Source of the DNA: Microcoleus sp. FACHB-672
Lineage (GTDB): Bacteria > Cyanobacteriota > Cyanobacteriia > Cyanobacteriales > Oscillatoriaceae
Length of the DNA stretch: 64,000 nt
Direction of reading: 5' to 3'
Assembly (NCBI RefSeq): GCF_014695725.1
Contig: NZ_JACJOU010000007.1
Coordinates: forward strand, 124,001-188,000
This document shows, piece after piece, positions 1 to 64,000 of the stretch. The notes below the pieces were generated by a model. It was given only the letters and a program-made list of their open reading frames with translations, was not told the origin of the DNA and ran no database searches. Positions within the stretch are counted from its first letter, which is position 1. Each line of letters starts with the position of its first letter. Both the position numbers and the translations under genes were made by a program.

Positions 1-104
1 ATCGCCCCGCGTCCAGTAAATTCATAAACAAAACTCTGCTGGCGTTTGTTTGCCGGCAAAAAATCATTCAATTCTGCATCAAACCGGAAAATAGCTTGAT
101 TCAT
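1..104 (-). CDS. Mut7-C RNase domain protein, N-terminal fragment (runs off left edge)
   Basis: Only the first 34 codons are in the window; the gene continues past base 1. The ATG is the complement of 102-104, and the translation begins MNQAIFRFDAELNDFLP. This matches the start of the ubiquitin-like domain that precedes the Mut7-C (PIN-like) RNase domain in many bacterial proteins. The family is predicted to be a cytoplasmic RNase. The identification rests on the N-terminal signature alone, because the catalytic part is outside the window. It is transcribed away from the ROK remnant at 253-558. Confidence 0.6.
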   Translation of the reverse strand, partial: MNQAIFRFDAELNDFLPANKRQQSFVYEFTGRGA

Positions 105-252
105 TTAAATTAATGCGCCCCAAGTGTTTGAAAAAATAAATTTTGATCTAAATCTATCGTAATCACTGACTTCGCTTTTGTCGCGTTCCGTTCGTTTTAG
201 ACTTGAGTGGTTGGCTATCAAAAAAGAATGAAATTCTGTGGGACTTCTAGCG

Positions 253-558
253 CTTGATGTTGGGTTCACAAAGCTGGCTACGGGATTTTACATCACCGTC
301 AGCACCTGCATTGGCGGCGGTTAGATTCTCAATGGACAGCCTTGGCGCGGTGCTGATGGCATGGCCGGCAAGATTGGCCATACCGTGGTTGATCCAACTG
401 GCCCTGTTTGTTTATACGGCAAGCGAGGGTGTGTGGAGAGACTCGCTTCCGGGCCATATATGGCGCAACAAGCGCGAGAACGCCTGCAAGCTCGGCCAGA
501 ACAAGGGTCACGGTTGCGCCATCTTGTTAAGGGCAACCTAAATAAAATTACAGGTTGA
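253..558 (+). pseudogene. ROK-family sugar kinase remnant (truncated, in-frame stop)
   Basis: Read in one frame, this stretch gives a continuous piece of a ROK protein: FYITVSTCIGGG, then TAG at 322-324, then ILNGQPWRGADGMAGKIGHT, VDPTGPV and YGKRGCVERLASG. The GxxGH and zinc-binding CxCGxxGCxE-like segments are the hallmark of ROK glucokinases, but the first cysteines are altered here (CLYGKRGC). Only about 100 of the usual 300 codons remain: the N-terminal ATP-binding part and the C-terminal third are missing, and a stop interrupts the middle. No start or ribosome-binding site is visible. This is a decayed gene rather than a coding gene. The rest of 105-632 shows nothing else I can support. 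Confidence 0.75.
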
Positions 559-632
559 GCCGGCACGCGATTAAAAATGATAAATTGAAAAATTCTCATT
601 TTAAATTTTTATCGGGTGCGAGGTGACTCTCC

Positions 633-1397
633 GTGCAATTCACACTCTCTGTTTCTCCGAGGAAAATCGCCAAAGTTCTGACTGCCGCCGTCATTTTTTT
701 TACGGCTGCCGGTGTTGCTGTACAAGTTGCTAAATACGGCTTTAACTATCGGGAAGATTGGTTAAAGATATTTAACCTCGATAGAGAACTAAATTATCCT
801 TCCTGGTACGCTTCTTTTACCTTAATCTTTTGTTCTCTTCTGCTCACCACCATTGCTTCAGCAAAGAAGATAGAGGGTGATCGCTACTTTCGGCATTGGA
901 AAGCTTTATCTATCATTTTTCTAATTTTTTCTCTCGATGAAGCTATTAGTCTTCATGAAATCTTGATTATTCCCGATTTGCGTCGGTTTCTGCATCTTGG
1001 GGGAATCTTTTATTATGTTTGGGTTATTCCCGCCCTTGTATTTGTCGGACTTGTTGGACTCGCTTACTATAAATTTATCAAACATCTTCCCAAACAAACA
1101 ACGATTTTATTTCTGCTTGCCGGGGGAATTTATATCGGCGGTGCATTGGGTATGGAAATGATTGGGGGATATTACACGGATTTATATGGAAAAAATAATT
1201 TAACTTATGCCCTAATTACCTGCTTGGAAGAATTTCTTGAAATGGCAGGAATTGTTGTGTTCATCCACGGGTTACTGGATTATATGCGTTTTTACCTAAA
1301 AAACTTAAATGTGCAAGTCGAGTTTATGGAGGAAAGAAAGCAACCAGTGAGAAAATCATCGGTTCATCCTGATATGCGGTCAAATAATAACCATTAA
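633..1397 (+). CDS. Polytopic membrane protein of unknown function
   Basis: I do not recognise the family. The 254-residue protein starts at GTG with a good GAGGTGA site about 7 bases upstream. It has about six hydrophobic segments covering most of its length and a charged, Lys/Arg-rich C-terminal tail. Acidic and histidine residues sit within or next to membrane segments (SLDEAISLHE near residue 105, CLEEFLEMAG near residue 200), which suggests a metal- or proton-linked role or a quinone/lipid-binding site. The next gene starts 3 bases after the stop, so the two are very probably co-transcribed and coupled in translation. It may assist or regulate the GT39-like enzyme. Confidence 0.75.
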   Translation: MQFTLSVSPRKIAKVLTAAVIFFTAAGVAVQVAKYGFNYREDWLKIFNLDRELNYPSWYASFTLIFCSLLLTTIASAKKIEGDRYFRHWKALSIIFLIFSLDEAISLHEILIIPDLRRFLHLGGIFYYVWVIPALVFVGLVGLAYYKFIKHLPKQTTILFLLAGGIYIGGALGMEMIGGYYTDLYGKNNLTYALITCLEEFLEMAGIVVFIHGLLDYMRFYLKNLNVQVEFMEERKQPVRKSSVHPDMRSNNNH

Positions 1398-1400
1398 TCA

Positions 1401-3185
1401 ATGAGCATTCAAAACGAAAGTTTAAAATTAAAAAAAAATAGAGATTTCTGGCTGCATCTTCTACTGCTCTTGCTGTGGATTGCTATCGGTGCCGGTTTAC
1501 GCTTTACCCATTTAGCCTCGAAAAATCCTTCAACCATTGAGCTAGCAACCCTAATTTTTAGCTTGGGCAACAGTGTGCAAACCGTGCCGGTGGAGCAAGC
1601 AATCACGCTTGATAAGCTTCTGCAACCCTTACAACCGGCACCGATCTTGGGCATCCGTGAAGTGATTCACAACCTGATGACAGAAAGTACCCATCCCCCA
1701 ATTTATTTTGCGTTAAGTCACTGGTGGTTAAAACTATTTCCTGCAAATGATGGATTGGTTTCATTATGGGCAGGACGAGCGCTGAGTGCCCTTTTTGGGG
1801 TCGTCTCAATTCCTGCCATGTTTGGCTTTGGATGGCTGGCTTTTCGTTCTCGCTTAGTTGGACAAATTGCCGCTGCCATGATGGCAGTTTCTCCCTACGG
1901 CATTTATTTGGCTCAAGAAGCTCGACATTACACTTTAACAATTTTATTAATCATAGCATCTTTATGTTGCTTGGTCGTTGCTACCCGAATCATTCAAAAT
2001 AAAATTGTTCTGCCGGCTCCGATAGTATTAATTTGGGTAGTCGTTAATAGTTTGGGAATTGCTGTTCATTACTTCTTCGTGCTTACCCTCGCTGCGGAAG
2101 CTTTAGTCTTGCTAAAATTTTGGCTTGCAGATTGGCAATTCGCAAAGAAGAAATCAGAAGGCGAAAATTCTCCTTCTCCTTTCCTCTCTAAATCCTGGTG
2201 GCGAATTTATGGCACTGCCGCCGGCACTCTCATCGGATGCTTAGTTTGGCTGCCGGCTTTGAAAGGTGCTTCTGATAGTGAACTGACAAAATGGATTTAT
2301 GAAGGGAATCCCTTGAGTGACTTCTTCGCACCGATTGCTCGGCTTGTGGCTTGGTTGATCACGATGCTTTCATTGTTGCCGGTGGAAGGGCAAAGTTTAC
2401 CCATTACTGTTGCTTCTAGTTTATTACTGGGAATTTTTATCCTCTGGGCGGTGACAATTTTTATTCGGGGAACCAGAAGGCAAATGCAGCAGCCGGCGAT
2501 TCGTTTAAGCCTCCAAGTCTTAGGTGGATTTATTTTAGCAGCAATTTTCATAATTTTATGTGTCACTTATATTGTGGGTGCTGATGTAACCCTAGCCGCT
2601 CGTTATCATTTTTTCTACTTTCCTGCTGTGATAGTTTTCCTGGCAGCGAGTCTTGCCGTTTATTGGGATCATTCCCCGACGGAAGGGCGGGGAATAGGGA
2701 CATTTTCGCTGATACCTTTCTCATTTATGGGTGGAAAGAAAACGGTAAGTATAATTTTACTGATGGGTTTGATCGGGAGTCTAACAGTTGTTTCCAATTT
2801 AGGGTTTCAAAAATCTAAACGCGCCGATCTTTTGGTTCCTATCATTCAACAAACCTCTCAGGTGCCGGTTTTAATCGCGATGGTTCATAAAACTCACGCT
2901 GAAACGAGAGCGCTGATGGTATTAGCTTTGGAATTCAAACGCAACAAGGGTTTATTAAAAACTGCAAAGAATTCTCCTCAATTTCTTCTAACTCACAAAG
3001 ACGATGATTCTCAGCCGGCTACTGATACCCTCAGCAGAACCTTGAGTCAAATGCCACGCCCTTTGGATTTATGGGCTGTCAATTTTAACGCCCCCATTGG
3101 CGCGGAATCACAAAACTGTGTGCTTGATTCTAAATCCAAGCCAAAAGTGACAGGTTATAAATACCGGCTTTATCACTGCCTTTAA
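1401..3185 (+). CDS. GT39/ArnT-like membrane glycosyltransferase
   Basis: A 594-residue integral membrane protein with a short cytoplasmic Lys-rich N-terminus and about a dozen transmembrane helices. The first periplasmic loop ends in STHPPIYFAL, followed by GRALSALFGVVSIPAMFG and SPYGIYLAQEARHYTL. This is the arrangement seen in the dolichyl/undecaprenyl-phosphate-sugar-dependent glycosyltransferases of the RgtA/B/C/D and PMT superfamily (GT-C fold). Such enzymes transfer a lipid-linked sugar to a lipid, polysaccharide or protein on the outer face of the plasma membrane. Acceptor and sugar cannot be told from sequence. It forms an operon with the membrane protein upstream (3-base gap). Confidence 0.8.
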   Translation: MSIQNESLKLKKNRDFWLHLLLLLLWIAIGAGLRFTHLASKNPSTIELATLIFSLGNSVQTVPVEQAITLDKLLQPLQPAPILGIREVIHNLMTESTHPPIYFALSHWWLKLFPANDGLVSLWAGRALSALFGVVSIPAMFGFGWLAFRSRLVGQIAAAMMAVSPYGIYLAQEARHYTLTILLIIASLCCLVVATRIIQNKIVLPAPIVLIWVVVNSLGIAVHYFFVLTLAAEALVLLKFWLADWQFAKKKSEGENSPSPFLSKSWWRIYGTAAGTLIGCLVWLPALKGASDSELTKWIYEGNPLSDFFAPIARLVAWLITMLSLLPVEGQSLPITVASSLLLGIFILWAVTIFIRGTRRQMQQPAIRLSLQVLGGFILAAIFIILCVTYIVGADVTLAARYHFFYFPAVIVFLAASLAVYWDHSPTEGRGIGTFSLIPFSFMGGKKTVSIILLMGLIGSLTVVSNLGFQKSKRADLLVPIIQQTSQVPVLIAMVHKTHAETRALMVLALEFKRNKGLLKTAKNSPQFLLTHKDDDSQPATDTLSRTLSQMPRPLDLWAVNFNAPIGAESQNCVLDSKSKPKVTGYKYRLYHCL

Positions 3186-3294
3186 ATTAGGCTACAATAA
3201 TTGAAATTTAAAAAATATACTCAATAAATACTGTCAGTAAAAACCAGCCCACCAGACAGCAATTCAAAACTCAGTAATTAGGAATTCTTTTTCA

Positions 3295-3759
3295 ATGACA
3301 ATCTACTTTTACAGTACCCATGATCAATACGGTTGCTTCTCCAATTTTTCGCCCCACGGCTTTGAATTAGACGGTGCTTATTGGCCAACCAGTGAGCATT
3401 ACTTTCAAGCCCAAAAATTTGTCGGCACCCCCCACGCTGACGAAATTCGACAGGTAAAAGCACCCAAAGATGCTGCCAAAATGGGACGCGAACGCAAACG
3501 TCCCCTACGTCCGGATTGGGAAGACGTGAAAGACGATATTATGCGAAAAGCCGTTTTAAAAAAATTTGAAACTCATGCCGGCATCCGCGAAATTCTTTTA
3601 GCAACCGGCGATGAAGAAATTGTCGAGAATTCTCCGATTGACTATTACTGGGGTTGCGGTGCTGATGGCAGTGGCAAAAATATGCTCGGAAAGATTCTAG
3701 TAGAAGTGCGAGAAATTCTACGCGAACGCATTGAAGAAAAAAGTGGCCCCCTCTCCTAA
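3295..3759 (+). CDS. NADAR (YbiA-like) N-glycosidase
   Basis: This 154-residue protein matches the NADAR/YbiA family along its whole length. It begins TIYFYSTHDQYGCFSNF, then has the family signature WPTSEHYFQAQKF, the AAKMGR segment, and the terminal block YYWGCGADGSGKNMLGKIL. YbiA hydrolyses the N-glycosidic bond of reactive riboflavin-pathway intermediates, and related NADAR proteins remove ADP-ribose from modified guanine in DNA or act beside NAD-consuming systems. The glutamate of TSEH and the tryptophan of YYWG are the conserved active-site residues. It stands alone, with no defence neighbour, so a housekeeping detoxification role is the simpler reading. Confidence 0.9.
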   Translation: MTIYFYSTHDQYGCFSNFSPHGFELDGAYWPTSEHYFQAQKFVGTPHADEIRQVKAPKDAAKMGRERKRPLRPDWEDVKDDIMRKAVLKKFETHAGIREILLATGDEEIVENSPIDYYWGCGADGSGKNMLGKILVEVREILRERIEEKSGPLS

Positions 3760-3816
3760 TTCTTCCTCTGCACGTTAGATGTACTGTTTTTGAGCTGGAA
3801 GAACTAATGATTCACA

Positions 3817-4563
3817 TCAGGAGACGCGCCTCAATGTTTCCAGCGTAAGACTTGTAAAATTACCCTGATCGTCAAACTGGCGAATTACCCGTTGATGTTG
3901 AGTGGAATTCAGCAGCCATCCAACTGCAATCGTAAATGCTTCGCCGATTGCTAGCTGAAGAGGACAGCTTAAAGAAATTCCATCTGGAAAAAAGAACACT
4001 CGATTTTGTTCTCCCAGAGAATCGAATCCTTGCCATTGAATCGCAATCGCTTCAGAAACTTGTAAATCAGGCGTCATACTCACGCTGTTGCCTTGCCAAA
4101 CCCCGCTCAAGTTTTCCACAGAAGGCTGCGCCGGCTCACTCGGAGGAACCGATAGCTGTTCCCGAATGACTTTCATTGTTTGCAAAGCGTAGCTCTCATC
4201 ATATTGTGTTACAAAACGAGTTCGCTGGTTTTCATGCCTGAACCCTATTTGCATGAAAAGCCCTGAGCCAGCCTCTAGCTGTTGTCCACCCCACGAAAAT
4301 GTATTTTCTAAAAAAAGTGACGACAGGCAATTGTCTTTTGTATACCGGCCATAGTCTTGTTCTTCCTTCGTTCCATCCGCATAGCTATTGTAATTAACAT
4401 GATGAATTTCAGTTTGTTCTGAATTCAGTTCTAAACTGGTAATGACGTTAACCACTTTTAAAATTTCCAAACTTGGTGAATAGGTTGTCCAAGTTCCGTG
4501 CCAGATGTCGGCTTGAAATTTACAACAATTTTCCCAATTCTTAAGATTCCAGTTCATTGGCAT
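3817..4563 (-). CDS. DUF3598 family protein (lipocalin-like)
   Basis: The 248-residue product starts MNWNLKNWENCC and has WHGTWTTYSP near residue 20, the recognised N-terminal signature of cyanobacterial DUF3598 proteins. The rest alternates beta-strand-like segments with many aromatic residues, consistent with the calycin/lipocalin fold that DUF3598 shares with the CpcS/CpcT bilin lyases. There are no membrane segments or signal peptide, so it is cytoplasmic. No function has been firmly assigned, and a role in binding a hydrophobic ligand is inference. It is convergent with the NADAR gene and the only minus-strand gene between two plus-strand genes. The start at MP could also be the ATG two codons downstream. 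Confidence 0.8.
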   Translation of the reverse strand: MPMNWNLKNWENCCKFQADIWHGTWTTYSPSLEILKVVNVITSLELNSEQTEIHHVNYNSYADGTKEEQDYGRYTKDNCLSSLFLENTFSWGGQQLEAGSGLFMQIGFRHENQRTRFVTQYDESYALQTMKVIREQLSVPPSEPAQPSVENLSGVWQGNSVSMTPDLQVSEAIAIQWQGFDSLGEQNRVFFFPDGISLSCPLQLAIGEAFTIAVGWLLNSTQHQRVIRQFDDQGNFTSLTLETLRRVS

Positions 4564-4748
4564 GATTGTTTCAATAAACGGTTGTTTAGTAGGCAGAATT
4601 TTATCATAAAAGCGTTAATAATTTGTAATTGTTATCACACTTGTTTTAACAGGCTTTGTGAGAAATCGCGATCTTTACGCTATGAGTGAGTTTAACCGCT
4701 AAGATTTAGTTAGAGTAAAAAATTATAAAATTCTCGAATGCAGGAAAC

Positions 4749-5153
4749 ATGGCATCAGCAAAACCAGAAACTTTAGAAGTTGCTCATCTGGCATTTCAAT
4801 ACTTTTCTCAAGGACTAGCAACCGGCAACTGGGAACCCTTCTTAGCTACGCTCACAGAAGACTTTACCTTTTGGTTTCCGGTGGGATTGTATAAGGGAGT
4901 GAACACCGGCAAAGATCGGGCGGCTGCTTTCTTCCAGTACGTTTCTGAGGCGTTTAGCGAAGGACTTACTGTTACAGTGGAACGTGTTACGAGTAACGAC
5001 ACAACGGTTGTTTTCGAGATTCACTCGCAGGGAAGTCTTAGGGGGAAATCTTACAGCAACAAGGCGGCAGTATCTTTAGATGTTCGCGGCAACCAAATTT
5101 GTGCTTATCGCGAGTATCTCAGTATTATCGTTCAACCTAGCAGTGCGGAATAG
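4749..5153 (+). CDS. NTF2-like/SnoaL-type protein
   Basis: A 134-residue single-domain protein of the NTF2-like (SnoaL/ketosteroid-isomerase) fold. It has an N-terminal helix (AHLAFQYFSQGLATGNWEPF), then TEDFTFWFPVG and alternating strands ending in AYREYLSIIV. Proteins of this fold bind small hydrophobic compounds or act as isomerases or polyketide cyclases. The catalytic residues differ between subfamilies, so no reaction can be named. ATG is preceded by GCAGGAAAC, a usable ribosome-binding site. It seems to be a single-gene unit, followed by a 420-base gap. Confidence 0.7.
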   Translation: MASAKPETLEVAHLAFQYFSQGLATGNWEPFLATLTEDFTFWFPVGLYKGVNTGKDRAAAFFQYVSEAFSEGLTVTVERVTSNDTTVVFEIHSQGSLRGKSYSNKAAVSLDVRGNQICAYREYLSIIVQPSSAE

Positions 5154-5277
5154 GTGGGGAACTTCTCAGGGGACTTTTTGGCAAATTGATGGATAGGGTT
5201 TGATTTATTTGCTAAAAAATTTATAAAAGCGCAAGGTGACGGCGTTTGCCTCTTTATTAACTTTTGCAAAATATCAT

Positions 5278-5305
5278 TGACACAAATAGACTAATATGTA
5301 GATAT
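5278..5305 (+). promoter_or_regulatory. Candidate sigma70-type promoter in the 5154-5573 gap
   Basis: A perfect TTGACA (5278-5283) is followed after 16-18 bases by AT-rich TAGATATT, a weak -10 match. It lies about 270 bases upstream of the pentapeptide gene and would give a long leader. Nothing else in 5154-5573 is recognised. Confidence 0.3.
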
Positions 5306-5573
5306 TGTGCCATATCCCTGCTGTTTCCTGATGGATTGCTGGCTGCCGACATTGAGAAGTGTTGAGATATCGTTGTCACAGCCCTGCACAAAAGTTAAGG
5401 TAAGGATGAGCGCAGGAGCGTTGAAAAGGTCAACGCACATAAAAAATATTTTGAAAGTGTTTTAAATCACTATCGGTATGTGTTTTCATCACAATCGATC
5501 TGAGATTTCAATCACCAGGCGCGACCGCAAAATGACTCATAGTATTAATTGTGAGTTTGTGGAGGGAGTGAAG

Positions 5574-6299
5574 ATGAAGCCTGGGATCTTGGCAACCGCA
5601 ATATTACTGATCGCAACCGGCACCGTGATGCCGGCTAACGCTGAGAATGCGGCACACCTGAAACAATTGCTTGAAACTAATGAGTGCGAAAGGTGCGATC
5701 TGAGCGGAATTCAGCTAGCAGGGGTTGACTTGCGCGGCGCGAATTTGAAAGAAGCCAATCTCAGGGGAACGATCCTTAACGGTGCGAACCTGAATGAAGC
5801 CAATTTGAATCAGGCGAACTTGGCGGGGGCGCAACTGCAGGGAACAACATTGGTTGGCTCGAAACTACATGGAGCCAATCTAGATGATGCGGATTTGAGC
5901 AATGCTAACCTCAGTATGGCCGGCATGGTGATTGCCAGCCTCAAGAATACCAACCTCACACAAACGAATCTGATTGGCGCAAATTTAGAAAGCGCCAAGC
6001 TTGCCGGTGCTAACCTCAATAAGGCTCATCAGTCTGTTGCCAACCTGGGGAACACAAATCTGATGGGTGGCAGCGTATACGCAATGGATGTCAGTGGCGT
6101 CAATCTGCGAGATGCCGATTTGACTGGGGCGAACTTAGCCGACGCAAATTTGAGAGGTTCCGATTTATCCGGCGCAAACCTTGTCGGTGCAAATTTGGGG
6201 AATGTCGATCTGAGAAATGCTTTGCTGCAAAATACAACAATGCCCGATGGTAAGCCGGCAGAATCTTCCGTAAGCTCGGTCAACGGTCATCAAGAGTGA
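5574..6299 (+). CDS. Secreted pentapeptide-repeat protein
   Basis: The ATG at 5574 is chosen because GGAGGGA at 5561-5567 sits 6 bases upstream and the product then begins with a clear signal peptide: Lys, a hydrophobic run, and a cleavage site after MPANA. An upstream in-frame ATG at 5478 would bury this signal. After a short helix and a CERCDLSG motif come about 30 A(N/D)LXX pentapeptide repeats, which fold into a right-handed quadrilateral beta-helix. The C-terminal 25 residues are non-repeat. Such proteins are abundant in cyanobacteria and mostly of unknown function; export to the periplasm or thylakoid lumen is inferred from the signal peptide. Confidence 0.85.
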   Translation: MKPGILATAILLIATGTVMPANAENAAHLKQLLETNECERCDLSGIQLAGVDLRGANLKEANLRGTILNGANLNEANLNQANLAGAQLQGTTLVGSKLHGANLDDADLSNANLSMAGMVIASLKNTNLTQTNLIGANLESAKLAGANLNKAHQSVANLGNTNLMGGSVYAMDVSGVNLRDADLTGANLADANLRGSDLSGANLVGANLGNVDLRNALLQNTTMPDGKPAESSVSSVNGHQE

Positions 6300-6324
6300 G
6301 CATCAAAAAAATCAAGAATTTAGA

Positions 6325-6355
6325 AGTAGGAGCCGGCTCGAATACGGCTCCTACT
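6325..6355. terminator. Hairpin between convergent genes, likely terminator
   Basis: A perfect 11-bp stem (AGTAGGAGCCG pairing with CGGCTCCTACT) has a 9-base loop. On the plus strand it is followed by only a weak T-rich run. It lies between the pentapeptide gene and the convergent cupin gene and could serve both. Confidence 0.5.
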
Positions 6356-6448
6356 CTATGTTTTACGAGAGTCCTTTAAACGCTCTCCTTGTTCTTATAC
6401 AAGCATTACAGGCTGGAGAGCCGATGGATTAGCTAAGCGCAAACAAGC

Positions 6449-6859
6449 TTATGCCCCAGCAGAAACAGCCTCATCACTAGCAAGGCGAATTGTGTCATCC
6501 TCGCCCAGATATTCGCCGTTTTGGACTTCAATGATCACCACAGGAATCGCACCTGGATTTTCCACACGGTGAGGTGTGCATTGAGGAACGTAGGTAGAAC
6601 GGTATTGAGTCACTAATACTTCCTCATCACCACAGATCACCTTGGCTGTACCGGAAACAACGATCCAGTGTTCGCTGCGATGATAGTGAATTTGCGCCGT
6701 CATCGTATGACCTGGTTTAATCTCAATTTGATTAATCCGATATCGTGGGCCTTCTTCTAAAACGGTGACTTTGCCCCAAAATCTTTCTTCTGCTTGATTA
6801 GAACTCGCTTCAGGTAAATTGGCGCTCTCTTCCTGAACTTCGTTTTGCTCTTCGCTCAT
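6449..6859 (-). CDS. Cupin protein, mannose-6-phosphate isomerase type II C-terminal-like
   Basis: This 136-residue protein has an acidic, disordered N-terminus (about 25 residues rich in Glu, Ser and Asn) followed by one cupin barrel. The barrel shows FWGKVTVLEEGPRY, IKPGHTMTAQIHYHRSEHWI (a metal-binding HxHxxxxH-like motif), VSGTAKVICG, and PHRVENPG with the second histidine. This is the C-terminal isomerase domain of type II phosphomannose isomerase/GDP-mannose pyrophosphorylase, here free-standing. Stand-alone versions are common in cyanobacteria. A role in sugar-phosphate isomerisation for polysaccharide synthesis is plausible but not proven. Confidence 0.85.
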   Translation of the reverse strand: MSEEQNEVQEESANLPEASSNQAEERFWGKVTVLEEGPRYRINQIEIKPGHTMTAQIHYHRSEHWIVVSGTAKVICGDEEVLVTQYRSTYVPQCTPHRVENPGAIPVVIIEVQNGEYLGEDDTIRLASDEAVSAGA

Positions 6860-7034
6860 GGCTTGCCTCTAGTCAGTGTCATATTTATTGTGTGCTAGCG
6901 ACTAACAATTCGAGTATCTCAGGCTTGCCAAAATATCAAATCGTTACGACACTAACCGAAAGTTGATTGTTTGCATACGGTGGCAGCAGTTAACGAAGTC
7001 TGCGCCATCGGCAAGTTCAACACATTGCACCGAA

Positions 7035-8078
7035 TTACCCAACTGCCGGCTCTAGTAGCTGAATCGTACCAGTGCCGGCATCAATTTCCACTTCCCCACC
7101 AATCGGCAAGGTGAATTTATTCGGAATGTGACCAATCATCGAACCGTACCACGCGGGTATTCGCAGGGGTTTGATGTGTTCCGACAACACTTGCCCCAAT
7201 GTCAGGGATTTATCGGGTTCTTCTGGGTCACAATCGGTACATTGACCAAAGATAAACCCAGAAATTTGGTTAAGAATCCCTGCCAATTTTAATTGAGTCA
7301 GCATTCGGTCGATGCGATAAACTTCTTCGCCGATTTCTTCGACAAAGAGAATTTTCTGCTTCCAGTCTGGCAGGTAAGGAGAACCCACCATCGCCGTCAG
7401 GACAGATAAATTACCACCCACAAGTTGACCCCTTGCTTTACCGGCAGTCAGGGTTGTTACGCGGACTTGAGCTTGTGGGTTACCTCGGCTGCCGGTGTTG
7501 GGGGCATTTCGCAGCATCATCGCTTCCCCATTAAACAAAATGCGCTTGAAGCAATTGACAGAAAAAGGATTCCAACTCGACGTACCCACCGGCCCGTGAA
7601 ACGTCACAAGGCCACTGCGGGCGTAAATGGCCAGCAGCAAGGAGGTGATATCGCTGTAACCAATAATAATTTTTGGATGCCGGCGGATGAGTTCGTAATC
7701 GAGTAACGGCAAAATCCGACTGCCTCCCCAACCTCCCCGCATCGCAATCAACGCTTTCACCGAGGTATCGGCAAACATCGCATTCACATCAGCGGCGCGA
7801 TCCACATCTTTGCCGCCCAAATAGCCATACCGATCCCGCACATGAGCGGCAGGCTTGACTTTTAACCCAAATTTTGCAAGCTCTTTTTTAACAAAATCGA
7901 TATCTTCGGGATCAAGGAAACTGGCGGGGTTAATCAATCCCACCGTATCACCAGCTTTTAAGCGGGGGGGTTTGAGGATGGCGGGTGGGGGCGGGTTATC
8001 TTGGGCGGCTGCCGGCACCTGTGAAGCCAGCATGGCCAAGCCAAACGTTTTGAGAAAAAAGCGGCGATTAATTGTCAT
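7035..8078 (-). CDS. LD-carboxypeptidase (peptidase family S66), Tat-exported
   Basis: The chosen ATG (complement of 8076-8078) gives MTINRRFFLKTFG, a twin-arginine signal, followed by a hydrophobic stretch and a Pro-rich linker after AAAQ. The upstream in-frame start at 8129 would place 17 residues before the signal. The mature domain has the S66 features: LKAGDTVGLINPAS, the nucleophile region MRGGWGGSRILPLLDY, GYSDITSLLLAIYARSGL, FHGP, then FVEEIGEEVYRIDRML with the catalytic Glu, and the C-terminal GHIPNKFTLPIGGEVEID. LD-carboxypeptidases cleave the L-Lys/DAP-D-Ala bond of muropeptides, and MccF relatives cleave peptide antibiotics. Periplasmic murein recycling is the most likely role. 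Confidence 0.88.
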   Translation of the reverse strand: MTINRRFFLKTFGLAMLASQVPAAAQDNPPPPAILKPPRLKAGDTVGLINPASFLDPEDIDFVKKELAKFGLKVKPAAHVRDRYGYLGGKDVDRAADVNAMFADTSVKALIAMRGGWGGSRILPLLDYELIRRHPKIIIGYSDITSLLLAIYARSGLVTFHGPVGTSSWNPFSVNCFKRILFNGEAMMLRNAPNTGSRGNPQAQVRVTTLTAGKARGQLVGGNLSVLTAMVGSPYLPDWKQKILFVEEIGEEVYRIDRMLTQLKLAGILNQISGFIFGQCTDCDPEEPDKSLTLGQVLSEHIKPLRIPAWYGSMIGHIPNKFTLPIGGEVEIDAGTGTIQLLEPAVG

Positions 8079-8182
8079 GCCGTAAGTTGTATTGATTCTT
8101 GAGTTTAAGGATGAAAGTGACAATCCCAAAACTCAATACAGTTTCGCGACACCAAAATCAACAGAGATTTCAGATTGCCGGC

Positions 8183-8863
8183 TCAACTCAAAGGACAAAA
8201 CCGTTTTTGTTCTGGCTCATATTTCCAAGCGATGCCGGCAGGATCTTTGCCGCGACTCCAGTCAGAAAATTCCGGCTTGCTTTTCCATTTACTGACAGTA
8301 TTGGCGTGAACATTGAAGCGTCGGGCGAGTTCTGCTTGCGTCATCGGCGCGGACAAGGAAAGCAGGCTTTGAGACTGTGCAATGAAAGACTGAGTGGGGC
8401 TAGAGGAATAAATTTTGGGCTGTGCCGGCACAGTTGGAACCTGCGGTTTGCGTTCAACCAACGTGTGAGGTTCCCCAGCCACGGCGGGAAACGCCGTTTC
8501 AAAGAAATACAGCATTCCCCCCTGATCGGTGACTTCAAAATGAGCAGAAAATTCTTTGGATCGCCCATCTAAATAACTTTGGGCTTCTGCGCCAGAGACA
8601 TTTGCCTTCATCGCCAAATCCAGGGTGGTAATGCGTCCCTGATTTTCTTGAATCAGCCGGTAAAAAACCGCGTTGAGCTGAGCAAGTTTGTTTTGTTGTA
8701 GTAGCCAATAGCGCTTTAACGCCCAGCCAATGCCGGTTACCAACGCCAGAGGCACAAAAATGCGCGCCGCAGCCAGGATCGCAGCGACGCCGAAGGCGAT
8801 AGGGATCACGAGAGTCAGATATCCTCCCGCGCTGCTCTCAATTTTTTTGGTATTTTTAGCCAT
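8183..8863 (-). CDS. Membrane-anchored protein with C-terminal helix-turn-helix
   Basis: I do not recognise a named family. The 226-residue protein has a hydrophobic N-terminal region (two short helices, about residues 16-45), a middle helical part resembling a small winged helix (LIQENQGRITTLDLAMKANV and following), a Pro/Gln-rich linker, and a C-terminal helix-turn-helix: MTQAELARRFNVHANTVSKW near residue 180, then WSRGKDPAGIAW. The HTH resembles MerR/Xre-like site-recognition helices. A membrane-linked DNA-binding regulator is an inference. It lies upstream of the LD-carboxypeptidase in the same direction, about 105 bases away. Confidence 0.7.
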   Translation of the reverse strand: MAKNTKKIESSAGGYLTLVIPIAFGVAAILAAARIFVPLALVTGIGWALKRYWLLQQNKLAQLNAVFYRLIQENQGRITTLDLAMKANVSGAEAQSYLDGRSKEFSAHFEVTDQGGMLYFFETAFPAVAGEPHTLVERKPQVPTVPAQPKIYSSSPTQSFIAQSQSLLSLSAPMTQAELARRFNVHANTVSKWKSKPEFSDWSRGKDPAGIAWKYEPEQKRFCPLS

Positions 8864-9377
8864 ATTGCTTCCTTGTCACCCACTGCCGGTGCCTGCTGAT
8901 CACTGTTTCACCCGCCTGCAATTGCTAATGCCGGCAGGAAAGCGCAACCGATCACAAACATTATGGCTTTAATTTTATAGCCTTCCTAGGGTTGTATTGC
9001 CGGTTTGCTGCCGATGCCGGTAATAGACATTACAGGGCACTTCAGTCAATGATTACCCCGGTTTGAAGTCTCCTATCGTTAATATGTTCAGGTTTTGGGG
9101 CATCTTGATCCTTAAGAAAGGATTATCCAAAAAAGCTAGATTCGCAATTAACGATTACAGTTGGCAATCTAGCATTCCCATTGGGGTGAGGTAAAACGAG
9201 ATGCGATTTTTGCCGGCGGTTGTGATAGTTTTGTTGTTGCTCGATCCAATGAGCGGTGGCGATGACGTAGATTCTCATCGGGGAGAAAGCCGGCGTGACA
9301 TGACTTCCCATCCCCCTGCAATTGTGATAGCGCCCTATTAAAGTTTATGCAGCGCTTGACAGCCAATCCTACTCGGA
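8864..9377. other. Gene-free stretch
   Basis: About 510 bases without a supportable gene. There are short open frames on both strands around 9120-9366, but none has a recognisable product, ribosome-binding site or conserved motif. Several GCCGGC words occur. I see no tRNA or clear promoter. Confidence 0.5.
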
Positions 9378-9404
9378 TTGGAAAAAATACAAATAAAAAT
9401 TTTT

Positions 9405-11654
9405 ATGTTAATTCTTTTTTCTTTAACGCTGTTTGTTAGCGCTTTTCTGCTTTTCTGCGTACAACTAATGGTGGCTAAAATGATTTTGCCACTGTTAGGC
9501 GGTTCTCCCTCCGTTTGGAATACCTGCCAGTTTTTTTTTCAAGCAACTTTATTAGTCGGCTACGGATATTCCCATTTAACAACAAAATGGTTTGGAGTGC
9601 GCCGGCAATCCATTTTTCACATAATTCTGCTGTTACTGCCAATAGTTTTTTTACCCATAACTTTAGCAAAGGGTTGGCTACCACCTCATGAAGCTAATCC
9701 GATTCCTTGGTTACTCGCTTTGTTAGGTTTCTCGGTAGGAGTGCCCTTTTTTGTTGTTTCTACCAGTGCGCCTTTAATTCAAAAGTGGTTTGCCGGCACC
9801 GACAATCCTGCCGGTTCAGACCCTTATTTTCTTTATACTGCGAGTAATTTAGGCAGTATGTTAGGGCTGTTAAGCTATCCAATTTTTATTGAACCGAACT
9901 TCTCTTTAACTCGTCAAAGCTGGTTATGGGCTGCCGGCTATGTAATTCTGCTTTTACTTACAGTTAGCTGTGCAGTTTATCTGTGGAAGTCGAAAAAAGG
10001 TGAACTAGAAATAGAAGGATCTGTATCTGCTGCTAAAACTGCCGGCGAAACCTTGACGAGAAAGCTACAAATTCAATGGATATTGCTATCTTTTATCCCT
10101 TCTAGCTTACTTTTAGGCGTCACTACTTATTTAACAACTGATTTAGCCGCAATTCCGCTGTTATGGGCAGTTCCTTTAGCCCTTTATTTATTGACATTTA
10201 TTTTTACATTTGCCCGGAAGCCGGTATTACCTCACAATACTTTGGTAACGCTTTTACCTTTATTGCTAGCGCCTTTAATTATCTTATCTTTACTCAAATT
10301 AATTCAGCCGCTTTGGTTATTGCTGCCTTTACATTTGCTGGTATTTTTTCTGATAACGTGTGTATTTCATGGCAACTTAGCCAGAACTCGCCCAAGTGCC
10401 AAATATCTCACCGGCTTTTATTTTTGGATATCCTTCGGCGGTGTTTTAGGGGGATTATTTAACGCAATTGCCGCCCCTGTGCTATTTCCAACTGTTCTAG
10501 AATATCCCCTCCTGTTACTGCTAAGTCTCTTGCTGCTGCCGAATGCCGGTTTTGAAGCCCTCAAACAGCAACCAGAAGCTGAAATTAAAAATTCATCGGT
10601 TTCTAATTCAAGCCGACGAAACATTTTCTTAATTAGCATCGGGCTTTTAACCGGCGCTTTGCTAATTGGTCTTGATTTCCAAAATTTCCCAGCTAATTTA
10701 TTGGGAATTTTTTTGAGTTGTATCCTGTTATTTGTTATTTATGACGCATTTAATATTGGCAAAACCCGCCTGGGTGCCGGTTTCGCCTTAATTCTTATGT
10801 TAAGCCAGTTTTCCCTAGGAAGTTTAGGAGGTGTTCTCTACACTGAACGCAGTTTCTTTGGAGTAAACCGAGTCGTGCAAGACAGACATAGTAAATATCA
10901 CAGTCTTTTGCACGGCACAACGTTGCATGGTAAACAAAGCCTCGATCCAGAACGCAAAAAACAACCTTTAACTTATTTTCATCCATCCGGGCCGGTGGGG
11001 CAAGTCTTCAACTCCTTAAATTCAGCACAACGTCTTTCTAAAGTTGCTGTCTTAGGGCTAGGAATTGGCACGCTTGCCGCTTACTCAGAACCAGGTCAAG
11101 AATGGACTTTTTATGAAATAGATCCTGCCGTAGAAATGCTTGCTCGCAATGCTGATTATTTTACATTCTTAACCGATTCAAAAGCGCCTTTCTCAGTTGT
11201 TTTAGGAGACGCGAGACTGCGATTTTTAGAAGCTCCCAACAATTATTACGATATCATTGTCATGGATGCCTTCAGCTCCGATTCAATACCTGTTCATTTA
11301 GTTACACGAGAAGCAATTCAGCTTTATTTTAGTAAATTAACCTCACAGGGATTGTTAGTCATTAACATTTCCAATCGTTACATAAACCTAGAGCCGGTGT
11401 TAGGTACATTAGCAGAGAATTTGAATTTAGCAACACTAAAACAATTAGACAGAGATATTTCACCGGCAGAAAAAGCAGCCGGTAAATCTGCCTCTCACTG
11501 GGTTTTACTCGCTCAGAACCGGCAAGACTTCGGTAAACTCAACAACGATCCGCGCTGGCAATCCATGCCCAAATCTAAAGACGTGCCATTATGGACAGAT
11601 GAATTTTCCAATATATTCAGCGTCTTACGACTAAAAGAACAAACCAAACCTTAA
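9405..11654 (+). CDS. Fused membrane (MFS-like) and spermidine-synthase-like protein
   Basis: This protein of about 750 residues joins two parts. Residues 1 to about 480 form about 13 hydrophobic helices (FLLFCVQLMVAKM, LGGSPSVWNTCQFFFQ, then APLIQKWF) typical of the membrane half of fused MFS/spermidine synthases. The soluble C-terminal part is a Rossmann methyltransferase-like spermidine synthase domain: VLGLGIGTLAAY, FYEIDPAVEMLA, VLGDARLRFLE and DIIVMDAFSSDSIP. The aminopropyltransferase catalytic Asp pair is only partly matched, so polyamine synthesis is not assured. ATG 9405 is used; a TTG at 9378 in the same frame is an alternative that adds nine residues. It is monocistronic in its immediate context. 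Confidence 0.85.
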   Translation: MLILFSLTLFVSAFLLFCVQLMVAKMILPLLGGSPSVWNTCQFFFQATLLVGYGYSHLTTKWFGVRRQSIFHIILLLLPIVFLPITLAKGWLPPHEANPIPWLLALLGFSVGVPFFVVSTSAPLIQKWFAGTDNPAGSDPYFLYTASNLGSMLGLLSYPIFIEPNFSLTRQSWLWAAGYVILLLLTVSCAVYLWKSKKGELEIEGSVSAAKTAGETLTRKLQIQWILLSFIPSSLLLGVTTYLTTDLAAIPLLWAVPLALYLLTFIFTFARKPVLPHNTLVTLLPLLLAPLIILSLLKLIQPLWLLLPLHLLVFFLITCVFHGNLARTRPSAKYLTGFYFWISFGGVLGGLFNAIAAPVLFPTVLEYPLLLLLSLLLLPNAGFEALKQQPEAEIKNSSVSNSSRRNIFLISIGLLTGALLIGLDFQNFPANLLGIFLSCILLFVIYDAFNIGKTRLGAGFALILMLSQFSLGSLGGVLYTERSFFGVNRVVQDRHSKYHSLLHGTTLHGKQSLDPERKKQPLTYFHPSGPVGQVFNSLNSAQRLSKVAVLGLGIGTLAAYSEPGQEWTFYEIDPAVEMLARNADYFTFLTDSKAPFSVVLGDARLRFLEAPNNYYDIIVMDAFSSDSIPVHLVTREAIQLYFSKLTSQGLLVINISNRYINLEPVLGTLAENLNLATLKQLDRDISPAEKAAGKSASHWVLLAQNRQDFGKLNNDPRWQSMPKSKDVPLWTDEFSNIFSVLRLKEQTKP

Positions 11655-11704
11655 ATACCCAAAGTCCTAAAAACGAACCATTAATCGCATCCAAACCTAA
11701 AATT

Positions 11705-11738
11705 CATCTGCGTTAATCTGCGTGCATCTGCGGTTAAA
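11705..11738 (-). repeat. Dispersed CGCAGAT-type repeat, copy 1
   Basis: The complement reads AACCGCAGATGCACGCAG followed by ATTAACGCAGATG. Close copies lie at 27244-27276 and 41057-41088. All three are intergenic. Confidence 0.7.
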
Positions 11739-11742
11739 AATC

Positions 11743-13008
11743 CTAGCTAAAAAAAACATCATATAACTGCCGGCCAACAGCCTCAAGCGAAAAACAAGTT
11801 TCCACCCGACACCGAGCACGCTTGCCCAACTCACGTCCCCAATCAGGGCGATCCAAAACCTTAGCCAAAGCAATAGCCAGCGCCTTTGCATCCTCACGCG
11901 CTACCACCAGCCCCCCGGCAGCCTCACCGCCTTCAAAAATATTAGGCACTCCGGGCGCATCCGCAGCAACCACCGGCAGACTGCAAGCCATCGCCTCAAG
12001 CGGCGCAACCGGAAACCCTTCATGGCGTGATGGCAACGTATAAACATCAGCAGCCGAGAGATAGCGCCGAATCGCCGTGCGATCCAGCACATACTCTTCC
12101 ACCCGCATAACCCCCCGCAACTGCATCGCCGCAATGCGATCACGCAGCCGGCTGGCATCGCTGCCGGTGCCCACCAGCAACAGCCGCAAATCCCTATCAG
12201 CGCGATCCCGACAAACTTTTTGCCACGCCTCCAGCAAAATATCCAACCCCTTGCGGTGGATATCGACGCGCCCATGCCACACCACCACCTGAGCATCGCT
12301 GGGGATACCAAGCGCCGCCCTCGCTTCCGTGCGATCCATCGCCTCCCACATTCCCAAATCCAAGGGGTTGAAAATTTGCACCACCTTTGCCGGCGAGATA
12401 CCATAACGACTCAAAACCCGCTCTCGCTCGGTTTGCGTTGCAACAATCAAGCCGGCACAAGCCCGCAACGTCAAGGGGCGCAGCGGTTTCTCAAACCGGC
12501 TCATCTGAAAATTTCCCCCTTGAAATGTGGCAAACACCGGCAACCGCAGCCACTGCCCCAACAGCACACAAGCATCAAAGCGGGCGTACTCGTACTCTTG
12601 GCACAGAATGGCGCTACACCCCTTACGTTTTAGCTCACGGGCAAGCGAACCCAGCGGCGTCGCCAGGTAAGGCGCGGCATCTTTGAGGAGGGCAAACAGG
12701 GGATAACGAACCCCGCCCACATCGCCAAATACATCCTTAAGCGTCCATCCATAAGGCTTCAGCATCGGACACCGAACTCGGTTATAAATTTTAGGTGCCG
12801 GCAGCACGCAAATGGTGGCACCTGTCGCCTTGTGGGTGTAGCGCACCGGCTCAGTTACACGCGCCGAAATGCAAAACAGCACCGTCTGCACCCCAGCCAG
12901 CTTGAGCGCATCAATGTAGCCGAACATCCAGCCGCCGATCATTCCGTTGCAGAATCCTTCAAAGGACACGCCGATGCTGTATAAAAAGTCTTTGACAGGT
13001 CGCCTCAA
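11743..13008 (-). CDS. Glycosyltransferase family 4
   Basis: The 421-residue product has the GT-B fold of GT4 enzymes. The N-terminal half carries the acceptor domain (FCNGMIGGWMFGYIDALKLA), and the C-terminal half carries VVVWHGRVDIHRKGLDILLEAW, LLLVGTGSDASRLRDRI and the nucleotide-sugar site HEGFPVAPLEAMACSLPVV with the EX7E glutamates. Such cytoplasmic, membrane-associated retaining enzymes add sugars to lipid-linked oligosaccharides. The ORF opens with TTG (complement of 13006-13008) and no clear ribosome-binding site, so the true start could be a GTG about 13 codons in. The DNA is visibly more GC-rich than the neighbouring membrane-protein genes. It lies 32 bases downstream of the GT2 gene in the same direction. 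Confidence 0.88.
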   Translation of the reverse strand: MRRPVKDFLYSIGVSFEGFCNGMIGGWMFGYIDALKLAGVQTVLFCISARVTEPVRYTHKATGATICVLPAPKIYNRVRCPMLKPYGWTLKDVFGDVGGVRYPLFALLKDAAPYLATPLGSLARELKRKGCSAILCQEYEYARFDACVLLGQWLRLPVFATFQGGNFQMSRFEKPLRPLTLRACAGLIVATQTERERVLSRYGISPAKVVQIFNPLDLGMWEAMDRTEARAALGIPSDAQVVVWHGRVDIHRKGLDILLEAWQKVCRDRADRDLRLLLVGTGSDASRLRDRIAAMQLRGVMRVEEYVLDRTAIRRYLSAADVYTLPSRHEGFPVAPLEAMACSLPVVAADAPGVPNIFEGGEAAGGLVVAREDAKALAIALAKVLDRPDWGRELGKRARCRVETCFSLEAVGRQLYDVFFS

Positions 13009-13040
13009 TGTAGCAAAGCGATGGTTTTAGATGCCATTTA

Positions 13041-14333
13041 TCAGGGTTTTAAACTTTTAATCAAAGACCTGTTTTGCAAGTAAAAAACGATCCCGGAAAA
13101 ACAGGCAGAAATTTCTCCCACTACTTGCCTAATTTTAGGAATAGAAGCTTTCAACACAGCTGATAGAAAGAATTTGGCATAGTACTTCGGCAATATCACA
13201 AATAGGCGATACAAATTCCCCCAGTGTTTGTATTTTGCAAATTGAACTAAAAGGGCTGCCACATGACCCCGCATATATTGAAACATTTGGTGTTTAAGCC
13301 CTTTTAAATCGCTGCGATGGTAATGGTAAACGACGGCTGCCGGCTCATACCGGCAAACCCAACCTTCGGCAAGCAAGCGATACCAGAATTCCGAATCTTC
13401 ACTGCATCCAGATGCCCCTGCGCCTAAGCGTTCATCGAAGTCTCCCACGAGTTCAAAGGCTTTTTTTCGCAATGCCATGTTAGCGCCAGCACCAATGCGC
13501 CAAACGGGAACGCCTAGAGGCTTCATGGTTTCAAAAAACTCGCTATCAAAGGTTAAGACGCGGTATCCCTGGCTAAAACTGTTGTTTTTTTCAAAGATAA
13601 ATTGTGCTTCGGTTTCGAGTTCTGCCGGCAATACTAAACCTGTAACTGCCATGACTTTTGGATCAGAAAAACCTTGCTGCAACCGGGCGATCCAGTCGGG
13701 ATGAACTTCAACATCATCATCAGTAAATGCGATAATCTCGCCCGTACTGTGACGGATGCCGGTGTTTCGCGCCACACTCAAACCCGGTTTGGGTTCTAAC
13801 ACATACCGAACTGCCGGCATCTCTGAAACCAGTTGGCGGGTTGCGTCTGAACTCGGCGCATTATCAACAACAATGATTTCCTTTGGAGGTGTGGATAAAT
13901 TTTGCAGGGCGAATAAGCATTTTACTAATTGATCAGCCCGATCTCTGGTGCAGATGATCACCGAGACTGAGCTACATAGCGGTTGAGAAAAGCGTTTTTC
14001 TAACTGTTCGAGAGGGCGTTCTAATGCAATCAAATCCTCAAGGTTTGAACACTGATTTTGAAAAGGATTTGGCGAGACATCGGGCAAAGCTGCTTTAAAC
14101 CCTTGTTCCAACAAGCGATCACCCAATGCCGGCGCAATTTTTTCCAGAATAATGTTTTTTAGTTGAGTTGCCTGCATTGGCAGTTGATCTCCTAAAATTT
14201 CCTGATGTCCCAAGGGAATGCCACGCCACCAAAACACTGTATATAAACCTTGATAATTAGGCGTTGTCGGCAGTAATGGGATGCCTTCACTTAATTCTAT
14301 ATTTAAAACTTTCCAGGGCACAAATATACTCAC
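13041..14333 (-). CDS. Glycosyltransferase family 2
   Basis: A GTG start follows a strong AAGGAG five bases upstream. The 430-residue protein has an N-terminal extension of about 115 residues, then a GT-A domain: SVSVIICTRDRADQL, EIIVVDNAPSS, RNTGIRHSTGEIIAFTDDDV (DXD metal site), GAGANMALRKKAF and GCSEDSEFWYRLLAEG, where the ED pair holds the catalytic base. A C-terminal hydrophobic region follows. It is an inverting transferase for cell-surface glycan assembly. The broken copy at 15299-16381 is a close paralogue, so this gene is the intact member of a duplication. It is co-directional with the GT4 downstream and the broken methyltransferase upstream. Confidence 0.9.
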   Translation of the reverse strand: MSIFVPWKVLNIELSEGIPLLPTTPNYQGLYTVFWWRGIPLGHQEILGDQLPMQATQLKNIILEKIAPALGDRLLEQGFKAALPDVSPNPFQNQCSNLEDLIALERPLEQLEKRFSQPLCSSVSVIICTRDRADQLVKCLFALQNLSTPPKEIIVVDNAPSSDATRQLVSEMPAVRYVLEPKPGLSVARNTGIRHSTGEIIAFTDDDVEVHPDWIARLQQGFSDPKVMAVTGLVLPAELETEAQFIFEKNNSFSQGYRVLTFDSEFFETMKPLGVPVWRIGAGANMALRKKAFELVGDFDERLGAGASGCSEDSEFWYRLLAEGWVCRYEPAAVVYHYHRSDLKGLKHQMFQYMRGHVAALLVQFAKYKHWGNLYRLFVILPKYYAKFFLSAVLKASIPKIRQVVGEISACFSGIVFYLQNRSLIKSLKP

Positions 14334-14496
14334 AAAGTCTCCTTTTATGTAACTACGTTCAATTTTGGAAATAGTATTATTAAATTTTCAATTAGCCAAG
14401 AAAAATCAAAAATCATCCCTTAAAATTATCAGCGATTCGTTGTGGCTTATTCGAGCTTTAGCCAATAAACGTCAAAGTATTGCTGAAATTTTCGAT

Positions 14497-15270
14497 TTAC
14501 ATTTCTGGTTTTTGCCAAACAGATGCCGTTTCTGTGCCGGCACTTTCAGGCTTGTGCAGGAAGTAACTTGCCCAAGTCAGCGGACTGAGTAACAAACAAA
14601 AGAATTCCCGCTGACGAGGCGATAAATGGGAAAAGGAAACATCATGGCAAAGCACTGTCAGCGGATTGATAAATGTTGCAGAACCCAAACAAGGTAACTC
14701 GATTAGATATTTGAGTTCTTCGAGTGTGTAGCCTCGCCGGACATGACCCCATTCTGCCATGACGTCAGTATCTTTAGGGCAGATAGGTTGCATAAATTTA
14801 TAGTAGGGAAACCGCCAGTTTTCGTTAGGAGTGCTAATCAGGAGAAACCCACCTGGACGCAGTACCCGTAGTGCCTCTAACACTGCCTTTTTATGATCAG
14901 GTATGTGTTCTAAAACATCGAACATAGTCACGGCATCAAAAGAGCCATCTTCAAAGGGAAGATTTGTTGCATCCCCACATGAAAACCGCACCCGTTCTTG
15001 CTGGTTACGGGGCGATTCTGCATAGCTGGGATCAAGGTCTAAATTAATAATTTATGCTTGAGGGTATAAACAGGCCGTCAAACCGCTGCCGCCACCGCCT
15101 ACTTCTAAAATATCTCGCATCGGTTGTTCGGGTGCAATTCTGTGAATCGCCCGCATTTTTTCCCAATAAAAAAATCCCTGAGTTAAAGGCCGGCCAAAAG
15201 GATTGCCGGAGAGAAACTTGCCGAGCTGGGCCTTAGAAGCAGGTAGAGTTTGAGAAGAAACTGTTTGCAT
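14497..15270 (-). pseudogene. SAM-dependent methyltransferase interrupted by one in-frame TAA
   Basis: Two open frames (15270-15052 and 14991-14497) lie in the same reading frame, separated by a single TAA at 15052-15054. Read through, the sequence is a class I methyltransferase: ILEVGGGGSGLTACLYPQA, stop, IINLDLDPSYAESPRNQQE, then FSCGDATNLPFEDGSFDAVT (motif II region), LEHIPDHKKAVLEALRVLRPGG and a normal C-terminus. The residue lost is probably Gln or Glu (CAA or GAA to TAA). The ATG at 15270 is good. No indel is present and all motifs are intact, so the lesion looks recent. Alternatively it is a sequencing error. It belongs to the polysaccharide cluster. Confidence 0.85.
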
Positions 15271-15298
15271 ATTTATTACCTAAATTTAGGATAGTTTA

Positions 15299-16381
15299 TC
15301 AAGGCAATTGGCGATTTTTAAAGTAGAAAATAACTCCAGCAAAAGCGCCGAAAAGTCCGGAAACGAGCAGCCGGTTAAAAGATTGCAATCCTTTTAATGT
15401 TCCGTAGACAAACCGGCTGGCGTAATACATCGGCAAATTGACAAATAAGCGGCGCAAGTTTCCCCAGTGTTTGTATCTGGCAAACTGCACTAAAAGAGCA
15501 GTAACGTAGCCGCGCCAATAGTGATACATCTGGTGTTTTAACGTCTCTGAATCGCTGCGATGGTAATGGTAAACGACAGAAGCCGACTCATACCGGCACA
15601 CCCAACCTTCTGCAAGCAGGCGATACCAAAATTCCGAGTCTTCACTACAGCCGGCAGCACCGGCACCTAATCGTTCGTCAAAGTTTCCGACTAAATCAAA
15701 CGCTTTACGACGAATTGCCATATTCGCGCCGGCACCCACCTCCCAAGCCGGAACACCTTTAGATTTCATCTGTTAAAAAAATTGGCTGTCAAAGGTTTTT
15801 GTAAAATATCCTTTATTCAGATATCCTAACCCTTTTTCAAAGATAAACTGCGCTTCAGTTTCAAGTTCTGCCGGCAAAACTAAACCCGTTACACTCATAA
15901 CATTCGGTTGATAAAAACCTTGTAACAATCGAGTCAGCCACTCTGGATGAAGCATCACATCATCATCCGTAAATGCGATAATATCGCCCGTACTGTGAAG
16001 GATGCCGGTGTTTCGCGCCACACTCAAACCCGGTCGGGGTTCCCGTACATATTTAACATTCGGGATTTGCGCGACGGCTTCGCGAGTTGCCTCAGAAGTT
16101 GGGGCATTATCGACAACAACAATTTCCTGGGGGGTTTGGGATAAATTTTGCAGCGATTTTAAACATTGGATCAGTTGAGCCGGTCGTTCTCGCGTGCAAA
16201 TTACAATTGAAACCGAAGCCTCACTCGGCTGTGAAAAGCACGCTTCTAGCTTAACAAAAGGTCGCTCTAATGCCATCAACTCGTGAAAATCTGGCGGCGT
16301 CTTTTCTACCAAATGTTTCGGAAGTTCTGGCAAAGGTGCCTTAAAGCCTTTTTTTAATAAAAGATCGCCCATTGCCGGCAC
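15299..16381 (-). pseudogene. Glycosyltransferase family 2, 5'-truncated with in-frame TAA
   Basis: This is a paralogue of the GT2 at 13041-14333. It shares RNTGILHSTGDIIAFTDDDV, GAGANMAIRRKAFDLVGNFD and GCSEDSEFWYRLLAEG. TAA at 15773-15775 replaces the GAA codon that follows TTT TTT in the intact copy, and the frame continues unchanged as QMKSKGVPAWEVGAGAN. In addition about 65 N-terminal codons are missing: homology stops at about 16382, where a plus-strand deacetylase fragment begins, and an in-frame stop lies about 35 bases further up. The only available start is GTG at 16381. Two independent lesions make this a pseudogene. Confidence 0.85.
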
Positions 16382-17057
16382 AATTGTTTTCAGCCCCGCC
16401 CACCGGCTCTGCTGCTAATGCCCGCTACCGAGTCACGCCGGAAGCATTTGAAGAACAGTTGCGTTACTTGCGAGATGCTGGGTTCTACAGCGTCACGTTA
16501 GAGGAGTGGCGCAAGGCAATGGCGGCGAAAAAACCGCTTGCCGGTCGAGGAATTATCATTACATTTGATGACGGCTATGTTGACTTTTTAACCTATGCGT
16601 GCCCCCTCTTAAAACAGTATGGTTTCTCAGCAATCGTCTTTTTGGTGGCAGAGCGGGTTGGCGGCACCAATAGCTGGGATAGCATTTATGGTGAGGAGTT
16701 GCCCCTGCTGGGATGGGAAGAGATTCGCCGGCTTCAGGAAATGGGGTTGAGTTTGCCTCTCATTCCGCAACTCATCAACTTTTGACAACACTAAAACCAG
16801 AAGAAATTGTTCGGGAAGGGGCGAGATCGCGAGCAATTCTGCAACGAGAATTGGGGAAAGCAATTAACACAATTGCTTATCCACACGGTGACACTGATCG
16901 GGTTGTGCGGCACTTAATGGGTGCCTGCGGCTATGTGTTTGGTTTATCTTGCCGATCAGGTTTAAGCCGGTTTGGCGACTCACTCCTCGATCTGCCACGA
17001 GTTGAGGTGACGGGGTCCGATAATTTACGAGAATTTGTCGCTAAACTCAGTTTGTAA
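16372..17057 (+). pseudogene. Polysaccharide deacetylase, 5'-truncated and frameshifted
   Basis: The first frame (16372 to about 16746) gives RYRVTPEAFEEQLRYLRDAG and IIITFDDGYVD (the catalytic Asp motif), ending in WEEIRRLQEMG. The next frame (to 17057) continues VEFASHSATHQLL, which holds the metal-binding HxxxH-type motif, and IAYPHGDTD. The switch falls at the run of four G at 16743-16746: one more G would restore MGVEFASHSATH. The usual N-terminal block (MYHR-type motif) is absent because the gene abuts the truncated GT2 head to head. These NodB-like enzymes remove N- or O-acetyl groups from surface polysaccharides. All motifs downstream are intact, so inactivation is recent or the frameshift is a sequence error. 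Confidence 0.85.
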
Positions 17058-17133
17058 TCCTTCTGCAGTTTTCTCTAAAAAATTAGAAACAACTGCCGTC
17101 AGGAAATGTCCGTTCACTTGATGAGTTTGCCTG

Positions 17134-18867
17134 ATGCTCTACTTCATTCTTGTCTGGACTTTTCTCCTGATTACTTGCTGCGTGATCGGCACCGCTTTGC
17201 TCAATCTGTTGAAAGCAGATTGTTTCGGGCGAATGGGTGATCGTGTCTTAGCTGCCCTATGGTTAGGAGTGATTGTTCTTTCAATTTCTCTGCTGGCAAC
17301 TGCTTTTGTTTTTCCACTATCTCCCCTAACAGGTGCTATTGTTACTGCCGGCATTTGCTACCTGTCTCTTTTGTCAAAGCCCACCCGAAATGAAATGGGT
17401 GTTTTGTGTTTTAAGTTATCTTTAGATTTAATTTTAGGATTTTTGACTTTAGCGGTACTCGTCGCCGCACTAACTGCTAGAGAGATGAGGTGGATCGATA
17501 CAGGTCTTTATCATTACAATTCTATTCAATGGTTATCTAAGTTTGGCGTAGTTCCAGGTATCGCGCTGCTAATAAAGCAGTTGGGTTTTGCTTCCTCTTG
17601 GTTTGCGCTGGCTGCACCTTTTAATGCTGAAATTTTACAGTCACGAGCGAGTGCGGTTACGAATGGTTTTGTGTATCTCATCGCTTTATTGCAGTTTTTG
17701 ATCTGTCTGGGACAGGGGTTCAAAAATAAGGCACAGATAAGTGACTGGTTAGTGATAGTTTCTTCATTAATTCTCCTGCCGATTGTCGCGACAAATAATT
17801 TGATGTCGGTGATTTTGATCTCACCTTCCCCCGATCTGCCGGTGGTTTTCCTCGTGCCGGTGATTGCTTGGGCTATTTTAGTCGTGTATCGGCAAAAAAC
17901 GCCGTCTTTAGAGGACGGGCAAGCTTCGATTTTGGATGATAAACTGATTCCTTTAATTTTATCTGCCGGCGCGGTGACTATCAAGCTAACTGCTCTCCCT
18001 ATGCTGTTTATAGCCGGCCTTTTTTATATTTTTGGCAGAGGTTTAATTTTATGGCGAGTTTTCATTGGTGTTGGAGCCAGCTTGTTGCTGTCATCACCAA
18101 TGTTGCTTTATGGAATTATCACTTCAGGATGCCCGCTTTACCCATCAACTTTTCTTTGTTTAGATTTACCTTGGTCGCCCTCAGCACAAGCAGTTAAGCG
18201 GATAGCAGAAAGCACTCATGGTTGGACAAATTGGTATGGGGAACCTCCGCAGGCTGCCCCTTCTTGGCTGTGGTTGTTGTCGCAGTGGTTAACATCTAAC
18301 AAGCTCAATGCAGTCATGGGGTTTTTAATTGCGATTTCGGCTTTCTGTGCTTTCGTAATCGGGGTAAATCTAATCAGAAAGAATCAAATTACCCGGCAAT
18401 TTTGGATATTGGCATTGGCGGCATCGGGAATTGTCTTTTTGATGATGACAGCTCCTTTTTTCAGATTTGGTTTAGGGTATTTAATCCTTTTGCCGGCATT
18501 CACAATAGCTGCCTGTTACAACAATTTCCTGGGTGATCGGTTGTTTCGCATTAAAAAACGTTTTAAGTTCGGCCATCACTTAAGCAATTTACCGAAAATT
18601 AAGCCGATATTTGCTTTATTTTTATCTGCTTTTGCGCTTGTTTTATCAATTCATCGGGGAGGGTTGGAAAGACTGCTTTTGCCGCCTCAGATAGCGAAAG
18701 TTGAATTTGTCCAAAAGCAAACGAACGATATCTTATATTTATCTCCTAAACAACCGGGTCAATTGTGCTGGGCAACCGATTTACCTTGTGCTTTCCAACT
18801 AGAAGAAACTGTAAAGCTTCGCGACCCAGCTAGGGGAATTGAAGCCGGCTTTATTCAGAAAAAATAG
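17134..18867 (+). CDS. Polytopic membrane protein, polysaccharide-cluster type
   Basis: The 577-residue protein starts at ATG 17134 and has about 12-14 hydrophobic helices over its length. A loop near residue 130 reads DTGLYHYNSIQWLSKFG and VVPGIALLIKQLGF. The combination of a conserved Tyr/His loop after several helices and a soluble C-terminal tail resembles uncharacterised LIC_10190-like membrane proteins found in glycan clusters, perhaps GT-C-type transferases or polymerases. I cannot name a reaction. It follows the broken deacetylase by 76 bases and precedes another large membrane protein; both are plus strand. Confidence 0.7.
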   Translation: MLYFILVWTFLLITCCVIGTALLNLLKADCFGRMGDRVLAALWLGVIVLSISLLATAFVFPLSPLTGAIVTAGICYLSLLSKPTRNEMGVLCFKLSLDLILGFLTLAVLVAALTAREMRWIDTGLYHYNSIQWLSKFGVVPGIALLIKQLGFASSWFALAAPFNAEILQSRASAVTNGFVYLIALLQFLICLGQGFKNKAQISDWLVIVSSLILLPIVATNNLMSVILISPSPDLPVVFLVPVIAWAILVVYRQKTPSLEDGQASILDDKLIPLILSAGAVTIKLTALPMLFIAGLFYIFGRGLILWRVFIGVGASLLLSSPMLLYGIITSGCPLYPSTFLCLDLPWSPSAQAVKRIAESTHGWTNWYGEPPQAAPSWLWLLSQWLTSNKLNAVMGFLIAISAFCAFVIGVNLIRKNQITRQFWILALAASGIVFLMMTAPFFRFGLGYLILLPAFTIAACYNNFLGDRLFRIKKRFKFGHHLSNLPKIKPIFALFLSAFALVLSIHRGGLERLLLPPQIAKVEFVQKQTNDILYLSPKQPGQLCWATDLPCAFQLEETVKLRDPARGIEAGFIQKK

Positions 18868-19088
18868 CTTTTCACAAAAGCGGATAAATTTACATATTAG
18901 GGTTTAGATGGCTTGCCGATTTATACCCATTCATTACCTAACTCAATCTATCTTTCGACACAGCTTTTAGTGTTTTTCTTAATACTTAGTTTTCCTTTAT
19001 AAGCCGACTTTCAGCATATCTACTTAGAACAACCAGCTATCTAGAATGTTAAACTAGCTTGTAAGAATTTTCAACGGTTTTGGCGGTT

Positions 19089-21311
19089 ATGCTAATAGCA
19101 CAACATCTGTGGGATTTGATTTTGTTCTTGATTATTCTAGGATCGCCAATTCCTTTATGTTTATCCTTTGCTCTCCTTAATCAAAGAGAAAGAAATCAAT
19201 CTTCATTTTCTCATTTTTTATTGGTTGCTATCACCAGCTGGATTATTATAAAAATTAGCCTTGCTCTCTTATTGGGTATTTTAGAGAAATTAACACTTGG
19301 TTCTGTTATCTTTTTAGATGGGGTAATTTTTATAGCCGGATTGATTCTCGTTTTATATCTGAGAAGATATCCTTTCTCTACTTCATTAAAAGAACTACTA
19401 AAATTTAGCCGACCTTTACACAAATCAGAACTTCTCATCATCGGTACACTTTCTTTTGTGGGATTGATTGCTCTGGAAAGGCTGGCAACCATCCCGATTA
19501 CAGATTATGATTCTTTATGGTTCCATCTTCCCCTAATCGCTCGATGGTATCAAACCGGCTCACTAACGCTTCTTGATCCTGCCGGCAATTGGATTTTCGA
19601 TCATGAACAAGCCAGAGTCTACCCTTATAATTGGCATCTTCTCTCTACGACATTTTTAATGCCATTTCGAGAGGATTTTTTGGTTGCTTTTCCCATGCTG
19701 ATCGCTTGGGTGCTTCTGGGACTTTCAGTATATCTCCTAAGTATTAAACTTGGGGCAGTAAGAATTTATGCAATGGCAGCTTCATCCCTTATCTTGACAT
19801 TTCCCATTATTCTCAATCATCTTAACACCAGCCATGTAGATATGCCTTTTACTTCGGTTTTTATGGTGGGATTATATTTAGGATTTTCTTATCATCAAAG
19901 CCGGTCTATTGCTGAGATTTCCTTATTTTTAGCATCTATAGGGTTGCTTTTGGGAATGAAACTTGTCGGCCCTATTTACGCAGCTATTTTAGTAATTGTA
20001 TTTTTAAGTTTGGAAATAAGAAGTTTTCACCTAAAAAACATAAAATCAGATTATTTTTCACGTTTTATATTGGCGACAGGAATTTTCTGTTTAGCTTTTT
20101 TAGGTGGCTTTTGGTACTTAAAAAACTTCTTGTATAGCCAAAATCATGCAAATGAAATTGAGGAAATCAAAGTTGCTAGTGCCAATCTTACAATTTTACC
20201 AAGATTGATCAATTTATCTGAAGTCCAAAAAAGTTCTTTAGCTTTCCAGTTCAATCCAACCAATATCTCTCATTGGCAAACCCTAGGGATACAACTAATT
20301 GTAAGATTGCAGATTCCATTTATAGCGATGTCGTGGCAGGCTCTTTTGCTGCCCTATGGTTTTATCAAGGGTAAAAATAAAATAACAAACAAAAATTTTA
20401 TCTATTTAATTGCTTTACTCATCGGGACAGGATTACTTTTTTTCAATACTCCCTACAGTTCTGGAACCAGTGGGGAAGAGCCAGGGCAATTAAGCGCTTT
20501 GCTAGGTTATAACTTAAGATATGGCTTTCCATTTTTCAGTCTGCTAGGTGTCGCTGCAGCCGTTAGCACAACTCTCAGGCAAAGCCGGCATAAAGTTATT
20601 GTCGCAATCGTTATAATTAGCGGGATTGCCGGCATCCTTAGCAGTACCCTATTTGACACAATCAGGAACGCATTTTTTAGCGAAGTTCTTGTGGGTTCAG
20701 CCAACCAGCTACTGGATAACTTTAAAATTTATCCGATCCAAACAGCTACTATTGCTGTATCAGCACTAAAATCTGAAATTTTGAATGTAATAATTTATGT
20801 TATTCTACTTCCCATAATCATTTATTTACTACTAAAATTGAATTCATTTAAACCATTATTATTATCCAGATTTATTAAATTATTTAAACTGCTCAATAGT
20901 CGGAGTTTTGTGGCACTCTGTCTATGTTTAATCATTGGCGCTACATGGGTAGCCCGAGAAAAACGAGATGATGCCCGAACAGAAATGTATAATGGCATTT
21001 ATGAATATATGGAAACCCATATAGATACCCATGAAAAATTTGCCTATATGTTGAGCCGGCGCAGTTATCTTTTTTATGGAAGGAACCTTGAGCGAACAGT
21101 TTGGCATATTCCCTTCGATCCTAAACAATCTTCTCAAGTTATAGATGATCTGCGGCAGCGAGAAATAAGTTTTCTAGGAGTTGGACCCTTGCAAAAAGAA
21201 GATATGGCGGATAAGCAAGCAATCGCCTGGTTAAAAAGCTCGGAAAAATCATTAATCCGGGGATTCGGCACACAGCTGAATTTAGGGCCGGCAATTTATC
21301 GTCTAAACTGA
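19089..21311 (+). CDS. Large GT-C-like membrane protein
   Basis: About 740 residues with roughly 14 transmembrane helices. The first large loop contains TDYDSLWFHLPLIARWYQTG, then YPYNWHLLSTTFLMPF, then LNTSHVDMPFTSVF. A paired-acidic loop (DYD) followed by a lipid-phosphate-sugar-binding loop is typical of GT-C glycosyltransferases of the PMT/GT39 and GT83 type. A C-terminal soluble part of about 120 residues follows the last helix. ATG 19089 or TTG 19080 could be the start. The product probably adds or polymerises sugars from polyprenyl-phosphate donors on the outer face of the membrane. The DNA is AT-rich compared with the GT4 and GT2 genes. Confidence 0.7.
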   Translation: MLIAQHLWDLILFLIILGSPIPLCLSFALLNQRERNQSSFSHFLLVAITSWIIIKISLALLLGILEKLTLGSVIFLDGVIFIAGLILVLYLRRYPFSTSLKELLKFSRPLHKSELLIIGTLSFVGLIALERLATIPITDYDSLWFHLPLIARWYQTGSLTLLDPAGNWIFDHEQARVYPYNWHLLSTTFLMPFREDFLVAFPMLIAWVLLGLSVYLLSIKLGAVRIYAMAASSLILTFPIILNHLNTSHVDMPFTSVFMVGLYLGFSYHQSRSIAEISLFLASIGLLLGMKLVGPIYAAILVIVFLSLEIRSFHLKNIKSDYFSRFILATGIFCLAFLGGFWYLKNFLYSQNHANEIEEIKVASANLTILPRLINLSEVQKSSLAFQFNPTNISHWQTLGIQLIVRLQIPFIAMSWQALLLPYGFIKGKNKITNKNFIYLIALLIGTGLLFFNTPYSSGTSGEEPGQLSALLGYNLRYGFPFFSLLGVAAAVSTTLRQSRHKVIVAIVIISGIAGILSSTLFDTIRNAFFSEVLVGSANQLLDNFKIYPIQTATIAVSALKSEILNVIIYVILLPIIIYLLLKLNSFKPLLLSRFIKLFKLLNSRSFVALCLCLIIGATWVAREKRDDARTEMYNGIYEYMETHIDTHEKFAYMLSRRSYLFYGRNLERTVWHIPFDPKQSSQVIDDLRQREISFLGVGPLQKEDMADKQAIAWLKSSEKSLIRGFGTQLNLGPAIYRLN

Positions 21312-21353
21312 GTTATTTATTTTCTTATCAATTAATTAGTAACGAGATATCTA

Positions 21354-22253
21354 ATGGAACAAAAGCAGCCTTTATTCTCAATTATTGTTCCCACCTATGC
21401 CCGTCCAGAAAGATTGGCAAACTGCCTTGAATCCTTTGCTCAGCTTGATTATTCCCGCGATCGCTTTGAGGTGATTGTGGTGAATGATGGCAGCGAAATC
21501 CCCTTAGAAACGGTGGTTGCACCCTTGCAAAACCGCCTGAATATCATCTCCCACACACAACCCCACGCAGGGCCGGCAACTGCCCGTAATACCGGCGCTA
21601 TGGCGGCAAAAGGAAAGTTTTTAGTCTTCACCGATGATGATTGCACAGCCACCCCAGATTGGCTGCAAACTTTAGAAGCTAGATTTGCTACAATGCCAAA
21701 CTGTTTAATTGGGGGTCAAACGCTTAACGCGCTTCCCGATAATTTGTATTCAACAGCCAGTCAATTACTGATTGATTATCTATATAGTTATTACAACGCG
21801 AACCCTGAGCAAGCACGCTTTTTTACTTCAAATAATTTTGCCCTGCCGGCAGATTCTTTTCACGCCCTAGGTGGTTTTGACACCACCTTCCCCCTCGCTG
21901 CCGGTGAGGATCGCGAATTTTGTGCTCGCTGGTTGGACTGTGGCTACCCCACCCTTTATGCTTCAGAGGTCAAAGTTTATCACGCCCATGACCTAACTCT
22001 CAGCAAATTTTGGCGGCAGCAATTCAACTACGGGCGGGGCGCATTCTGTTTTCATCAACGTTCTTCTCAACGGGATATGGGAGAAAAAAGCCGGCAACCC
22101 CTCTCTTTTTATCGCAACTTGCTTACTTATCCATTTTCCCAAGCATCGCAGCATTCTCTGCCATTTTTAGCGGCCTTATTCTTTCTTTCACAAGTGGCAA
22201 TTACGACTGGACTCTTGTGGGAAAAAAGATTTTATCAGGCTGCAAAAACTTAA
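21354..22253 (+). CDS. Glycosyltransferase family 2
   Basis: A 299-residue GT-A enzyme: FSIIVPTYARPERLANCLES, FEVIVVNDGS, ATARNTGAMAAKGKFLVFTD followed by DD (DXD site), then GGFDTTFPLAAGEDREFCAR with the catalytic ED, and a C-terminal hydrophobic pair of helices. It starts 43 bases after the membrane protein, in the same direction, so it is probably co-transcribed with it. It would supply a sugar transfer step for the same surface glycan. It is not closely related to the paired GT2 copies at 13-16 kb. Confidence 0.9.
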   Translation: MEQKQPLFSIIVPTYARPERLANCLESFAQLDYSRDRFEVIVVNDGSEIPLETVVAPLQNRLNIISHTQPHAGPATARNTGAMAAKGKFLVFTDDDCTATPDWLQTLEARFATMPNCLIGGQTLNALPDNLYSTASQLLIDYLYSYYNANPEQARFFTSNNFALPADSFHALGGFDTTFPLAAGEDREFCARWLDCGYPTLYASEVKVYHAHDLTLSKFWRQQFNYGRGAFCFHQRSSQRDMGEKSRQPLSFYRNLLTYPFSQASQHSLPFLAALFFLSQVAITTGLLWEKRFYQAAKT

Positions 22254-22328
22254 AATGCCTGTCATTTCTGCTACTCAAATCAAGCCCCGCTTTATCCGCT
22301 TAAACAATCAAAAAGCCACCTGTCTTTA

Positions 22329-22362
22329 TCTCCCACTAGCCCCTAGTCCCTAATTCCTCTTA
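22329..22362. repeat. Short heptamer-like tandem repeat
   Basis: CCCACTAGCCCCTAGTCCCTAA is a degenerate run of CCCTAGT-like heptamers in the gap between convergent genes, of the kind common in filamentous cyanobacteria. Confidence 0.4.
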
Positions 22363-22369
22363 CTACAGC

Positions 22370-23893
22370 TTAACTCGGTCGCCCCAATGTGGTGATATAA
22401 ATAACGGCTTCATCGGCTGGAATACCTAACACTTCATTGACTTGATCATCAAAAAAGCCACCAATGCCGCTGACGCCTAAACCGAGGTGAATGGCGGCTA
22501 AATTTAGCCTTTGCCCCAAATGACCGGCATCCATGTGCAAATAGCGATAAACACGATCTCCATACTGAGCAATCGCATTCTTCAAGTCGGCGGTGTGAAA
22601 TACGACGGCCCCCGCATCTCTTCCTAAGTTTTGTCCTAAGCAGAGAAAATGCAACTCTCGCCGGAAGTTTTTAAAGCGAACTTGACGCAGTTCTTGAATT
22701 TTTGGCGCGTAATAGTAACAGCCTTCTTCTAAACCTTCAACTCCAGAAACCGCAATAAATGTCTCGATTAAGTTCAGATCAAAATAGTCTGGATGACCCT
22801 CTAATCCTTGATCGATGTAATGCTGGGGCTGGTAAGTAAAATCTAATAGCGCCTTGAGTTCTTCTAGGGTGAGTTCGGAACCTGTGTAAGTGCGGGTAGA
22901 ACGCCGCCGCAGGATGGTGCTTTCAAGTCCTTCGAGGTTGTGTCCCCAAACAAGGGATGGGGTGACGGTGGAAACTTTGGTGCAGAAGGGGAAGTTGTAT
23001 TTGTCTTGGTCTCGAGCTTCATCGGAGTTGAATTTCCAGCCTTGGGGGCCGGTGGTATCTGCTGCGATCTCGGTGCAGGCGTGAAAATAGTTCAGCAGTG
23101 CTCCGTCTGGGATGTTGGGATAGCTGGTTTGGGTGCCGGAGGGTAGGGCTGTTCGGGCTGCCGGCAGGTTTTGTTGAATGTCTAGCAAGTCGGCGAGGGG
23201 AAGAACAGAGATCGCGCCTTCTTGGTCTGGATCGAGGTAGAGGAGTTGGTTAAGCGCTTCATCGTTAAATCCCCCGATCAAGTGTGGGCGATAGTCGCTG
23301 AGGGCGCTGGCGAGTTCTATGTTGCCGAGAAGATGGCCGGTGTCTAAATAAATTCGCCGGTAAGCCCGATCTTGATAGCGCCAAGCTGAGCGCTCAAAAA
23401 TTGCTGTGGTGATGATCGCTAGATGGGTGCTTTCTAAGGATGGATGCCAGAAACAAGCGGCTTGCAGGGCTGACCAAACGTGGTTATCCCAAAAATGTAC
23501 GAGGGAATGGCTCTGGGTTTGGTAGTTGTAAAGACCGGCAGGTAACAGGCCAGTGCCGCGAGAAACGAGATAAACTTCTGCTGGGTACAAGCCGCCGGCA
23601 GAAGGGGCGGCCCTCAGATACAAGGGGCTGCCGGCCATCGTCGGGATCTTAGCGGTGAGGCCGTAACTGCAAAATAATAATCGAGACAAACGCTGCCACC
23701 ACTTGGCCTCTGGATCGCTGACCTCTGCTTTGAAGTAGGGTTTCAGGTCGAAGGATGTACCAATCTTGTACTCCTTGAAGGGCACCGGCTGTTTTTCCCA
23801 GTCTAATTGATGATTTTTGCCGGCTAGGGTTTGCGGGTCATATTTTGTGCGTTCGTGGTAATGCTGAGCGATAGAGACTTTAAGTTCGGGCAT
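22370..23893 (-). CDS. SagB/ThcOx-type oxidoreductase with two nitroreductase-like domains
   Basis: The chosen ATG (complement of 23891-23893) starts MPELKVSIAQHYHERTKY, the usual beginning of the family; the frame is open for 30 more codons upstream. The protein of about 507 residues has two nitroreductase-fold halves. The first carries RAAPSAGGLYPAEVYLV, GLLPAGLYNY and DTGHLLGNIELAS; the second carries ILRRRSTRTYTG, EGCYYY and MDAGHLGQRLNLAAIHLGLG. SagB-like enzymes bind FMN and oxidise azolines in peptide natural products, but many cyanobacterial members have no peptide cluster beside them, as here. The substrate is therefore unknown. It is divergent from the pentapeptide gene at 24155. 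Confidence 0.85.
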   Translation of the reverse strand: MPELKVSIAQHYHERTKYDPQTLAGKNHQLDWEKQPVPFKEYKIGTSFDLKPYFKAEVSDPEAKWWQRLSRLLFCSYGLTAKIPTMAGSPLYLRAAPSAGGLYPAEVYLVSRGTGLLPAGLYNYQTQSHSLVHFWDNHVWSALQAACFWHPSLESTHLAIITTAIFERSAWRYQDRAYRRIYLDTGHLLGNIELASALSDYRPHLIGGFNDEALNQLLYLDPDQEGAISVLPLADLLDIQQNLPAARTALPSGTQTSYPNIPDGALLNYFHACTEIAADTTGPQGWKFNSDEARDQDKYNFPFCTKVSTVTPSLVWGHNLEGLESTILRRRSTRTYTGSELTLEELKALLDFTYQPQHYIDQGLEGHPDYFDLNLIETFIAVSGVEGLEEGCYYYAPKIQELRQVRFKNFRRELHFLCLGQNLGRDAGAVVFHTADLKNAIAQYGDRVYRYLHMDAGHLGQRLNLAAIHLGLGVSGIGGFFDDQVNEVLGIPADEAVIYITTLGRPS

Positions 23894-24154
23894 AGATACT
23901 TTAAAATTTTTCTCCTTTGCCTTCGATCTTGACATTCTCAGCTTGAAACGTGTCAGGCCGGCAGGTGAAGTTATGGCCGGCACCCCTCGTCAATGCCGAT
24001 GGTTACGTGCCCAAACATTTAAGAAAACATTAAATCTAGCGCTTTTTCGTTACAAATCCTTAACAATTGTAAAAAGGTTAAGTATAAATACGCAGATTTT
24101 CACGGTCAAGTTCTGCGCCTTTATGCCGGCACCCCATAACAACAAACCGTTAAT

Positions 24155-24691
24155 ATGCAAAAGCTAAACGCAAAGGAGTTAAAAGAGCAGTACGCCGAAG
24201 GGAAACGAGACTTTGGCGGGATAGATTTAAGCGAGGTGAATCTATTTGAAGCCGACTTCCGAGAAATTAACCTTAACGGCAGCAATCTCACAAGCACCTA
24301 TTTGCCTTACGCCAATCTTAGCCAAGCCAACCTGCACGCTGCTCAAATCAGCGCGGCTGAACTGAGTGACGTTAAGCTTTATCAGGCTGATTTATCTGAA
24401 GCCAACCTGCGGGGGGCGAATTTGTGTAGAGCGAATCTGCGTTATGCAAATTTGCAAGGTGCTGACCTTTCAGGAGCGAATTTGCAAGGAGCGAACCTGT
24501 ACAATGCGGATCTGGGTTCGGCTAATTTGATCGATGCAGATTTAAGCCGCGCCAATTTAGAAGGCGCAAGGCTGACACAGGCAAGGCTAGCCGGTTGCAA
24601 TTTTTACCGCGCCCGAATGGTAGATTTCTCAGACGCTTATCTCGATAGCACGACGGTTCGCCCAGACGGGTATCGCGAAGGTAGTTCGTGA
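24155..24691 (+). CDS. Pentapeptide-repeat protein
   Basis: A 178-residue cytoplasmic protein with no signal peptide. After an N-terminal helix (KLNAKELKEQYAEG) come about 27 pentapeptide repeats of A(N/D)LXX type, such as SGANLQGANLYNADLGSANL, ending in a non-repeat tail. It should form a single right-handed beta-helix. The compact architecture (helix cap plus coil) resembles other short cyanobacterial pentapeptide proteins; some relatives mimic DNA and bind gyrase, but nothing here shows that. It is divergent from the SagB-like gene. Confidence 0.85.
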   Translation: MQKLNAKELKEQYAEGKRDFGGIDLSEVNLFEADFREINLNGSNLTSTYLPYANLSQANLHAAQISAAELSDVKLYQADLSEANLRGANLCRANLRYANLQGADLSGANLQGANLYNADLGSANLIDADLSRANLEGARLTQARLAGCNFYRARMVDFSDAYLDSTTVRPDGYREGSS

Positions 24692-24743
24692 TCAACAGGC
24701 AAGCAGAAATAAAGCGAACACTGCTTATAAAGCCTATGCAACA

Positions 24744-25301
24744 TTAGTCAAACTCAGGCGGCCACAATTCAGAAACTGGGGCTTCCCAGCCGGCCAATAA
24801 TTCGGGAACGGTCAAAATGTCTCCATCTCTGAGTAGAATTGGGCTGCCCGTAGGGCGATAAACGGTGACAGTTTGCTCATCTGGATCGATAAGAATTCCG
24901 ATTAAAGCCCCCATTTCTAAAAACATCTTAATCTTGTCTTGCAAAGATTTAATTCGGTCACTTTGTGATTTAATTTCTACGACTAAATCGGGAACGAGTT
25001 CGGCAAAATAACGCTGGCTTTTCTTGAGACGTTCCGCACTGACATAGGAAACGTCCGGTGCTTTTAAGTTAGTATCCGGCATAATAAAACCGCCGCTGGA
25101 ATCAAACACGCGTCCAAGCCGGCGGGGTTTAACCCAGTTGCCAAGCAGTCGGATGAACTCAGCCCCTATTTCGCTAGATTCGATATCTGATGGACCCATA
25201 ACAGAAATTTTTCCATCTTCGAGTTCTAATTGGTAATCGAAACCGGCTTCGGAAAGTGTGGCTTGCAGTTGTTCCAAGTCTTTAACCGTTAGCAGTGGCA
25301 T
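24744..25301 (-). CDS. Uma2 family (DUF820) endonuclease-like protein, copy A
   Basis: A 185-residue PD-(D/E)XK-fold protein: an N-terminal LTVKDLEQLQATLSEAGFDY, then ELEDGKISVMGPSDIESSEI, GGFIMPDTNLKAPDVSYV (the Asp of the active site), LVPDLVVEIKSQSDRIKSLQ (E-x-K catalytic motif) and IDPDEQTVTVYRP. Uma2 proteins are hugely expanded in cyanobacteria; a nuclease activity is predicted from the fold. AAGGAG lies 9 bases before the ATG. Copy B upstream is about 90% identical at the protein level, with substitutions such as AEFIRLLGNWVKP against VLFIRLLSNWVYP. Confidence 0.88.
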   Translation of the reverse strand: MPLLTVKDLEQLQATLSEAGFDYQLELEDGKISVMGPSDIESSEIGAEFIRLLGNWVKPRRLGRVFDSSGGFIMPDTNLKAPDVSYVSAERLKKSQRYFAELVPDLVVEIKSQSDRIKSLQDKIKMFLEMGALIGILIDPDEQTVTVYRPTGSPILLRDGDILTVPELLAGWEAPVSELWPPEFD

Positions 25302-25390
25302 GAGTAGAGTCTCCTTGGGTATGTAATGCTATTGCTGATAAACAGGCAAGCAGAAATAAAGCGAACACTGCTGCTGATGCCGGTGCAACA

Positions 25391-25948
25391 TTAATCAAAC
25401 TCAGGGGGCCACAATTCCGAAACAGGAGCTTCCCAGCCGGCCAATATTTCGGGAACGGTCAAAATGTCTCCATCTCTGAGTAGAATTGGGCTGTCGGCGG
25501 GTCGATAAACGGTCACGGTTTGCTCATCTGGAGCGATAAGAATTCCGACTAAAGCCCCCATTTCTAAAAACATTTTAATCTTGTCTTGCAAAGATTTAAT
25601 TCGGTCACTTTGGGACTTAATTTCTACGACTAAATCCGGAACTAATTCGGCAAAATAACGCTGACTTTTCTTAAGACGTTCAGCGCGGACAAAGCAAACA
25701 TCAGGTGCTTTTAAATTGGTATCCGGCATAATAAAACCGCCGCTAGAATCAAACACGCGTCCTAGCCGGCGCGGATAAACCCAATTGCTCAACAATCGGA
25801 TGAATAAAACGCCTATTTCGCTTGATTCGATATCTGATGGACCCATAACAGAAATTTTTCCATCTTCGAGTTCTAATTGGTAATCTAAACCGGCTTCGGA
25901 AAGTGTGGCTTGCAGTTGTTCCAAGTCTTTAACCGTTAGGTGTGGCAT
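25391..25948 (-). CDS. Uma2 family (DUF820) endonuclease-like protein, copy B
   Basis: This is the second copy of the tandem pair, 185 residues, with the same layout and catalytic residues as copy A (APDVCFV, VVEIKSQSD). Both copies keep intact frames and the same upstream ribosome-binding sequence (AAGGAGACTCCACTC before ATG). Differences are scattered substitutions, with no indels in the coding part. Retention of both frames suggests the duplication is recent or both are under selection. It is transcribed divergently from the sugar kinase at 26187. Confidence 0.88.
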   Translation of the reverse strand: MPHLTVKDLEQLQATLSEAGLDYQLELEDGKISVMGPSDIESSEIGVLFIRLLSNWVYPRRLGRVFDSSGGFIMPDTNLKAPDVCFVRAERLKKSQRYFAELVPDLVVEIKSQSDRIKSLQDKIKMFLEMGALVGILIAPDEQTVTVYRPADSPILLRDGDILTVPEILAGWEAPVSELWPPEFD

Positions 25949-26186
25949 GAGTGGAGTCTCCTTGGGTGTCTGAGCCTAGGGCTATTGTAAGACAAGCCCA
26001 GAAAGGCCGAGAGTTAGAGCGCTTAAACCGGCTACCGAGAAACGATTTGGACTGGGAAATAATTGCCGGCTTGAGGAGAAAGCTGAGAAGTTGTTGCCGG
26101 CAACCCTGAGATAGTGTAAATTTTCCGGGGAGGGAACCGGCTTTGGGGGATTGGGGAAAATACACTTGGAAGCTTCACAACCGGAT

Positions 26187-27212
26187 ATGGATTTAACGTC
26201 TACTTTTTCATCGCAACTGCGTGCCTGTACTGACAACTTGTTTGAGCGGATGGATCGCTTTTCCCAGGCGCGAATTTTAGTTGTGGGCGATCTGACGCTG
26301 GATGAGTTTCTCACTGGGCAAGTTGAGCGTATTTCCCGCGAAGCGCCGGTGTTGATTATTCGCCATGAGAATACCCGACAAGTGCCGGGAGGCGGGGCAA
26401 ATGCGGTTTACAATTTGGCGAAGTTGGGCGCACAGGTGAAGGTTGCCGGTTTCGTGGGCAAGGATATCCAAGGACAGGCTTTGCGGGACATTTTTGAGGC
26501 TGCCGGCATTGATACGCAAGGAATGTTGATTGATGCAGATCGCCCAACGGTTACGAAAACCCGGATTTCTGGTCATGCGCGGCAGTCTGTGACTCAGCAA
26601 ATCGTGCGGGTAGATCGCAAATCGGATGATTTGCCAGATTTGGATTTGCAGTTGCAGTTGGCGGAGTATATCCGGCAGCAGTTGCCAACGGTGGATGCGG
26701 TGGTGTGCTCGGATTATGGGGATGGGGTGTTGACTGCGCCGGTAATTGAGGCAGCGCTAGGACACCGGCAGGTAATTGTGGATACTCAGAAAGATTTGCA
26801 GCGCTTTGCCGGCGCGACGATATTTACGCCTAATTTACCGGAAGCTGAACAAGCGGTGGGATATGGGATTAATAGCCCTCAAACTGTGTCGCAGGCGGGA
26901 AAGGATTTGCTGGAACTGACTCAGGCGAAGCAATTTTTAATCACGCGGGGTGAAGAGGGGATGACGCTGTTTGAAGGTGCCGGCGTTGAGCATCATATCC
27001 CGGCTTTTAACCGCACGGATGTTTTTGACGTGACGGGTGCCGGTGATACGGTGGTTGCGGCGCTGACGTTGGGTTTGTGTGCCGGTGGTTCTTTCTGGGA
27101 ATCTGCGGTTTTGGGGAATTTAGCGGCGAGTATTGTTGTGCGTCAATTTGGGACTGCTACAACAACGATTGAGGAGATGAAGGAGGCTTTGCAGTTGTTG
27201 CTTGAAGTTTAG
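26187..27212 (+). CDS. rfaE1: D-glycero-beta-D-manno-heptose-7-phosphate kinase (HldE kinase domain-like, PfkB family)
   Basis: The ATG at 26187 is preferred; a TTG at 26151 opens the same frame. The product is a PfkB/ribokinase-fold sugar kinase resembling the N-terminal half of HldE: ILVVGDLTLDEFLTGQVERI, VPGGGANAVYNLAKLGAQV, TKTRISGHARQSVTQQIVRV, FTPNLPEAEQA and the C-terminal catalytic DVTGAGDTVVAALTLGL. The C-terminal adenylyltransferase domain of HldE is absent, so it matches the stand-alone heptokinases. It would phosphorylate heptose-7-phosphate at C1 for ADP- or GDP-heptose synthesis. The nearby RmlB gene supports a nucleotide-sugar role. Confidence 0.78.
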   Translation: MDLTSTFSSQLRACTDNLFERMDRFSQARILVVGDLTLDEFLTGQVERISREAPVLIIRHENTRQVPGGGANAVYNLAKLGAQVKVAGFVGKDIQGQALRDIFEAAGIDTQGMLIDADRPTVTKTRISGHARQSVTQQIVRVDRKSDDLPDLDLQLQLAEYIRQQLPTVDAVVCSDYGDGVLTAPVIEAALGHRQVIVDTQKDLQRFAGATIFTPNLPEAEQAVGYGINSPQTVSQAGKDLLELTQAKQFLITRGEEGMTLFEGAGVEHHIPAFNRTDVFDVTGAGDTVVAALTLGLCAGGSFWESAVLGNLAASIVVRQFGTATTTIEEMKEALQLLLEV

Positions 27213-27243
27213 ATTGGGTTGTTAGGAATAAAAGATTTTTTAT

Positions 27244-27276
27244 TTAACCGCAGATGCACGCAGATAAACGCAGATG
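27244..27276 (+). repeat. Dispersed CGCAGAT-type repeat, copy 2
   Basis: TTAACCGCAGATGCACGCAG then ATAAACGCAGATG. It lies in the 287-base gap between the kinase and RmlB genes. Copies are also at 11705-11738 and 41057-41088. Confidence 0.7.
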
Positions 27277-27499
27277 GGTTAACGGCTGTGTTGGATTGAT
27301 GTTGTTGGGTGAAGTGAAACGGAGGGTTCGCTTTGCTCAACCCAACCTACTTGGGGGTTTATAGCAACCGGCACCACTTGAAACTGAAATTCAAACTTAA
27401 TCGGCTTGCAAAAATCTGAAATACTTGCTAAACATAGCTTGCAGCCTTCTGTAAAGGCGTGAAAGTTCGCATCAAGTTAATCCAAAATCCAAAATTGAT

Positions 27500-28594
27500 A
27501 TGACCCACAGCTGGAACAACGGTGAAAATAGACAACCCCGCCGGATATTGATCACGGGGGGTGCCGGCTTTATTGGCTCAAATTTTGTGCATCACTGGTG
27601 CGAATCTTACGGGGGCGATCGCGTGGTGGTTCTCGATGCCTTGACGTATGCCGGCAACCGGCAAACTCTGGCACAGTTGGAGGGAAGGGAGAATTTTCGC
27701 TTTGTGCAGGGGGATATCTGCGATCGCGCGGCTGTCGATAGTCTATTGCAAGAGGAAGCGATTGATACGGTTGCCCACTTTGCCGCAGAGTCTCACGTTG
27801 ATCGCTCAATTCTCGGTCCCGGTGCTTTTGTGCAAACGAATGTGGTGGGCACTTTTACGCTGTTAGAAGCGTTTCGGCAGCATTGGAATGGCAAGGGACA
27901 ACCGAGTGATTACAGGTTCCTCCACGTTTCTACGGATGAAGTTTACGGCAGTCTCGGCCCGGATGATCCAGCGTTTACCGAAACAACGCCTTATGCGCCG
28001 AATAGTCCCTATTCTGCCTCGAAAGCCGGCAGCGATCATTTAGCGCGGGCTTATTTCCACACTTACAAAGTTCCGACAATTATTACCAATTGTTCTAACA
28101 ATTACGGCCCTTATCATTTCCCTGAAAAATTGATTCCCCTGATGTGCATTAATATGCTGCTGGGCAAACCTTTGCCGGTTTATGGGGATGGTCAAAATGT
28201 GCGAGATTGGCTGTATGTTCGCGATCATTGTAGTGCCTTAGATGTGGTGATTCATCGCGGTGAACCGGGGGAAACTTACAATGTTGGCGGTAATAATGAA
28301 GTGAAAAATATTGACTTGGTGCGGATGTTGTGTAAGTTAATGGATGAGATGGCAACTGAGCTGCCGGTGCGTCCTTGTGAGGAGTTGATTACGTTTGTAA
28401 AGGATCGGCCTGGACATGATCGCCGGTATGCGATAGACGCAACCAAGATTAAAACTGAGTTGGGTTGGACGCCTTCTGTTACGGTTGAAGAGGGATTGCG
28501 GCGCACGGTTGAATGGTTTTTAACCCATGAAGATTGGTGGAAACCGCTACTCTCTGAAGAGTATCAAGCTTATTACAACCAAGTTTACGTTTAA
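27500..28594 (+). CDS. rfbB: dTDP-glucose 4,6-dehydratase
   Basis: A 364-residue extended SDR enzyme: [18 protein letters not shown] (GXXGXXG NAD site), [34 protein letters not shown] with the catalytic Thr-Asp-Glu, [15 protein letters not shown] (YxxxK), [18 protein letters not shown] and DWLYVRDHC. This set is diagnostic of RmlB/RfbB, which converts dTDP-glucose to dTDP-4-keto-6-deoxyglucose on the way to dTDP-rhamnose and related deoxysugars. RmlA, RmlC and RmlD are not in the window. The ATG follows a long leader with no strong ribosome-binding site. Confidence 0.95.
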
Positions 28595-28668
28595 AAGTAA
28601 AATTGCCAGAATTCAGGCGAGCGTTTACTTTGGTTGCGCTGAATTTGCTTTAGAAAATTGCGATGTTT

Positions 28669-28700
28669 AGAAACTCGGTTTTTTAAAAAGCCGGGTTTCT
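28669..28700. terminator. Long hairpin between convergent genes
   Basis: AGAAACTCGGTTTTTT pairs with AAAAAGCCGGGTTTCT with almost no loop. It belongs to the AGAAACCCGG-type palindromes frequent in cyanobacteria, and lies between RmlB and the convergent NACHT gene. It would fold from either strand. Confidence 0.55.
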
Positions 28701-28759
28701 TTATGTTAAGTTTATTCGAGTTTACCAATGATTAAGAATTGCGATAAAATCATAAGTAT

Positions 28760-31700
28760 TTAACTTTCCATCACAATTCGCCGAATCCAACCAACAATAT
28801 CTTCTATTAAATTTGGCTGATTGGGTGAGAAAGATTGTAAGGGGATATTCGATTGATTACTGACGACGCAAATGCCTCCAGCAAATTTGCTTAAACCGTT
28901 GAGGAAGCTTTCGCTAAAGCCTTGGGGTGGTGCGCCGGCAGGGTTTTCATAAAAGAGTAAAATCGGTCGCTTTTTGCCTTTGCGACAGAGAGATTTATAA
29001 TACACCTTCAGCTCTGCTATTTTTGTAGGCTCGCCATTAGAACGCTCTGGACAACCACTATCAAGCATGGCATCGTAAATTTCCAGAATCGGGTTATCCT
29101 TATCAAAAAAATTGCTGCCGTCAATGCAAATAAGCTGGACTGAATTGATTAATTCTATGTCAAGTGCAGCCTTCAGTCGTTGTGGTAATTCTGCTAAGTT
29201 GCGCTGTTGGGTGCCGGCGGAGAAGCCTACTCCTGTTGTTTCCGGGACTTCGGGATGGGGTGTGTGAGGTGGATGATGCCATGCCTCATAGAAGGTGGGA
29301 TAGGGCAGAGTTTGGGCGCAGTGCCAGATGACTTCGTAGCAGTTCTTGAATCGATCAAACTCATTTTCGTAAGTTTCATTAGATAGGTAATCTTTTAAGG
29401 CAGAGACAACCCCCGCCATTTGCTTATCTTTCACCAAAATCTTTTTCAAGCTATCTGCCGCCTGACTGCCGATAGATTCATCCTCAGTGTTGCTAATTAA
29501 CTCGACTAAAGCCCTGATAGCCGTTTCGTTGCCGGTGCCGATTTTCCCCAAGCTTTCTGCTGCTTCCCTGTTGATCCATTCATACTCACTGTTGCCGATT
29601 AATTCGACTAAAGCACTGATGGCCGTTTCGTTGCCGGGGTCGATTTTCCCTAAGCTATCTGCCGCTTCCCTGCGGGTTTTTTCATACTCACTGTTGCGGG
29701 TTAACTCGACTAAAGCATTGATGGCCGTTTCGTTGCCGGGGTCGATTTTCCCCAAGCTATATGCTGCCCTCGTGGTATCTTCATCCTCAGTGTTGCCAAT
29801 TAACTCGACTAAAGCATTGATGGCATCTCTGTTGCCGGTGCCGATTTTCCCCAAGCTTTCTGCCGCCGTCCAGCGGGTCCATTCATACGCCAGGTTGCCA
29901 ATAAAGTTGAACCTCCAAGTGTTGCCAATTAACTCGACTAAAGCATTGATGGCATCTCTGTTGCCGGTGCCGATTTTCCCCAAGCTTTCTGCCGCCCTCC
30001 TGCAGGTAAATTCATCCTCAGTGTTGCCAATTAACTCGACTAAAGCATTGATGGCATCTCTGTTGCCGGGGTCAATTTTCCCTAAGCTATCTGCCGCTTC
30101 CCTGCGGGTTTTTTCATACTCACTGTTGCGGGTTAACTCGACTAAAGCATTGATGGCCGTTTCGTTGCCGGGGTCGATTTCCCCCAAGCTTTCTGCCGCC
30201 CTCCTGCAGGTAAATTCATCCCCAGTGTTGCCAATTAACTCGACTAAAGTATTGATGGCATCTCTGTTGCCGGTGCCGATTTTCCCCAAGCTATATGCCG
30301 CCCTCGTGCGGGTATCTTCATCCTCAGTGTTGCCAATTAACTCGACTAAAGCAGCATTGATGGCATCTCTGTTGCCGGTGCCGATTTTCCCCAAGCTTTC
30401 TGCTGCCGTCCAGCGGGTAAATTCAGACTGAGTGTTGCCAATGAACTCCTCTAAAGCAGCATCGATGGCAGTTTCGTTGTCGGTGTCGATTTCCCCCAAG
30501 CTATATGCCGCCATCCAGCGGGTCCATTCATACTGACTGTTGCCAATTAACTCGACTAAAGCATTGATAACATCTCTGTTGCCGGTGCCGATTTTCCCCA
30601 AGCTATATGCCGCGCACGCGCGGGTTTTTTCATCCTCAGCGTTGCCGATTAGCTCGACTAAAGCCGTGATGGCAGTTTCGTTGCCGGTGCCGATATTCCC
30701 CAAGCTTTCTGCCGCCAAATAGCGGGTTTTTTCATCCCTAGAGTTGCGGGTTAACTCGACTAAAGCCCTGATGGCTTTGGATCGCTGTGTTTGGGGCAGC
30801 ACTTCCCTCGATGCCTCTGCTATTGGATCGAGAAATGTTCGCCACTCTTGTTTTTCAATGTTGAAGTAACCAAAACCCCATTTAACGATTGTCCTGACAA
30901 TTTCCTCACTTCTGGAACACTGGCGAAATTCGGTAATGCCGGCTGCTGCTAGAAAATAAGCTTGATCCTCATAGAAATCACCGCACTCATCCGCAAACTC
31001 AACTAGAGAAGTAATAAAGTCCTCTTTCTGTTTCTTCAGCACCTCTTTCTGTTCCCCTGGCACTTCGACACGCCCCAACCACAGCAAAATTACCTCTTTC
31101 CACTGCGGTTCAAAAATGCGGTAAATTCCCTGCTTTGGATCATTTGGCTCATCAGTGAGAAAATAATGCCAATCCTCCACCGCTAAAGCTGCAAAATATT
31201 CCTGAAACGTCAAGTGAAAAAAGGCATAAACCGGCTCATCAGTTTGGGCATCGTTGTAAACATAATTCAACCAACCTGCCTCATCAGCTAATTTAAATAA
31301 AGCGTGCCCCATAATTTTTTGCGCGAATCTCTTTCCCAGGAAACACTTCTGATCGAGTGCTTGCTGAGCCAATTTTCCTAAAGCGCTGTGCAGTTCCTCC
31401 TGCTTCTCTTCATTTTCTGTCAGGAGTGGGTGCGGTTTCCAGTGATAGTAATCCCTAACAAATCGTTCGTAAAGTCCCGCCTTTGTTTCTGGCAAATTTC
31501 CTTGTTTTAAATACCAAGTTTTGCAGAGCATCGCCACGCGTAAGGGATTTTTCACTGTATCCCGAATGCGCTCTTTTCCCGACTCTTCTAATTTAGCTTG
31601 TAACTGTTTTCCCAATTCTGGCTGATCACTTTTGGCAAACCACTGCCTAATAAAGTCTGCTACTTGATTTTCTTCAAAGCAGAGGGTGCGATAGGTTGCA

Positions 31701-32920
31701 AAATTAGGCAAAATATTCGGGTTTGCTTCCCACACATTCAGTCGGCAAGTCAGTACAACTCGCGCCTGCGCCACCCAAGCCGTGAGAGATTCAGCAATTT
31801 TTTGTAGAGGCGCTACCGCCCGCATTTCATCCGCCCCATCTAATAACAACCACACTTTACCGCCACTGAACAGTTTTTTAAATTTCTCCTCAAGTACGGC
31901 TGTCACTTTCATCGCATCGGAATTAATCACTGGTAGCGCATTTTTTAGCCAATTTTGCAACAAAAATTCTTCCAGAGTTTTCTCACCGACACTTGCCAAA
32001 GAAATTGCAATGGGAAAATAGGGGGAATTTTTCCCTTCTTCAAGATGCTGGGCGATCTTATCTAACCAAGTGCTTTTCCCTGCCCCCGGTTCACCGGCAA
32101 TGGTGATATTTTTACCCGGTTTTGCGATAACTTTTTCGAGAAATTCATTCTTTTGATACGGCTTCTCAATAATTTCTGTTTGCGATAGCTGATATTGCCG
32201 CATTCCCTCGCTTGGCAAAGGCGAAAATTCCTCACCTCGCCGAGGCGTTGCCTTCGGTTTCACCAAACCCAGAGGCACATAAACATTTACCTCATGCCCC
32301 AAACCCCTGCCGGTAATTTGCTTGCGAAATAGCTGCCTTTCCCGTTGCTGTGCCAGCATGGCGCGACAAACTTGATGCCAATCAATGCTGTCATGGGGTG
32401 CTGGTTCCGGGGTTGTTTCCTCTAGATTTTTCTCTTGCCACTTCCGCTTAATCTCAGCAAGATTCTCTTCTGGTGATGCCGTGTGCCACTTCAGCGCCAA
32501 CGTGAATTTCCAATAGCGCGTTCTTTCTGTACCTTCTGGGCGTTCATCGTTAAAAACGCCCAACTCTTTCAAGCAGTCGATAACTGTCTGAATTGCTTCT
32601 GCTTCCCTCTTTTCCCTGCTGCTGCCTTCTCCCTGCTGGCGTTTGGGAAGTTCTAAGCATTTACCGGCTTTCTCCGCTAATTGCCATAACCTCTTTTTTG
32701 TGGTGCCGGTTTCAACAATTATTTCCCGTTTACCCTGTTTTTGCGTATCCTTCCCCGTTACCCTCAGCTTGGTTGGATCTTTTTCACACCACTCAGCTTT
32801 AACCGCTAACTGTAACTCCGCATCGTCTAACTCCCACCCATTTGCCAAAGACAGCAAGGCTTCTAAAAGCTTAAATGTGTTGCTTTTAGCTGGTTCTTTC
32901 CAGGCAACGTTTCTCACCAT
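28760..32920 (-). CDS. NACHT NTPase with HEAT-like repeats (STAND-type)
   Basis: A 1,386-residue multidomain protein. Residues 1 to about 240 form a charged N-terminal region of unknown fold. The NACHT ATPase follows, with Walker A GEPGAGKST at 276-284 and Walker B VWLLLDGADE near 356-365, then LTCRLNVWE (sensor Arg region) and a helical part to about 715 (for example FFHLTFQEYFAALAVE). Residues about 717-1170 are 13 HEAT-like repeats of 34 residues. The last about 160 residues form a separate conserved domain (LICIDGSNFFDKDNP, ILLFYENPAGAPPQGFSESF). NACHT proteins of this class are cytoplasmic sensors that oligomerise on ATP binding; some defend against phages. The ATG at 32920 has a weak leader. 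The gene is isolated and divergent from a small ORF. A role in defence is inference. Confidence 0.88.
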   Translation of the reverse strand: MVRNVAWKEPAKSNTFKLLEALLSLANGWELDDAELQLAVKAEWCEKDPTKLRVTGKDTQKQGKREIIVETGTTKKRLWQLAEKAGKCLELPKRQQGEGSSREKREAEAIQTVIDCLKELGVFNDERPEGTERTRYWKFTLALKWHTASPEENLAEIKRKWQEKNLEETTPEPAPHDSIDWHQVCRAMLAQQRERQLFRKQITGRGLGHEVNVYVPLGLVKPKATPRRGEEFSPLPSEGMRQYQLSQTEIIEKPYQKNEFLEKVIAKPGKNITIAGEPGAGKSTWLDKIAQHLEEGKNSPYFPIAISLASVGEKTLEEFLLQNWLKNALPVINSDAMKVTAVLEEKFKKLFSGGKVWLLLDGADEMRAVAPLQKIAESLTAWVAQARVVLTCRLNVWEANPNILPNFATYRTLCFEENQVADFIRQWFAKSDQPELGKQLQAKLEESGKERIRDTVKNPLRVAMLCKTWYLKQGNLPETKAGLYERFVRDYYHWKPHPLLTENEEKQEELHSALGKLAQQALDQKCFLGKRFAQKIMGHALFKLADEAGWLNYVYNDAQTDEPVYAFFHLTFQEYFAALAVEDWHYFLTDEPNDPKQGIYRIFEPQWKEVILLWLGRVEVPGEQKEVLKKQKEDFITSLVEFADECGDFYEDQAYFLAAAGITEFRQCSRSEEIVRTIVKWGFGYFNIEKQEWRTFLDPIAEASREVLPQTQRSKAIRALVELTRNSRDEKTRYLAAESLGNIGTGNETAITALVELIGNAEDEKTRACAAYSLGKIGTGNRDVINALVELIGNSQYEWTRWMAAYSLGEIDTDNETAIDAALEEFIGNTQSEFTRWTAAESLGKIGTGNRDAINAALVELIGNTEDEDTRTRAAYSLGKIGTGNRDAINTLVELIGNTGDEFTCRRAAESLGEIDPGNETAINALVELTRNSEYEKTRREAADSLGKIDPGNRDAINALVELIGNTEDEFTCRRAAESLGKIGTGNRDAINALVELIGNTWRFNFIGNLAYEWTRWTAAESLGKIGTGNRDAINALVELIGNTEDEDTTRAAYSLGKIDPGNETAINALVELTRNSEYEKTRREAADSLGKIDPGNETAISALVELIGNSEYEWINREAAESLGKIGTGNETAIRALVELISNTEDESIGSQAADSLKKILVKDKQMAGVVSALKDYLSNETYENEFDRFKNCYEVIWHCAQTLPYPTFYEAWHHPPHTPHPEVPETTGVGFSAGTQQRNLAELPQRLKAALDIELINSVQLICIDGSNFFDKDNPILEIYDAMLDSGCPERSNGEPTKIAELKVYYKSLCRKGKKRPILLFYENPAGAPPQGFSESFLNGLSKFAGGICVVSNQSNIPLQSFSPNQPNLIEDIVGWIRRIVMES
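29410..30775 (-). repeat. 102-base tandem repeats encoding the HEAT-like array
   Basis: Thirteen units of about 102 bases encode 34-residue repeats of the form xALVELIGNT-EDExTRxxAA-ESLGKIGTGN-RDAI. Units 7 and 11 are identical over LTRNSEYEKTRREAADSLGK. Unit 9 carries a 9-residue insertion and unit 10 lacks one residue. A 314-codon opposite-strand open frame arises from the repeats and is not a gene. Confidence 0.9.
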
Positions 32921-33089
32921 AAATCAAATCTAAAGAAAAGATTAAAAAGCTGTAATTCCCCTAACCTGCAAGCTTCCCCAAACGTGTAAGCCTCATTATA
33001 CAAGCTTTTCAGGCTGCCCTTGGGGAAGTTGATTGAGGAAAAACCCAAAAAAAGAATTTACCTCGTTAACCCAAAACGGGGTGAATTCA

Positions 33090-33359
33090 ATGTGTACTGA
33101 TAACCAAGAACAAAAGCACCAGCAACACAAAACTGATAACCAAAAACAAAAGCACCAGCAACGCGTTGCCGTCGAAGACTTTCACGGTAACTTTGTCGAA
33201 CCACTGCAAAAAATGGTGGTGCAACCACAGCCGGGACTGAATTCGACTCCCGCACCTCTCCAAGGATATCCCAGCCTATGTTTGTTAATGTTAGTCCTAT
33301 TTTTTTGGTGTGGATTCATTCACATCTGCCATTTACACCGGCGCAATTCTCGCCCATAA
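33090..33359 (+). CDS. Small hypothetical protein with tandem 12-residue repeat and a C-terminal membrane helix
   Basis: An 89-residue open frame, with ATG at 33090 preceded by GGGGTG about 6 bases upstream. A longer reading from TTG 33033 is possible. It begins MCTDNQEQKHQQHK and repeats TDNQKQKHQQRV (36-base direct repeat), continues through EDFHGNFVEPLQKM, and ends in the hydrophobic helix LCLLMLVLFFWCGFIHI followed by basic residues. I recognise no family. It is divergent from the NACHT gene (170 bases between starts), so a partner role is conceivable. Base composition and codon use do not argue strongly that it is real. Confidence 0.4.
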   Translation: MCTDNQEQKHQQHKTDNQKQKHQQRVAVEDFHGNFVEPLQKMVVQPQPGLNSTPAPLQGYPSLCLLMLVLFFWCGFIHICHLHRRNSRP

Positions 33360-33405
33360 AAAAAGGGACGATCTCTGCAATCGCCCCCCTCTCTATCTCA
33401 AACAA

Positions 33406-34689
33406 TTAACAACTAACCGGCTGCTGCTGATATATCCGTTCCACAACTTGAGCTAAACGCTTCATGCCGGTTTCTATTTCTGCATCGGTTGCCGTCAAAC
33501 TAATGCGAATGCACTCATTCTTGTGTCTCCAATCTTCGCGTAAACCAGGGAAGAAAGAACTACCGGGAACGACAACCACGCCCACTTCCTTTAGTTCTTG
33601 ATACAAATCCCAATCACTCATCGGCAAATTCTCCAACCAAAGCCATGCAAAAATTGCGCCTTCTCCGCGATGCAGGAACCACGGCAAATCCTTTGGCATC
33701 GCTGCATCTAAGGTGCTTTCAACAACGGTAAACTTACTTTGGTAATAAGGGCGAATCACGTTTTCTGCCACATCCGCAAGGGCACCACTGGCAATTGCCC
33801 GCGCTGCGATCGCTTGCCCGTAACGGGGGGAGTGAATACACATATTTGTCTGGAATGATTGCAGAATTTGAATCACTCCCTCATCGCCAACGGCAATGCC
33901 CACCCGTTCTCCCGGCAATCCGGCTTTTGATAAACTCATGCCATGAATCACATTGCCGCCAAACACCGGCGTCATTTCTGTAAAATTCAAGGCGGGGAAC
34001 GGAGGGCCATAAGCCGAGTCTACCATCACCGGCACGTCGTAGGGGGCAGCCAGCGCCGCAATTTTCCGCACCTCTTCATCCGTCAAAACGTTGCCGGTGG
34101 GGTTACAGGGACGCGAGAACAGCACGCAGCCGGTGTTTTCGTTAATCTCCAATTGACTAAAATCAGGCCGGTATTTGAAACTATGACCGGCAGCATTAAT
34201 ATCCAGTGAAGGCTTATAGGCAAACAGCGCCTCTGGCATCAAGCTGACACCGCCATAGCCGGTATAATCGGGACTCAGGGGCAGGACAATTTGCTTCAGT
34301 TGTTTGCCGGTGGTGTAACCGCCAAAGGCATTGGCAGCATAAAAATAAAGCGCCTGACTGCCGGGGGTAATCAAGATGTTACGCTCAGTTAAATTCAACC
34401 CATAGCGCCGGTTGAAATCAGTCACCACGGCATCAATCAGCGGCTGATATCCTTGAGAAGATCCATACCGGCAAACGACTTCACCATAATCTGAACTTGC
34501 CAGAAGTTCGGCTGTGCAATCGCGCCATAACTGCTCTACCTCTGGCAGAATGACTGGATTGCCGGCGCTTAAATTGATAAACTCCTGCCCTTCTCCAGCT
34601 TGCAAGGTTTCAATAATATCTTTCATAATCGCCCGCACCCCTGTCAGGTGGGACATTTGATCGCCGAATTGAGTCAGGGCAGGATTCAT
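33406..34689 (-). CDS. avtA: Valine--pyruvate aminotransferase
   Basis: A 427-residue fold-type I PLP aminotransferase. It begins with MSHLTGVRAIMKDI, has INLSAGNPVILPEVEQLWRD, YGSSQGYQPLIDAV, ITPGSQALYFYAANAFGG, LFSRPCNPTGNVLTDEEV (substrate-carboxylate Asn), MVDSAYGPPFP (cofactor Asp/Tyr) and GMSLSKAGLPGERVGIAVGD with the Schiff-base lysine. These features define AvtA, which interconverts valine and pyruvate with 2-oxoisovalerate and alanine, linking alanine and branched-chain amino acid pools in the cytoplasm. No operon partner is evident. Confidence 0.9.
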   Translation of the reverse strand: MNPALTQFGDQMSHLTGVRAIMKDIIETLQAGEGQEFINLSAGNPVILPEVEQLWRDCTAELLASSDYGEVVCRYGSSQGYQPLIDAVVTDFNRRYGLNLTERNILITPGSQALYFYAANAFGGYTTGKQLKQIVLPLSPDYTGYGGVSLMPEALFAYKPSLDINAAGHSFKYRPDFSQLEINENTGCVLFSRPCNPTGNVLTDEEVRKIAALAAPYDVPVMVDSAYGPPFPALNFTEMTPVFGGNVIHGMSLSKAGLPGERVGIAVGDEGVIQILQSFQTNMCIHSPRYGQAIAARAIASGALADVAENVIRPYYQSKFTVVESTLDAAMPKDLPWFLHRGEGAIFAWLWLENLPMSDWDLYQELKEVGVVVVPGSSFFPGLREDWRHKNECIRISLTATDAEIETGMKRLAQVVERIYQQQPVSC

Positions 34690-34929
34690 AAGACTTTGAG
34701 ATGAAACAACGCTGATAGTTAACAGATGTAGAAGATCGTAGCGAATTTGCTAGCAGTTTTAACCGCTATGTGCTGAAGTTTGATGGTTGTTTTGCTGCAA
34801 TTGCAAGTTTTCTCGCCGGATCTTTGACTTAATCCACTTTAAAATTATCTGCTACCTGCGCCAATGGTACACTTACGCAAAATTTGACGTAGTACAGCAG
34901 CACAGGGGTATTGGATAAAGTCTGAAAGG

Positions 34930-34998
34930 CATTGGGGGGTTCCCCCCAAACCCCCCATTGGGTGACGGGTGCGTCCCCCAAACCCCCTCCACAAGGGG
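34930..34998. repeat. G/C-run palindromic element in a 448-base gap
   Basis: TTGGGGGG TT CCCCCCAA at 34932-34949 is followed by CCCCCCATTGGGTGACGGGT, CCCCCAAACCCCCTCC and AAGGGG. The strand alternation of G and C runs can form several competing hairpins or quadruplexes. This looks like a dispersed cyanobacterial repeat. The remainder of 34690-35138 shows nothing else. Confidence 0.45.
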
Positions 34999-35138
34999 TT
35001 ATCTGTGAGAATCTTATATTGAGTTTGGTGTATATTGTATAAATTAGTCTGAGCGAATATTTTCTACGCTGATGCTATGCCCCTAGGCAGTGGGGTATAT
35101 TTTGGTAGATTGAAGATTGTTTGTACTTGCCCTGACTT

Positions 35139-36206
35139 TCAGCGAATCAGCCGGCTCAAGGTTGCTTCCATGACTGCGGTTGTTTGACCGGCAACGGTAA
35201 AAACTAAGGCTTCCCGATAGACTCGCTGTGCGGCATGATGTTTATAATTCGCAGCACCACTAGAAACCGTTACCGCAGCCGTCGCACACCGGCACGCTAA
35301 TTCTATCGCCCACGCACGCAATTTCAACCGATCTGCGTCAGGTTGCCGGTAAGCCTCAAGTATGCCGGCACGACAGTTGAGCAATTCCCGATCTAGGGCG
35401 TCAAAAGTCGCGTTAATAAAAGGTAACTGCTTGGTTTTTGCTACCTCTTCTACAATATCAAGGCCGGCACGCGCGCAACCCAAGGCAAAAAAACTATGCT
35501 GTAATACATTCTTGCGATCATTTTCATGAATCCAACCAGCCGGCTGGATAAACAGCACCCGCTCTTTTGGTAAAAACCACTGATTTAACTGGGCGGTAAC
35601 GGTGTTAGTCGATGCCATTGCTGCCAACTCCATCGGCTCACTAAATATAATTTTGCCACCGGCATCTTGATAGCTTTCCACAAACGGCACCACGCCAAAG
35701 ACAGCGCCACCATCCGGCAATGTCGCGCCGGCAATAAATTCTTGAAAGCAGCCAAAGCCGGTGATCCAAGGCACGTATCCATTGAGCAGGAAGCCGGCTG
35801 CAACCGGCTGCGCGACGAGTGCCGGTTCTCCCTGACGCCGCAATTGCGAAAAGCCAACGCCTACTAACCGCTTGCCGGTGGCTAAATGGGGGAGATATTC
35901 TTCCTTAAGCGCTTCATTCTCACTTTTGGCTAAAAAGCCGCCGGCGCTTTGGTGCTGGGTTTGCATGAAAGCCAAGGCACCAGAGTATCTAGTTACTATC
36001 TCTTGAAAGGTGCGAAAACTTTCTTCATTGAATTCTGGCGCACTCTCGCTTTGGGGAACTCGCAGTGCTAGTAAGGAACGTTCACCAAGTCCTTTTAAAG
36101 CGGTTTGTAATGCTGCCGCATCACTGTCAATTTGGGCAGCTTGCGGCGCGACAAATTCACGCAAATAAGATCGAGCGATATCTAATAACGGGTGCCGGCA
36201 ATCCAT
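35139..36206 (-). CDS. Acyl-CoA dehydrogenase-like protein
   Basis: A 355-residue protein with the three-part acyl-CoA dehydrogenase layout. The N-terminal helical domain has SYLREFVAPQAAQIDSDAAAL and YSGALAFMQTQHQSAGGF, the middle beta domain has GVGFSQLRRQGEP and NGYVPWITGFGC (flavin-binding region), and the C-terminal helical domain ends TVAGQTTAVMEATLSRLIR. The usual catalytic glutamate position is not clearly matched, so it may not oxidise acyl-CoA; related flavoproteins act on other carbon-carbon bonds. The start ATG is the complement of 36204-36206. Several GCCGGC words fall inside the gene. It is on its own. Confidence 0.8.
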   Translation of the reverse strand: MDCRHPLLDIARSYLREFVAPQAAQIDSDAAALQTALKGLGERSLLALRVPQSESAPEFNEESFRTFQEIVTRYSGALAFMQTQHQSAGGFLAKSENEALKEEYLPHLATGKRLVGVGFSQLRRQGEPALVAQPVAAGFLLNGYVPWITGFGCFQEFIAGATLPDGGAVFGVVPFVESYQDAGGKIIFSEPMELAAMASTNTVTAQLNQWFLPKERVLFIQPAGWIHENDRKNVLQHSFFALGCARAGLDIVEEVAKTKQLPFINATFDALDRELLNCRAGILEAYRQPDADRLKLRAWAIELACRCATAAVTVSSGAANYKHHAAQRVYREALVFTVAGQTTAVMEATLSRLIR

Positions 36207-36293
36207 GTGATTTTATTCGCTGCAATTGTGCCGGTTAAAGAGGCAATGTAAGAACAAGAAGATTCATTTTACACCAATGCAAAATAGCCGATT

Positions 36294-36620
36294 TTATTGA
36301 GATTTCGTCCACAGCAACTTAATTCGCTGCTCAAATCCGCCTCTTTCTTCCCGCCTGCGGCTTTGCTCTGCTAAGACGGCTTCGCGTTCAATTCCACAGG
36401 TTAACATGACGGCATCAATTACTTCATACAGATCAGCCAATTCTTTGACCAAGTCTTGAGAATTTGCACCCGCAGCTTCTTTGGCTTCTTCTATCAGTTT
36501 GTCTCGCAAAGCTTGTTGATACTCATCCTGCGACATCGTTACTACTTCACATTGATTGCCGGCTTTGTGAATAATTTCTGGAATCCGATCTCGCACAAGT
36601 TTGTTATATTCCTGAAACAT
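36294..36620 (-). CDS. MazG-like nucleotide pyrophosphohydrolase
   Basis: A 108-residue all-alpha protein beginning MFQEYNKLVRDRIPEII, the signature of the phosphoribosyl-ATP pyrophosphohydrolase-like (PRA-PH/MazG) group. The metal-binding motif EEAKEAAG and ELADLYEVIDAVM follows (E-x2-E with downstream E/D). Such proteins hydrolyse NTPs to NMP and pyrophosphate and clear damaged or excess nucleotides. The short length matches the stand-alone single-domain form. It is adjacent to the reductase gene at 36649, separated by 28 bases, both on the minus strand, so the two may be co-transcribed. Confidence 0.85.
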   Translation of the reverse strand: MFQEYNKLVRDRIPEIIHKAGNQCEVVTMSQDEYQQALRDKLIEEAKEAAGANSQDLVKELADLYEVIDAVMLTCGIEREAVLAEQSRRREERGGFEQRIKLLWTKSQ

Positions 36621-36648
36621 CTCAAATTCTCACTTATCATTTCTCACA

Positions 36649-37608
36649 TTAATTTTCTGAGTCTTCCCGTTGCTCTCGATTCTGAGCATCGAGAAACTTT
36701 AACTGCCGGTAAAGCATGGCAATTTGAGGCAATTCTACACCGGCACTCTGCGCCGCACGCCAAGGATTGCCTACAATTGCCTCCAGTTCTAAGGGACGCT
36801 TTTCGTCATAGTCAATCTTCATGCTGGTTCGATAAGGCTTCATCTTTGCAGTGTGATCCACCATTTTTTGAATAAAACTATCGGGAATTGCGCGATTGTA
36901 TGCTGCCGCGCCAGCAACCACTTCCTGCATCAATTGCTCGACTAAAATGCGAATATGAGCATCTGCCATTAGCTCATCTGTCCTGGCATTCAAAATTACA
37001 GAAAGCCCGTTGTAAGGAATATTCCAAACGAGTTTTTTCCATCGAGCAAGCATTAAATCTTCTGCCTGTTCGATGGGGATGCCGGCGCGTTCAAAATCAC
37101 TGGCAATTAAACGCATTCGTTCTGTAATGCCTGCCGGTTGATAGTCTGGAGTATATTCTCCCAGGGCCACCGCACTGTAATCTAAATGGCGGATCAAACC
37201 AGGCCCGACTTTATTAGAACAAACAAAACATAACCCTCCCATCACACGTTCAGCGCCAACAATTTTGGCAACTTCTGTTTCAATCCCCCAACCATTTTGC
37301 AGTAGCAGAACTACGCTGCTGTCCTTGAGTGCTGCCGGCAACAGTTTCGGCAGCAGGTGATTGTAAGTGCTTTTTAATGCAATCACGACTACATCACATT
37401 GGGGCATTTCATCGGCATTGCAATAAGCCTTCACTTGGGGAAGAGTAAAATCGCCTTCTGGGGACTCCACCACTAACCCATGCTGTCGAACGTGTTCATA
37501 ATCACTGTGCAGCAAGAAGTGAACATCTAAACCGGCCTTTTGCAGGCGAGCACCATAGAACCCTCCTACTGCGCCGGTGCCGAGGATTGCATAACTTCGA
37601 TTGGTCAT
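36649..37608 (-). CDS. 2-dehydropantoate 2-reductase-like oxidoreductase
   Basis: The ATG (complement of 37606-37608) is chosen because MTNRSYAILGTGAVGGFYGA opens a Rossmann GxGxxG NAD(P)H site at once, and GGAGG lies upstream. The longer open frame from 37749 is low-complexity and overlaps a tandem repeat. Further features are LLQNGWGIETEVAKIVG (family Asn), then LARWKKLVWNIPYNGLSVIL (ApbA/PanE lysine) and the C-terminal domain. The family reduces ketopantoate to pantoate for pantothenate, but many members act on other 2-oxo acids, so the substrate is uncertain. It is probably in one unit with the MazG-like gene. Confidence 0.85.
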   Translation of the reverse strand: MTNRSYAILGTGAVGGFYGARLQKAGLDVHFLLHSDYEHVRQHGLVVESPEGDFTLPQVKAYCNADEMPQCDVVVIALKSTYNHLLPKLLPAALKDSSVVLLLQNGWGIETEVAKIVGAERVMGGLCFVCSNKVGPGLIRHLDYSAVALGEYTPDYQPAGITERMRLIASDFERAGIPIEQAEDLMLARWKKLVWNIPYNGLSVILNARTDELMADAHIRILVEQLMQEVVAGAAAYNRAIPDSFIQKMVDHTAKMKPYRTSMKIDYDEKRPLELEAIVGNPWRAAQSAGVELPQIAMLYRQLKFLDAQNREQREDSEN

Positions 37609-37702
37609 GTCAGGGCTACACCTCCCGTCATCAAATTCTCCATCTTTCTGTGTTCCAACCCTAACAATACTGCTGAAGTTTTGTGCCTTCAAGCTACCTA
37701 GT

Positions 37703-37743
37703 ATTGGGCATGGGGATTGGGCATGGGGGATTGGGCATGGGGG
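37703..37743. repeat. Three tandem ATTGGGCATGGGGG units
   Basis: Units of 13, 14 and 14 bases at 37703-37743. A second low-complexity stretch of CAGCACTCAG-type words follows at 37785-37813. These are short tandem repeats typical of cyanobacterial intergenic DNA. Confidence 0.75.
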
Positions 37744-37871
37744 ACTCAAAACTTAAAACTCTAATTTCTCTCCCACTCTCGCCCTCAGCACTCAGCAGTC
37801 AGCACTCAACACTCCCCCAACTGTGAGCGCTATGCTGAGGATAAATACCGGCAGGTAGGAGGAATAAAATT

Positions 37872-39173
37872 ATGGCAAACGAACAAGATAAAAACTTTGA
37901 GCAAAACGAACCTGTAAATTCATCGGCACCGGCATCTGAGAAGGCACACGCACCCGACACCGGCAGCCACAACCCAACCAGTCACTCTGAGAATCACTCG
38001 CTTTTTGATTCAATCGCTCAAGTAACCGCCGGCGTAGGGGAGGCAATTAACGCCGCAGCGCAAACCGGCCAAACGGTGATGCAGACAGCAGCCGGTGTGG
38101 GTGGGGCGATTGGCACAGTTGCAACTCAAGCCGGTCAAGCTGCTTTGACAACAGCGGCAGAGACGGCACAAACCGCAGCGAAACAAAGCCAAGAGATATT
38201 TGAGAAAGCGACACATGAAGCCGGTCGCGCTGCTAGCTTCATTGGGGATAACCCGGTGTTGCGACAAGTTTTGAAAGTGTTTCGGGCAGAATGGCTGCTG
38301 GGAATGGTGGGTCAAGTTGATACAGTGAAAGCTCAGGAAGCAGTCAGAAAGCTACAACAAGAGCATCCCAACGAAACTCCTAATGAAATCGCTCATCGGA
38401 TTATGTCAGAGAAAGCGATTCAAGCCGGCGGTGTTGGGTTAGTCAGCAGTCTTGTCCCTGGAGTCGCACTGGCGCTGTTGGCAATCGATTTGGCAGCGAC
38501 AACCCAACTACAAGCGGAAATGATTTATCAGATCGCCGCCGCCTATGGCATGGATCTACAAGCACCGGCGCGTCGCGGCGAAGTGATGGCGATTTTTGGG
38601 CTGTCCCTCGGTGGCAGTCAAGCGATTAAACTTGGCTTGGGTGTGCTGAGAAATGTGCCCCTAGCCGGTATGGCGATTGGTGCCGGCACCAATACGGTGA
38701 TGCTTTACACCTTGGGGTTTGCAGCGTGCCGGTTCTATGAAGCTAAAGTCGATCCCATGAGTTCGCCGGCAGTCGCGCAAGCTATCCAGAAACAAAGCGA
38801 AGAATATCTAACCGTGGCGCTGGCGCAGCAAAGCATTATGGATCAAATTTTGGCACAGACAATTTTGGCAAGTAACCCAAACAAATCTTGGGAAAATATG
38901 TTGCCTGAGTTAAAGGCATTAAATGTAAGCCCAACTTCGTTAGAAGTGATGACGGCTGAACTGAAATCGCCCCAACCGTTAGACCGGCTGGTTGAAAAGC
39001 TCAACCGAGACTTTGCCTTGCCTTTGCTGGTGAAATGTTACACGCTTTCGCAACACGATGGCACAATAAACCCCGAAGAAGCGCAGTTACTGGAAACCAT
39101 TGCTTCCAAGTTTGAGATTGATTTAAAAGCAGTTGAAGCGACTGTTAAATCTAATAACTCTAAAGCCGGTTGA
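37872..39173 (+). CDS. DUF697/YcjF-like membrane-associated protein with TerB-like C-terminus
   Basis: The 433-residue protein begins with an acidic, low-complexity 45-residue tail, then an Ala/Gln/Thr-rich amphipathic stretch (residues about 45-120, TAGVGEAINAAAQTGQTVMQ and following) that could coil or lie on a membrane. The core has SLVPGVALALLAIDLAATTQ and IFGLSLGGSQAIKLGL, a pair of hydrophobic segments of the DUF697 type. The end (PLLVKCYTLSQHDGTINPEE) is TerB-like, a helical metal-binding module of stress proteins. AGGAGGAATAAAATT precedes the ATG. The function is unknown; the similarity to the DUF697 part of the GTPase at 49613 is of interest. Confidence 0.75.
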   Translation: MANEQDKNFEQNEPVNSSAPASEKAHAPDTGSHNPTSHSENHSLFDSIAQVTAGVGEAINAAAQTGQTVMQTAAGVGGAIGTVATQAGQAALTTAAETAQTAAKQSQEIFEKATHEAGRAASFIGDNPVLRQVLKVFRAEWLLGMVGQVDTVKAQEAVRKLQQEHPNETPNEIAHRIMSEKAIQAGGVGLVSSLVPGVALALLAIDLAATTQLQAEMIYQIAAAYGMDLQAPARRGEVMAIFGLSLGGSQAIKLGLGVLRNVPLAGMAIGAGTNTVMLYTLGFAACRFYEAKVDPMSSPAVAQAIQKQSEEYLTVALAQQSIMDQILAQTILASNPNKSWENMLPELKALNVSPTSLEVMTAELKSPQPLDRLVEKLNRDFALPLLVKCYTLSQHDGTINPEEAQLLETIASKFEIDLKAVEATVKSNNSKAG

Positions 39174-39293
39174 AGCTTAAACTTCTTGCAATTAGGCTAT
39201 AAATTTGCAATGCAATCGATTAGGCTGTGCCTCACACCTTGCTGAATTCATATCAAGAGGTACAGCCTTGTTAAAAATGCAATTATAGCAATC

Positions 39294-40067
39294 TTAAGCT
39301 GCAACTAAAGCTTCTTGTCCATGCCGGCGTAACACATCCATGAGTTCATCCCGGTAGTCGTGGAATATAGAATGGCGTTTAACGTTATAGCTGCGTTCAG
39401 GTAGTTTGATCGTCATTTCTTTTCTGACTGTCCCAGGACGCGTCCCCAAAGCATAGATGCGATTCGCAAGGAAAACCGCTTCTTCCACATCGTGGGTAAT
39501 CATAAAGATTGTGATATTTGTGCGCTGCCAAAGGTCTAACATAAATTCGTGCATCGACTCCTTAGTATGGATATCCAGCGCGCCAAAAGGTTCATCCATT
39601 AACAGCACTTTGGGTTCCGCAACCAACGCCCGCGCAATTGCCACGCGTTGCTTCATCCCACCTGATAATTCTTTCGGTAATGTCTTCGCAAAATTAGTCA
39701 ATCCTACGACATTTAAGTAATAGCTTGCCTGCTCACGCCGCATCTTTTTCGGCACACCTTGCAGCTTGAGTCCAAACTCAGCATTTTCCTGCACAGTCAT
39801 CCACGGATAAAGTGTGTAATGCTGAAATATCATACCCCGATCAGGCCCAGGCCCAGTAACTGCTTCTCCATCAATTGTAACTTCTCCAGATGTGGGCATA
39901 TCAAGGCCGGCAATTTGTCGCAGCAGAGTAGACTTACCCGATCCCGACGCGCCCACCGCACAGATAAATTCACCCCGCTTAATCGTCATATTAATGTCCT
40001 TCAGGACAACTAACGAGCCATTTTTGGTATCAAAGTGCTTGTGCAGATTTTTAACTTGCAAATACAT
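39294..40067 (-). CDS. ABC transporter ATP-binding protein (SsuB/TauB type), putative guanidine importer
   Basis: A 257-residue ABC ATPase: Walker A GASGSGKSTLLRQIAG near residue 41, Q-loop FQHYTLYPWMTV, signature LSGGMKQR, Walker B VLLMDEPFGALD and the H-loop ITHDVEEAVFLA. It belongs to the nitrate/sulfonate/taurine branch. It is last in the gdmH-hypA-hypB-transporter gene line on the minus strand. The gene order matches the Synechocystis guanidine locus (sll1077 to sll1082), which supports guanidine as the substrate. That assignment is inference from context. Confidence 0.88.
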   Translation of the reverse strand: MYLQVKNLHKHFDTKNGSLVVLKDINMTIKRGEFICAVGASGSGKSTLLRQIAGLDMPTSGEVTIDGEAVTGPGPDRGMIFQHYTLYPWMTVQENAEFGLKLQGVPKKMRREQASYYLNVVGLTNFAKTLPKELSGGMKQRVAIARALVAEPKVLLMDEPFGALDIHTKESMHEFMLDLWQRTNITIFMITHDVEEAVFLANRIYALGTRPGTVRKEMTIKLPERSYNVKRHSIFHDYRDELMDVLRRHGQEALVAA

Positions 40068-40149
40068 GAGTGAAATCTCCTTAATTAGAACAAACTTTGC
40101 AATTGATAAACTTGAGCAGTTGTTAATAAAATTAGGACGGCAACAGAAA

Positions 40150-40995
40150 CTATCGTTGTTGACTTGTCCACCGACAAGAAACTTTCAAAAAGTATTGAAA
40201 CAGCAAATCAAATGTCAACCCAATTACTCCAATTACAATCAATCCCACAAAAATTTCATCGGTTTTAAGAAATCGACCGGCTACGCTGATCCGCCGGCCT
40301 AGACCTTCTGATGCCGCAATGAGTTCAGAGACAATGACTAACTGCCAAGCGGCTGCTAAGTTAATGCGACACGCATCAAGAATTCCCGGCAAAACATGGG
40401 GGAAAATGACCTGAAGTAAGGCTTGTAAGCGGTTTCCTCCTAACATGTAAGTCGCTTCAATCAAATCTTTGGATACGAATTTTACAGTATCCATGACCAT
40501 CAGGGTGTTAAAGAAAAAGGCACCGATAAAAATAAGAGTAATTTTTGGTTCTTCTCCGATACCTTGATACAAAATTAACAGCGGAATAAAGGCAGGGGCC
40601 GGCATATAGCGCATCAACCCGAACAGCGGTTCTAGTAAGGCACGAATGCTGGCAAAACTGCCCATCAATACCCCTATGGGGATGGAAAAAACTGCCGCTA
40701 AAATGAACCCGACACCAACGCGCCACAGACTTGCAACAGTATCCTTAAGGAGTTCGCGAGTCCTCCACAGCCGGCCAAATGCTTCAAGAACTTGAGCCGG
40801 CGAGGGTAAAAATTTAGGATCTATATTCCCAAATGTAGTAACCAACCACCACAGCAGCAGGGGCACCCCAATCGAGGTAAAAAGTAATGCTGTATGGAGC
40901 GGTTTGGGAATGTCTTCAGCAAGTTGCCAGAAAACAGTGGAATTTAGTTTTTTTGATTGGAGAAAGTCTCGAATCGATTCAGAATTTTGATTCAT
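40150..40995 (-). CDS. ABC transporter permease, putative guanidine importer
   Basis: A 281-residue inner-membrane permease of the BPD_transp_1 family with about six helices. It has GVLMGSFASIRALLEPLFGL, MPAPAFIPLLILYQGIGEEP and the EAA loop with its conserved glycine (EATYMLGGNRLQALLQVIFP). Such permeases form a dimer through which the bound substrate passes. It lies between the lipoprotein and ATPase genes in the same direction, with gaps of 131 and 82 bases. One dispersed repeat copy (41057-41088) sits in the 131-base gap. Confidence 0.88.
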   Translation of the reverse strand: MNQNSESIRDFLQSKKLNSTVFWQLAEDIPKPLHTALLFTSIGVPLLLWWLVTTFGNIDPKFLPSPAQVLEAFGRLWRTRELLKDTVASLWRVGVGFILAAVFSIPIGVLMGSFASIRALLEPLFGLMRYMPAPAFIPLLILYQGIGEEPKITLIFIGAFFFNTLMVMDTVKFVSKDLIEATYMLGGNRLQALLQVIFPHVLPGILDACRINLAAAWQLVIVSELIAASEGLGRRISVAGRFLKTDEIFVGLIVIGVIGLTFDLLFQYFLKVSCRWTSQQR

Positions 40996-41056
40996 GACTA
41001 ATTTTTACGAGGGCAAGGAAAGGAATATATCGATTTTTTGCAAAGGTTGATTTTTT

Positions 41057-41088
41057 CAACCGCAGATGCACGCAGGTAAACGCAGATA
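41057..41088 (+). repeat. Dispersed CGCAGAT-type repeat, copy 3
   Basis: CAACCGCAGATGCACGCAGG then TAAACGCAGATA, between the substrate-binding and permease genes. Copies are at 11705-11738 and 27244-27276. Confidence 0.7.
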
Positions 41089-41126
41089 ATATATGTGTGG
41101 GAGGTTAAGGATGGGATTGGATGCTT

Positions 41127-42176
41127 TTAGGATTTTCTAAATTTTTCAGCGTAGGCTTTAACAAAGCGATCATCAAACAGTCGGCTGGTGTCTGGTTGAT
41201 TATTGGCTAGCCCTACTTCTCTGAGGAATTTGCTCATTTCTTGAGCAGCAAATTGTAAGGAAGTCAAATCGTTACCCGGTTGAAAAGCGGTCAAATTTTC
41301 CTCTATTGTGAAGATCCGAGTGCCGTCTGCATACTGCCGGTATTCGTCAACAGAAACCCCTGCTCGTTGCGCCATAATTTCATAAGATTTCTCTAGATTT
41401 GCCTCCATATATTCCAAGGTAGCAAACCAAGAATCAACTAATGCTTGAACGCGATCAGGATGTTCATCGACAAATTTGCGGGTGAATACCAGATGATCGG
41501 AAATTGCGCCGGTAAAATCTTTGGAACTAAATAGTTCTTTGCTTCCCGAACGCTTCAATGCTTGCGTGGTAAAAGGAGCAAACACTGCTGTTGCATCAAC
41601 TTGTTTTGCCACAAATGCTGCGGCTGCTTTACCTGTTTCTAGGGGAATAAACTGAATGTCTTGGGGTGATAAACCGGCTTTCTTTAGCCCCAACAACAGC
41701 AGGAAGTGATCGACTGTGCCTTCTTCTGCGGCAACTTTTTTTCCTTTTAAGTCAGCGATTGAGTTAATACCCTCGCGGACAATCACCTTATCATTGCCGG
41801 TGGAGTTATCGTTAACCAGGACAATTACTTGATCCGCGCCACCGGATACAGAGTTAACCGTATCTCCAAGCGTTTGGCTGTTGGCATCAATTTGGCCGGC
41901 TGTCAGTGTGCTGATAGATTCCAAATACCCATCAAACCATTTCAAATCAACTGGAACACTGTTTGCCTGAAAAATTCCTTGTTCTTGAGCAACTTGCCAA
42001 GGAAACCAACCGGGCCATGCGCTGAATCCCAGACGGACGCTGCCGGCACTTACTGAGGCCGCCGTCTCGGTTTCGGTGGTTGTTTTGATGTAGATTGCCG
42101 GGTTAACGCAACCGACAACGAACGTTAGTGTGACAAGAAAAAGGATACAGAAAGATAGAGGTGATCGCACTCTCAT
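41127..42176 (-). CDS. ABC transporter substrate-binding lipoprotein, putative guanidine importer
   Basis: A 349-residue lipoprotein. The N-terminal signal ends in a lipobox (FVVGC, Cys 23), so the mature protein is lipid-anchored on the periplasmic side of the plasma membrane. The body is an NMT1/SsuA-type binding protein: VRLGFSAWPGWFPWQVAQEQ, LTAGQIDANSQTLGDTVNS, IADLKGKKVAAEEGTVDHFL and ATAVFAPFTTQALKRSG. AGGAG lies 5 bases before the ATG. It is separated from hypB by 281 bases, so it may have its own promoter as well as riboswitch read-through. Substrate by context: guanidine. Confidence 0.87.
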   Translation of the reverse strand: MRVRSPLSFCILFLVTLTFVVGCVNPAIYIKTTTETETAASVSAGSVRLGFSAWPGWFPWQVAQEQGIFQANSVPVDLKWFDGYLESISTLTAGQIDANSQTLGDTVNSVSGGADQVIVLVNDNSTGNDKVIVREGINSIADLKGKKVAAEEGTVDHFLLLLGLKKAGLSPQDIQFIPLETGKAAAAFVAKQVDATAVFAPFTTQALKRSGSKELFSSKDFTGAISDHLVFTRKFVDEHPDRVQALVDSWFATLEYMEANLEKSYEIMAQRAGVSVDEYRQYADGTRIFTIEENLTAFQPGNDLTSLQFAAQEMSKFLREVGLANNQPDTSRLFDDRFVKAYAEKFRKS

Positions 42177-42457
42177 AGCATCTCCTAGTGCAGAGATTGG
42201 TTGGGAGTTTTCAGCAGTTTGTTATTCGCTGTTAGCAAAGATAATTTTTAACAGAGCGGTTAACTATGTGTAGCAGGTAAAGCCGTCACCGCTTTGTTTC
42301 TTGTGATACAAAACCTCCAGATAGTTAGAAAAAGTTGAAACTCAATATCGTTCAAGCTTTTACCTTTTCTGCTCTTTAAGTTTTGTGATAAATGCTGTTA
42401 GTGAGGGACTGGGTGAGCATTTTGCCCACCCCAACAACACTGGGGTTGGTATTTTCT

Positions 42458-43168
42458 TCAGCAAACGCCTGAAAGTTGCTGCTGTTGAGCGGTTGATGAT
42501 TGAGCAAGCTGAGAGCGCACCCAATCAAACCAGGCGTCTAACCCTTCTCCAGTTTTTGCAGAAACGGGAATAATGGTGACATGAGGATTCATTTGTCGCA
42601 CATTTGCCACAATCAGATCCACATCAACATCTAGATGGGGCGCTATATCCATCTTGGTAATTAATAGACAATCCGCTTCTTGAAACATCACCGGGTATTT
42701 TAGCGGTTTATCTTCACCTTCTGTCACACTTAACAGGGCAACTTTCAGGTGTTCGCCTACTTCAAATTCAGCAGGACAAACGAGATTTCCCACATTTTCT
42801 ACCAATACTAAATCAAATTCTGAGGGATTATATTCATGGGAGAGCCGGTGAATTCCGCCGGCAACCATTTTAGAATCCAAATGGCAAGATCGGCCCGTGT
42901 TAATCGCAATCACCGGCACGTTATATTTTCGCAGGCGATCCGCATCTAATTCTGTCGTCATATCGCCTTCAATGACTGCTATTTTGCACTCCTCAGTTAA
43001 AACCGCAAGTGTTTTTTCCAGCAGTGCAGTTTTGCCGGCACCGGGACTGCTCATAATATTCAAACAAGTAATTCCCCACTCATCGAAATGGGCGCGATTA
43101 TGATCAGCCCCTTCCTGGTTAGCATGGAGCAAATTAATTCCTAAAGCAGCGTCAAAAGTTTGGTGCAT
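42458..43168 (-). CDS. hypB: Nickel-insertion GTPase HypB, dedicated to guanidine hydrolase
   Basis: A 236-residue GTPase: P-loop [15 protein letters not shown] (near residues 40-50), [39 protein letters not shown] (metal-site Cys within the GTPase domain), [11 protein letters not shown] and the terminal [12 protein letters not shown]. The N-terminal histidine-rich stretch of many HypB proteins is absent. HypB delivers nickel to [NiFe]-hydrogenase, but this window has no hydrogenase genes. Its place beside gdmH fits a role in loading nickel into the guanidine hydrolase, which is established for the Synechocystis HypA2/HypB2 pair. Confidence 0.93.
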
Positions 43169-43215
43169 AATTCAGCATTTGGAGTTTAAATGAATAGCGA
43201 TAAATGGCAACGCTC

Positions 43216-43599
43216 TTACTCTTCGCATTTCGCGGAAATAACCACATCAGGTTGCGAATATTCAATGCGTTCGATTTTCAATTCTCGTCCTGAACGAATA
43301 TCATCCATTGGAGACTGACAGGTTGGGCAAGCATATTGAATGCCAATTTCAGGACGATATTCCTGCCGGCATTGATGGCAGAAAGCAATCAACGGCGTTT
43401 CTTCAATGACTAACTCTGCGCCATCTAGAAAAGTATTGCGGGTTTGAACTTCAAAGGCAAATTGCAAACTCACAGGTTCAACACAAGTAAATTGACCAAC
43501 TGTAAGATGAACCTGGGAAATTTTGGGGCGTTCTGGTTGTTCCTTCCACCATTTCCGCACCGTTACAATGAGCGCTTTGGTCATATCAGTTTCGTGCAT
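43216..43599 (-). CDS. hypA: Nickel chaperone HypA
   Basis: The start at ATG (complement of 43597-43599) gives MHETDMTKAL; HypA proteins begin MHE because His2 binds nickel, so the TTG start four codons upstream is rejected. The zinc site is FCHQCRQEY and YACPTCQS (two CxxC pairs). The 127-residue protein receives or passes nickel together with HypB. The gene follows gdmH by 66 bases and precedes hypB by 47 bases on the minus strand, so the three are one transcript controlled by the guanidine riboswitch. Confidence 0.93.
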   Translation of the reverse strand: MHETDMTKALIVTVRKWWKEQPERPKISQVHLTVGQFTCVEPVSLQFAFEVQTRNTFLDGAELVIEETPLIAFCHQCRQEYRPEIGIQYACPTCQSPMDDIRSGRELKIERIEYSQPDVVISAKCEE

Positions 43600-43665
43600 G
43601 GATATACCCAAATCTAATGCAAATATTGTAGTTATAGAGACGCAATTGCTCGCGCCTCTAAACTT

Positions 43666-44871
43666 TTACGCCCATTCAACAAGTTCTGGTTGCGACTCTG
43701 GAAAAATATAGGCCGGTTTCTGCTTCCGTGGCAGTTGTCCCGACAGCACTAAATGAGCCATTGTGTCACAAATTACGCGCGTTGCCATGAGGGCAGTAAT
43801 ATCGCTGATGTCATAAGGTGGAGAAACTTCCACAACTTCCAAACCGCAAACCGGCGCACGTTGCACAATTTTTGCTAACAAAGCTAAGGCTTCACGAGGT
43901 AGTAATCCACCCGGTTCTGGCCAACCTGTACCAGGGACAAATCCCGCATCAATGCAATCAATATCAAAGCTGATGTAGACGCAGTCAGTGCCGTCTAATG
44001 CCCGTTCTAAGGCGAAATCGACTGCGGCATCAATTCCTTTTTCTACGATGTCGGTAACGGTAAGAATGTTGGTAGCGCGTTCCCGACAAACTTTTACACC
44101 CTGACGAGGAACCTGCCAGCCGCCAATTCCCAGTTGTACCAAGTTTTTCGCTGGGGCATTTTTCATGTTGGTGGCATGAAACCAAGGGCAAGTGTGCATC
44201 CGTTCGTCGAGGTCAGTTTCTTGGGTGTCGGCGTGGCGATCAAAATGAATAATGCCAACTTTTTTATCCCCTAAATGCCGGCAAATCCCGCGTACTGTTG
44301 GGAAACCAATCGAATGATCGCCGCCTAAAATAATCGGAAATGCACCGGAACTAAAGATGTGAGCGATACCTTTAGAAATCTGATCAAATGACTTTTCATT
44401 ATTAGCGGGAATCGTGAAAATATCCCCAACATCGCAAAGCGTAATTTGTTCGCGCAGGTCAACGCCTAACTCGAAGTTGTAGGGGGTATAAAGTGCAGAA
44501 ATCCGCCGAATTCCTTGAGGGCCAAATCTTGTACCGGGACGATAGGTCGTTCCCGAATCATGAGGAACACCGACAATTGCAACATCATATTCTCCAACCT
44601 TCCGCACATCTTCTACATAAGGTGCTTTGAGGAAGGTGTTGATACCGGCATAATGAGGCAGTTCACCGCGAGAAAATGTGGGAATACTGCGATCTTGAAT
44701 ACTTGACGCTGCTTCCAAGCCGTATTCCAGCCCTTTTGATACCTCTTGCTGCCAGCCGGTTAGGGGCAATCTCGCTTCCAATTCTAAAGCCCGTTGCGCT
44801 TCCGATGCAGTGTGCCCGTTATTTGGTGATGGGCTTTGAAACATGGGGTTTTCTGAAGGATTTTCAGTCAT
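43666..44871 (-). CDS. gdmH: Nickel-dependent guanidine hydrolase (arginase/agmatinase superfamily)
   Basis: A 401-residue ureohydrolase, about 80 residues longer than agmatinases because of N-terminal and middle extensions. Metal-binding motifs are present: GGDHSIGFPTVRG, HFDRHADTQETDLDERMHTC and YISFDIDCIDAGFVPGTGWP. Guanidine hydrolases of the Synechocystis Sll1077 type share the DRHxDTQETD and PWFHATNMKNAP segments, and convert guanidine to urea and ammonium with nickel at the site. The riboswitch directly upstream, with hypA and hypB and the transporter downstream, makes this assignment strong. ATG at the complement of 44869-44871; the ribosome-binding sequence is weak (AGGG). Annotation tools often label it agmatinase. 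Confidence 0.93.
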   Translation of the reverse strand: MTENPSENPMFQSPSPNNGHTASEAQRALELEARLPLTGWQQEVSKGLEYGLEAASSIQDRSIPTFSRGELPHYAGINTFLKAPYVEDVRKVGEYDVAIVGVPHDSGTTYRPGTRFGPQGIRRISALYTPYNFELGVDLREQITLCDVGDIFTIPANNEKSFDQISKGIAHIFSSGAFPIILGGDHSIGFPTVRGICRHLGDKKVGIIHFDRHADTQETDLDERMHTCPWFHATNMKNAPAKNLVQLGIGGWQVPRQGVKVCRERATNILTVTDIVEKGIDAAVDFALERALDGTDCVYISFDIDCIDAGFVPGTGWPEPGGLLPREALALLAKIVQRAPVCGLEVVEVSPPYDISDITALMATRVICDTMAHLVLSGQLPRKQKPAYIFPESQPELVEWA

Positions 44872-44932
44872 TTAGATGCCCTAGAAATTTTCAAAACAAC
44901 AAAATGAGGAATTTGCGCTCGTCAACGCCGAA

Positions 44933-44983
44933 AGCCCAGGAGAACAAGCTCAGTCTCAGCGACTGGTACGTTCCTCCCGGGCT
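44933..44983 (-). promoter_or_regulatory. Expression-platform hairpin of the guanidine riboswitch
   Basis: On the transcript AGCCCGGGAGGAAC (complement of 44970-44983, part of the conserved aptamer 3' end) can pair with GUUCUCCUGGGCU (complement of 44933-44945). No U-run follows, so it is not a classic terminator. Competition between this stem and the aptamer core is the likely switch. Confidence 0.6.
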
Positions 44984-45130
44984 TTTATCCCGCCGTGTGA
45001 CTAGCTAATCCCTCACAAAAAACTATAAGTTTTGGAGAAGCCAGTTTACCTCTCTCGGACCAGCATTTAAGCAGCTGCAATTTGAAATTTGATTTGTATT
45101 GCGCGGCTCAAACCGGAACCCTAGAGGCCA
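44972..45130 (-). promoter_or_regulatory. Guanidine-I riboswitch (ykkC class) upstream of gdmH
   Basis: Read on the minus strand, the three invariant blocks of the ykkC/guanidine-I motif occur in the right order: CUAGGGUUCCGG (complement of 45113-45124), GGUCCGAGAG (complement of 45052-45061) and ACACGGCGGGAU-AAAAGCCCGGGAG (complement of 44974-44998). Variable stems separate them. The aptamer binds guanidinium and turns on downstream genes. It lies about 100 bases before the ATG of gdmH, and the downstream hypA, hypB and ABC genes follow the same direction. Confidence 0.95.
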
Positions 45131-45234
45131 TTAAATTTTTACTTCCTATCTATGAGTTCTCTCAAAGTCGTTGAAGTTTTGACTGTATTAACTACCGCCT
45201 TGGATAACTTCTGAGTGCTTTTAAGAGTCTCTCC

Positions 45235-45250
45235 TGTACTTTCTAGTACA
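45235..45250. promoter_or_regulatory. Candidate NtcA-binding box TGTA-N8-TACA
   Basis: TGTACTTTCTAGTACA matches the extended NtcA palindrome (GTA-N8-TAC with flanking T and A). It lies about 105 bases upstream of the riboswitch 5' end. I do not see a -10 hexamer at the usual 20-24 base distance on the gdmH strand, so the function is unproven. The rest of 45131-45617 is AT-rich, with no gene. Confidence 0.45.
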
Positions 45251-45617
45251 TAAATTAGCAATGAGTTTATTTAAAAAAAGTATCGTAAGTTACCAAATAT
45301 CCGTAAATACTTGATTTTGTCTTCACTCGAAAATTTTCTGACACATGGTACAGCATTCGCTCGTCAATTATTGGTCGGGTTAAGATTTTTTTATAGTTGA
45401 ATATTTGCCTGTAACTGCAAAACGTCGCTGAAGTCAAGACAATTAATGAATTTAGTAAATACTTTTAAAATTCTACTTCCTTGAGTTTAAATCACGACGA
45501 ACAAATGGGTGAAAACCCCTGTAAACCTTATTCGCGAAAAAAAACAACTTTTGCAACAAGTCTATTGACAAATTGCTCAAGTTGTTAAAAGAAACTAACG
45601 ACAGATGTACCGCCTGC

Positions 45618-47534
45618 TTAAACTTGTTGCAGATAAGATTCAAACCGCTGCTGCAATTGTTCCACCGGCAGATTTTGAGTCCAATATTCCACCAAAGCAT
45701 GACCGAAAGCCCAAGCGTTGCGCTCTGGTGCAGCCGTGTTTTCTAGCAACACCGGCCAAAGCGATCGCAAGTCAAAATTAAGCAAATTACTCTCACCGGC
45801 ATTCAACAGCGAGAACAAATCATAAGCCATTTGCAGCTTCCCAATTACAACCGGCAACTGCTCCACAGGAATTTGCTCTGCTAGCAGATACGCTAAATTT
45901 GGAGAGCCGGTTGACATGGTGGAAATGAACTGAAGAACCGGACTTTTCAACAGTGCGGTGAGTCCCTGTGTTGTTGCCATTTGGAATGTGTAGCGGTCGA
46001 TAATTTTGCTGGCAGCAACCGTGCGGGCTTCCAAATTACGCAAAAAGCGGGCAAGGCGAAGTTGTTTAGCCGGCGAGATTTCTTGTACCAATGCTTGCGA
46101 TATCGCCTCTGCATTCCAAGCAGTTCGACCTGTTTTGAGATCGCCGGCGACAATGGGCAGAATTAAATTACAGAAATCACTCAGAAGTTGAGCGCGGTAT
46201 TCCGTCGCTTCCCGAATTGCTTTTTCTTTTGGGCGATCACCCCATTGCCAATCATAGGGCGGTTCCCATTCGCGTACCGGGCGCAGACGATCCACTTGGG
46301 TAACGAGTACAATTGCCGGCAAATCTTTAACTGCCGTTTTTAGGTCTTTGAGAAAGTCCACATCCATTTGCAGGGCGGGATCTAAAGCCGGTGTGACGAG
46401 TAGCAGCAGATCCGCGCCGGTGGCAAACTCCAGCACTTCATCCCGCAGATCCCCACGGTTGACTTGTTCGTAACCGGGTGTATCCCAAAGGATGAGCGTT
46501 TCACCGGCCTCACTTTGCCAGCGATAATTCTGTATTTTGTCTGTACTTGGTAATACATCAACCGCTGCTTTATCTGCCCGAAACAGCGTGTTAATTAAAC
46601 TGCTTTTCCCAGCGCCGGTGCGCCCTGCCAGCAAAATACTGATGGGTTTTTGCTCAACTTCCTCCACAGGTTCAGCTTGTGAGAGGATTTCTCGCAGAGT
46701 TTGGGTTTGGGCTTTCGGCAGTGCCGGTGTGGCAACGGCAAATTCCCCAGGAAGCACCGTACTGCCGCCGTAGAGGGTGATTGCTTGCCGGCAGAGGTTC
46801 CGCAAGGCAGCTTCCCGAAGCGACTGACCCAAATTTACCAATAATTGCTGAGTTGCCTGGTTCCCGGAACGTTGACTCGCCACTTTTGCCACCGCTACTG
46901 CCGGGTTTAAAAACCATTGTGCCCAGTTCCACACTTGCATCAATTTGCGAGCGGATGGCTCTAGTTTGCGATAGACTTCGTAAGCTTCGTAAGCCTGCCC
47001 AACCGTAACTTGATTGAGGGCAGGAGATAATTTTTGCATCCACCGATCCAAGTCATCCACGGTTCCCCGAATTAGGGCATAAGCCTGGGGAACGTAAATA
47101 GAAAGTAGGGGATACTTAACTTCAGGATGATAAACATGGGCGACAGCGGCAACAAGTTCCTGACATCGCTGCCAAAATATCGCCCAATCTTCCCAAATTG
47201 GCGGATCGTTTTGTGCTGTTGTTACGATTTCTTGAAGTGCAGTTTCTGCTCGATTTATTGTGTCGTTATCGGCTAACTGCGCGGTTGAATCTCCAATCGG
47301 AGAAGCCAATTCTTTGTTAACTTCCGCCATGACGGCTTCCATCTGATCGAAAGCCGGTTTCGTCCATTTAACCAGTAGCCACCGCCAGCCAACTAATAGA
47401 ACGGTAACTACAGCCCAGATCCAGTTAATTCCCCACTCGTGGATTTGTCTGCCGGCTGCTACCAGCAAGAAACCAACGATCATTGCGATTGGCGTTGCCA
47501 ATACAATCCATTGCCACAGCTTTAATCGCACCAT
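45618..47534 (-). CDS. Membrane-anchored GTPase (Era/dynamin-like)
   Basis: A 638-residue protein with two N-terminal transmembrane helices (residues about 10-28 and 36-54), a helical stretch to about 280, and a P-loop GTPase domain: ISILLAGRTGAGKSSLINTL (G1), LPSTDK, LILWDTPGYEQV (G3) and IVLVTQVDRLRPV (G4). A helical region with DUF697-like character follows to the C-terminus. It belongs to the cyanobacterial family of membrane GTPases without known cargo; a role in membrane dynamics or stress is inference. ATG is the complement of 47532-47534. It is divergent from the deaminase cassette that begins about 110 bases away. Confidence 0.85.
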   Translation of the reverse strand: MVRLKLWQWIVLATPIAMIVGFLLVAAGRQIHEWGINWIWAVVTVLLVGWRWLLVKWTKPAFDQMEAVMAEVNKELASPIGDSTAQLADNDTINRAETALQEIVTTAQNDPPIWEDWAIFWQRCQELVAAVAHVYHPEVKYPLLSIYVPQAYALIRGTVDDLDRWMQKLSPALNQVTVGQAYEAYEVYRKLEPSARKLMQVWNWAQWFLNPAVAVAKVASQRSGNQATQQLLVNLGQSLREAALRNLCRQAITLYGGSTVLPGEFAVATPALPKAQTQTLREILSQAEPVEEVEQKPISILLAGRTGAGKSSLINTLFRADKAAVDVLPSTDKIQNYRWQSEAGETLILWDTPGYEQVNRGDLRDEVLEFATGADLLLLVTPALDPALQMDVDFLKDLKTAVKDLPAIVLVTQVDRLRPVREWEPPYDWQWGDRPKEKAIREATEYRAQLLSDFCNLILPIVAGDLKTGRTAWNAEAISQALVQEISPAKQLRLARFLRNLEARTVAASKIIDRYTFQMATTQGLTALLKSPVLQFISTMSTGSPNLAYLLAEQIPVEQLPVVIGKLQMAYDLFSLLNAGESNLLNFDLRSLWPVLLENTAAPERNAWAFGHALVEYWTQNLPVEQLQQRFESYLQQV

Positions 47535-47644
47535 TGCACTCTGCCTGCTTAGCGTTGTTATATTGCTATTGTGGATCTAACACGACTCTGATGAGTGCTG
47601 GCTCACCGGATAATACAAGATGGGTTCTATAAGGAGCTGAAACT

Positions 47645-48076
47645 CTGAGCAAGGAGCGTTTGCGAGAAGATGCTGCCCAAATTCGAGAGCTATACGTTAA
47701 GAAAACTGTCGGTAAAGGGAATGTTGCAATTGCTGAAGTACATCTCCAGGAAAATGTAGTTTTTTGTGCGGGAGGAACATCTAGAGCAAGGAGTCCAACC
47801 CCTCTACCCAAGCCAAAATCAAATGGAGGACAATTTGAGCCTACAATTGACTCTCGTTTTTGTCCTGGGCGCCTTATGGATACGGATGCTGAATATAAAG
47901 TATTATCTAGCATTGCAGACACTCTAGAGACGTGTTATGGGATACAGGTCAAGGGCAGCCTCTATCTTTACACTGAACTACAACCCTGTGAAAGCTGTAA
48001 TAATGTCCTAAGACAGTTTAGAGACAAATTTCCGAATATAAGGGTAGAAGTATTCTGGGACTACCCCTGGCCCTAA
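47645..48076 (+). CDS. BURPS668_1122-type (toxin-deaminase) domain protein
   Basis: The frame is open from a TAA at 47630-47632. No ATG lies in the N-terminal part. CTG at 47645 has AAGGAG at 47631-47636, 8 bases upstream; the TTG at 47660 has AAGGAG only 3 bases away. I take CTG, giving about 143 residues. The domain shows VAIAEVHLQENVVFCAGGTS, RLMDTDAEYKVLSSIADTL, then LYLYTELQPCESCNNVL and QFRDKFPNIRVEVFW. This is the nucleic-acid deaminase fold with PCxxC and an acidic proton-transfer Glu (AE); the usual His/Cys zinc ligand before AE is Asp or Thr here. Such domains are toxins of polymorphic systems, but this one has no delivery module. It leads a three-gene plus-strand cassette. Confidence 0.75.
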   Translation: MSKERLREDAAQIRELYVKKTVGKGNVAIAEVHLQENVVFCAGGTSRARSPTPLPKPKSNGGQFEPTIDSRFCPGRLMDTDAEYKVLSSIADTLETCYGIQVKGSLYLYTELQPCESCNNVLRQFRDKFPNIRVEVFWDYPWP

Positions 48077-48099
48077 TTATAGTAAAGGAGAGATTCCTG

Positions 48100-49023
48100 A
48101 TGGTATTAGCATCGAGCTATTCTTTTGATTTAAACTCTTCTTTTTTACCTTCGATACCCGATCCTCTCAAAGAATTGCTGAATAAAATCAGGCAGCAACA
48201 TTATGAAGAACTCTATGAGCCTGAGGCAGAGGGATCAGCTTCTCTTCAAGATGCTTTAAATGAAATTCTAGAAGAATTTCGTATCAGCGATCCTACGCTA
48301 TGTCATCTTCGTTATACCTGGATGACGCTAATTTTAGTTTTAGTGGTAGAGCCGACAGTGGAATACTATCAGCCACTCAATTCCTTGCCCAAAAAGCTCA
48401 TAAATTCGATAGTGCTATGGTTGTTCAAAGCAAGTCGAAATTTAAGTAATTATGATACAAGTGAAAATGTACCTAATTCTAGTAAGTTTATAAATGAAAT
48501 ATTTAGTGAGAATAATTTGAATTGCGAGCGCTCCCCAGCGAGCTTCCAGATAATAAATGAAGCTCTAGATGTCTTTTATAATGCGCTTCTGGTTCTCGAT
48601 TACAAGAACTCGATACAGGCAATTCTAGAGATTTTAGATGATTGCTTGGAAGGTTACGCGATTTTTCCTGGCTCTTGCGGTAGACGTGAGCTGCTAGACT
48701 GGTGGATACTAGAGGTTGTGCCGGCAAGTTGGTATTTACTGCCTCCTAAATCCTTTTATGTAGTAGAAGGTTTGCAAAATAGAGAAGAGATTGAATTACG
48801 TCAGGCTAGCGCATTAAAACGCATTAGTTTCGTAATGCGGAGCCTTCTTCAACAGAGTGAGCTTAGCCAAGTCAAATCCAAATTTCCGATTCCGAACAGC
48901 ATCTACATCAGAACTTCGGGCAATAAGGAGAAAATAGGTACTGGAATTAGGCGGGATTCTTGGAAATCACTTCAAAGCTTAAACACTCGTGAGTACACCG
49001 ATGAATTAGTTGCTTTTGTGTAG
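48100..49023 (+). CDS. Hypothetical protein, possible immunity or partner of the deaminase
   Basis: I recognise no family. The 307-residue protein is largely alpha-helical, with acidic N-terminal segments (ELLNKIRQQHYEELYEPEAE), a conserved-looking Cys/Gly/Trp block (FPGSCGRRELLDWWILEVVP), and no signal or membrane segments. AAAGGAGAGATTCCTG precedes the ATG, a good ribosome-binding site, and the gene starts 23 bases after the deaminase. In polymorphic toxin systems the gene right after the toxin is usually the immunity gene, which makes that the first hypothesis, but nothing in the sequence itself shows it. Confidence 0.65.
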   Translation: MVLASSYSFDLNSSFLPSIPDPLKELLNKIRQQHYEELYEPEAEGSASLQDALNEILEEFRISDPTLCHLRYTWMTLILVLVVEPTVEYYQPLNSLPKKLINSIVLWLFKASRNLSNYDTSENVPNSSKFINEIFSENNLNCERSPASFQIINEALDVFYNALLVLDYKNSIQAILEILDDCLEGYAIFPGSCGRRELLDWWILEVVPASWYLLPPKSFYVVEGLQNREEIELRQASALKRISFVMRSLLQQSELSQVKSKFPIPNSIYIRTSGNKEKIGTGIRRDSWKSLQSLNTREYTDELVAFV

Positions 49024-49040
49024 TAAATTAAATAACTTAT

Positions 49041-49427
49041 ATGAGCAAGCAACAAGATATCAGAGAAGAATTAGCCGCAATCCTCAAGTCTTTTCAAGAC
49101 AGTGAATTGATTGATGAAGAAAAGGAAAGCTATGGAGAGGAGTACATTGCTAAAGTCAAGATGGCTTGTACTAACCTCCTCAAAAAGGAGTCTTTTCAAG
49201 TTGGACAACTTGTGAAATGGAAAGAAAATCTCAAGAATAGAAAACTACCTTACAAAACTCAACCGGCTATTGTTGTCGCAGTCCTAGACAAGCCTATATT
49301 CAGCGATGAAAAGGAGTCTGGTAGCCCTTACTTTCTCGAACCCCTAGACATCGTATTAGGATTACTGATTGATGATAATACTTTTCTAACCTTTTATTAT
49401 GATAGTAGAAGATTTGAGGCTTACTAG
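49041..49427 (+). CDS. Small conserved-looking hypothetical protein
   Basis: 128 residues, soluble, charged. After a Glu/Lys-rich helix (QQDIREELAAILKSFQDS) comes a beta-rich half: FQVGQLVKWKENLKNRKLPY, KTQPAIVVAVLDKP, SGSPYFLEPLDIVLGLLIDD and FYYDSRRFEAY. The pattern of Gly-Gln-x-Val-x-Trp-Lys followed by a Pro-Ala-Ile-Val strand looks like a conserved small domain, but I cannot name it. It follows the 307-residue gene by 17 bases, so all three cassette genes should share a transcript. It may be a second immunity or regulatory component. Confidence 0.6.
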   Translation: MSKQQDIREELAAILKSFQDSELIDEEKESYGEEYIAKVKMACTNLLKKESFQVGQLVKWKENLKNRKLPYKTQPAIVVAVLDKPIFSDEKESGSPYFLEPLDIVLGLLIDDNTFLTFYYDSRRFEAY

Positions 49428-49612
49428 AGCGCAAATATTTTAAGGAAAAATGGCTATTACGGAGGTCGTTGATACTAAATGTAGTCCAGTGATGACCTAG
49501 AACTTCAGTTGCCAATGCCGGCTTTCGTGATTGAGTTACAACTTACAGTAGGAGAATTGTTTAGCTGGCTATTGGAATGAGATGACAAACGGTAATTTAA
49601 ATGCCGGCACTC

Positions 49613-51094
49613 CTACCCAGCATTTTCTGACTGTTTGATTCCCTTAAACCGTTCTTGTGCTGACTTAAACGACTCTCGCATGACAGACTGAATTTTCTTA
49701 GGATCGGGCTTCTTCCCTCCCATTAAATCGCCAAAGTAAACGCAAGCACCCTCACCCAGCGAGAAGGTGTAGGCAGCAGCCCAAGAAGCCGCAATCACAC
49801 TACCAAACCCCGGTAAAAATTTGACCACTTCCCGCCCAATTGCCTGCGCTAGAAAGCCGCCGGCAATCGTACTAACAACACCTCCTGCCTGCGATGGGGT
49901 TAGTGTCTGCCCGTACAATTTCCCCAGCAGCCCCACCATAGACACTTGCAAGGCAGTCAACACCGGCATACTCGCAAATGGCAACGGCACCGCCTCCACC
50001 GCAGCTGCCATGATCGAAAATGGCAAAATGTAGCGGCGTGCAGTATCCCGATAAAGGTTGCCAATTTGCTCACCGGCTTCCTGATCCAATAACTGATAAA
50101 TCGCACTCGCTTCTGCTTCTGGTAGCAACTCTGCTAGAGAATCCCGCAGCGCCTCTAAGCCATAAAACACGGGCGTGTAACCGTCCTCTTCCAGCGTGAA
50201 GTCAATGAGCACAGCGCCGTTGTACAGTCCGGTAAACGCTTGCTTTATTGCCGCAAACGCTCGGTTAACTTCCGCATAGTCGGGTGGGTAAGCGGGATGA
50301 TCCGCTGTGCCGGCAGGGTAAAGTTCATGCAAGCAAGTCACCACCAACAAACACGGAATATCGGGATACTGCCGGCGCAACCCAGTCGCAATTTGCCGCA
50401 AAGTATCCGTTGCAAAATCATTAATTTTAACCGTCAAAATCAAAACGCTGGCGCGGCGACTCTTCTGTTGCAGATCGCCAACCAGTTCTTGAACCAGCAC
50501 TTGAGTGTCCTGATTGACATCTCCCAGCCCCACGGTATCGGTAAAAATCAATAATGGCAGGTCATTAGACGGATAAGCATAGCGTTGCGTGTTCTGCGTG
50601 TGAGGGCGAAATCCCTGCCCCACAATCTCAGCAGATACGCCCGTCAGTCCCCGCACAATTGAGCTTTTGCCTGATTGAGGCTTACCAATCAAAAGCGCTT
50701 CCGTTGTGGGTAGTTCGGCACGAACCGCCGCCAAAATCTCTGCCACCCGCTCATCACTGACACTAAACCATTTCGTCGCCGTCTGTGCGGCTTCATCTAC
50801 GGGTAAAAGTCGCATTACGCGATCTGTTGCGTTGTTCCAGACACCGGCAACGCGGGTTTTCCAGGGATTGTTCACCGGCTCAGTTTTCACACCCTCCGTC
50901 GGTTCACTTCTTTGCTCAGAATCTGCCGACGATGAATCGGAATGTCGCATTATGCGATCTGTTGCGTTGTTCCAGACACCGGCAATGCGGGTTTTCCAGG
51001 GATTGTTCATCGGCTCAGTTTTCACACCCTCCGTCGGTTCACTTCTTTGCTCAGAATCTGTCGGCGATGAATCGGGATTATGTTGCTCAGTCAT
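49613..51094 (-). CDS. GTPase with DUF697-like C-terminus and duplicated N-terminal segment
   Basis: About 493 residues. The N-terminal 90 residues consist of two near-identical 45-residue segments (SEPTEGVKTEP, NNPWKTRxAGVWNNATDRxM). A P-loop GTPase follows: EALLIGKPQSGKSSIVRGLT (G1), FTDTVGLGDVNQDT (G3), then LVVTCLHELYP in the G4 place. The C-terminal part (PLPFASMPVLTALQVSMVGL and FLPGFGSVIAASWAAAYTF) is hydrophobic and DUF697-like, so it probably contacts membranes. The start is ATG at 51094; GTG 51100 and TTG 51103 extend it slightly. It lies downstream of the deaminase cassette, convergent with it. The G4 motif departs from NKxD, so nucleotide specificity is uncertain. Confidence 0.8.
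   Translation of the reverse strand: MTEQHNPDSSPTDSEQRSEPTEGVKTEPMNNPWKTRIAGVWNNATDRIMRHSDSSSADSEQRSEPTEGVKTEPVNNPWKTRVAGVWNNATDRVMRLLPVDEAAQTATKWFSVSDERVAEILAAVRAELPTTEALLIGKPQSGKSSIVRGLTGVSAEIVGQGFRPHTQNTQRYAYPSNDLPLLIFTDTVGLGDVNQDTQVLVQELVGDLQQKSRRASVLILTVKINDFATDTLRQIATGLRRQYPDIPCLLVVTCLHELYPAGTADHPAYPPDYAEVNRAFAAIKQAFTGLYNGAVLIDFTLEEDGYTPVFYGLEALRDSLAELLPEAEASAIYQLLDQEAGEQIGNLYRDTARRYILPFSIMAAAVEAVPLPFASMPVLTALQVSMVGLLGKLYGQTLTPSQAGGVVSTIAGGFLAQAIGREVVKFLPGFGSVIAASWAAAYTFSLGEGACVYFGDLMGGKKPDPKKIQSVMRESFKSAQERFKGIKQSENAG
50811..51080. repeat. 135-base direct repeat inside the GTPase gene
   Basis: Units 50811-50945 and 50946-51080 differ at only a few positions and encode the two 45-residue N-terminal segments. 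The repeat length is a multiple of three, so the frame is kept. Confidence 0.85.
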
Positions 51095-51348
51095 GCACAC
51101 CAAAATAGCAGAGAGTTTAAACTAATTCTATCTATCAGAGAGCCGAGTAAAATTTCAACTCTAGGGGCTTGAAATATCGCTTCAAGTGTATCAGCTAGAA
51201 AGGCAGTTTCAATATAAACAGCGAGGATTCCTTCACCGAATAAATTCTCAACAGTCCGAAATATTAATTTTACTACGCGGCGATGCTACCGCTAGCCCAA
51301 TAGGTTCGACTGGCACCCGATGCAAGTCGCAAAATCTTTTGACACCCA

Positions 51349-53106
51349 CTAACTTTCGTAATCACTCATTGCCACCGGCAGGCGCACCGTAAACACAGAA
51401 CCCTTACCCAGCTCACTTTCCATTGCGATTTCCCCGCCCATCATCTCACAGAAATGCCGGCTAATTGCTAAGCCCAATCCCGTGCCCCCATACTTGCGCG
51501 TTGTCGAGGCGTCCCCTTGTATAAAAGCTTCAAATAATCGCTGCTGTTCTTCTAAAGACATCCCAATCCCTGTGTCTTCTACGCAGAAGTGAATCCAATC
51601 AGGAATGCTTTCAACCTCACGAGTGACTGTCAGCGTTACCCGGCCATTTGTTGTAAATTTAGCAGCATTGCTTAGTAAGTTAAAAAGCACTTGCCGCACC
51701 TTGGTTTGATCGGCGTACATCATCCCCAGTTGGTGATCACTATTCACCTCTAAAACATTGCCATTTTTTTCCACGATCGGCTTGACTGTAGCAATGACGT
51801 TAGCAATCAGTGGCAAAAGTTCAAACCTCTCTGGATAAAGCTGCATTTTTCCCGCTTCAATTTTGGAGAAGTCGAGAATATCATTAATTAATGTTAGTAA
51901 ATGCTTGCCGGCACCATTAATTGAACGCAAATCGTCAATAAAATCCAGATCACCGATCTCTAAATCTTGAACATCCTCTTGAAGCAGTTCGCTGTAACCG
52001 ATGATCGCATTCAACGGCGTGCGTAATTCATGGCTCATATTTGCTAAAAACTGGCTTTTCGCTTTGCTAGCGGCTTCAGCTGCTTCTTTCGCCTGTTGCA
52101 GTTGTTGGGTGCGCTCGGACACTCGCTCGATGAGATGATTTAAAGAAATCGCTAATGAGCCAATTTCATCTTGGGTTGTCACCGGCACTCGCAACTCAAA
52201 GTTAGACTCTCTCCCCACCTGCTCAGCAAGTTGAGTGAGGGTGACAACCGGCTCAGCGATCGCTCGACTGGTACGCAACGCCAAAACCCCGGCAATCGCC
52301 ACTGACAGCAACATACTCACGACAATAATTAGTTTCTCAAGTCCTTGTGCCTCCTCCATCGCCATTTCCCCCAACCGCTCTTGATCTTGAGAAATATTCA
52401 AGAGTTCTGTCAGAGGTTCTGAAAGACGATCCAGTTGCGTGGCTTCCGTGCCGGTGACAAGCAGACGCAGTTGCTGCCGCGCTAAGTCTACTTCCTCTGA
52501 CGGCAATTGCGATGGGTTGATTTGCTGCAAGCTTGAGTCTATTTGTTGTGCGTAAGCTTTTAAGCTCGTTGTGTAAGCCTGTATCAAAGTCAGCATCGTG
52601 GGGGGATCTGCGGCTAACCGGTGGGGATGACTTTGGATAAAGCTTTCAATTTCAAGCTGCAACTTCTGCGCTTTGGCAACACTTTCAAAGAGGCGGATTT
52701 TTTCTAATTGCAGCCGATCTGCATCCTCCACAATCGCAGCTAGCCGCGAGCCATGCAACTGCGCCAAGATTGCCGCATCTTTAAAATTTCCCAGCAGTTG
52801 TGCTTGCACATGGGCATCGGCAAGCTCCTCTACGCCTTGTCCCTGGAAATAATCCGCAATCAGCAGCCCACCAAGTGAGCCACACAAACCAATGCCAAGT
52901 GCTAGGAAATACCCGTAACCAATTTTTTGGTGGATGCGCCAAGAGCGGGCTTTGGTTTCCCAGTGTTGGAGGAATTTTAGGGGCAGGCTTTCTAGGGGGG
53001 GTTGGGCAGTTACAACTTGTTGACTCTCTGTATTTCCGTCAGAAGGGGTTGACTGTTGAGGTTGCATCTGCAGAAATTCCTTACCTCCAGCAAAAAACAA
53101 TCGCAT
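51349..53106 (-). CDS. Sensor histidine kinase with HAMP domain
   Basis: A 585-residue membrane sensor. A basic cytoplasmic tail is followed by the first transmembrane helix ([20 protein letters not shown] near residue 65), a periplasmic helical-bundle sensor of about 190 residues, a second helix ([19 protein letters not shown]) and a HAMP domain ([17 protein letters not shown]). After a coiled coil comes His[22 protein letters not shown] with the phospho-accepting His, and then the HATPase N (NLLSNAAKF), G1 (VEDTGIGM) and G2 (GGTGLGLAI) boxes. No receiver domain is fused and no response regulator gene is near. ATG 53106 has GAGGAA 5 bases away; ATG 53067 with AAGGAA 9 bases away is an alternative. 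Confidence 0.92.
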
Positions 53107-53516
53107 CCGTTTCCTCTGTTAACTGTTACATGGCTCAAACAACTGTGCGGTAAAATTTCCCTGATCGCAGCAGACACCAACAATCCTAGCTTATGAAACC
53201 GAACTGGGCGAGTAATTGATCGCTTTGAAAAGGCGCAGGCTTATGACGCTTTTGTGCCAGTTTACTGTAGAAGCTCAATCCTATCAAGTTAAACGTGTGA
53301 ATGTTGGATTAATGAATAAGTATTAAGTCCGGCACTTTTTTCAGTTTTTTGCAACAATCAGGGCTTTAGGGTTAAACACGTTCCGCTTTGAGCGGTTTGG
53401 AAATATTGAGTTTCCAAAAGTGTAACCAATGAAAGGTGCCGACTGAAACGGTGGCAAAGTAGAAACAAGCCGTTAAGTGTGCTTTTACCTTTTTCTTTCT
53501 CAGGAAACTCTCTTTT
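53107..53516. other. Gene-free divergent promoter region
   Basis: A 410-base gap between the divergent histidine kinase and SIMPL genes. It contains AT-rich stretches but no recognised operator, RNA or ORF. Confidence 0.5.
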
Positions 53517-54281
53517 ATGAATTTATCTCTACAGTCTGGCGCTCAATCCACTGCTTGGAATCGTTTGAAAAGTTTGTCGCTCGTGTTAGGTTTGCTCAGC
53601 TTAACTGCCTGCCAATCTGTGCCGGCTCAAATGCAAACTGGACATTTCGCACCCCTACCGAGAACCCTCAGTGTATCAGGGAAGGGAGAGGTGAGTATCC
53701 CCGCAACAATCGCGAAAGTCAATTTAGGGGTTGAAGTTCAGGGTAAAACCGCAACAGCAGTGCAACCGGAGGTAGCGAAGCGCTCGGAGGCGGTGGTAAA
53801 ACTGTTGAAAGAGCGGAAGGTGGAAAAACTGAAAACCGCCGGCATTAATCTCAGCCCAACTTATAGCTTTCAAAACAATGAGCAACGCTTGAATGGATAT
53901 GCCGGCAGCAACATTGTCAGTTTTGAAATTGCGACAGATAAGGTGGGAACGCTGTTAGATGATGCGATTAAAGCTGGGGCAACGCGAATTGACAGCATTG
54001 ACTTTACTGCGACAGATGAAGCGATTGCAGCCGCCCAAAAGCTAGCGCTGGGTGAAGCAACGGAACATGCTAAAAAACAAGCGGATGCCGTTTTCACAAC
54101 CCTAAGCTTTAAGTCGCAGGAAATTGTCGGGATTCAAATTAATGCTGCAAATACACCGATGCCACCGATGCCAATGCCGGTTGGTGTTCCGTTAGCCCAA
54201 GATACGAAAAACTCTGTCACTCAAGTGGTGGGTGGAGAGCAGCAAGTACAATCTTTCGTAACGCTGCAAATTCGTTATTAA
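53517..54281 (+). CDS. SIMPL domain (DUF541) lipoprotein
   Basis: A 254-residue lipoprotein. The signal peptide ends in LLSLTAC, a lipobox with Cys about 29, so the mature protein is membrane-anchored on the periplasmic side. The rest is the SIMPL (DUF541) domain: RTLSVSGKGEVSIPATIAKV, VVKLLKERKVEKLKTAGINL, YSFQNNEQRLNGYAGSNIVS, GATRIDSIDFTATDEAIAAA and the C-terminal VQSFVTLQIRY. SIMPL proteins occur across bacteria; a stress or envelope role has been suggested. The start is ATG after CAGGAAAC. It is convergent with the YkvA-family gene. Confidence 0.9.
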   Translation: MNLSLQSGAQSTAWNRLKSLSLVLGLLSLTACQSVPAQMQTGHFAPLPRTLSVSGKGEVSIPATIAKVNLGVEVQGKTATAVQPEVAKRSEAVVKLLKERKVEKLKTAGINLSPTYSFQNNEQRLNGYAGSNIVSFEIATDKVGTLLDDAIKAGATRIDSIDFTATDEAIAAAQKLALGEATEHAKKQADAVFTTLSFKSQEIVGIQINAANTPMPPMPMPVGVPLAQDTKNSVTQVVGGEQQVQSFVTLQIRY

Positions 54282-54303
54282 ACAGCCGGCAAGTCTGTTA
54301 AAT

Positions 54304-54723
54304 TTAACGGTTCAGAATGCTGCCTAACCAAACAACAGTTAAAACTCCCAGTAACACCCAAATCAGTACAATGATGTCGGCAGCTATCCAATTTGTGGGT
54401 TTTTCCTGTGCCATTTTGGTTGCTGCTTTCTCGCGGCATTCAGCTAAAACCTCTGGTGGAATCATTTTCAGCACCAGCCAAATTCCCGCCGGCAGGATAA
54501 TCAAATCGTCCAGAAATCCGATGACGGGAATTCTATCTGGAATTAAATCAATGGGACTGAAGGCATAAGCAAAGACACCAGCAGCTAGGAACCGAGCATA
54601 CCAAGGCGTTCTGGAATCTTTACTCACCAAATAAATTGCCCAGGTTTCTTTTTTGAGTTTTCTTGCCAGTTGTTTGAGGGAGTGCATGGGAGGCGTTTTA
54701 GGCGAATCCCGGCATTTTATCAA
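54304..54723 (-). CDS. YkvA family (DUF1232) membrane protein
   Basis: A 139-residue protein with the DUF1232 signature: LKKETWAIYLVSKDSRTPWY, then ARFLAAGVFAYAFSPIDLIP, followed by VIGFLDDLIILPAGIWLVLK and a C-terminal helix (IVLIWVLLGVLTVVWLG). The paired SPIDLIPDxIP motif is typical of the family. It sits in the membrane with two or three helices; the role is unknown. An internal ATG 12 codons in is an alternative start, and neither has a strong ribosome-binding site. It is convergent with the SIMPL gene. Confidence 0.88.
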   Translation of the reverse strand: MIKCRDSPKTPPMHSLKQLARKLKKETWAIYLVSKDSRTPWYARFLAAGVFAYAFSPIDLIPDRIPVIGFLDDLIILPAGIWLVLKMIPPEVLAECREKAATKMAQEKPTNWIAADIIVLIWVLLGVLTVVWLGSILNR

Positions 54724-54767
54724 AGAAAGATTCTGCCGGGATGCTGAAGAATTTGTTTAGCAATCCC

Positions 54768-55214
54768 TTAATTAGATTTTTGCTCTGGAATGCTAGCACC
54801 TCGATATTTTACCTCTAAAGCTTGATTTTCTTGAACCATTAGAGCCGTTTGTTCGGTGCCGGTTTTACAAATTTGACCCCGGTATTTTACAATAGTTTCA
54901 CCTTCTTTTGCTTCCTCTAGAGGAGCGGTTGGTTCGTAGTCTACTCCGCGATAACAGAGTTTTATTTTGTCATCGGATTCAGATTCAATGATCAGCTGCC
55001 GGCTTGGCTGCAAAAGCCGATTACTGCTAACTAAGGTAAGTACGAGCAGTAACAACTGAATCTGCCACGGTGCAATTACCAAACTCACCAGTAAGCTCAC
55101 AACTAAAATTGATGCGGCGAGATAGGCAATTTCGTCAGCAGAGTTTGTCAAGATATAGGTAACTGCCAGAGCAATTCCCAGTGTAAACATGAAAGACCAA
55201 GGCATAATTATCAC
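54768..55214 (-). CDS. Membrane protein with DUF4278 motifs
   Basis: A 148-residue protein. Residues about 1-68 are hydrophobic with three helices (WSFMFTLGIALAVTYILTNS, IAYLAASILVVSLLVSLVI, IQLLLLVLTLVSS). The soluble tail has two DUF4278-type blocks, KLCYRGVDYEP and VKYRGQICK, plus a final VKYRGASIP. DUF4278 is a short cyanobacterial module of unknown role centred on YRG. The gene lies on the minus strand, 45 bases upstream of the YkvA-family gene in the same direction, so the two may be co-transcribed. Confidence 0.75.
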   Translation of the reverse strand: MIIMPWSFMFTLGIALAVTYILTNSADEIAYLAASILVVSLLVSLVIAPWQIQLLLLVLTLVSSNRLLQPSRQLIIESESDDKIKLCYRGVDYEPTAPLEEAKEGETIVKYRGQICKTGTEQTALMVQENQALEVKYRGASIPEQKSN

Positions 55215-55668
55215 CTCTGCGCTAGGGTTTCAAGGATATGGGAAAGGGGCTTAAACGGCTTATTTTAAAAAAGGCTGATTTTAAAACGTGCGGTGATAGG
55301 GCAGTATTCGCCCTGATAAGAGACGCTCAGTTGCCAATTCTATAGATGCTCACACCAAAATGCCCCACAAAGATTTAACTGTATTTTTACATTCCCAAGG
55401 GTTATTATTTTACCACACAAATTGATACTAAACGTTAAGATGTCTTGACAGAGGTTAATCTGCTAGTTGTCAAAACTGAAGCGAGCGCATTGAGCTATTT
55501 TGTTTGAGAAAATCGGTTTTTGGGCTGAGTCAGGTTTTTTGTAAAGTGAGTATTTATACTTATTTAATATCATCTGACCAATTGCTCGAAACAAGTAAGA
55601 TAAACGTGCGCTTTTTGCAGGAGAAAAATTCCTGTTTAATGCCGGCACAATATAAATAAGCATTGGAT
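55215..55668. other. Gene-free stretch
   Basis: About 450 bases, AT-rich, with no supportable gene, RNA or repeat. Short open frames at 55463-55714 lack a ribosome-binding site and recognisable product. Confidence 0.45.
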
Positions 55669-55959
55669 TTATTCGTCTGAATATTTTTTCTCGTTGTAAT
55701 CCCACAGCCACCAACTCAATGCGAAGCCACAGGTTGGAAATAAAGTAAGTGAAATAAAAACCTTGGCAAAAAACAGTCTTCTCAAAAGTGCAGATTGGAG
55801 AACCTGTTGAATGGAAAAATTATTATCGAGAAAAGTGGTGATGAACACATACAAAATAGCGACGGGAAGCCCCCAGAAGAAAATTCCGTAGATAATCATA
55901 TAGCGAAACTTTCCCAATCTTCTGATTCTCGCCCACTTTTCTCTCTGCTTCGGATTCAT
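55669..55959 (-). CDS. Small hypothetical membrane protein
   Basis: A 96-residue protein with a basic N-terminus (MNPKQREKWARIRRLGK) and two or three hydrophobic helices (FRYMIIYGIFFWGLPVAILY, LFFAKVFISLTLFPTCGFAL), ending WWLWDYNEKKYSDE. GAGGAG lies 8 bases before the ATG, which supports a real gene. I recognise no family. Topology suggests positive-inside orientation with an acidic tail. It stands alone between two gene-free stretches. Confidence 0.65.
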   Translation of the reverse strand: MNPKQREKWARIRRLGKFRYMIIYGIFFWGLPVAILYVFITTFLDNNFSIQQVLQSALLRRLFFAKVFISLTLFPTCGFALSWWLWDYNEKKYSDE

Positions 55960-56281
55960 CGCTGTGGCTCCTCTACGATCAGACCCTGATTGATTAACAC
56001 AAGCAGTTCTTCAAAAGCTTTTAAGCATGAAAGGTTACGCGTTCATTTAGCTGTAGCTACAATAATGCTGGATAGAGAGTTTCCATAAACGTGGAAGCCG
56101 GCTCAAAACCGTTCTTGACAACTGCGCTGCTTGCTGATTAGGGTACGGGCCGGCAATCTAACTGCCTCGTATCTTATCAGTTAACCCAGGCGAATCAATA
56201 CTAGGTTTACCGCGTAGATTTAACAGGGATTGCTCTCTATTACTAAAGGAATACCTATCCAACCGCTTCTAAGTTAACAAA

Positions 56282-56311
56282 TAAAAAAGCCCGTTTGTTT
56301 AAATAAACGGG
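56282..56311 (-). terminator. Rho-independent terminator of metK
   Basis: CCCGTTT (56290-56296) pairs with AAACGGG (56305-56311), with further TTT/AAA pairing in between. On the metK strand the stem is followed by six U (complement of 56283-56288). The rest of 55960-56345 holds no gene. Confidence 0.85.
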
Positions 56312-56345
56312 TATTGGAAAATTTATTTAAATGTGGGGTAAATAA

Positions 56346-57608
56346 CTAGCCCACAGAAGCGGAAAGCGGTTGATTCAGCGCGTCTTTGAGCAACTGCGCT
56401 TTATCGGTTTGTTCCCAAGGTAGGTCGATATCAGTGCGTCCCAAATGACCGTAAGCAGCAACTTCTTGGTAAAAACGACCGCCGCGTTCAGCCGGCAGAC
56501 GTTGCAAATTAAAGGTTTTGATAATTCCAGCCGGACGCAGCTCAAAATGCTCTTTCACAGCTTCCAGCAGCTGGTCTTCATCAACGTTGCCGGTGCCAAA
56601 GGTTTCAATCATCATACTTACGGGGCGTGCTACGCCGATTGCATAACTGAGTTGAACTTCACACTTTTCTGCCAAGCCGGCGGCAACGATATTTTTAGCC
56701 ACATAGCGAGCGGCATAAGCGGCGCTGCGGTCTACTTTTGTGGGGTCTTTGCCGGAAAAAGCGCCGCCGCCGTGCCGGGAATAGCCACCATAAGTATCTA
56801 CAATAATTTTGCGACCTGTGAGACCTGAATCTCCTTGAGGCCCGCCGATCACAAATTTGCCGGTGGGGTTGACTAGGAAGCGAGTTTCTGCATCTGGCTT
56901 CACGTCAATGTCTGCAAACACCGGCTCGACCACTGCTGTCCACAAATCTTCCTTGATCTTGGCCTGAACCTCTGCCGTATCCGTAATTTCCCCAATTGAA
57001 GCCGTGTGCTGTGTGGAAATCAGAATCGTGTCGATGCCTACGGGGCGTCCATCTTCGTAAACAACCGTGACTTGCGTTTTGCCATCGGGACGCAGGTAAG
57101 GCAGATCGCCGGTTTTGCGAACTGCTGCCAGCCGACGGGAAATCCGGTGGGCGAGACAGATGGGCAAAGGCATCAGTTCCGGGGTTTCGTTGCAGGCAAA
57201 GCCAAACATGATCCCTTGATCACCGGCACCCACTGCGTCTAAAGCATCATCGCTGGATTCCTCGCGGGTTTCTTGAGCGGTGTTGACGCCTTGGGCGATG
57301 TCAGGAGATTGTTCGTCGAGGGCAACGAGCACTGCACAGCTATTTGCAGAAAAGCCGTTGTCGGCATCTGTATAGCCGATGTCGGCAATTTTTTTCCGGG
57401 CTAGAGCCACGAAGTTCACCTGAGCTTTCGTGGTGACTTCGCCGGTGATCAGCACTAAGCCGGTGTTGACCACAACTTCTGCGGCAACACGGCTAGAGGG
57501 GTCTTGAGTGAGCAGGGCGTCTAAAATAGTATCTGAGATTTGGTCACAGATTTTATCAGGATGCCCTTCGGTAACGGATTCGGAGGTAAATAGGTAGCGA
57601 CGTGTCAA
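56346..57608 (-). CDS. metK: S-adenosylmethionine synthase
   Basis: A 420-residue Met[21 protein letters not shown] (ATP site), [20 protein letters not shown] (methionine site), [39 protein letters not shown], the P-loop-like [20 protein letters not shown], and [11 protein letters not shown]. It makes S-adenosylmethionine from methionine and ATP and is essential. The length is normal for the cyanobacterial form. No SAM riboswitch motif was seen in the 79-base upstream gap. A terminator follows directly. The HAD phosphatase gene lies upstream in the same direction. Confidence 0.97.
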
Positions 57609-57687
57609 GGATCAGTCCCCCTTAAATAGTGGCTAGGCAGACAACGTGTGTTTAAACTGATAAAACTTCACTCAGCGCGAGCGAGGT

Positions 57688-58440
57688 TCAGGAGATGATT
57701 TTTATTTCATCAAGTTGCGCGATCGTAACATTAGCGGCTTCTAAATGGCTAGCTTTTGGTGTCTTCCAGCAGATGCCGATGCTGCCGGCGGCCCCGGCCC
57801 GTTTGGCCATTTCGATATCCGCCAGGGAATCGCCAACCATCAAAGTTGACGCCGGTTCAACGCCTAAGGTTCGGCAGACATTTAAAAAGAGAGACGGGTC
57901 TGGTTTGCTTGGCCCTTCATCAACACCCATTTTCACTTGAATGTAGGGTTCTAGTTGATGATCTTTGACAAACTTCTGCACCCTTTGTGTGCTGGCTGCT
58001 GAGAGAATCGCCAGTTTCAAACCGGCATCTGAAAGGAACTTTAGCACCTCTAGAGAGCCGGCAAATAAAGGCGACGGGGCAAATGTTTTGAACATTTGGT
58101 CGGCTTCTTCAAATGAGCGACGCGTAATTTCAAGAGATTCTAACCACCCTCGTCCTGTCTCAGCGATATAAGCGGCGGAGGCAATTTCATTTTCCCGCCG
58201 GCTGCCAACGGCTAGTAAGCCAGTGGGATCGAGACGAGCTCCATTAATGCCGAACGCCATCAACAAGGGTTCTCCAATTCCGGGAATTTGAGCATCTAGC
58301 ATCCGCGCTCGTTTCTGGCCCAAATTTCTTAAAAAATCTTCTGAATCTTCTAGCGTCCCGTCTTTATCAAAAATAACAGCCTGGATATTTTTGAATGTGA
58401 CATTCCCACACTGAATTGTCGTCAAACGCTCAACTCCCAT
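57688..58440 (-). CDS. HAD-family phosphatase
   Basis: A 250-residue HAD hydrolase: motif I AVIFDKDGTLEDSEDFLRNL, motif II LKLAILSAAS, motif III lysine in DEGPSKPDPSLFLNVCRTLG, motif IV TLMVGDSLADIEMAKRAGAA. The helical cap sits between motifs I and II (residues about 30-110). Subfamily I members include phosphoglycolate and other small-molecule phosphatases. In cyanobacteria phosphoglycolate phosphatase is one possibility, but substrate residues are not diagnostic here. It lies between rpsA and metK on the minus strand. Confidence 0.87.
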   Translation of the reverse strand: MGVERLTTIQCGNVTFKNIQAVIFDKDGTLEDSEDFLRNLGQKRARMLDAQIPGIGEPLLMAFGINGARLDPTGLLAVGSRRENEIASAAYIAETGRGWLESLEITRRSFEEADQMFKTFAPSPLFAGSLEVLKFLSDAGLKLAILSAASTQRVQKFVKDHQLEPYIQVKMGVDEGPSKPDPSLFLNVCRTLGVEPASTLMVGDSLADIEMAKRAGAAGSIGICWKTPKASHLEAANVTIAQLDEIKIIS

Positions 58441-58463
58441 CGATCACAAACATGACCCCCATA

Positions 58464-58487
58464 TAAAAAAAGAGGGATTATTCCCTC
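58464..58487 (-). terminator. Rho-independent terminator of rpsA
   Basis: GAGGGA (58472-58477) and TCCCTC (58482-58487) form a stem with a 4-base loop, followed on the minus strand by a U-rich run (complement of 58464-58470). It ends the rpsA transcript before the HAD gene. Confidence 0.8.
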
Positions 58488-58544
58488 AATCGCGCAGCGC
58501 GGCTTGTTATCAAGCCTGCTGCACGGTTCTTCAGGCTCAAGAAT

Positions 58545-59672
58545 CTACACCTCTTCAGCGGTGATTAATTCCTCCTCTGGGGCTGCCTCTACTTCTGGGG
58601 CTGCCTCTGCCTCTGGGGCTGCTTCTACTTCTGGGGCTGCCTCTACCTCTGGGGCTGCCTGTGCCTCTACCTCTGGGGCTTCTTCTGCCGCTACCTCTGG
58701 CAGATCCTCTTCAGATTCAGAGGTGTCGCTGCCTGGTGAAGCCGACTGCTGTTGAGATTGCTGTTGGGCTTGCTGTCTATTCCGCATCTGTTCGCGGAAC
58801 TTGGCAGCCATCTCCTCAGCTTTCTCATAAACCATATCGGGATTTTTCACCATGTCACCCGGTTCGGGTTCCAGTTGTTTGGTAGAAAGGGAAATGCGGC
58901 CTCGTTCTGCATCCAAGTCAATGATCATCACCTTCACTTCATCATTGACATTGAAGACGCTGTGCGGCGTATCGATGTGATCGTGAGAGATTTCCGAAAT
59001 GTGCAATAACCCGCTGACGCCTCCAATATCGATAAAGGCACCGTAAGGTTTAATTCCGCGAACATTACCGATGACGACTTCGCCAACTTCAAGCCGGTTC
59101 ATCTTGCGCTCAACCAGTGCTCGGCGGTGGCTCAGAACTAGCCGGTTGCGGTCTTCGTCTACTTCCAAGAATTTGAGGGGGAGTTCTTCTCCAACCAAAT
59201 CTTCCTTAGGCTTGCGGGTGCTAATGTGAGAACCGGGAATAAATCCACGCAATCCTTCAATGCGTACCAGCGCACCGCCTCGGTTCGTCGCAAAGACGCT
59301 AGAACGAACTGTGGCATCTTCTGCTTGCAACTGGCGCACTCGCTCCCACGCCCGCATATACTCAATCCGCCGGATTGACAGAGTTAGCTGTCCATCCTCA
59401 TTTTCATCGGTGAGGATGAAGAATTCACGGGTTTCGTTAGACTGCAGGACTTCTTCCGGAGCGTCAACCCGGTTGATTGACATTTCTTGGATAGGGATGT
59501 AAGCCGCTGTTTTTGCACCGATGTCAATCAGAGCGCCCCTTGGTTCTAGACTGAATACTGTACCTGCTACCACATCACCGGGGCTAAAGTGATAGTCGTA
59601 TTTGTCGAGTAGGGCTGCAAAATCTTCGTGGGTAAAGCCAACATCTTTGACGGGTGTTTTCTGATTGACCAT
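58545..59672 (-). CDS. rpsA: 30S ribosomal protein S1
   Basis: A 375-residue S1 with three S1 RNA-binding domains: PGDVVAGTVFSLEPRGALID (about residues 31-50), VRSSVFATNRGGALVRIEGL and GEVVIGNVRGIKPYGAFIDI (about 200-270, the SGLLHISEIS core). The C-terminal 90 residues are a Gln-rich stretch then a repetitive Ala/Glu/Pro/Val tail of PEVEAAPE units, which many cyanobacterial S1 proteins share in shorter form. S1 binds mRNA on the 30S subunit and helps initiation. Three S1 domains rather than six is usual for cyanobacteria and plastids. The ATG follows a long leader with an exact TATAAT upstream. Confidence 0.95.
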   Translation of the reverse strand: MVNQKTPVKDVGFTHEDFAALLDKYDYHFSPGDVVAGTVFSLEPRGALIDIGAKTAAYIPIQEMSINRVDAPEEVLQSNETREFFILTDENEDGQLTLSIRRIEYMRAWERVRQLQAEDATVRSSVFATNRGGALVRIEGLRGFIPGSHISTRKPKEDLVGEELPLKFLEVDEDRNRLVLSHRRALVERKMNRLEVGEVVIGNVRGIKPYGAFIDIGGVSGLLHISEISHDHIDTPHSVFNVNDEVKVMIIDLDAERGRISLSTKQLEPEPGDMVKNPDMVYEKAEEMAAKFREQMRNRQQAQQQSQQQSASPGSDTSESEEDLPEVAAEEAPEVEAQAAPEVEAAPEVEAAPEAEAAPEVEAAPEEELITAEEV

Positions 59673-59819
59673 GCGATTGGTTTCCTAGGACTTAATCTCC
59701 GTAGTTTAATTTGCCTCCTGTGGATGTACATACACCTTTGGACGGTGCAGTTTACATCTACATCGCTCCAGCCTCTTTTTTGGCAGAGCCAATTGCGATG
59801 CTTGAAGCTTAGACTTGAT

Positions 59820-59825
59820 ATTATA
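59820..59825 (-). promoter_or_regulatory. Candidate -10 element for rpsA
   Basis: TATAAT (complement of 59820-59825) lies about 150 bases upstream of the rpsA ATG. The -35 position has only a weak match. A GC-rich leader follows, which could fold for autogenous control as in other rpsA genes. Confidence 0.35.
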
Positions 59826-59938
59826 ACTTGACTATATGCTCCTGAACAGCTTTCCTGCCTTCTCTGTCGCGAAATGAGGCAGATCAATTCTAAATTTTAG
59901 AATAAATGTTCAAATTGGGGACACAGGACTCAAGCCTC

Positions 59939-60505
59939 TTAGTTGAGGGGAGTGAAGCCAGAAGTTGAGGTTTCCCAACCGCTAGAATCTCCTGATTGCG
60001 GACACACACCCGTCAGGGGTTTATCTATTTTTTCTGGTTCCCCATCTGAAATTTGTTGGTTCTGGAGATGATTTAAGGTGTCAACAAAATCTCGAATGCC
60101 TTGGAACTGGCGATAAACTGAGGCAAATCGAATATAGGCAACTTCGCTAATAGATTGGAGTTGGCGCAACACCAGTTCGCCAATTTCGCCACTGCTAACT
60201 TCTCTGGCTGTTTGCTGCTGCAATTCAGCTTCGAGTTCATCGACGAGTTCTTCGAGCCGCATGGCAGCAATGCCGGTTTTTTCGCAAGCTCGAACGATAC
60301 CTCTCAGTAATTTAGAACGATCAAACGACTCGCGTTTGCCATCGCGTTTAATGACTGTAATCGGTACAAATTCTATGCGTTCGTAAGTTGTGAAGCGATG
60401 CTTGCAATCCAAGCATTCCCGGCGTCGCCGCACACTTTGGCCAGATTCGGCTGAACGCGACTCTAAAACGCGACTGTCTGTATGTTGGCAGAAGGGACAC
60501 CGCAT
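59939..60505 (-). CDS. nrdR: Transcriptional repressor NrdR
   Basis: A 188-residue NrdR: the N-terminal zinc ribbon CPFCQ and [14 protein letters not shown] (four Cys), then the ATP-cone domain [39 protein letters not shown], and [20 protein letters not shown]. NrdR binds ATP/dATP and NrdR boxes and represses ribonucleotide reductase genes. The Ser/Pro-rich C-terminal tail of about 35 residues is longer than in E. coli. It lies downstream of psbT and upstream of rpsA on the minus strand, a gene order (psbB-psbT-nrdR-rps1) shared by other cyanobacteria. Confidence 0.95.
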
Positions 60506-60637
60506 GATTAGCTTTCTCGGCAGTCGGCACTGGGCGTAAATGGCAAAACCTGAGCCGGCAACAAAAGCTGTTAGCTAGATAATCATGCTCTAACAACAGC
60601 TTTTAACGGCTCAGGTGAGTTCAAAAAACTTTCAGGC

Positions 60638-60745
60638 TTACTTCTTGTCAGTGGTATCGATCCGGGGTGGTTCGCGAAACGCAATCGCAAAAAAGAGCAA
60701 CCCAATCGTCAAAGTAAGAATCAAAATGTAAGCAACGCTTTCCAT
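60638..60745 (-). CDS. psbT: Photosystem II protein T
   Basis: A 35-codon gene too short for routine calling. The product [20 protein letters not shown] continues [15 protein letters not shown]: one transmembrane helix and a short stromal-side tail, a full-length PsbT. PsbT is a small subunit of the PSII core near the dimer interface. The ATG has AGGAAC 7 bases upstream and a second AAAGGAG further out. It lies 125 bases downstream of psbB and is normally co-transcribed with it. Confidence 0.97.
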
Positions 60746-60811
60746 ATTAGAAGTTCCTGCTCCTTTCGTTAACTAACATTTTAGCAAGGGAATGGGTCTG
60801 TTAATTCCAGA

Positions 60812-60858
60812 ATTTTGAGTTTTCAGTAGTGGGTGAACCAAAACTGAAAACTCAAAAT
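60812..60858 (-). promoter_or_regulatory. Perfect 16-bp inverted repeat between psbB and psbT
   Basis: ATTTTGAGTTTTCAGT (60812-60827) is matched by its exact complement ACTGAAAACTCAAAAT (60843-60858), with a 15-base loop. It begins about 12 bases after the psbB stop. No U-run follows in the transcript, so it is more likely an mRNA-stabilising or processing stem, or an attenuator, than a terminator. Confidence 0.75.
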
Positions 60859-60869
60859 CGGAAACGTTT

Positions 60870-62402
60870 TTAGACTACTTCCTTTCTGCGGGTTGATCTG
60901 TCTCCTAGTTTTTGGAAGAGACCGAATTCCACTTGTTCTTCATCAAGGTCTGGGTCAATACCGGCAAACACATCGCGGAACAGTGTCCGAGATCCGTGCC
61001 AGAGGTGACCGAAGAAGAACAGCAGGGCAAAACAAGCGTGCCCGTAGGTGAACCAACCACGAGGGCTAGTCCGGAACACACCATCAGCGTCAACGCTTTC
61101 GCGATCAAAATCGAAGGGTTCGCCTAGCTGAGCCTTACGAGCATACTTCTTCACCGTGGCGGGGTCATCAAAGCTTTGACCGTCAAGTGAGCCACCGTAG
61201 AAGCTGACAGTCACACCGGCTTGCTCAAAGCTGTACTTAGATTCAGCGCGGCGGAACGGAATATCAGCGCGAAGGATGCCATCTTTATCGGTCAAAATGA
61301 CCGGGAAGGTTTCAAAGAAGTTGGGGATGCGGCGAACGGTTAGTTCCCGACCTTCGCTATCTTTGAATACTGGATGGCCTAACCAAGTGGTTGCCAGACC
61401 ATCTCCACTATTCATCGCTCCAACACGGAACAGACCACCTTTAGCCGGGTTGTTGCCGACATAGTCATAGAATGCCAGTTTCTCAGGAATTTCTGAGTAG
61501 GCTGTTTCTATGCTGTTGCCGCTAGCTAAGCTGGATTGAACGCGTCGGTCAATTTCTTGGTGGAAGTAACCGCTATCCCACTGATAGCGGGTAGGGCCAA
61601 ACAGTTCAATGGGGGTGGCGGCGTTGCCATACCACATTGTGCCGGCCACCACAAAGGCTGCGAAAAATACGGCGGCAATACTGCTAGAAAGCACAGTTTC
61701 GATGTTCCCCATCCGCAAGGCGCGGTAAAGCCGCTCTGGTGGGCGAACGCTCAAGTGGAACAAACCGGCAATAATCCCAACAATGCCAGCCGCAATGTGG
61801 TGAGCAACAATGCCCCCCGGATTGAAGGGGTTAAAGCCTTCAGGTCCCCACGACGGGGCCACGGCTTGCACGCTGCCAGTTAACCCATAAGGGTCAGACA
61901 CCCACATACCAGGGCCAAATAAGCCCGTCAGGTGGAAGGCACCGAACCCAAAGCAAAGAAGACCAGATAAGAACAGGTGGATGCCAAACATTTTTGGCAG
62001 ATCCAGTGCCGGTTCGCCGGTGCGTGGGTCTCTAAACAGTTCTAGATCCCAATAAACCCAGTGCCAGCAGGCAGCTAGGAACAGCAAACCAGACAGGATG
62101 ATGTGAGCGGCAGCGACGCCTTCAACGCTCCAGACACCCGGATCAACTGCTGTTGCGCCAGTTACGCTCCAACCCCGCCAAGAGTCGGTTACGCCCAGAC
62201 GAGCCATGAAGGGCATGACGTACATACCCTGACGCCACATCGGGTTCAGGACTGGATCACTGGGGTCAAAGATTGCCAGTTCATACAAAGCCATAGAACC
62301 AGCCCACCCGGCCACCAGGGCAGTATGCATGAGGTGGACAGAAATCAGGCGGCCTGGGTCGTTCAGAACGACTGTGTGTACTCGATACCAGGGTAGTCCC
62401 AT
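60870..62402 (-). CDS. psbB: Photosystem II CP47 chlorophyll-binding protein
   Basis: A 510-residue CP47. It begins [20 protein letters not shown] and has six thylakoid membrane helices with chlorophyll-ligand histidines, such as [40 protein letters not shown] and [20 protein letters not shown]. The large lumenal loop (about residues 260-450) is followed by the last helix [20 protein letters not shown] and an acidic C-terminal tail. CP47 is the core antenna next to D2 in PSII. GAGGAGGAAG sits 8 bases before the ATG, a strong site. It heads the psbB-psbT-nrdR-rpsA line. Confidence 0.98.
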
Positions 62403-62664
62403 TGACTACGCTTCCTCCTCCATGAGAGATGTCTACTTGAACGCTATCTTTCAGTCTTGTGTTTAAGTGCTAAAGTCTTAAATCTGCTTGAGGCTAGCCG
62501 GCTGAACAAGAAACTTGTTTGCCAGACCGCATGGGCAGGCATGACAGTGCGTTCTCGAAATATGAGTAGTATTTAAAGAAGTGTAACCATTGAGTGACCC
62601 TATTGCAAGCAATTTGACAGGGATAGTGCCGGCACCGCCAGCCTACTGAGTATGGTTAACACTG

Positions 62665-63018
62665 TTATATTTGCTCATTGGTGCCGGTGGGTTCTACAAT
62701 CGCCCCTCCTAATTGGCACGTCGCACCGGCAGCACAAAGTCGCTCAACGACTTGATCGCCGCTGATCAAGCGTTTTAATACGACTTGTCCGATGTTCTTG
62801 GCTATCGGTTCGCCCGGTTCTGGAGCAATCGGTTTCACTTCCACCATCAAAACCGCATCTTCCACGCGATAGAGCCACATTCTTTCCTCTGGCTCCATCA
62901 GACAAAGATCCATTTGCTCAATTTTGGGTTGACGCCGCCAAGCCATTTCGTTCCACAGACCCTCGGCTCCCCAGACTCGACCTATCGTCCATCCATCTGA
63001 TAGAAAAAAGTATTTCAC
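62665..63018 (-). CDS. Conserved-looking hypothetical protein upstream of psbB
   Basis: A 117-residue soluble protein with several Trp residues: MKYFFLSDGWTIGRVWGAEG, LWNEMAWRRQPKIEQMDLCL and WLYRVEDAVLMVEVKPIAPE. I do not recognise a named family, but the composition and strand-rich pattern suggest a small folded domain rather than a random ORF. It lies 262 bases upstream of psbB in the same direction. The ATG has no strong ribosome-binding site. Confidence 0.65.
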   Translation of the reverse strand: MKYFFLSDGWTIGRVWGAEGLWNEMAWRRQPKIEQMDLCLMEPEERMWLYRVEDAVLMVEVKPIAPEPGEPIAKNIGQVVLKRLISGDQVVERLCAAGATCQLGGAIVEPTGTNEQI

Positions 63019-63073
63019 AGATTTTCGTTGCCACCGTGTTTTTTGGAATTATGCCCTTTTAAGGGACACCGTT

Positions 63074-63352
63074 GTGCAAGATACCTGTTCTTTGGGTGTG
63101 GTTAGTCATTTTAAGGTAAAGCCCTCACAGGATGTGAAGGGTGGTACCGGCTTCCTCTTTCACCGGCAACGACAGATCAGAGTAGAGGTGCCGGCAGCAG
63201 CCTTCCAAGTCCCAAAACTTCTAAACCTTCGCCTTGACATTCTTTGCGGCATTGCCCTCTTTATTGTGATACGTTGGGCCATTCGCCCCAGTCCACTCCC
63301 TAAGTTTCAAGGCGATGATCTCAACGATCTTTACCTGATTGACGACAGGTAG
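63074..63352 (+). CDS. Small hypothetical membrane-linked protein
   Basis: A 92-residue open frame from GTG with AAGGGA about 7 bases upstream. A basic, soluble N-terminal half is followed by one hydrophobic segment (LRLDILCGIALFIVIRWAI) and an acidic end (GDDLNDLYLIDDR). I recognise no family. It is divergent from the 117-residue gene, with 55 bases between starts. The ordered composition argues that it is real, but support is moderate. Confidence 0.45.
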   Translation: MQDTCSLGVVSHFKVKPSQDVKGGTGFLFHRQRQIRVEVPAAAFQVPKLLNLRLDILCGIALFIVIRWAIRPSPLPKFQGDDLNDLYLIDDR

Positions 63353-63472
63353 ATGACAACTTGTTGACGAATTTAGCGCGTTTAACTGTAATTGAGCGAG
63401 TACGAAACTGTTTGCACTCTATTTAAAACCTGCTAAACTTCTAATTTAAGAATATCTATTTCAGAAATATTT

Positions 63473-64000
63473 ATAAATATTAAATACTTTAATTTTACGG
63501 GTTTACTAACAGCAGCAACTTTGGCAGCTAGTAGCTTCGGTTTCTCATTTCCTGTTAGTGCAGAGTCGGTTATTCTAGGAAATTGTGGGAAGCAAAGCTG
63601 CGAGGATCTTCTAGAGCAATTACGCAAACAGTGGCCAGAACAAATCAGCCAATACGAAGCAAACTGTCAAGACAACAACACCCTTGGCTTGCAAGTATTT
63701 GCCAATGAGGGCGAAGCGAGAAAAGTGATGGTTGCCTGTTGGGGAGAAAAGCAGCCAGATGGTTCTAGGTCTGGAGATTTCTTAGCCGTTTTGCCGATTC
63801 CTGGGGAAGAAGCGACTTTTGGGAGTTCGTGGTCTTGTAGCGAAGGCGAATGCTTGGATATTTTAGAAAAGTTACGGGAGCGCTCTCCAGATAAAATTAA
63901 AAAATATGAAACTAAATGTGGAATGGAAGCGGGGACTTTAAACTTATTGATTTCTCAAGAAGAAGCTAATAAAAAAGTAGAAGTTCAATGCTATTTTTTT
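63473..64000 (+). CDS. Secreted Cys-rich repeat protein, partial (runs off right edge)
   Basis: The frame is open from 63437 to the window end. It shows a signal peptide (NIKYFNFTGLLTAATLAASS, then FGFSFPVSA) and two repeats of about 90 residues: NCGKQSCEDLLEQLRKQWPE and CSEGECLDILEKLRERSPDK, each ending in a YE-x2-C. The Cys pattern suggests disulfides in an exported protein. The only in-frame codons where a start is expected are ATA (63473) and ATT; no ATG, GTG or TTG precedes the signal. ATA is listed as the most likely start because it is where ATG would give the normal signal peptide. Family unknown. Confidence 0.6.
   Translation, partial: MNIKYFNFTGLLTAATLAASSFGFSFPVSAESVILGNCGKQSCEDLLEQLRKQWPEQISQYEANCQDNNTLGLQVFANEGEARKVMVACWGEKQPDGSRSGDFLAVLPIPGEEATFGSSWSCSEGECLDILEKLRERSPDKIKKYETKCGMEAGTLNLLISQEEANKKVEVQCYFF

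Follow-up and report, generated by a model that had tools for sequence, protein, structure and literature searches.

The sll1077-1082 operon of Synechocystis has been described as degrading guanidine and allowing its use as a nitrogen source, and the published results include the release of urea from guanidine by Sll1077 and growth on guanidine (PMC8390497); ammonium represses this operon (PMC10094980). In the comammox bacterium Nitrospira inopinata, a Guanidine-I riboswitch accompanies a guanidinase of the same clade as the enzyme studied here, but an APC permease replaces the ABC importer and no nickel chaperones are found nearby (PMC11410670). The guanidine ('urea') carboxylase clusters, such as that on a Cupriavidus basilensis plasmid (L092), also place a Guanidine-I riboswitch before a related binding protein, permease and ATPase; their chemistry differs, with a carboxylase and UAAP1/UAAP2 taking the role of the nickel hydrolase. 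The locus in our window, the 64,000-nt stretch of Microcoleus sp. FACHB-672 DNA, shares its six genes, their order and the riboswitch with the gdmH-ghaA-ghaB-ABC importer operon of Synechocystis PCC 6803 and differs from it in species (PMC8390497, PMC10094980, PMC8400943, PMC12186494); it is the sll1077-1082 operon in another cyanobacterium, an operon type already known. What the comparison adds is a promoter that probably answers to nitrogen starvation, together with a nickel chaperone likely kept for the guanidinase alone. We found neither the NtcA site nor the HypA count stated in the literature in an incomplete search, and make no claim that they are unpublished. Part of the comparative results may appear already in Itzenhauser et al. 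2025 (PNAS).

The six genes and the riboswitch all lie on the minus strand of the window at 39294-45135, in the order riboswitch, gdmH, hypA, hypB, binding protein, permease, and ATPase along that strand. The original prediction had described a riboswitch, an Sll1077-type hydrolase, hypA, hypB and an ABC importer in one strand order, all of which were found; its span of 39294..45130 holds at the left edge but falls short at the right, where the riboswitch reaches 45135 and the putative transcription unit extends upstream to about 45293, the site of an NtcA-type promoter. The full six-gene cassette occurs in identical order on one strand in 46 of the 80 related loci fetched, so the arrangement is not due to chance; in the other 34 it is incomplete or out of order, which contig ends explain in some cases. 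A search of 39000-46000 for a second riboswitch, aimed at the gap between hypB and the binding protein gene, revealed none with E up to 1. The GTAN8TAC motif occurs in this gap in 5 of 46 relatives.

The Guanidine-I (ykkC) aptamer at 44972..45135 (minus strand) matches RF00442 with 67.9 bits (E 6.3e-10) against a gathering score of 63 bits, covers model positions 1-107 of 107, and is the sole Rfam match in the window at the gathering score; no other RF00442 match occurs in the whole 6.37-Mb genome. The covariance search that had been proposed for it thus bears out the predicted riboswitch. In 69 of the 80 loci, gdmH is preceded by a riboswitch: 59 were matched by a regular expression built on the aptamer's 3' part, one of them (L041) having no Rfam match at the gathering score, and Rfam, then run on the other 21, was positive in 10. 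Among the 11 loci with no riboswitch upstream of gdmH is L072, in which the riboswitch heads the importer instead. A terminator-like hairpin with a 14-bp stem, whose 5' arm is formed by the aptamer's 3' end, was located at 44931..44985 (minus strand) by folding and leader comparison. A 140-nt fold here has -47.7 kcal/mol (z -2.98), and an overlapping hairpin is present in 47 of 60 leaders compared with 2-9 in controls with shuffled tails. The hairpin is a likely expression platform; its stem is followed by no clear U-run, which leaves termination less certain than the aptamer.

Upstream of the aptamer on the minus strand, we located a putative NtcA-binding site, GTAACTTACGATAC (GTA-N8-TAC, 45280..45293), which has the exact consensus and is conserved in the leaders, and, 22 nt behind it, a putative -10 box, TAATTT (TAN3T, 45252..45257), assigned on spacing and consensus. 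NtcA-activated class II promoters carry GTAN8TAC near -41.5 plus a TAN3T -10 box (PMC3898017), and this arrangement of GTAN8TAC, about 22 nt, and TAN3T is present at 45293-45252 of the window. The canonical promoters thus share both elements and their 22-nt distance with the window, but the window's promoter precedes a metabolite riboswitch, and a motif scan places a second GTA-N8-TAC palindrome (45236..45249, minus strand) over the predicted transcription start; the closest relative, L002, has a similar second palindrome at a nearly equal distance. In the 250 nt that precede the aptamer, GTAN8TAC occurs in 37 of 54 leaders, the window included, compared with a mean of 2.0 and a maximum of 6 in dinucleotide shuffles, and the exact motif is absent from the other 17. 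The combined motif GTAN8TAC-N17..21-TTGNTA is found in 30 of the 54, again including the window (shuffles: mean 0.025, maximum 1). Behind the leader sites, the TTGNTA box is commoner than the strict TAN3T, which lies at a spacing of 20-24 at only 10 of the 37 sites versus 14% at random positions. The genome encodes NtcA, and the conserved sequence suggests that NtcA activates this promoter.

The enzyme encoded by gdmH (43666..44871, minus strand; 401 aa) has as its best PDB match Sll1077/GdmH (7esr/7oi1; 774 bits, E 3e-232), followed by the N. inopinata guanidinase (9fek; 594 bits, E 1e-177), and all others score at most 176 bits. Thr and Trp are reported to be decisive for guanidine specificity, namely T97 and W305 in Synechocystis and T105 and W313 in N. 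inopinata, and the guanidinase has six metal ligands plus a His and a Glu proposed for catalysis (PMC11410670). The window enzyme has the corresponding T109 and W317, both present in 80 of 80 aligned sequences, and H186, D211, H213, D215, D303, D305, H226, and E348 as counterparts of the metal ligands and the catalytic His/Glu. These matches and residues sustain the assignment to the Sll1077-type, Ni-dependent guanidine hydrolases. In the tree, the guanidinases, with the window enzyme among them, group apart from 18 arginase-family paralogues (support 100/99; 200/200 bootstrap trees), so that in a phylogeny of the kind originally proposed the enzyme did not cluster with the agmatinase family; the tree rows excluded the characterised guanidinases themselves, to which the link is made by the PDB scores.

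HypB (ghaB, 42458..43168, minus strand), a nickel-inserting GTPase, scores 314.2 bits against TIGR00073 (cut-off 121.2) and is the only protein in the genome above that cut-off. The guanidinase-type nickel chaperone HypA (ghaA, 43216..43599, minus strand) was assigned by family match, clade and its MHE start, and its gene probably begins at the ATG at 43599 (MHE) instead of the TTG at 43611; of 76 guanidinase-linked HypA frames, the window's included, 62 have M directly ahead of the conserved HE and 14 have V/L. The V/L residues correspond to GTG/TTG codons, which are possible starts. The window HypA has the N-terminal MHE together with C74, C77, C91, and C94; MHE at the N-terminus and four zinc cysteines are typical of HypA. 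Guanidinase-linked and other HypAs form two clades, with the window HypA in the former (100/100), and in the aligned rows the two types differ by an insertion and at seven residues that are nearly fixed; these rows were taken only where MHE was found, making the MHE frequency there partly a matter of construction. In 281 of 290 cyanobacterial genomes, the number of HypAs equals that of guanidinases plus hydrogenases, and HypA is absent from 117 of the 118 sampled genomes with neither. The window genome contains a single HypA, and no NiFe hydrogenase was found in it, in contrast to Limnospira, for which a hox locus is described besides the cassette (PMC8400943). Together with the genome count and the separate clades, this agrees with the dedicated chaperones originally proposed.

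The importer is complete, as had been anticipated, with adjacent minus-strand genes for a substrate-binding lipoprotein of the SsuA/NMT1 family (41127..42176), which families, relatives, and the tree mark as a probable guanidine-binding protein, a TauC-like permease (40150..40995; PF00528), and an SsuB/TauB/NrtD-like ATPase (39294..40067; PF00005). The binding protein passes the SsuA-family model TIGR01728 (237.9 bits, cut-off 163.5) and fails the urea-carboxylase-linked TIGR03427 (151.7 bits, cut-off 333.9). TIGR01728 is a subfamily model that does not fix the substrate. Among 11 non-cyanobacterial plasmid regions with related binding proteins, the five best-scoring binding proteins sit in 'urea' (guanidine) carboxylase-type clusters, and a Guanidine-I riboswitch directly precedes the binding-protein gene in 4 of the 11. 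The guanidine-linked binding proteins form one group in the best tree, with support of 84/45 and long branches, and the guanidinase-linked ones alone have support of 99/98. W80, Y84, S87, and D105 are common to the guanidine-linked binding proteins (51 of 52 cyanobacterial rows each, and 6/6 of the carboxylase type), with L012 as the exception at W80, Y84, and S87, and L058 at D105; L090 also has all four and L099 has the Ser, and we regard these residues as leads only. The ABC genes of L012 adjoin a metallo-beta-lactamase and a glutamine-synthetase-like gene, and for this reason L012 was dropped as another guanidine importer and left out of the tree's binding-protein groups. In L013 and L046, a sodium:solute symporter follows hypB in place of the ABC importer, and hence the importer type is not fixed. 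The original caution that the importer substrate had little direct support was fair; the comparative evidence, namely the company the binding protein keeps, now favours guanidine.

Very probably, the locus is an operon with which the cell scavenges nitrogen from free guanidine. An agmatinase or another ureohydrolase in an incidental riboswitch context has a negligible chance of being the correct reading: the enzyme does pass the NCBI agmatinase model, by only a few bits (177.8 vs 174.3), which accounts for the mislabelling the original prediction warned of, but a separate gene in the genome scores 291 bits as agmatinase, the specificity Trp is absent from all 18 paralogues, and all PDB matches other than the two guanidinases score far lower; the sequence already contradicts this reading. 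It is also improbable that HypA and HypB serve another nickel enzyme, e.g., urease, as well, as might be read from families named after hydrogenase maturation, with some members named after urease maturation; the separation of the HypA clades, the absence of HypA from nearly all client-free sampled genomes, and a genome with no NiFe hydrogenase found all speak against sharing.

Detoxification of toxic guanidine made by the cell, with an importer for sulfonate, taurine, or urea, would fit the scores of the ABC proteins against SsuA/TauC/NrtD families and the guanidine sensitivity of Synechocystis upon loss of sll1077 (PMC8390497), but we consider it unlikely. Import is not expected of a detoxifier, the carboxylase-type clusters and the riboswitches ahead of related binding-protein genes associate such importers with guanidine, the riboswitch of L072 stands before the importer itself, and the NtcA-type promoter links the operon to nitrogen hunger.

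For the nitrogen-scavenging operon, we propose that nitrogen shortage would let NtcA activate the class II promoter at about 45252-45293. Judging from the known riboswitch class, guanidine binding would then steady the aptamer, the 3' strand of which doubles as the 5' arm of the hairpin, and transcription would continue; the aptamer itself is shown by the covariance model. The ABC importer would carry guanidine into the cell, and GdmH, given how closely it matches the characterised Sll1077 and given the chaperone count, would hydrolyse it to urea and ammonium using nickel inserted by HypA/HypB. A urease, the alpha-subunit gene of which is present elsewhere in the genome, would convert the urea to ammonia.

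With an NtcA-type promoter preceding the riboswitch, the operon probably requires nitrogen hunger and guanidine jointly, which, if true, would make it a natural two-signal switch. We find it fairly likely that such an AND gate, with NtcA acting at initiation and guanidine at elongation, operates in many cyanobacteria alongside a separate, non-interchangeable HypA lineage, by which the number of HypA genes would follow that of the nickel clients needing one (guanidinase and NiFe hydrogenase). That two dissimilar guanidine pathways contain related binding proteins is the strongest argument from sequence we found for these 'sulfonate' importers carrying guanidine. Of the 73 sampled genomes that have HypA but no hydrogenase, 72 carry a guanidinase; HypA in a hydrogenase-free cyanobacterial genome therefore points strongly to guanidine use, and its annotation there as hydrogenase maturation should be avoided.

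The covariance model RF00442 matched a Guanidine-I aptamer at 44972-45135 on the minus strand, above the curated cut-off, which bears out the riboswitch of the original prediction; it is the single match in the entire 6.37-Mb host genome, which is cyanobacterial. Downstream on the same strand lie gdmH, hypA, hypB and the genes for the binding lipoprotein, permease and ATPase, in that order. We found this six-gene set, in the same order on one strand, in 46 of 80 related gdmH loci, and a riboswitch ahead of gdmH in 69 of 80; the loci lacking the full ordered set meet contig ends, are rearranged (L051, L060 and L072) or have no importer in the sequence examined. In Picosynechococcus PCC 7117 (L051), gdmH occupies the last place of the rearranged cassette, and Guanidine-I was not found at the gathering score within the 19-kb locus.

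The window enzyme exceeds the cut-off of the NCBI agmatinase model by 3.5 bits, hence its usual label, yet its best match is GdmH, so that both the Sll1077-type assignment and the suspected mislabelling held. In a phmmer comparison with PDB chains, the top scores were 774 bits for Synechocystis GdmH (7esr/7oi1) and 594 bits for the N. inopinata guanidinase (9fek); the remaining 58 rows among the best listed of 70 matched reached at most 176 bits. The metal ligands are all found, as are the T and W given as guanidine specificity residues in PMC11410670. These two residues occur in all 80 aligned guanidinases (the window and 79 of the 80 loci; L058, with a short frame, was excluded) and the full ten-residue pattern in 79. 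In a 34-row tree, the guanidinases (those of the window and of 12 among the 79 loci, plus three that are more divergent) split from 18 cyanobacterial arginase-family paralogues with 100/99 support; one row with a very long branch is the second arginase-family protein of the host, which scores 291 bits as agmatinase. The nearest guanidinase among the 80 loci, from a Microcoleus vaginatus MAG (L002), is 99% identical. Among 290 cyanobacterial genomes sampled from the class (completeness at least 90), 121 carry a guanidinase (at least 324 bits), a few of them broken or partial; G003, with an 88-residue remnant containing stops, was scored negative. The least similar intact guanidinase has 74% identity, beneath which come fragments and then paralogues at no more than 36%.

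Upstream of the riboswitch, GTAACTTACGATAC is followed by 22 nt and TAATTT, the layout described in PMC3898017 for canonical NtcA-activated promoters. Within 250 nt, GTAN8TAC occurs in 37 of 54 leaders (the window and 53 relatives with a 5' aptamer motif and enough sequence, kinship uncorrected), compared with a mean of 2.0 and a maximum of 6 in 200 shuffles; 13 other palindromic triplets reached at most 8 leaders, and GTA/TAC spacings of 9 and 7 gave 0 and 9. Combined with a TTGNTA box, the motif occurs in 30 of 54 leaders (shuffles: mean 0.025, maximum 1). The background in windows of the same loci with GC of at most 0.40 was 10% for GTAN8TAC and 1.9% for the combined motif, true sites counted in, and a strict TAN3T at spacing 20-24 accompanies 10 of the 37 sites versus a 14% background. 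The genome encodes NtcA (392 bits, cut-off 245). A nitrogen-control promoter, which formed no part of the original prediction, is probable ahead of the riboswitch, and it agrees with the repression of sll1077-1082 by ammonium in Synechocystis reported in PMC10094980. A second GTA-N8-TAC palindrome (45236-45249) lies over the predicted transcription start and is possibly a repression site, or chance. The dynamin-like/MMR_HSR1 GTPase gene further upstream on the same strand (45618-47534) is probably outside the operon because the promoter and leader lie in between. A 14-bp stem can form between 44931-44944 and the 3' end of the aptamer. The CCCGG of the aptamer is part of the longest stem in 47 of 60 leaders (the set includes the window), versus 2-9 of 60 after shuffling the sequence behind the aptamer (20 shuffles). 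A run of U was not found behind the window stem; hence, a terminator role is less sure than the aptamer.

The importer is a complete ABC set, as proposed, and guanidine is its predicted substrate on comparative grounds, namely carboxylase-type neighbours and aptamers. By family models it resembles a sulfonate importer, and a close structure for the binding protein was not found by sequence (best match 63 bits). A plasmid search with the binding protein gave 375 records; among the 60 listed, 12 regions were examined, one of them cyanobacterial, leaving aside Acinetobacter baumannii matches H5-H7, among others. The 11 non-cyanobacterial regions scored, in bits, L091 207, L092 182, L093 164, L094 159, L096 134, L099 129, L098 128, L097 118, L101 112, L095 103 and L100 95. 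The five top-scoring regions belong to the carboxylase type, as does L098: an annotated carboxylase is present in L092, L094 and L096; UAAP1 and UAAP2 are in L098 and L091 (the latter via NCBIfam); and L093 has an allophanate hydrolase, an SMR exporter and a 2OG oxygenase. A Guanidine-I aptamer stands immediately ahead of the binding-protein gene in L091, L092, L096 and L098 and was not found at the gathering score in L093, L094 or the other five. L095 is a histidine-use cluster, yet its identity over the aligned part (34%) equals that of L094. In a tree of 18 of 52 guanidinase-linked rows (window included), six carboxylase-type, five other and two unassigned binding proteins, for which the program gave a long-branch warning, the guanidine-linked proteins grouped at 84/45 and the guanidinase-linked ones alone at 99/98. 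In the rearranged L072, the sole riboswitch found (1082-1202) immediately precedes the ABC importer; gdmH, for which no separate riboswitch was found, begins about 1.2 kb past the importer end.

In L013 (8221-9708) and L046 (11658-13160), which have a riboswitch ahead of gdmH, hypB is followed by a sodium:solute symporter (PF00474) and no ABC importer, making the symporter a candidate ATP-free guanidine importer. Importer proteins fall into roughly two identity classes relative to the window, about 70% or more and about 50-67%, with gdmH at 85% or more; judged by these sequences, importer replacement between lineages is possible. On a Chondrocystis plasmid, a lone guanidine-type binding-protein gene (L090:4848-5894) adjoins a ferric-reductase-like gene, and permease, ATPase and riboswitch were not found within the 11 kb examined. 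In Ilyobacter, a c-di-GMP-I riboswitch (L099:4778-4853) precedes a lone binding-protein gene that has HD-domain phosphohydrolases as neighbours.

PMC8400943 contains an earlier suggestion that the chaperones serve the 'agmatinase', and PMC10094980 names them GhaA and GhaB, nickel-delivery proteins of GdmH. Comparative evidence supports such dedication in the window. Its genome has one HypA, one HypB above the cut-off and a urease alpha subunit; the second-best HypB match, about 6.5 kb from the urease gene, is probably UreG. NiFe hydrogenase was not found in this genome by a search that was positive in 5 of 14 control genomes. Across the 290 genomes, 171 have a HypA match at E 0.001 (153 over cut-off) and 105 a hydrogenase match (100 over cut-off); we scored all HypA matches but only hydrogenases over cut-off, and HypA was the one chaperone counted in this way. 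Genomes with guanidinase and hydrogenase have two HypA in 48 of 49 cases and one in the other; guanidinase-only genomes have one in 68 of 72 and two in four; hydrogenase-only genomes have one in 48 of 51, none in two and two in one; and 117 of 118 genomes with neither client have none. Therefore, 281 of 290 genomes fit one HypA per client, the exceptions being G036, G144, G190, G221, G055, G127, G219, G267 and G058, and the fit drops to 276 if five weak hydrogenase matches (G004, G028, G088, G178 and G202) are added. For the 190 genomes lacking hydrogenase, Fisher's test gave 2e-52, uncorrected for kinship, and in genus g99 all 17 genomes among the HypA matches listed fit, across three client states.

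Of the 56 rows in a HypA tree, 32 are guanidinase-linked, drawn from the window, 15 of 75 loci and 16 other genomes. They separate from the 24 others with 100/100 support and in all 200 bootstrap trees, the bootstrap being not fully settled. The two kinds differ by nearly fixed residues in seven columns and by a one-residue insertion in an eighth (78 versus 24 rows), while the zinc cysteines are common to both. In two hydrogenase-negative genomes, L123 and L125, the second HypA belongs to the non-guanidinase clade. The locus as a whole is soundly annotated and represents, in a new species, a system already known.
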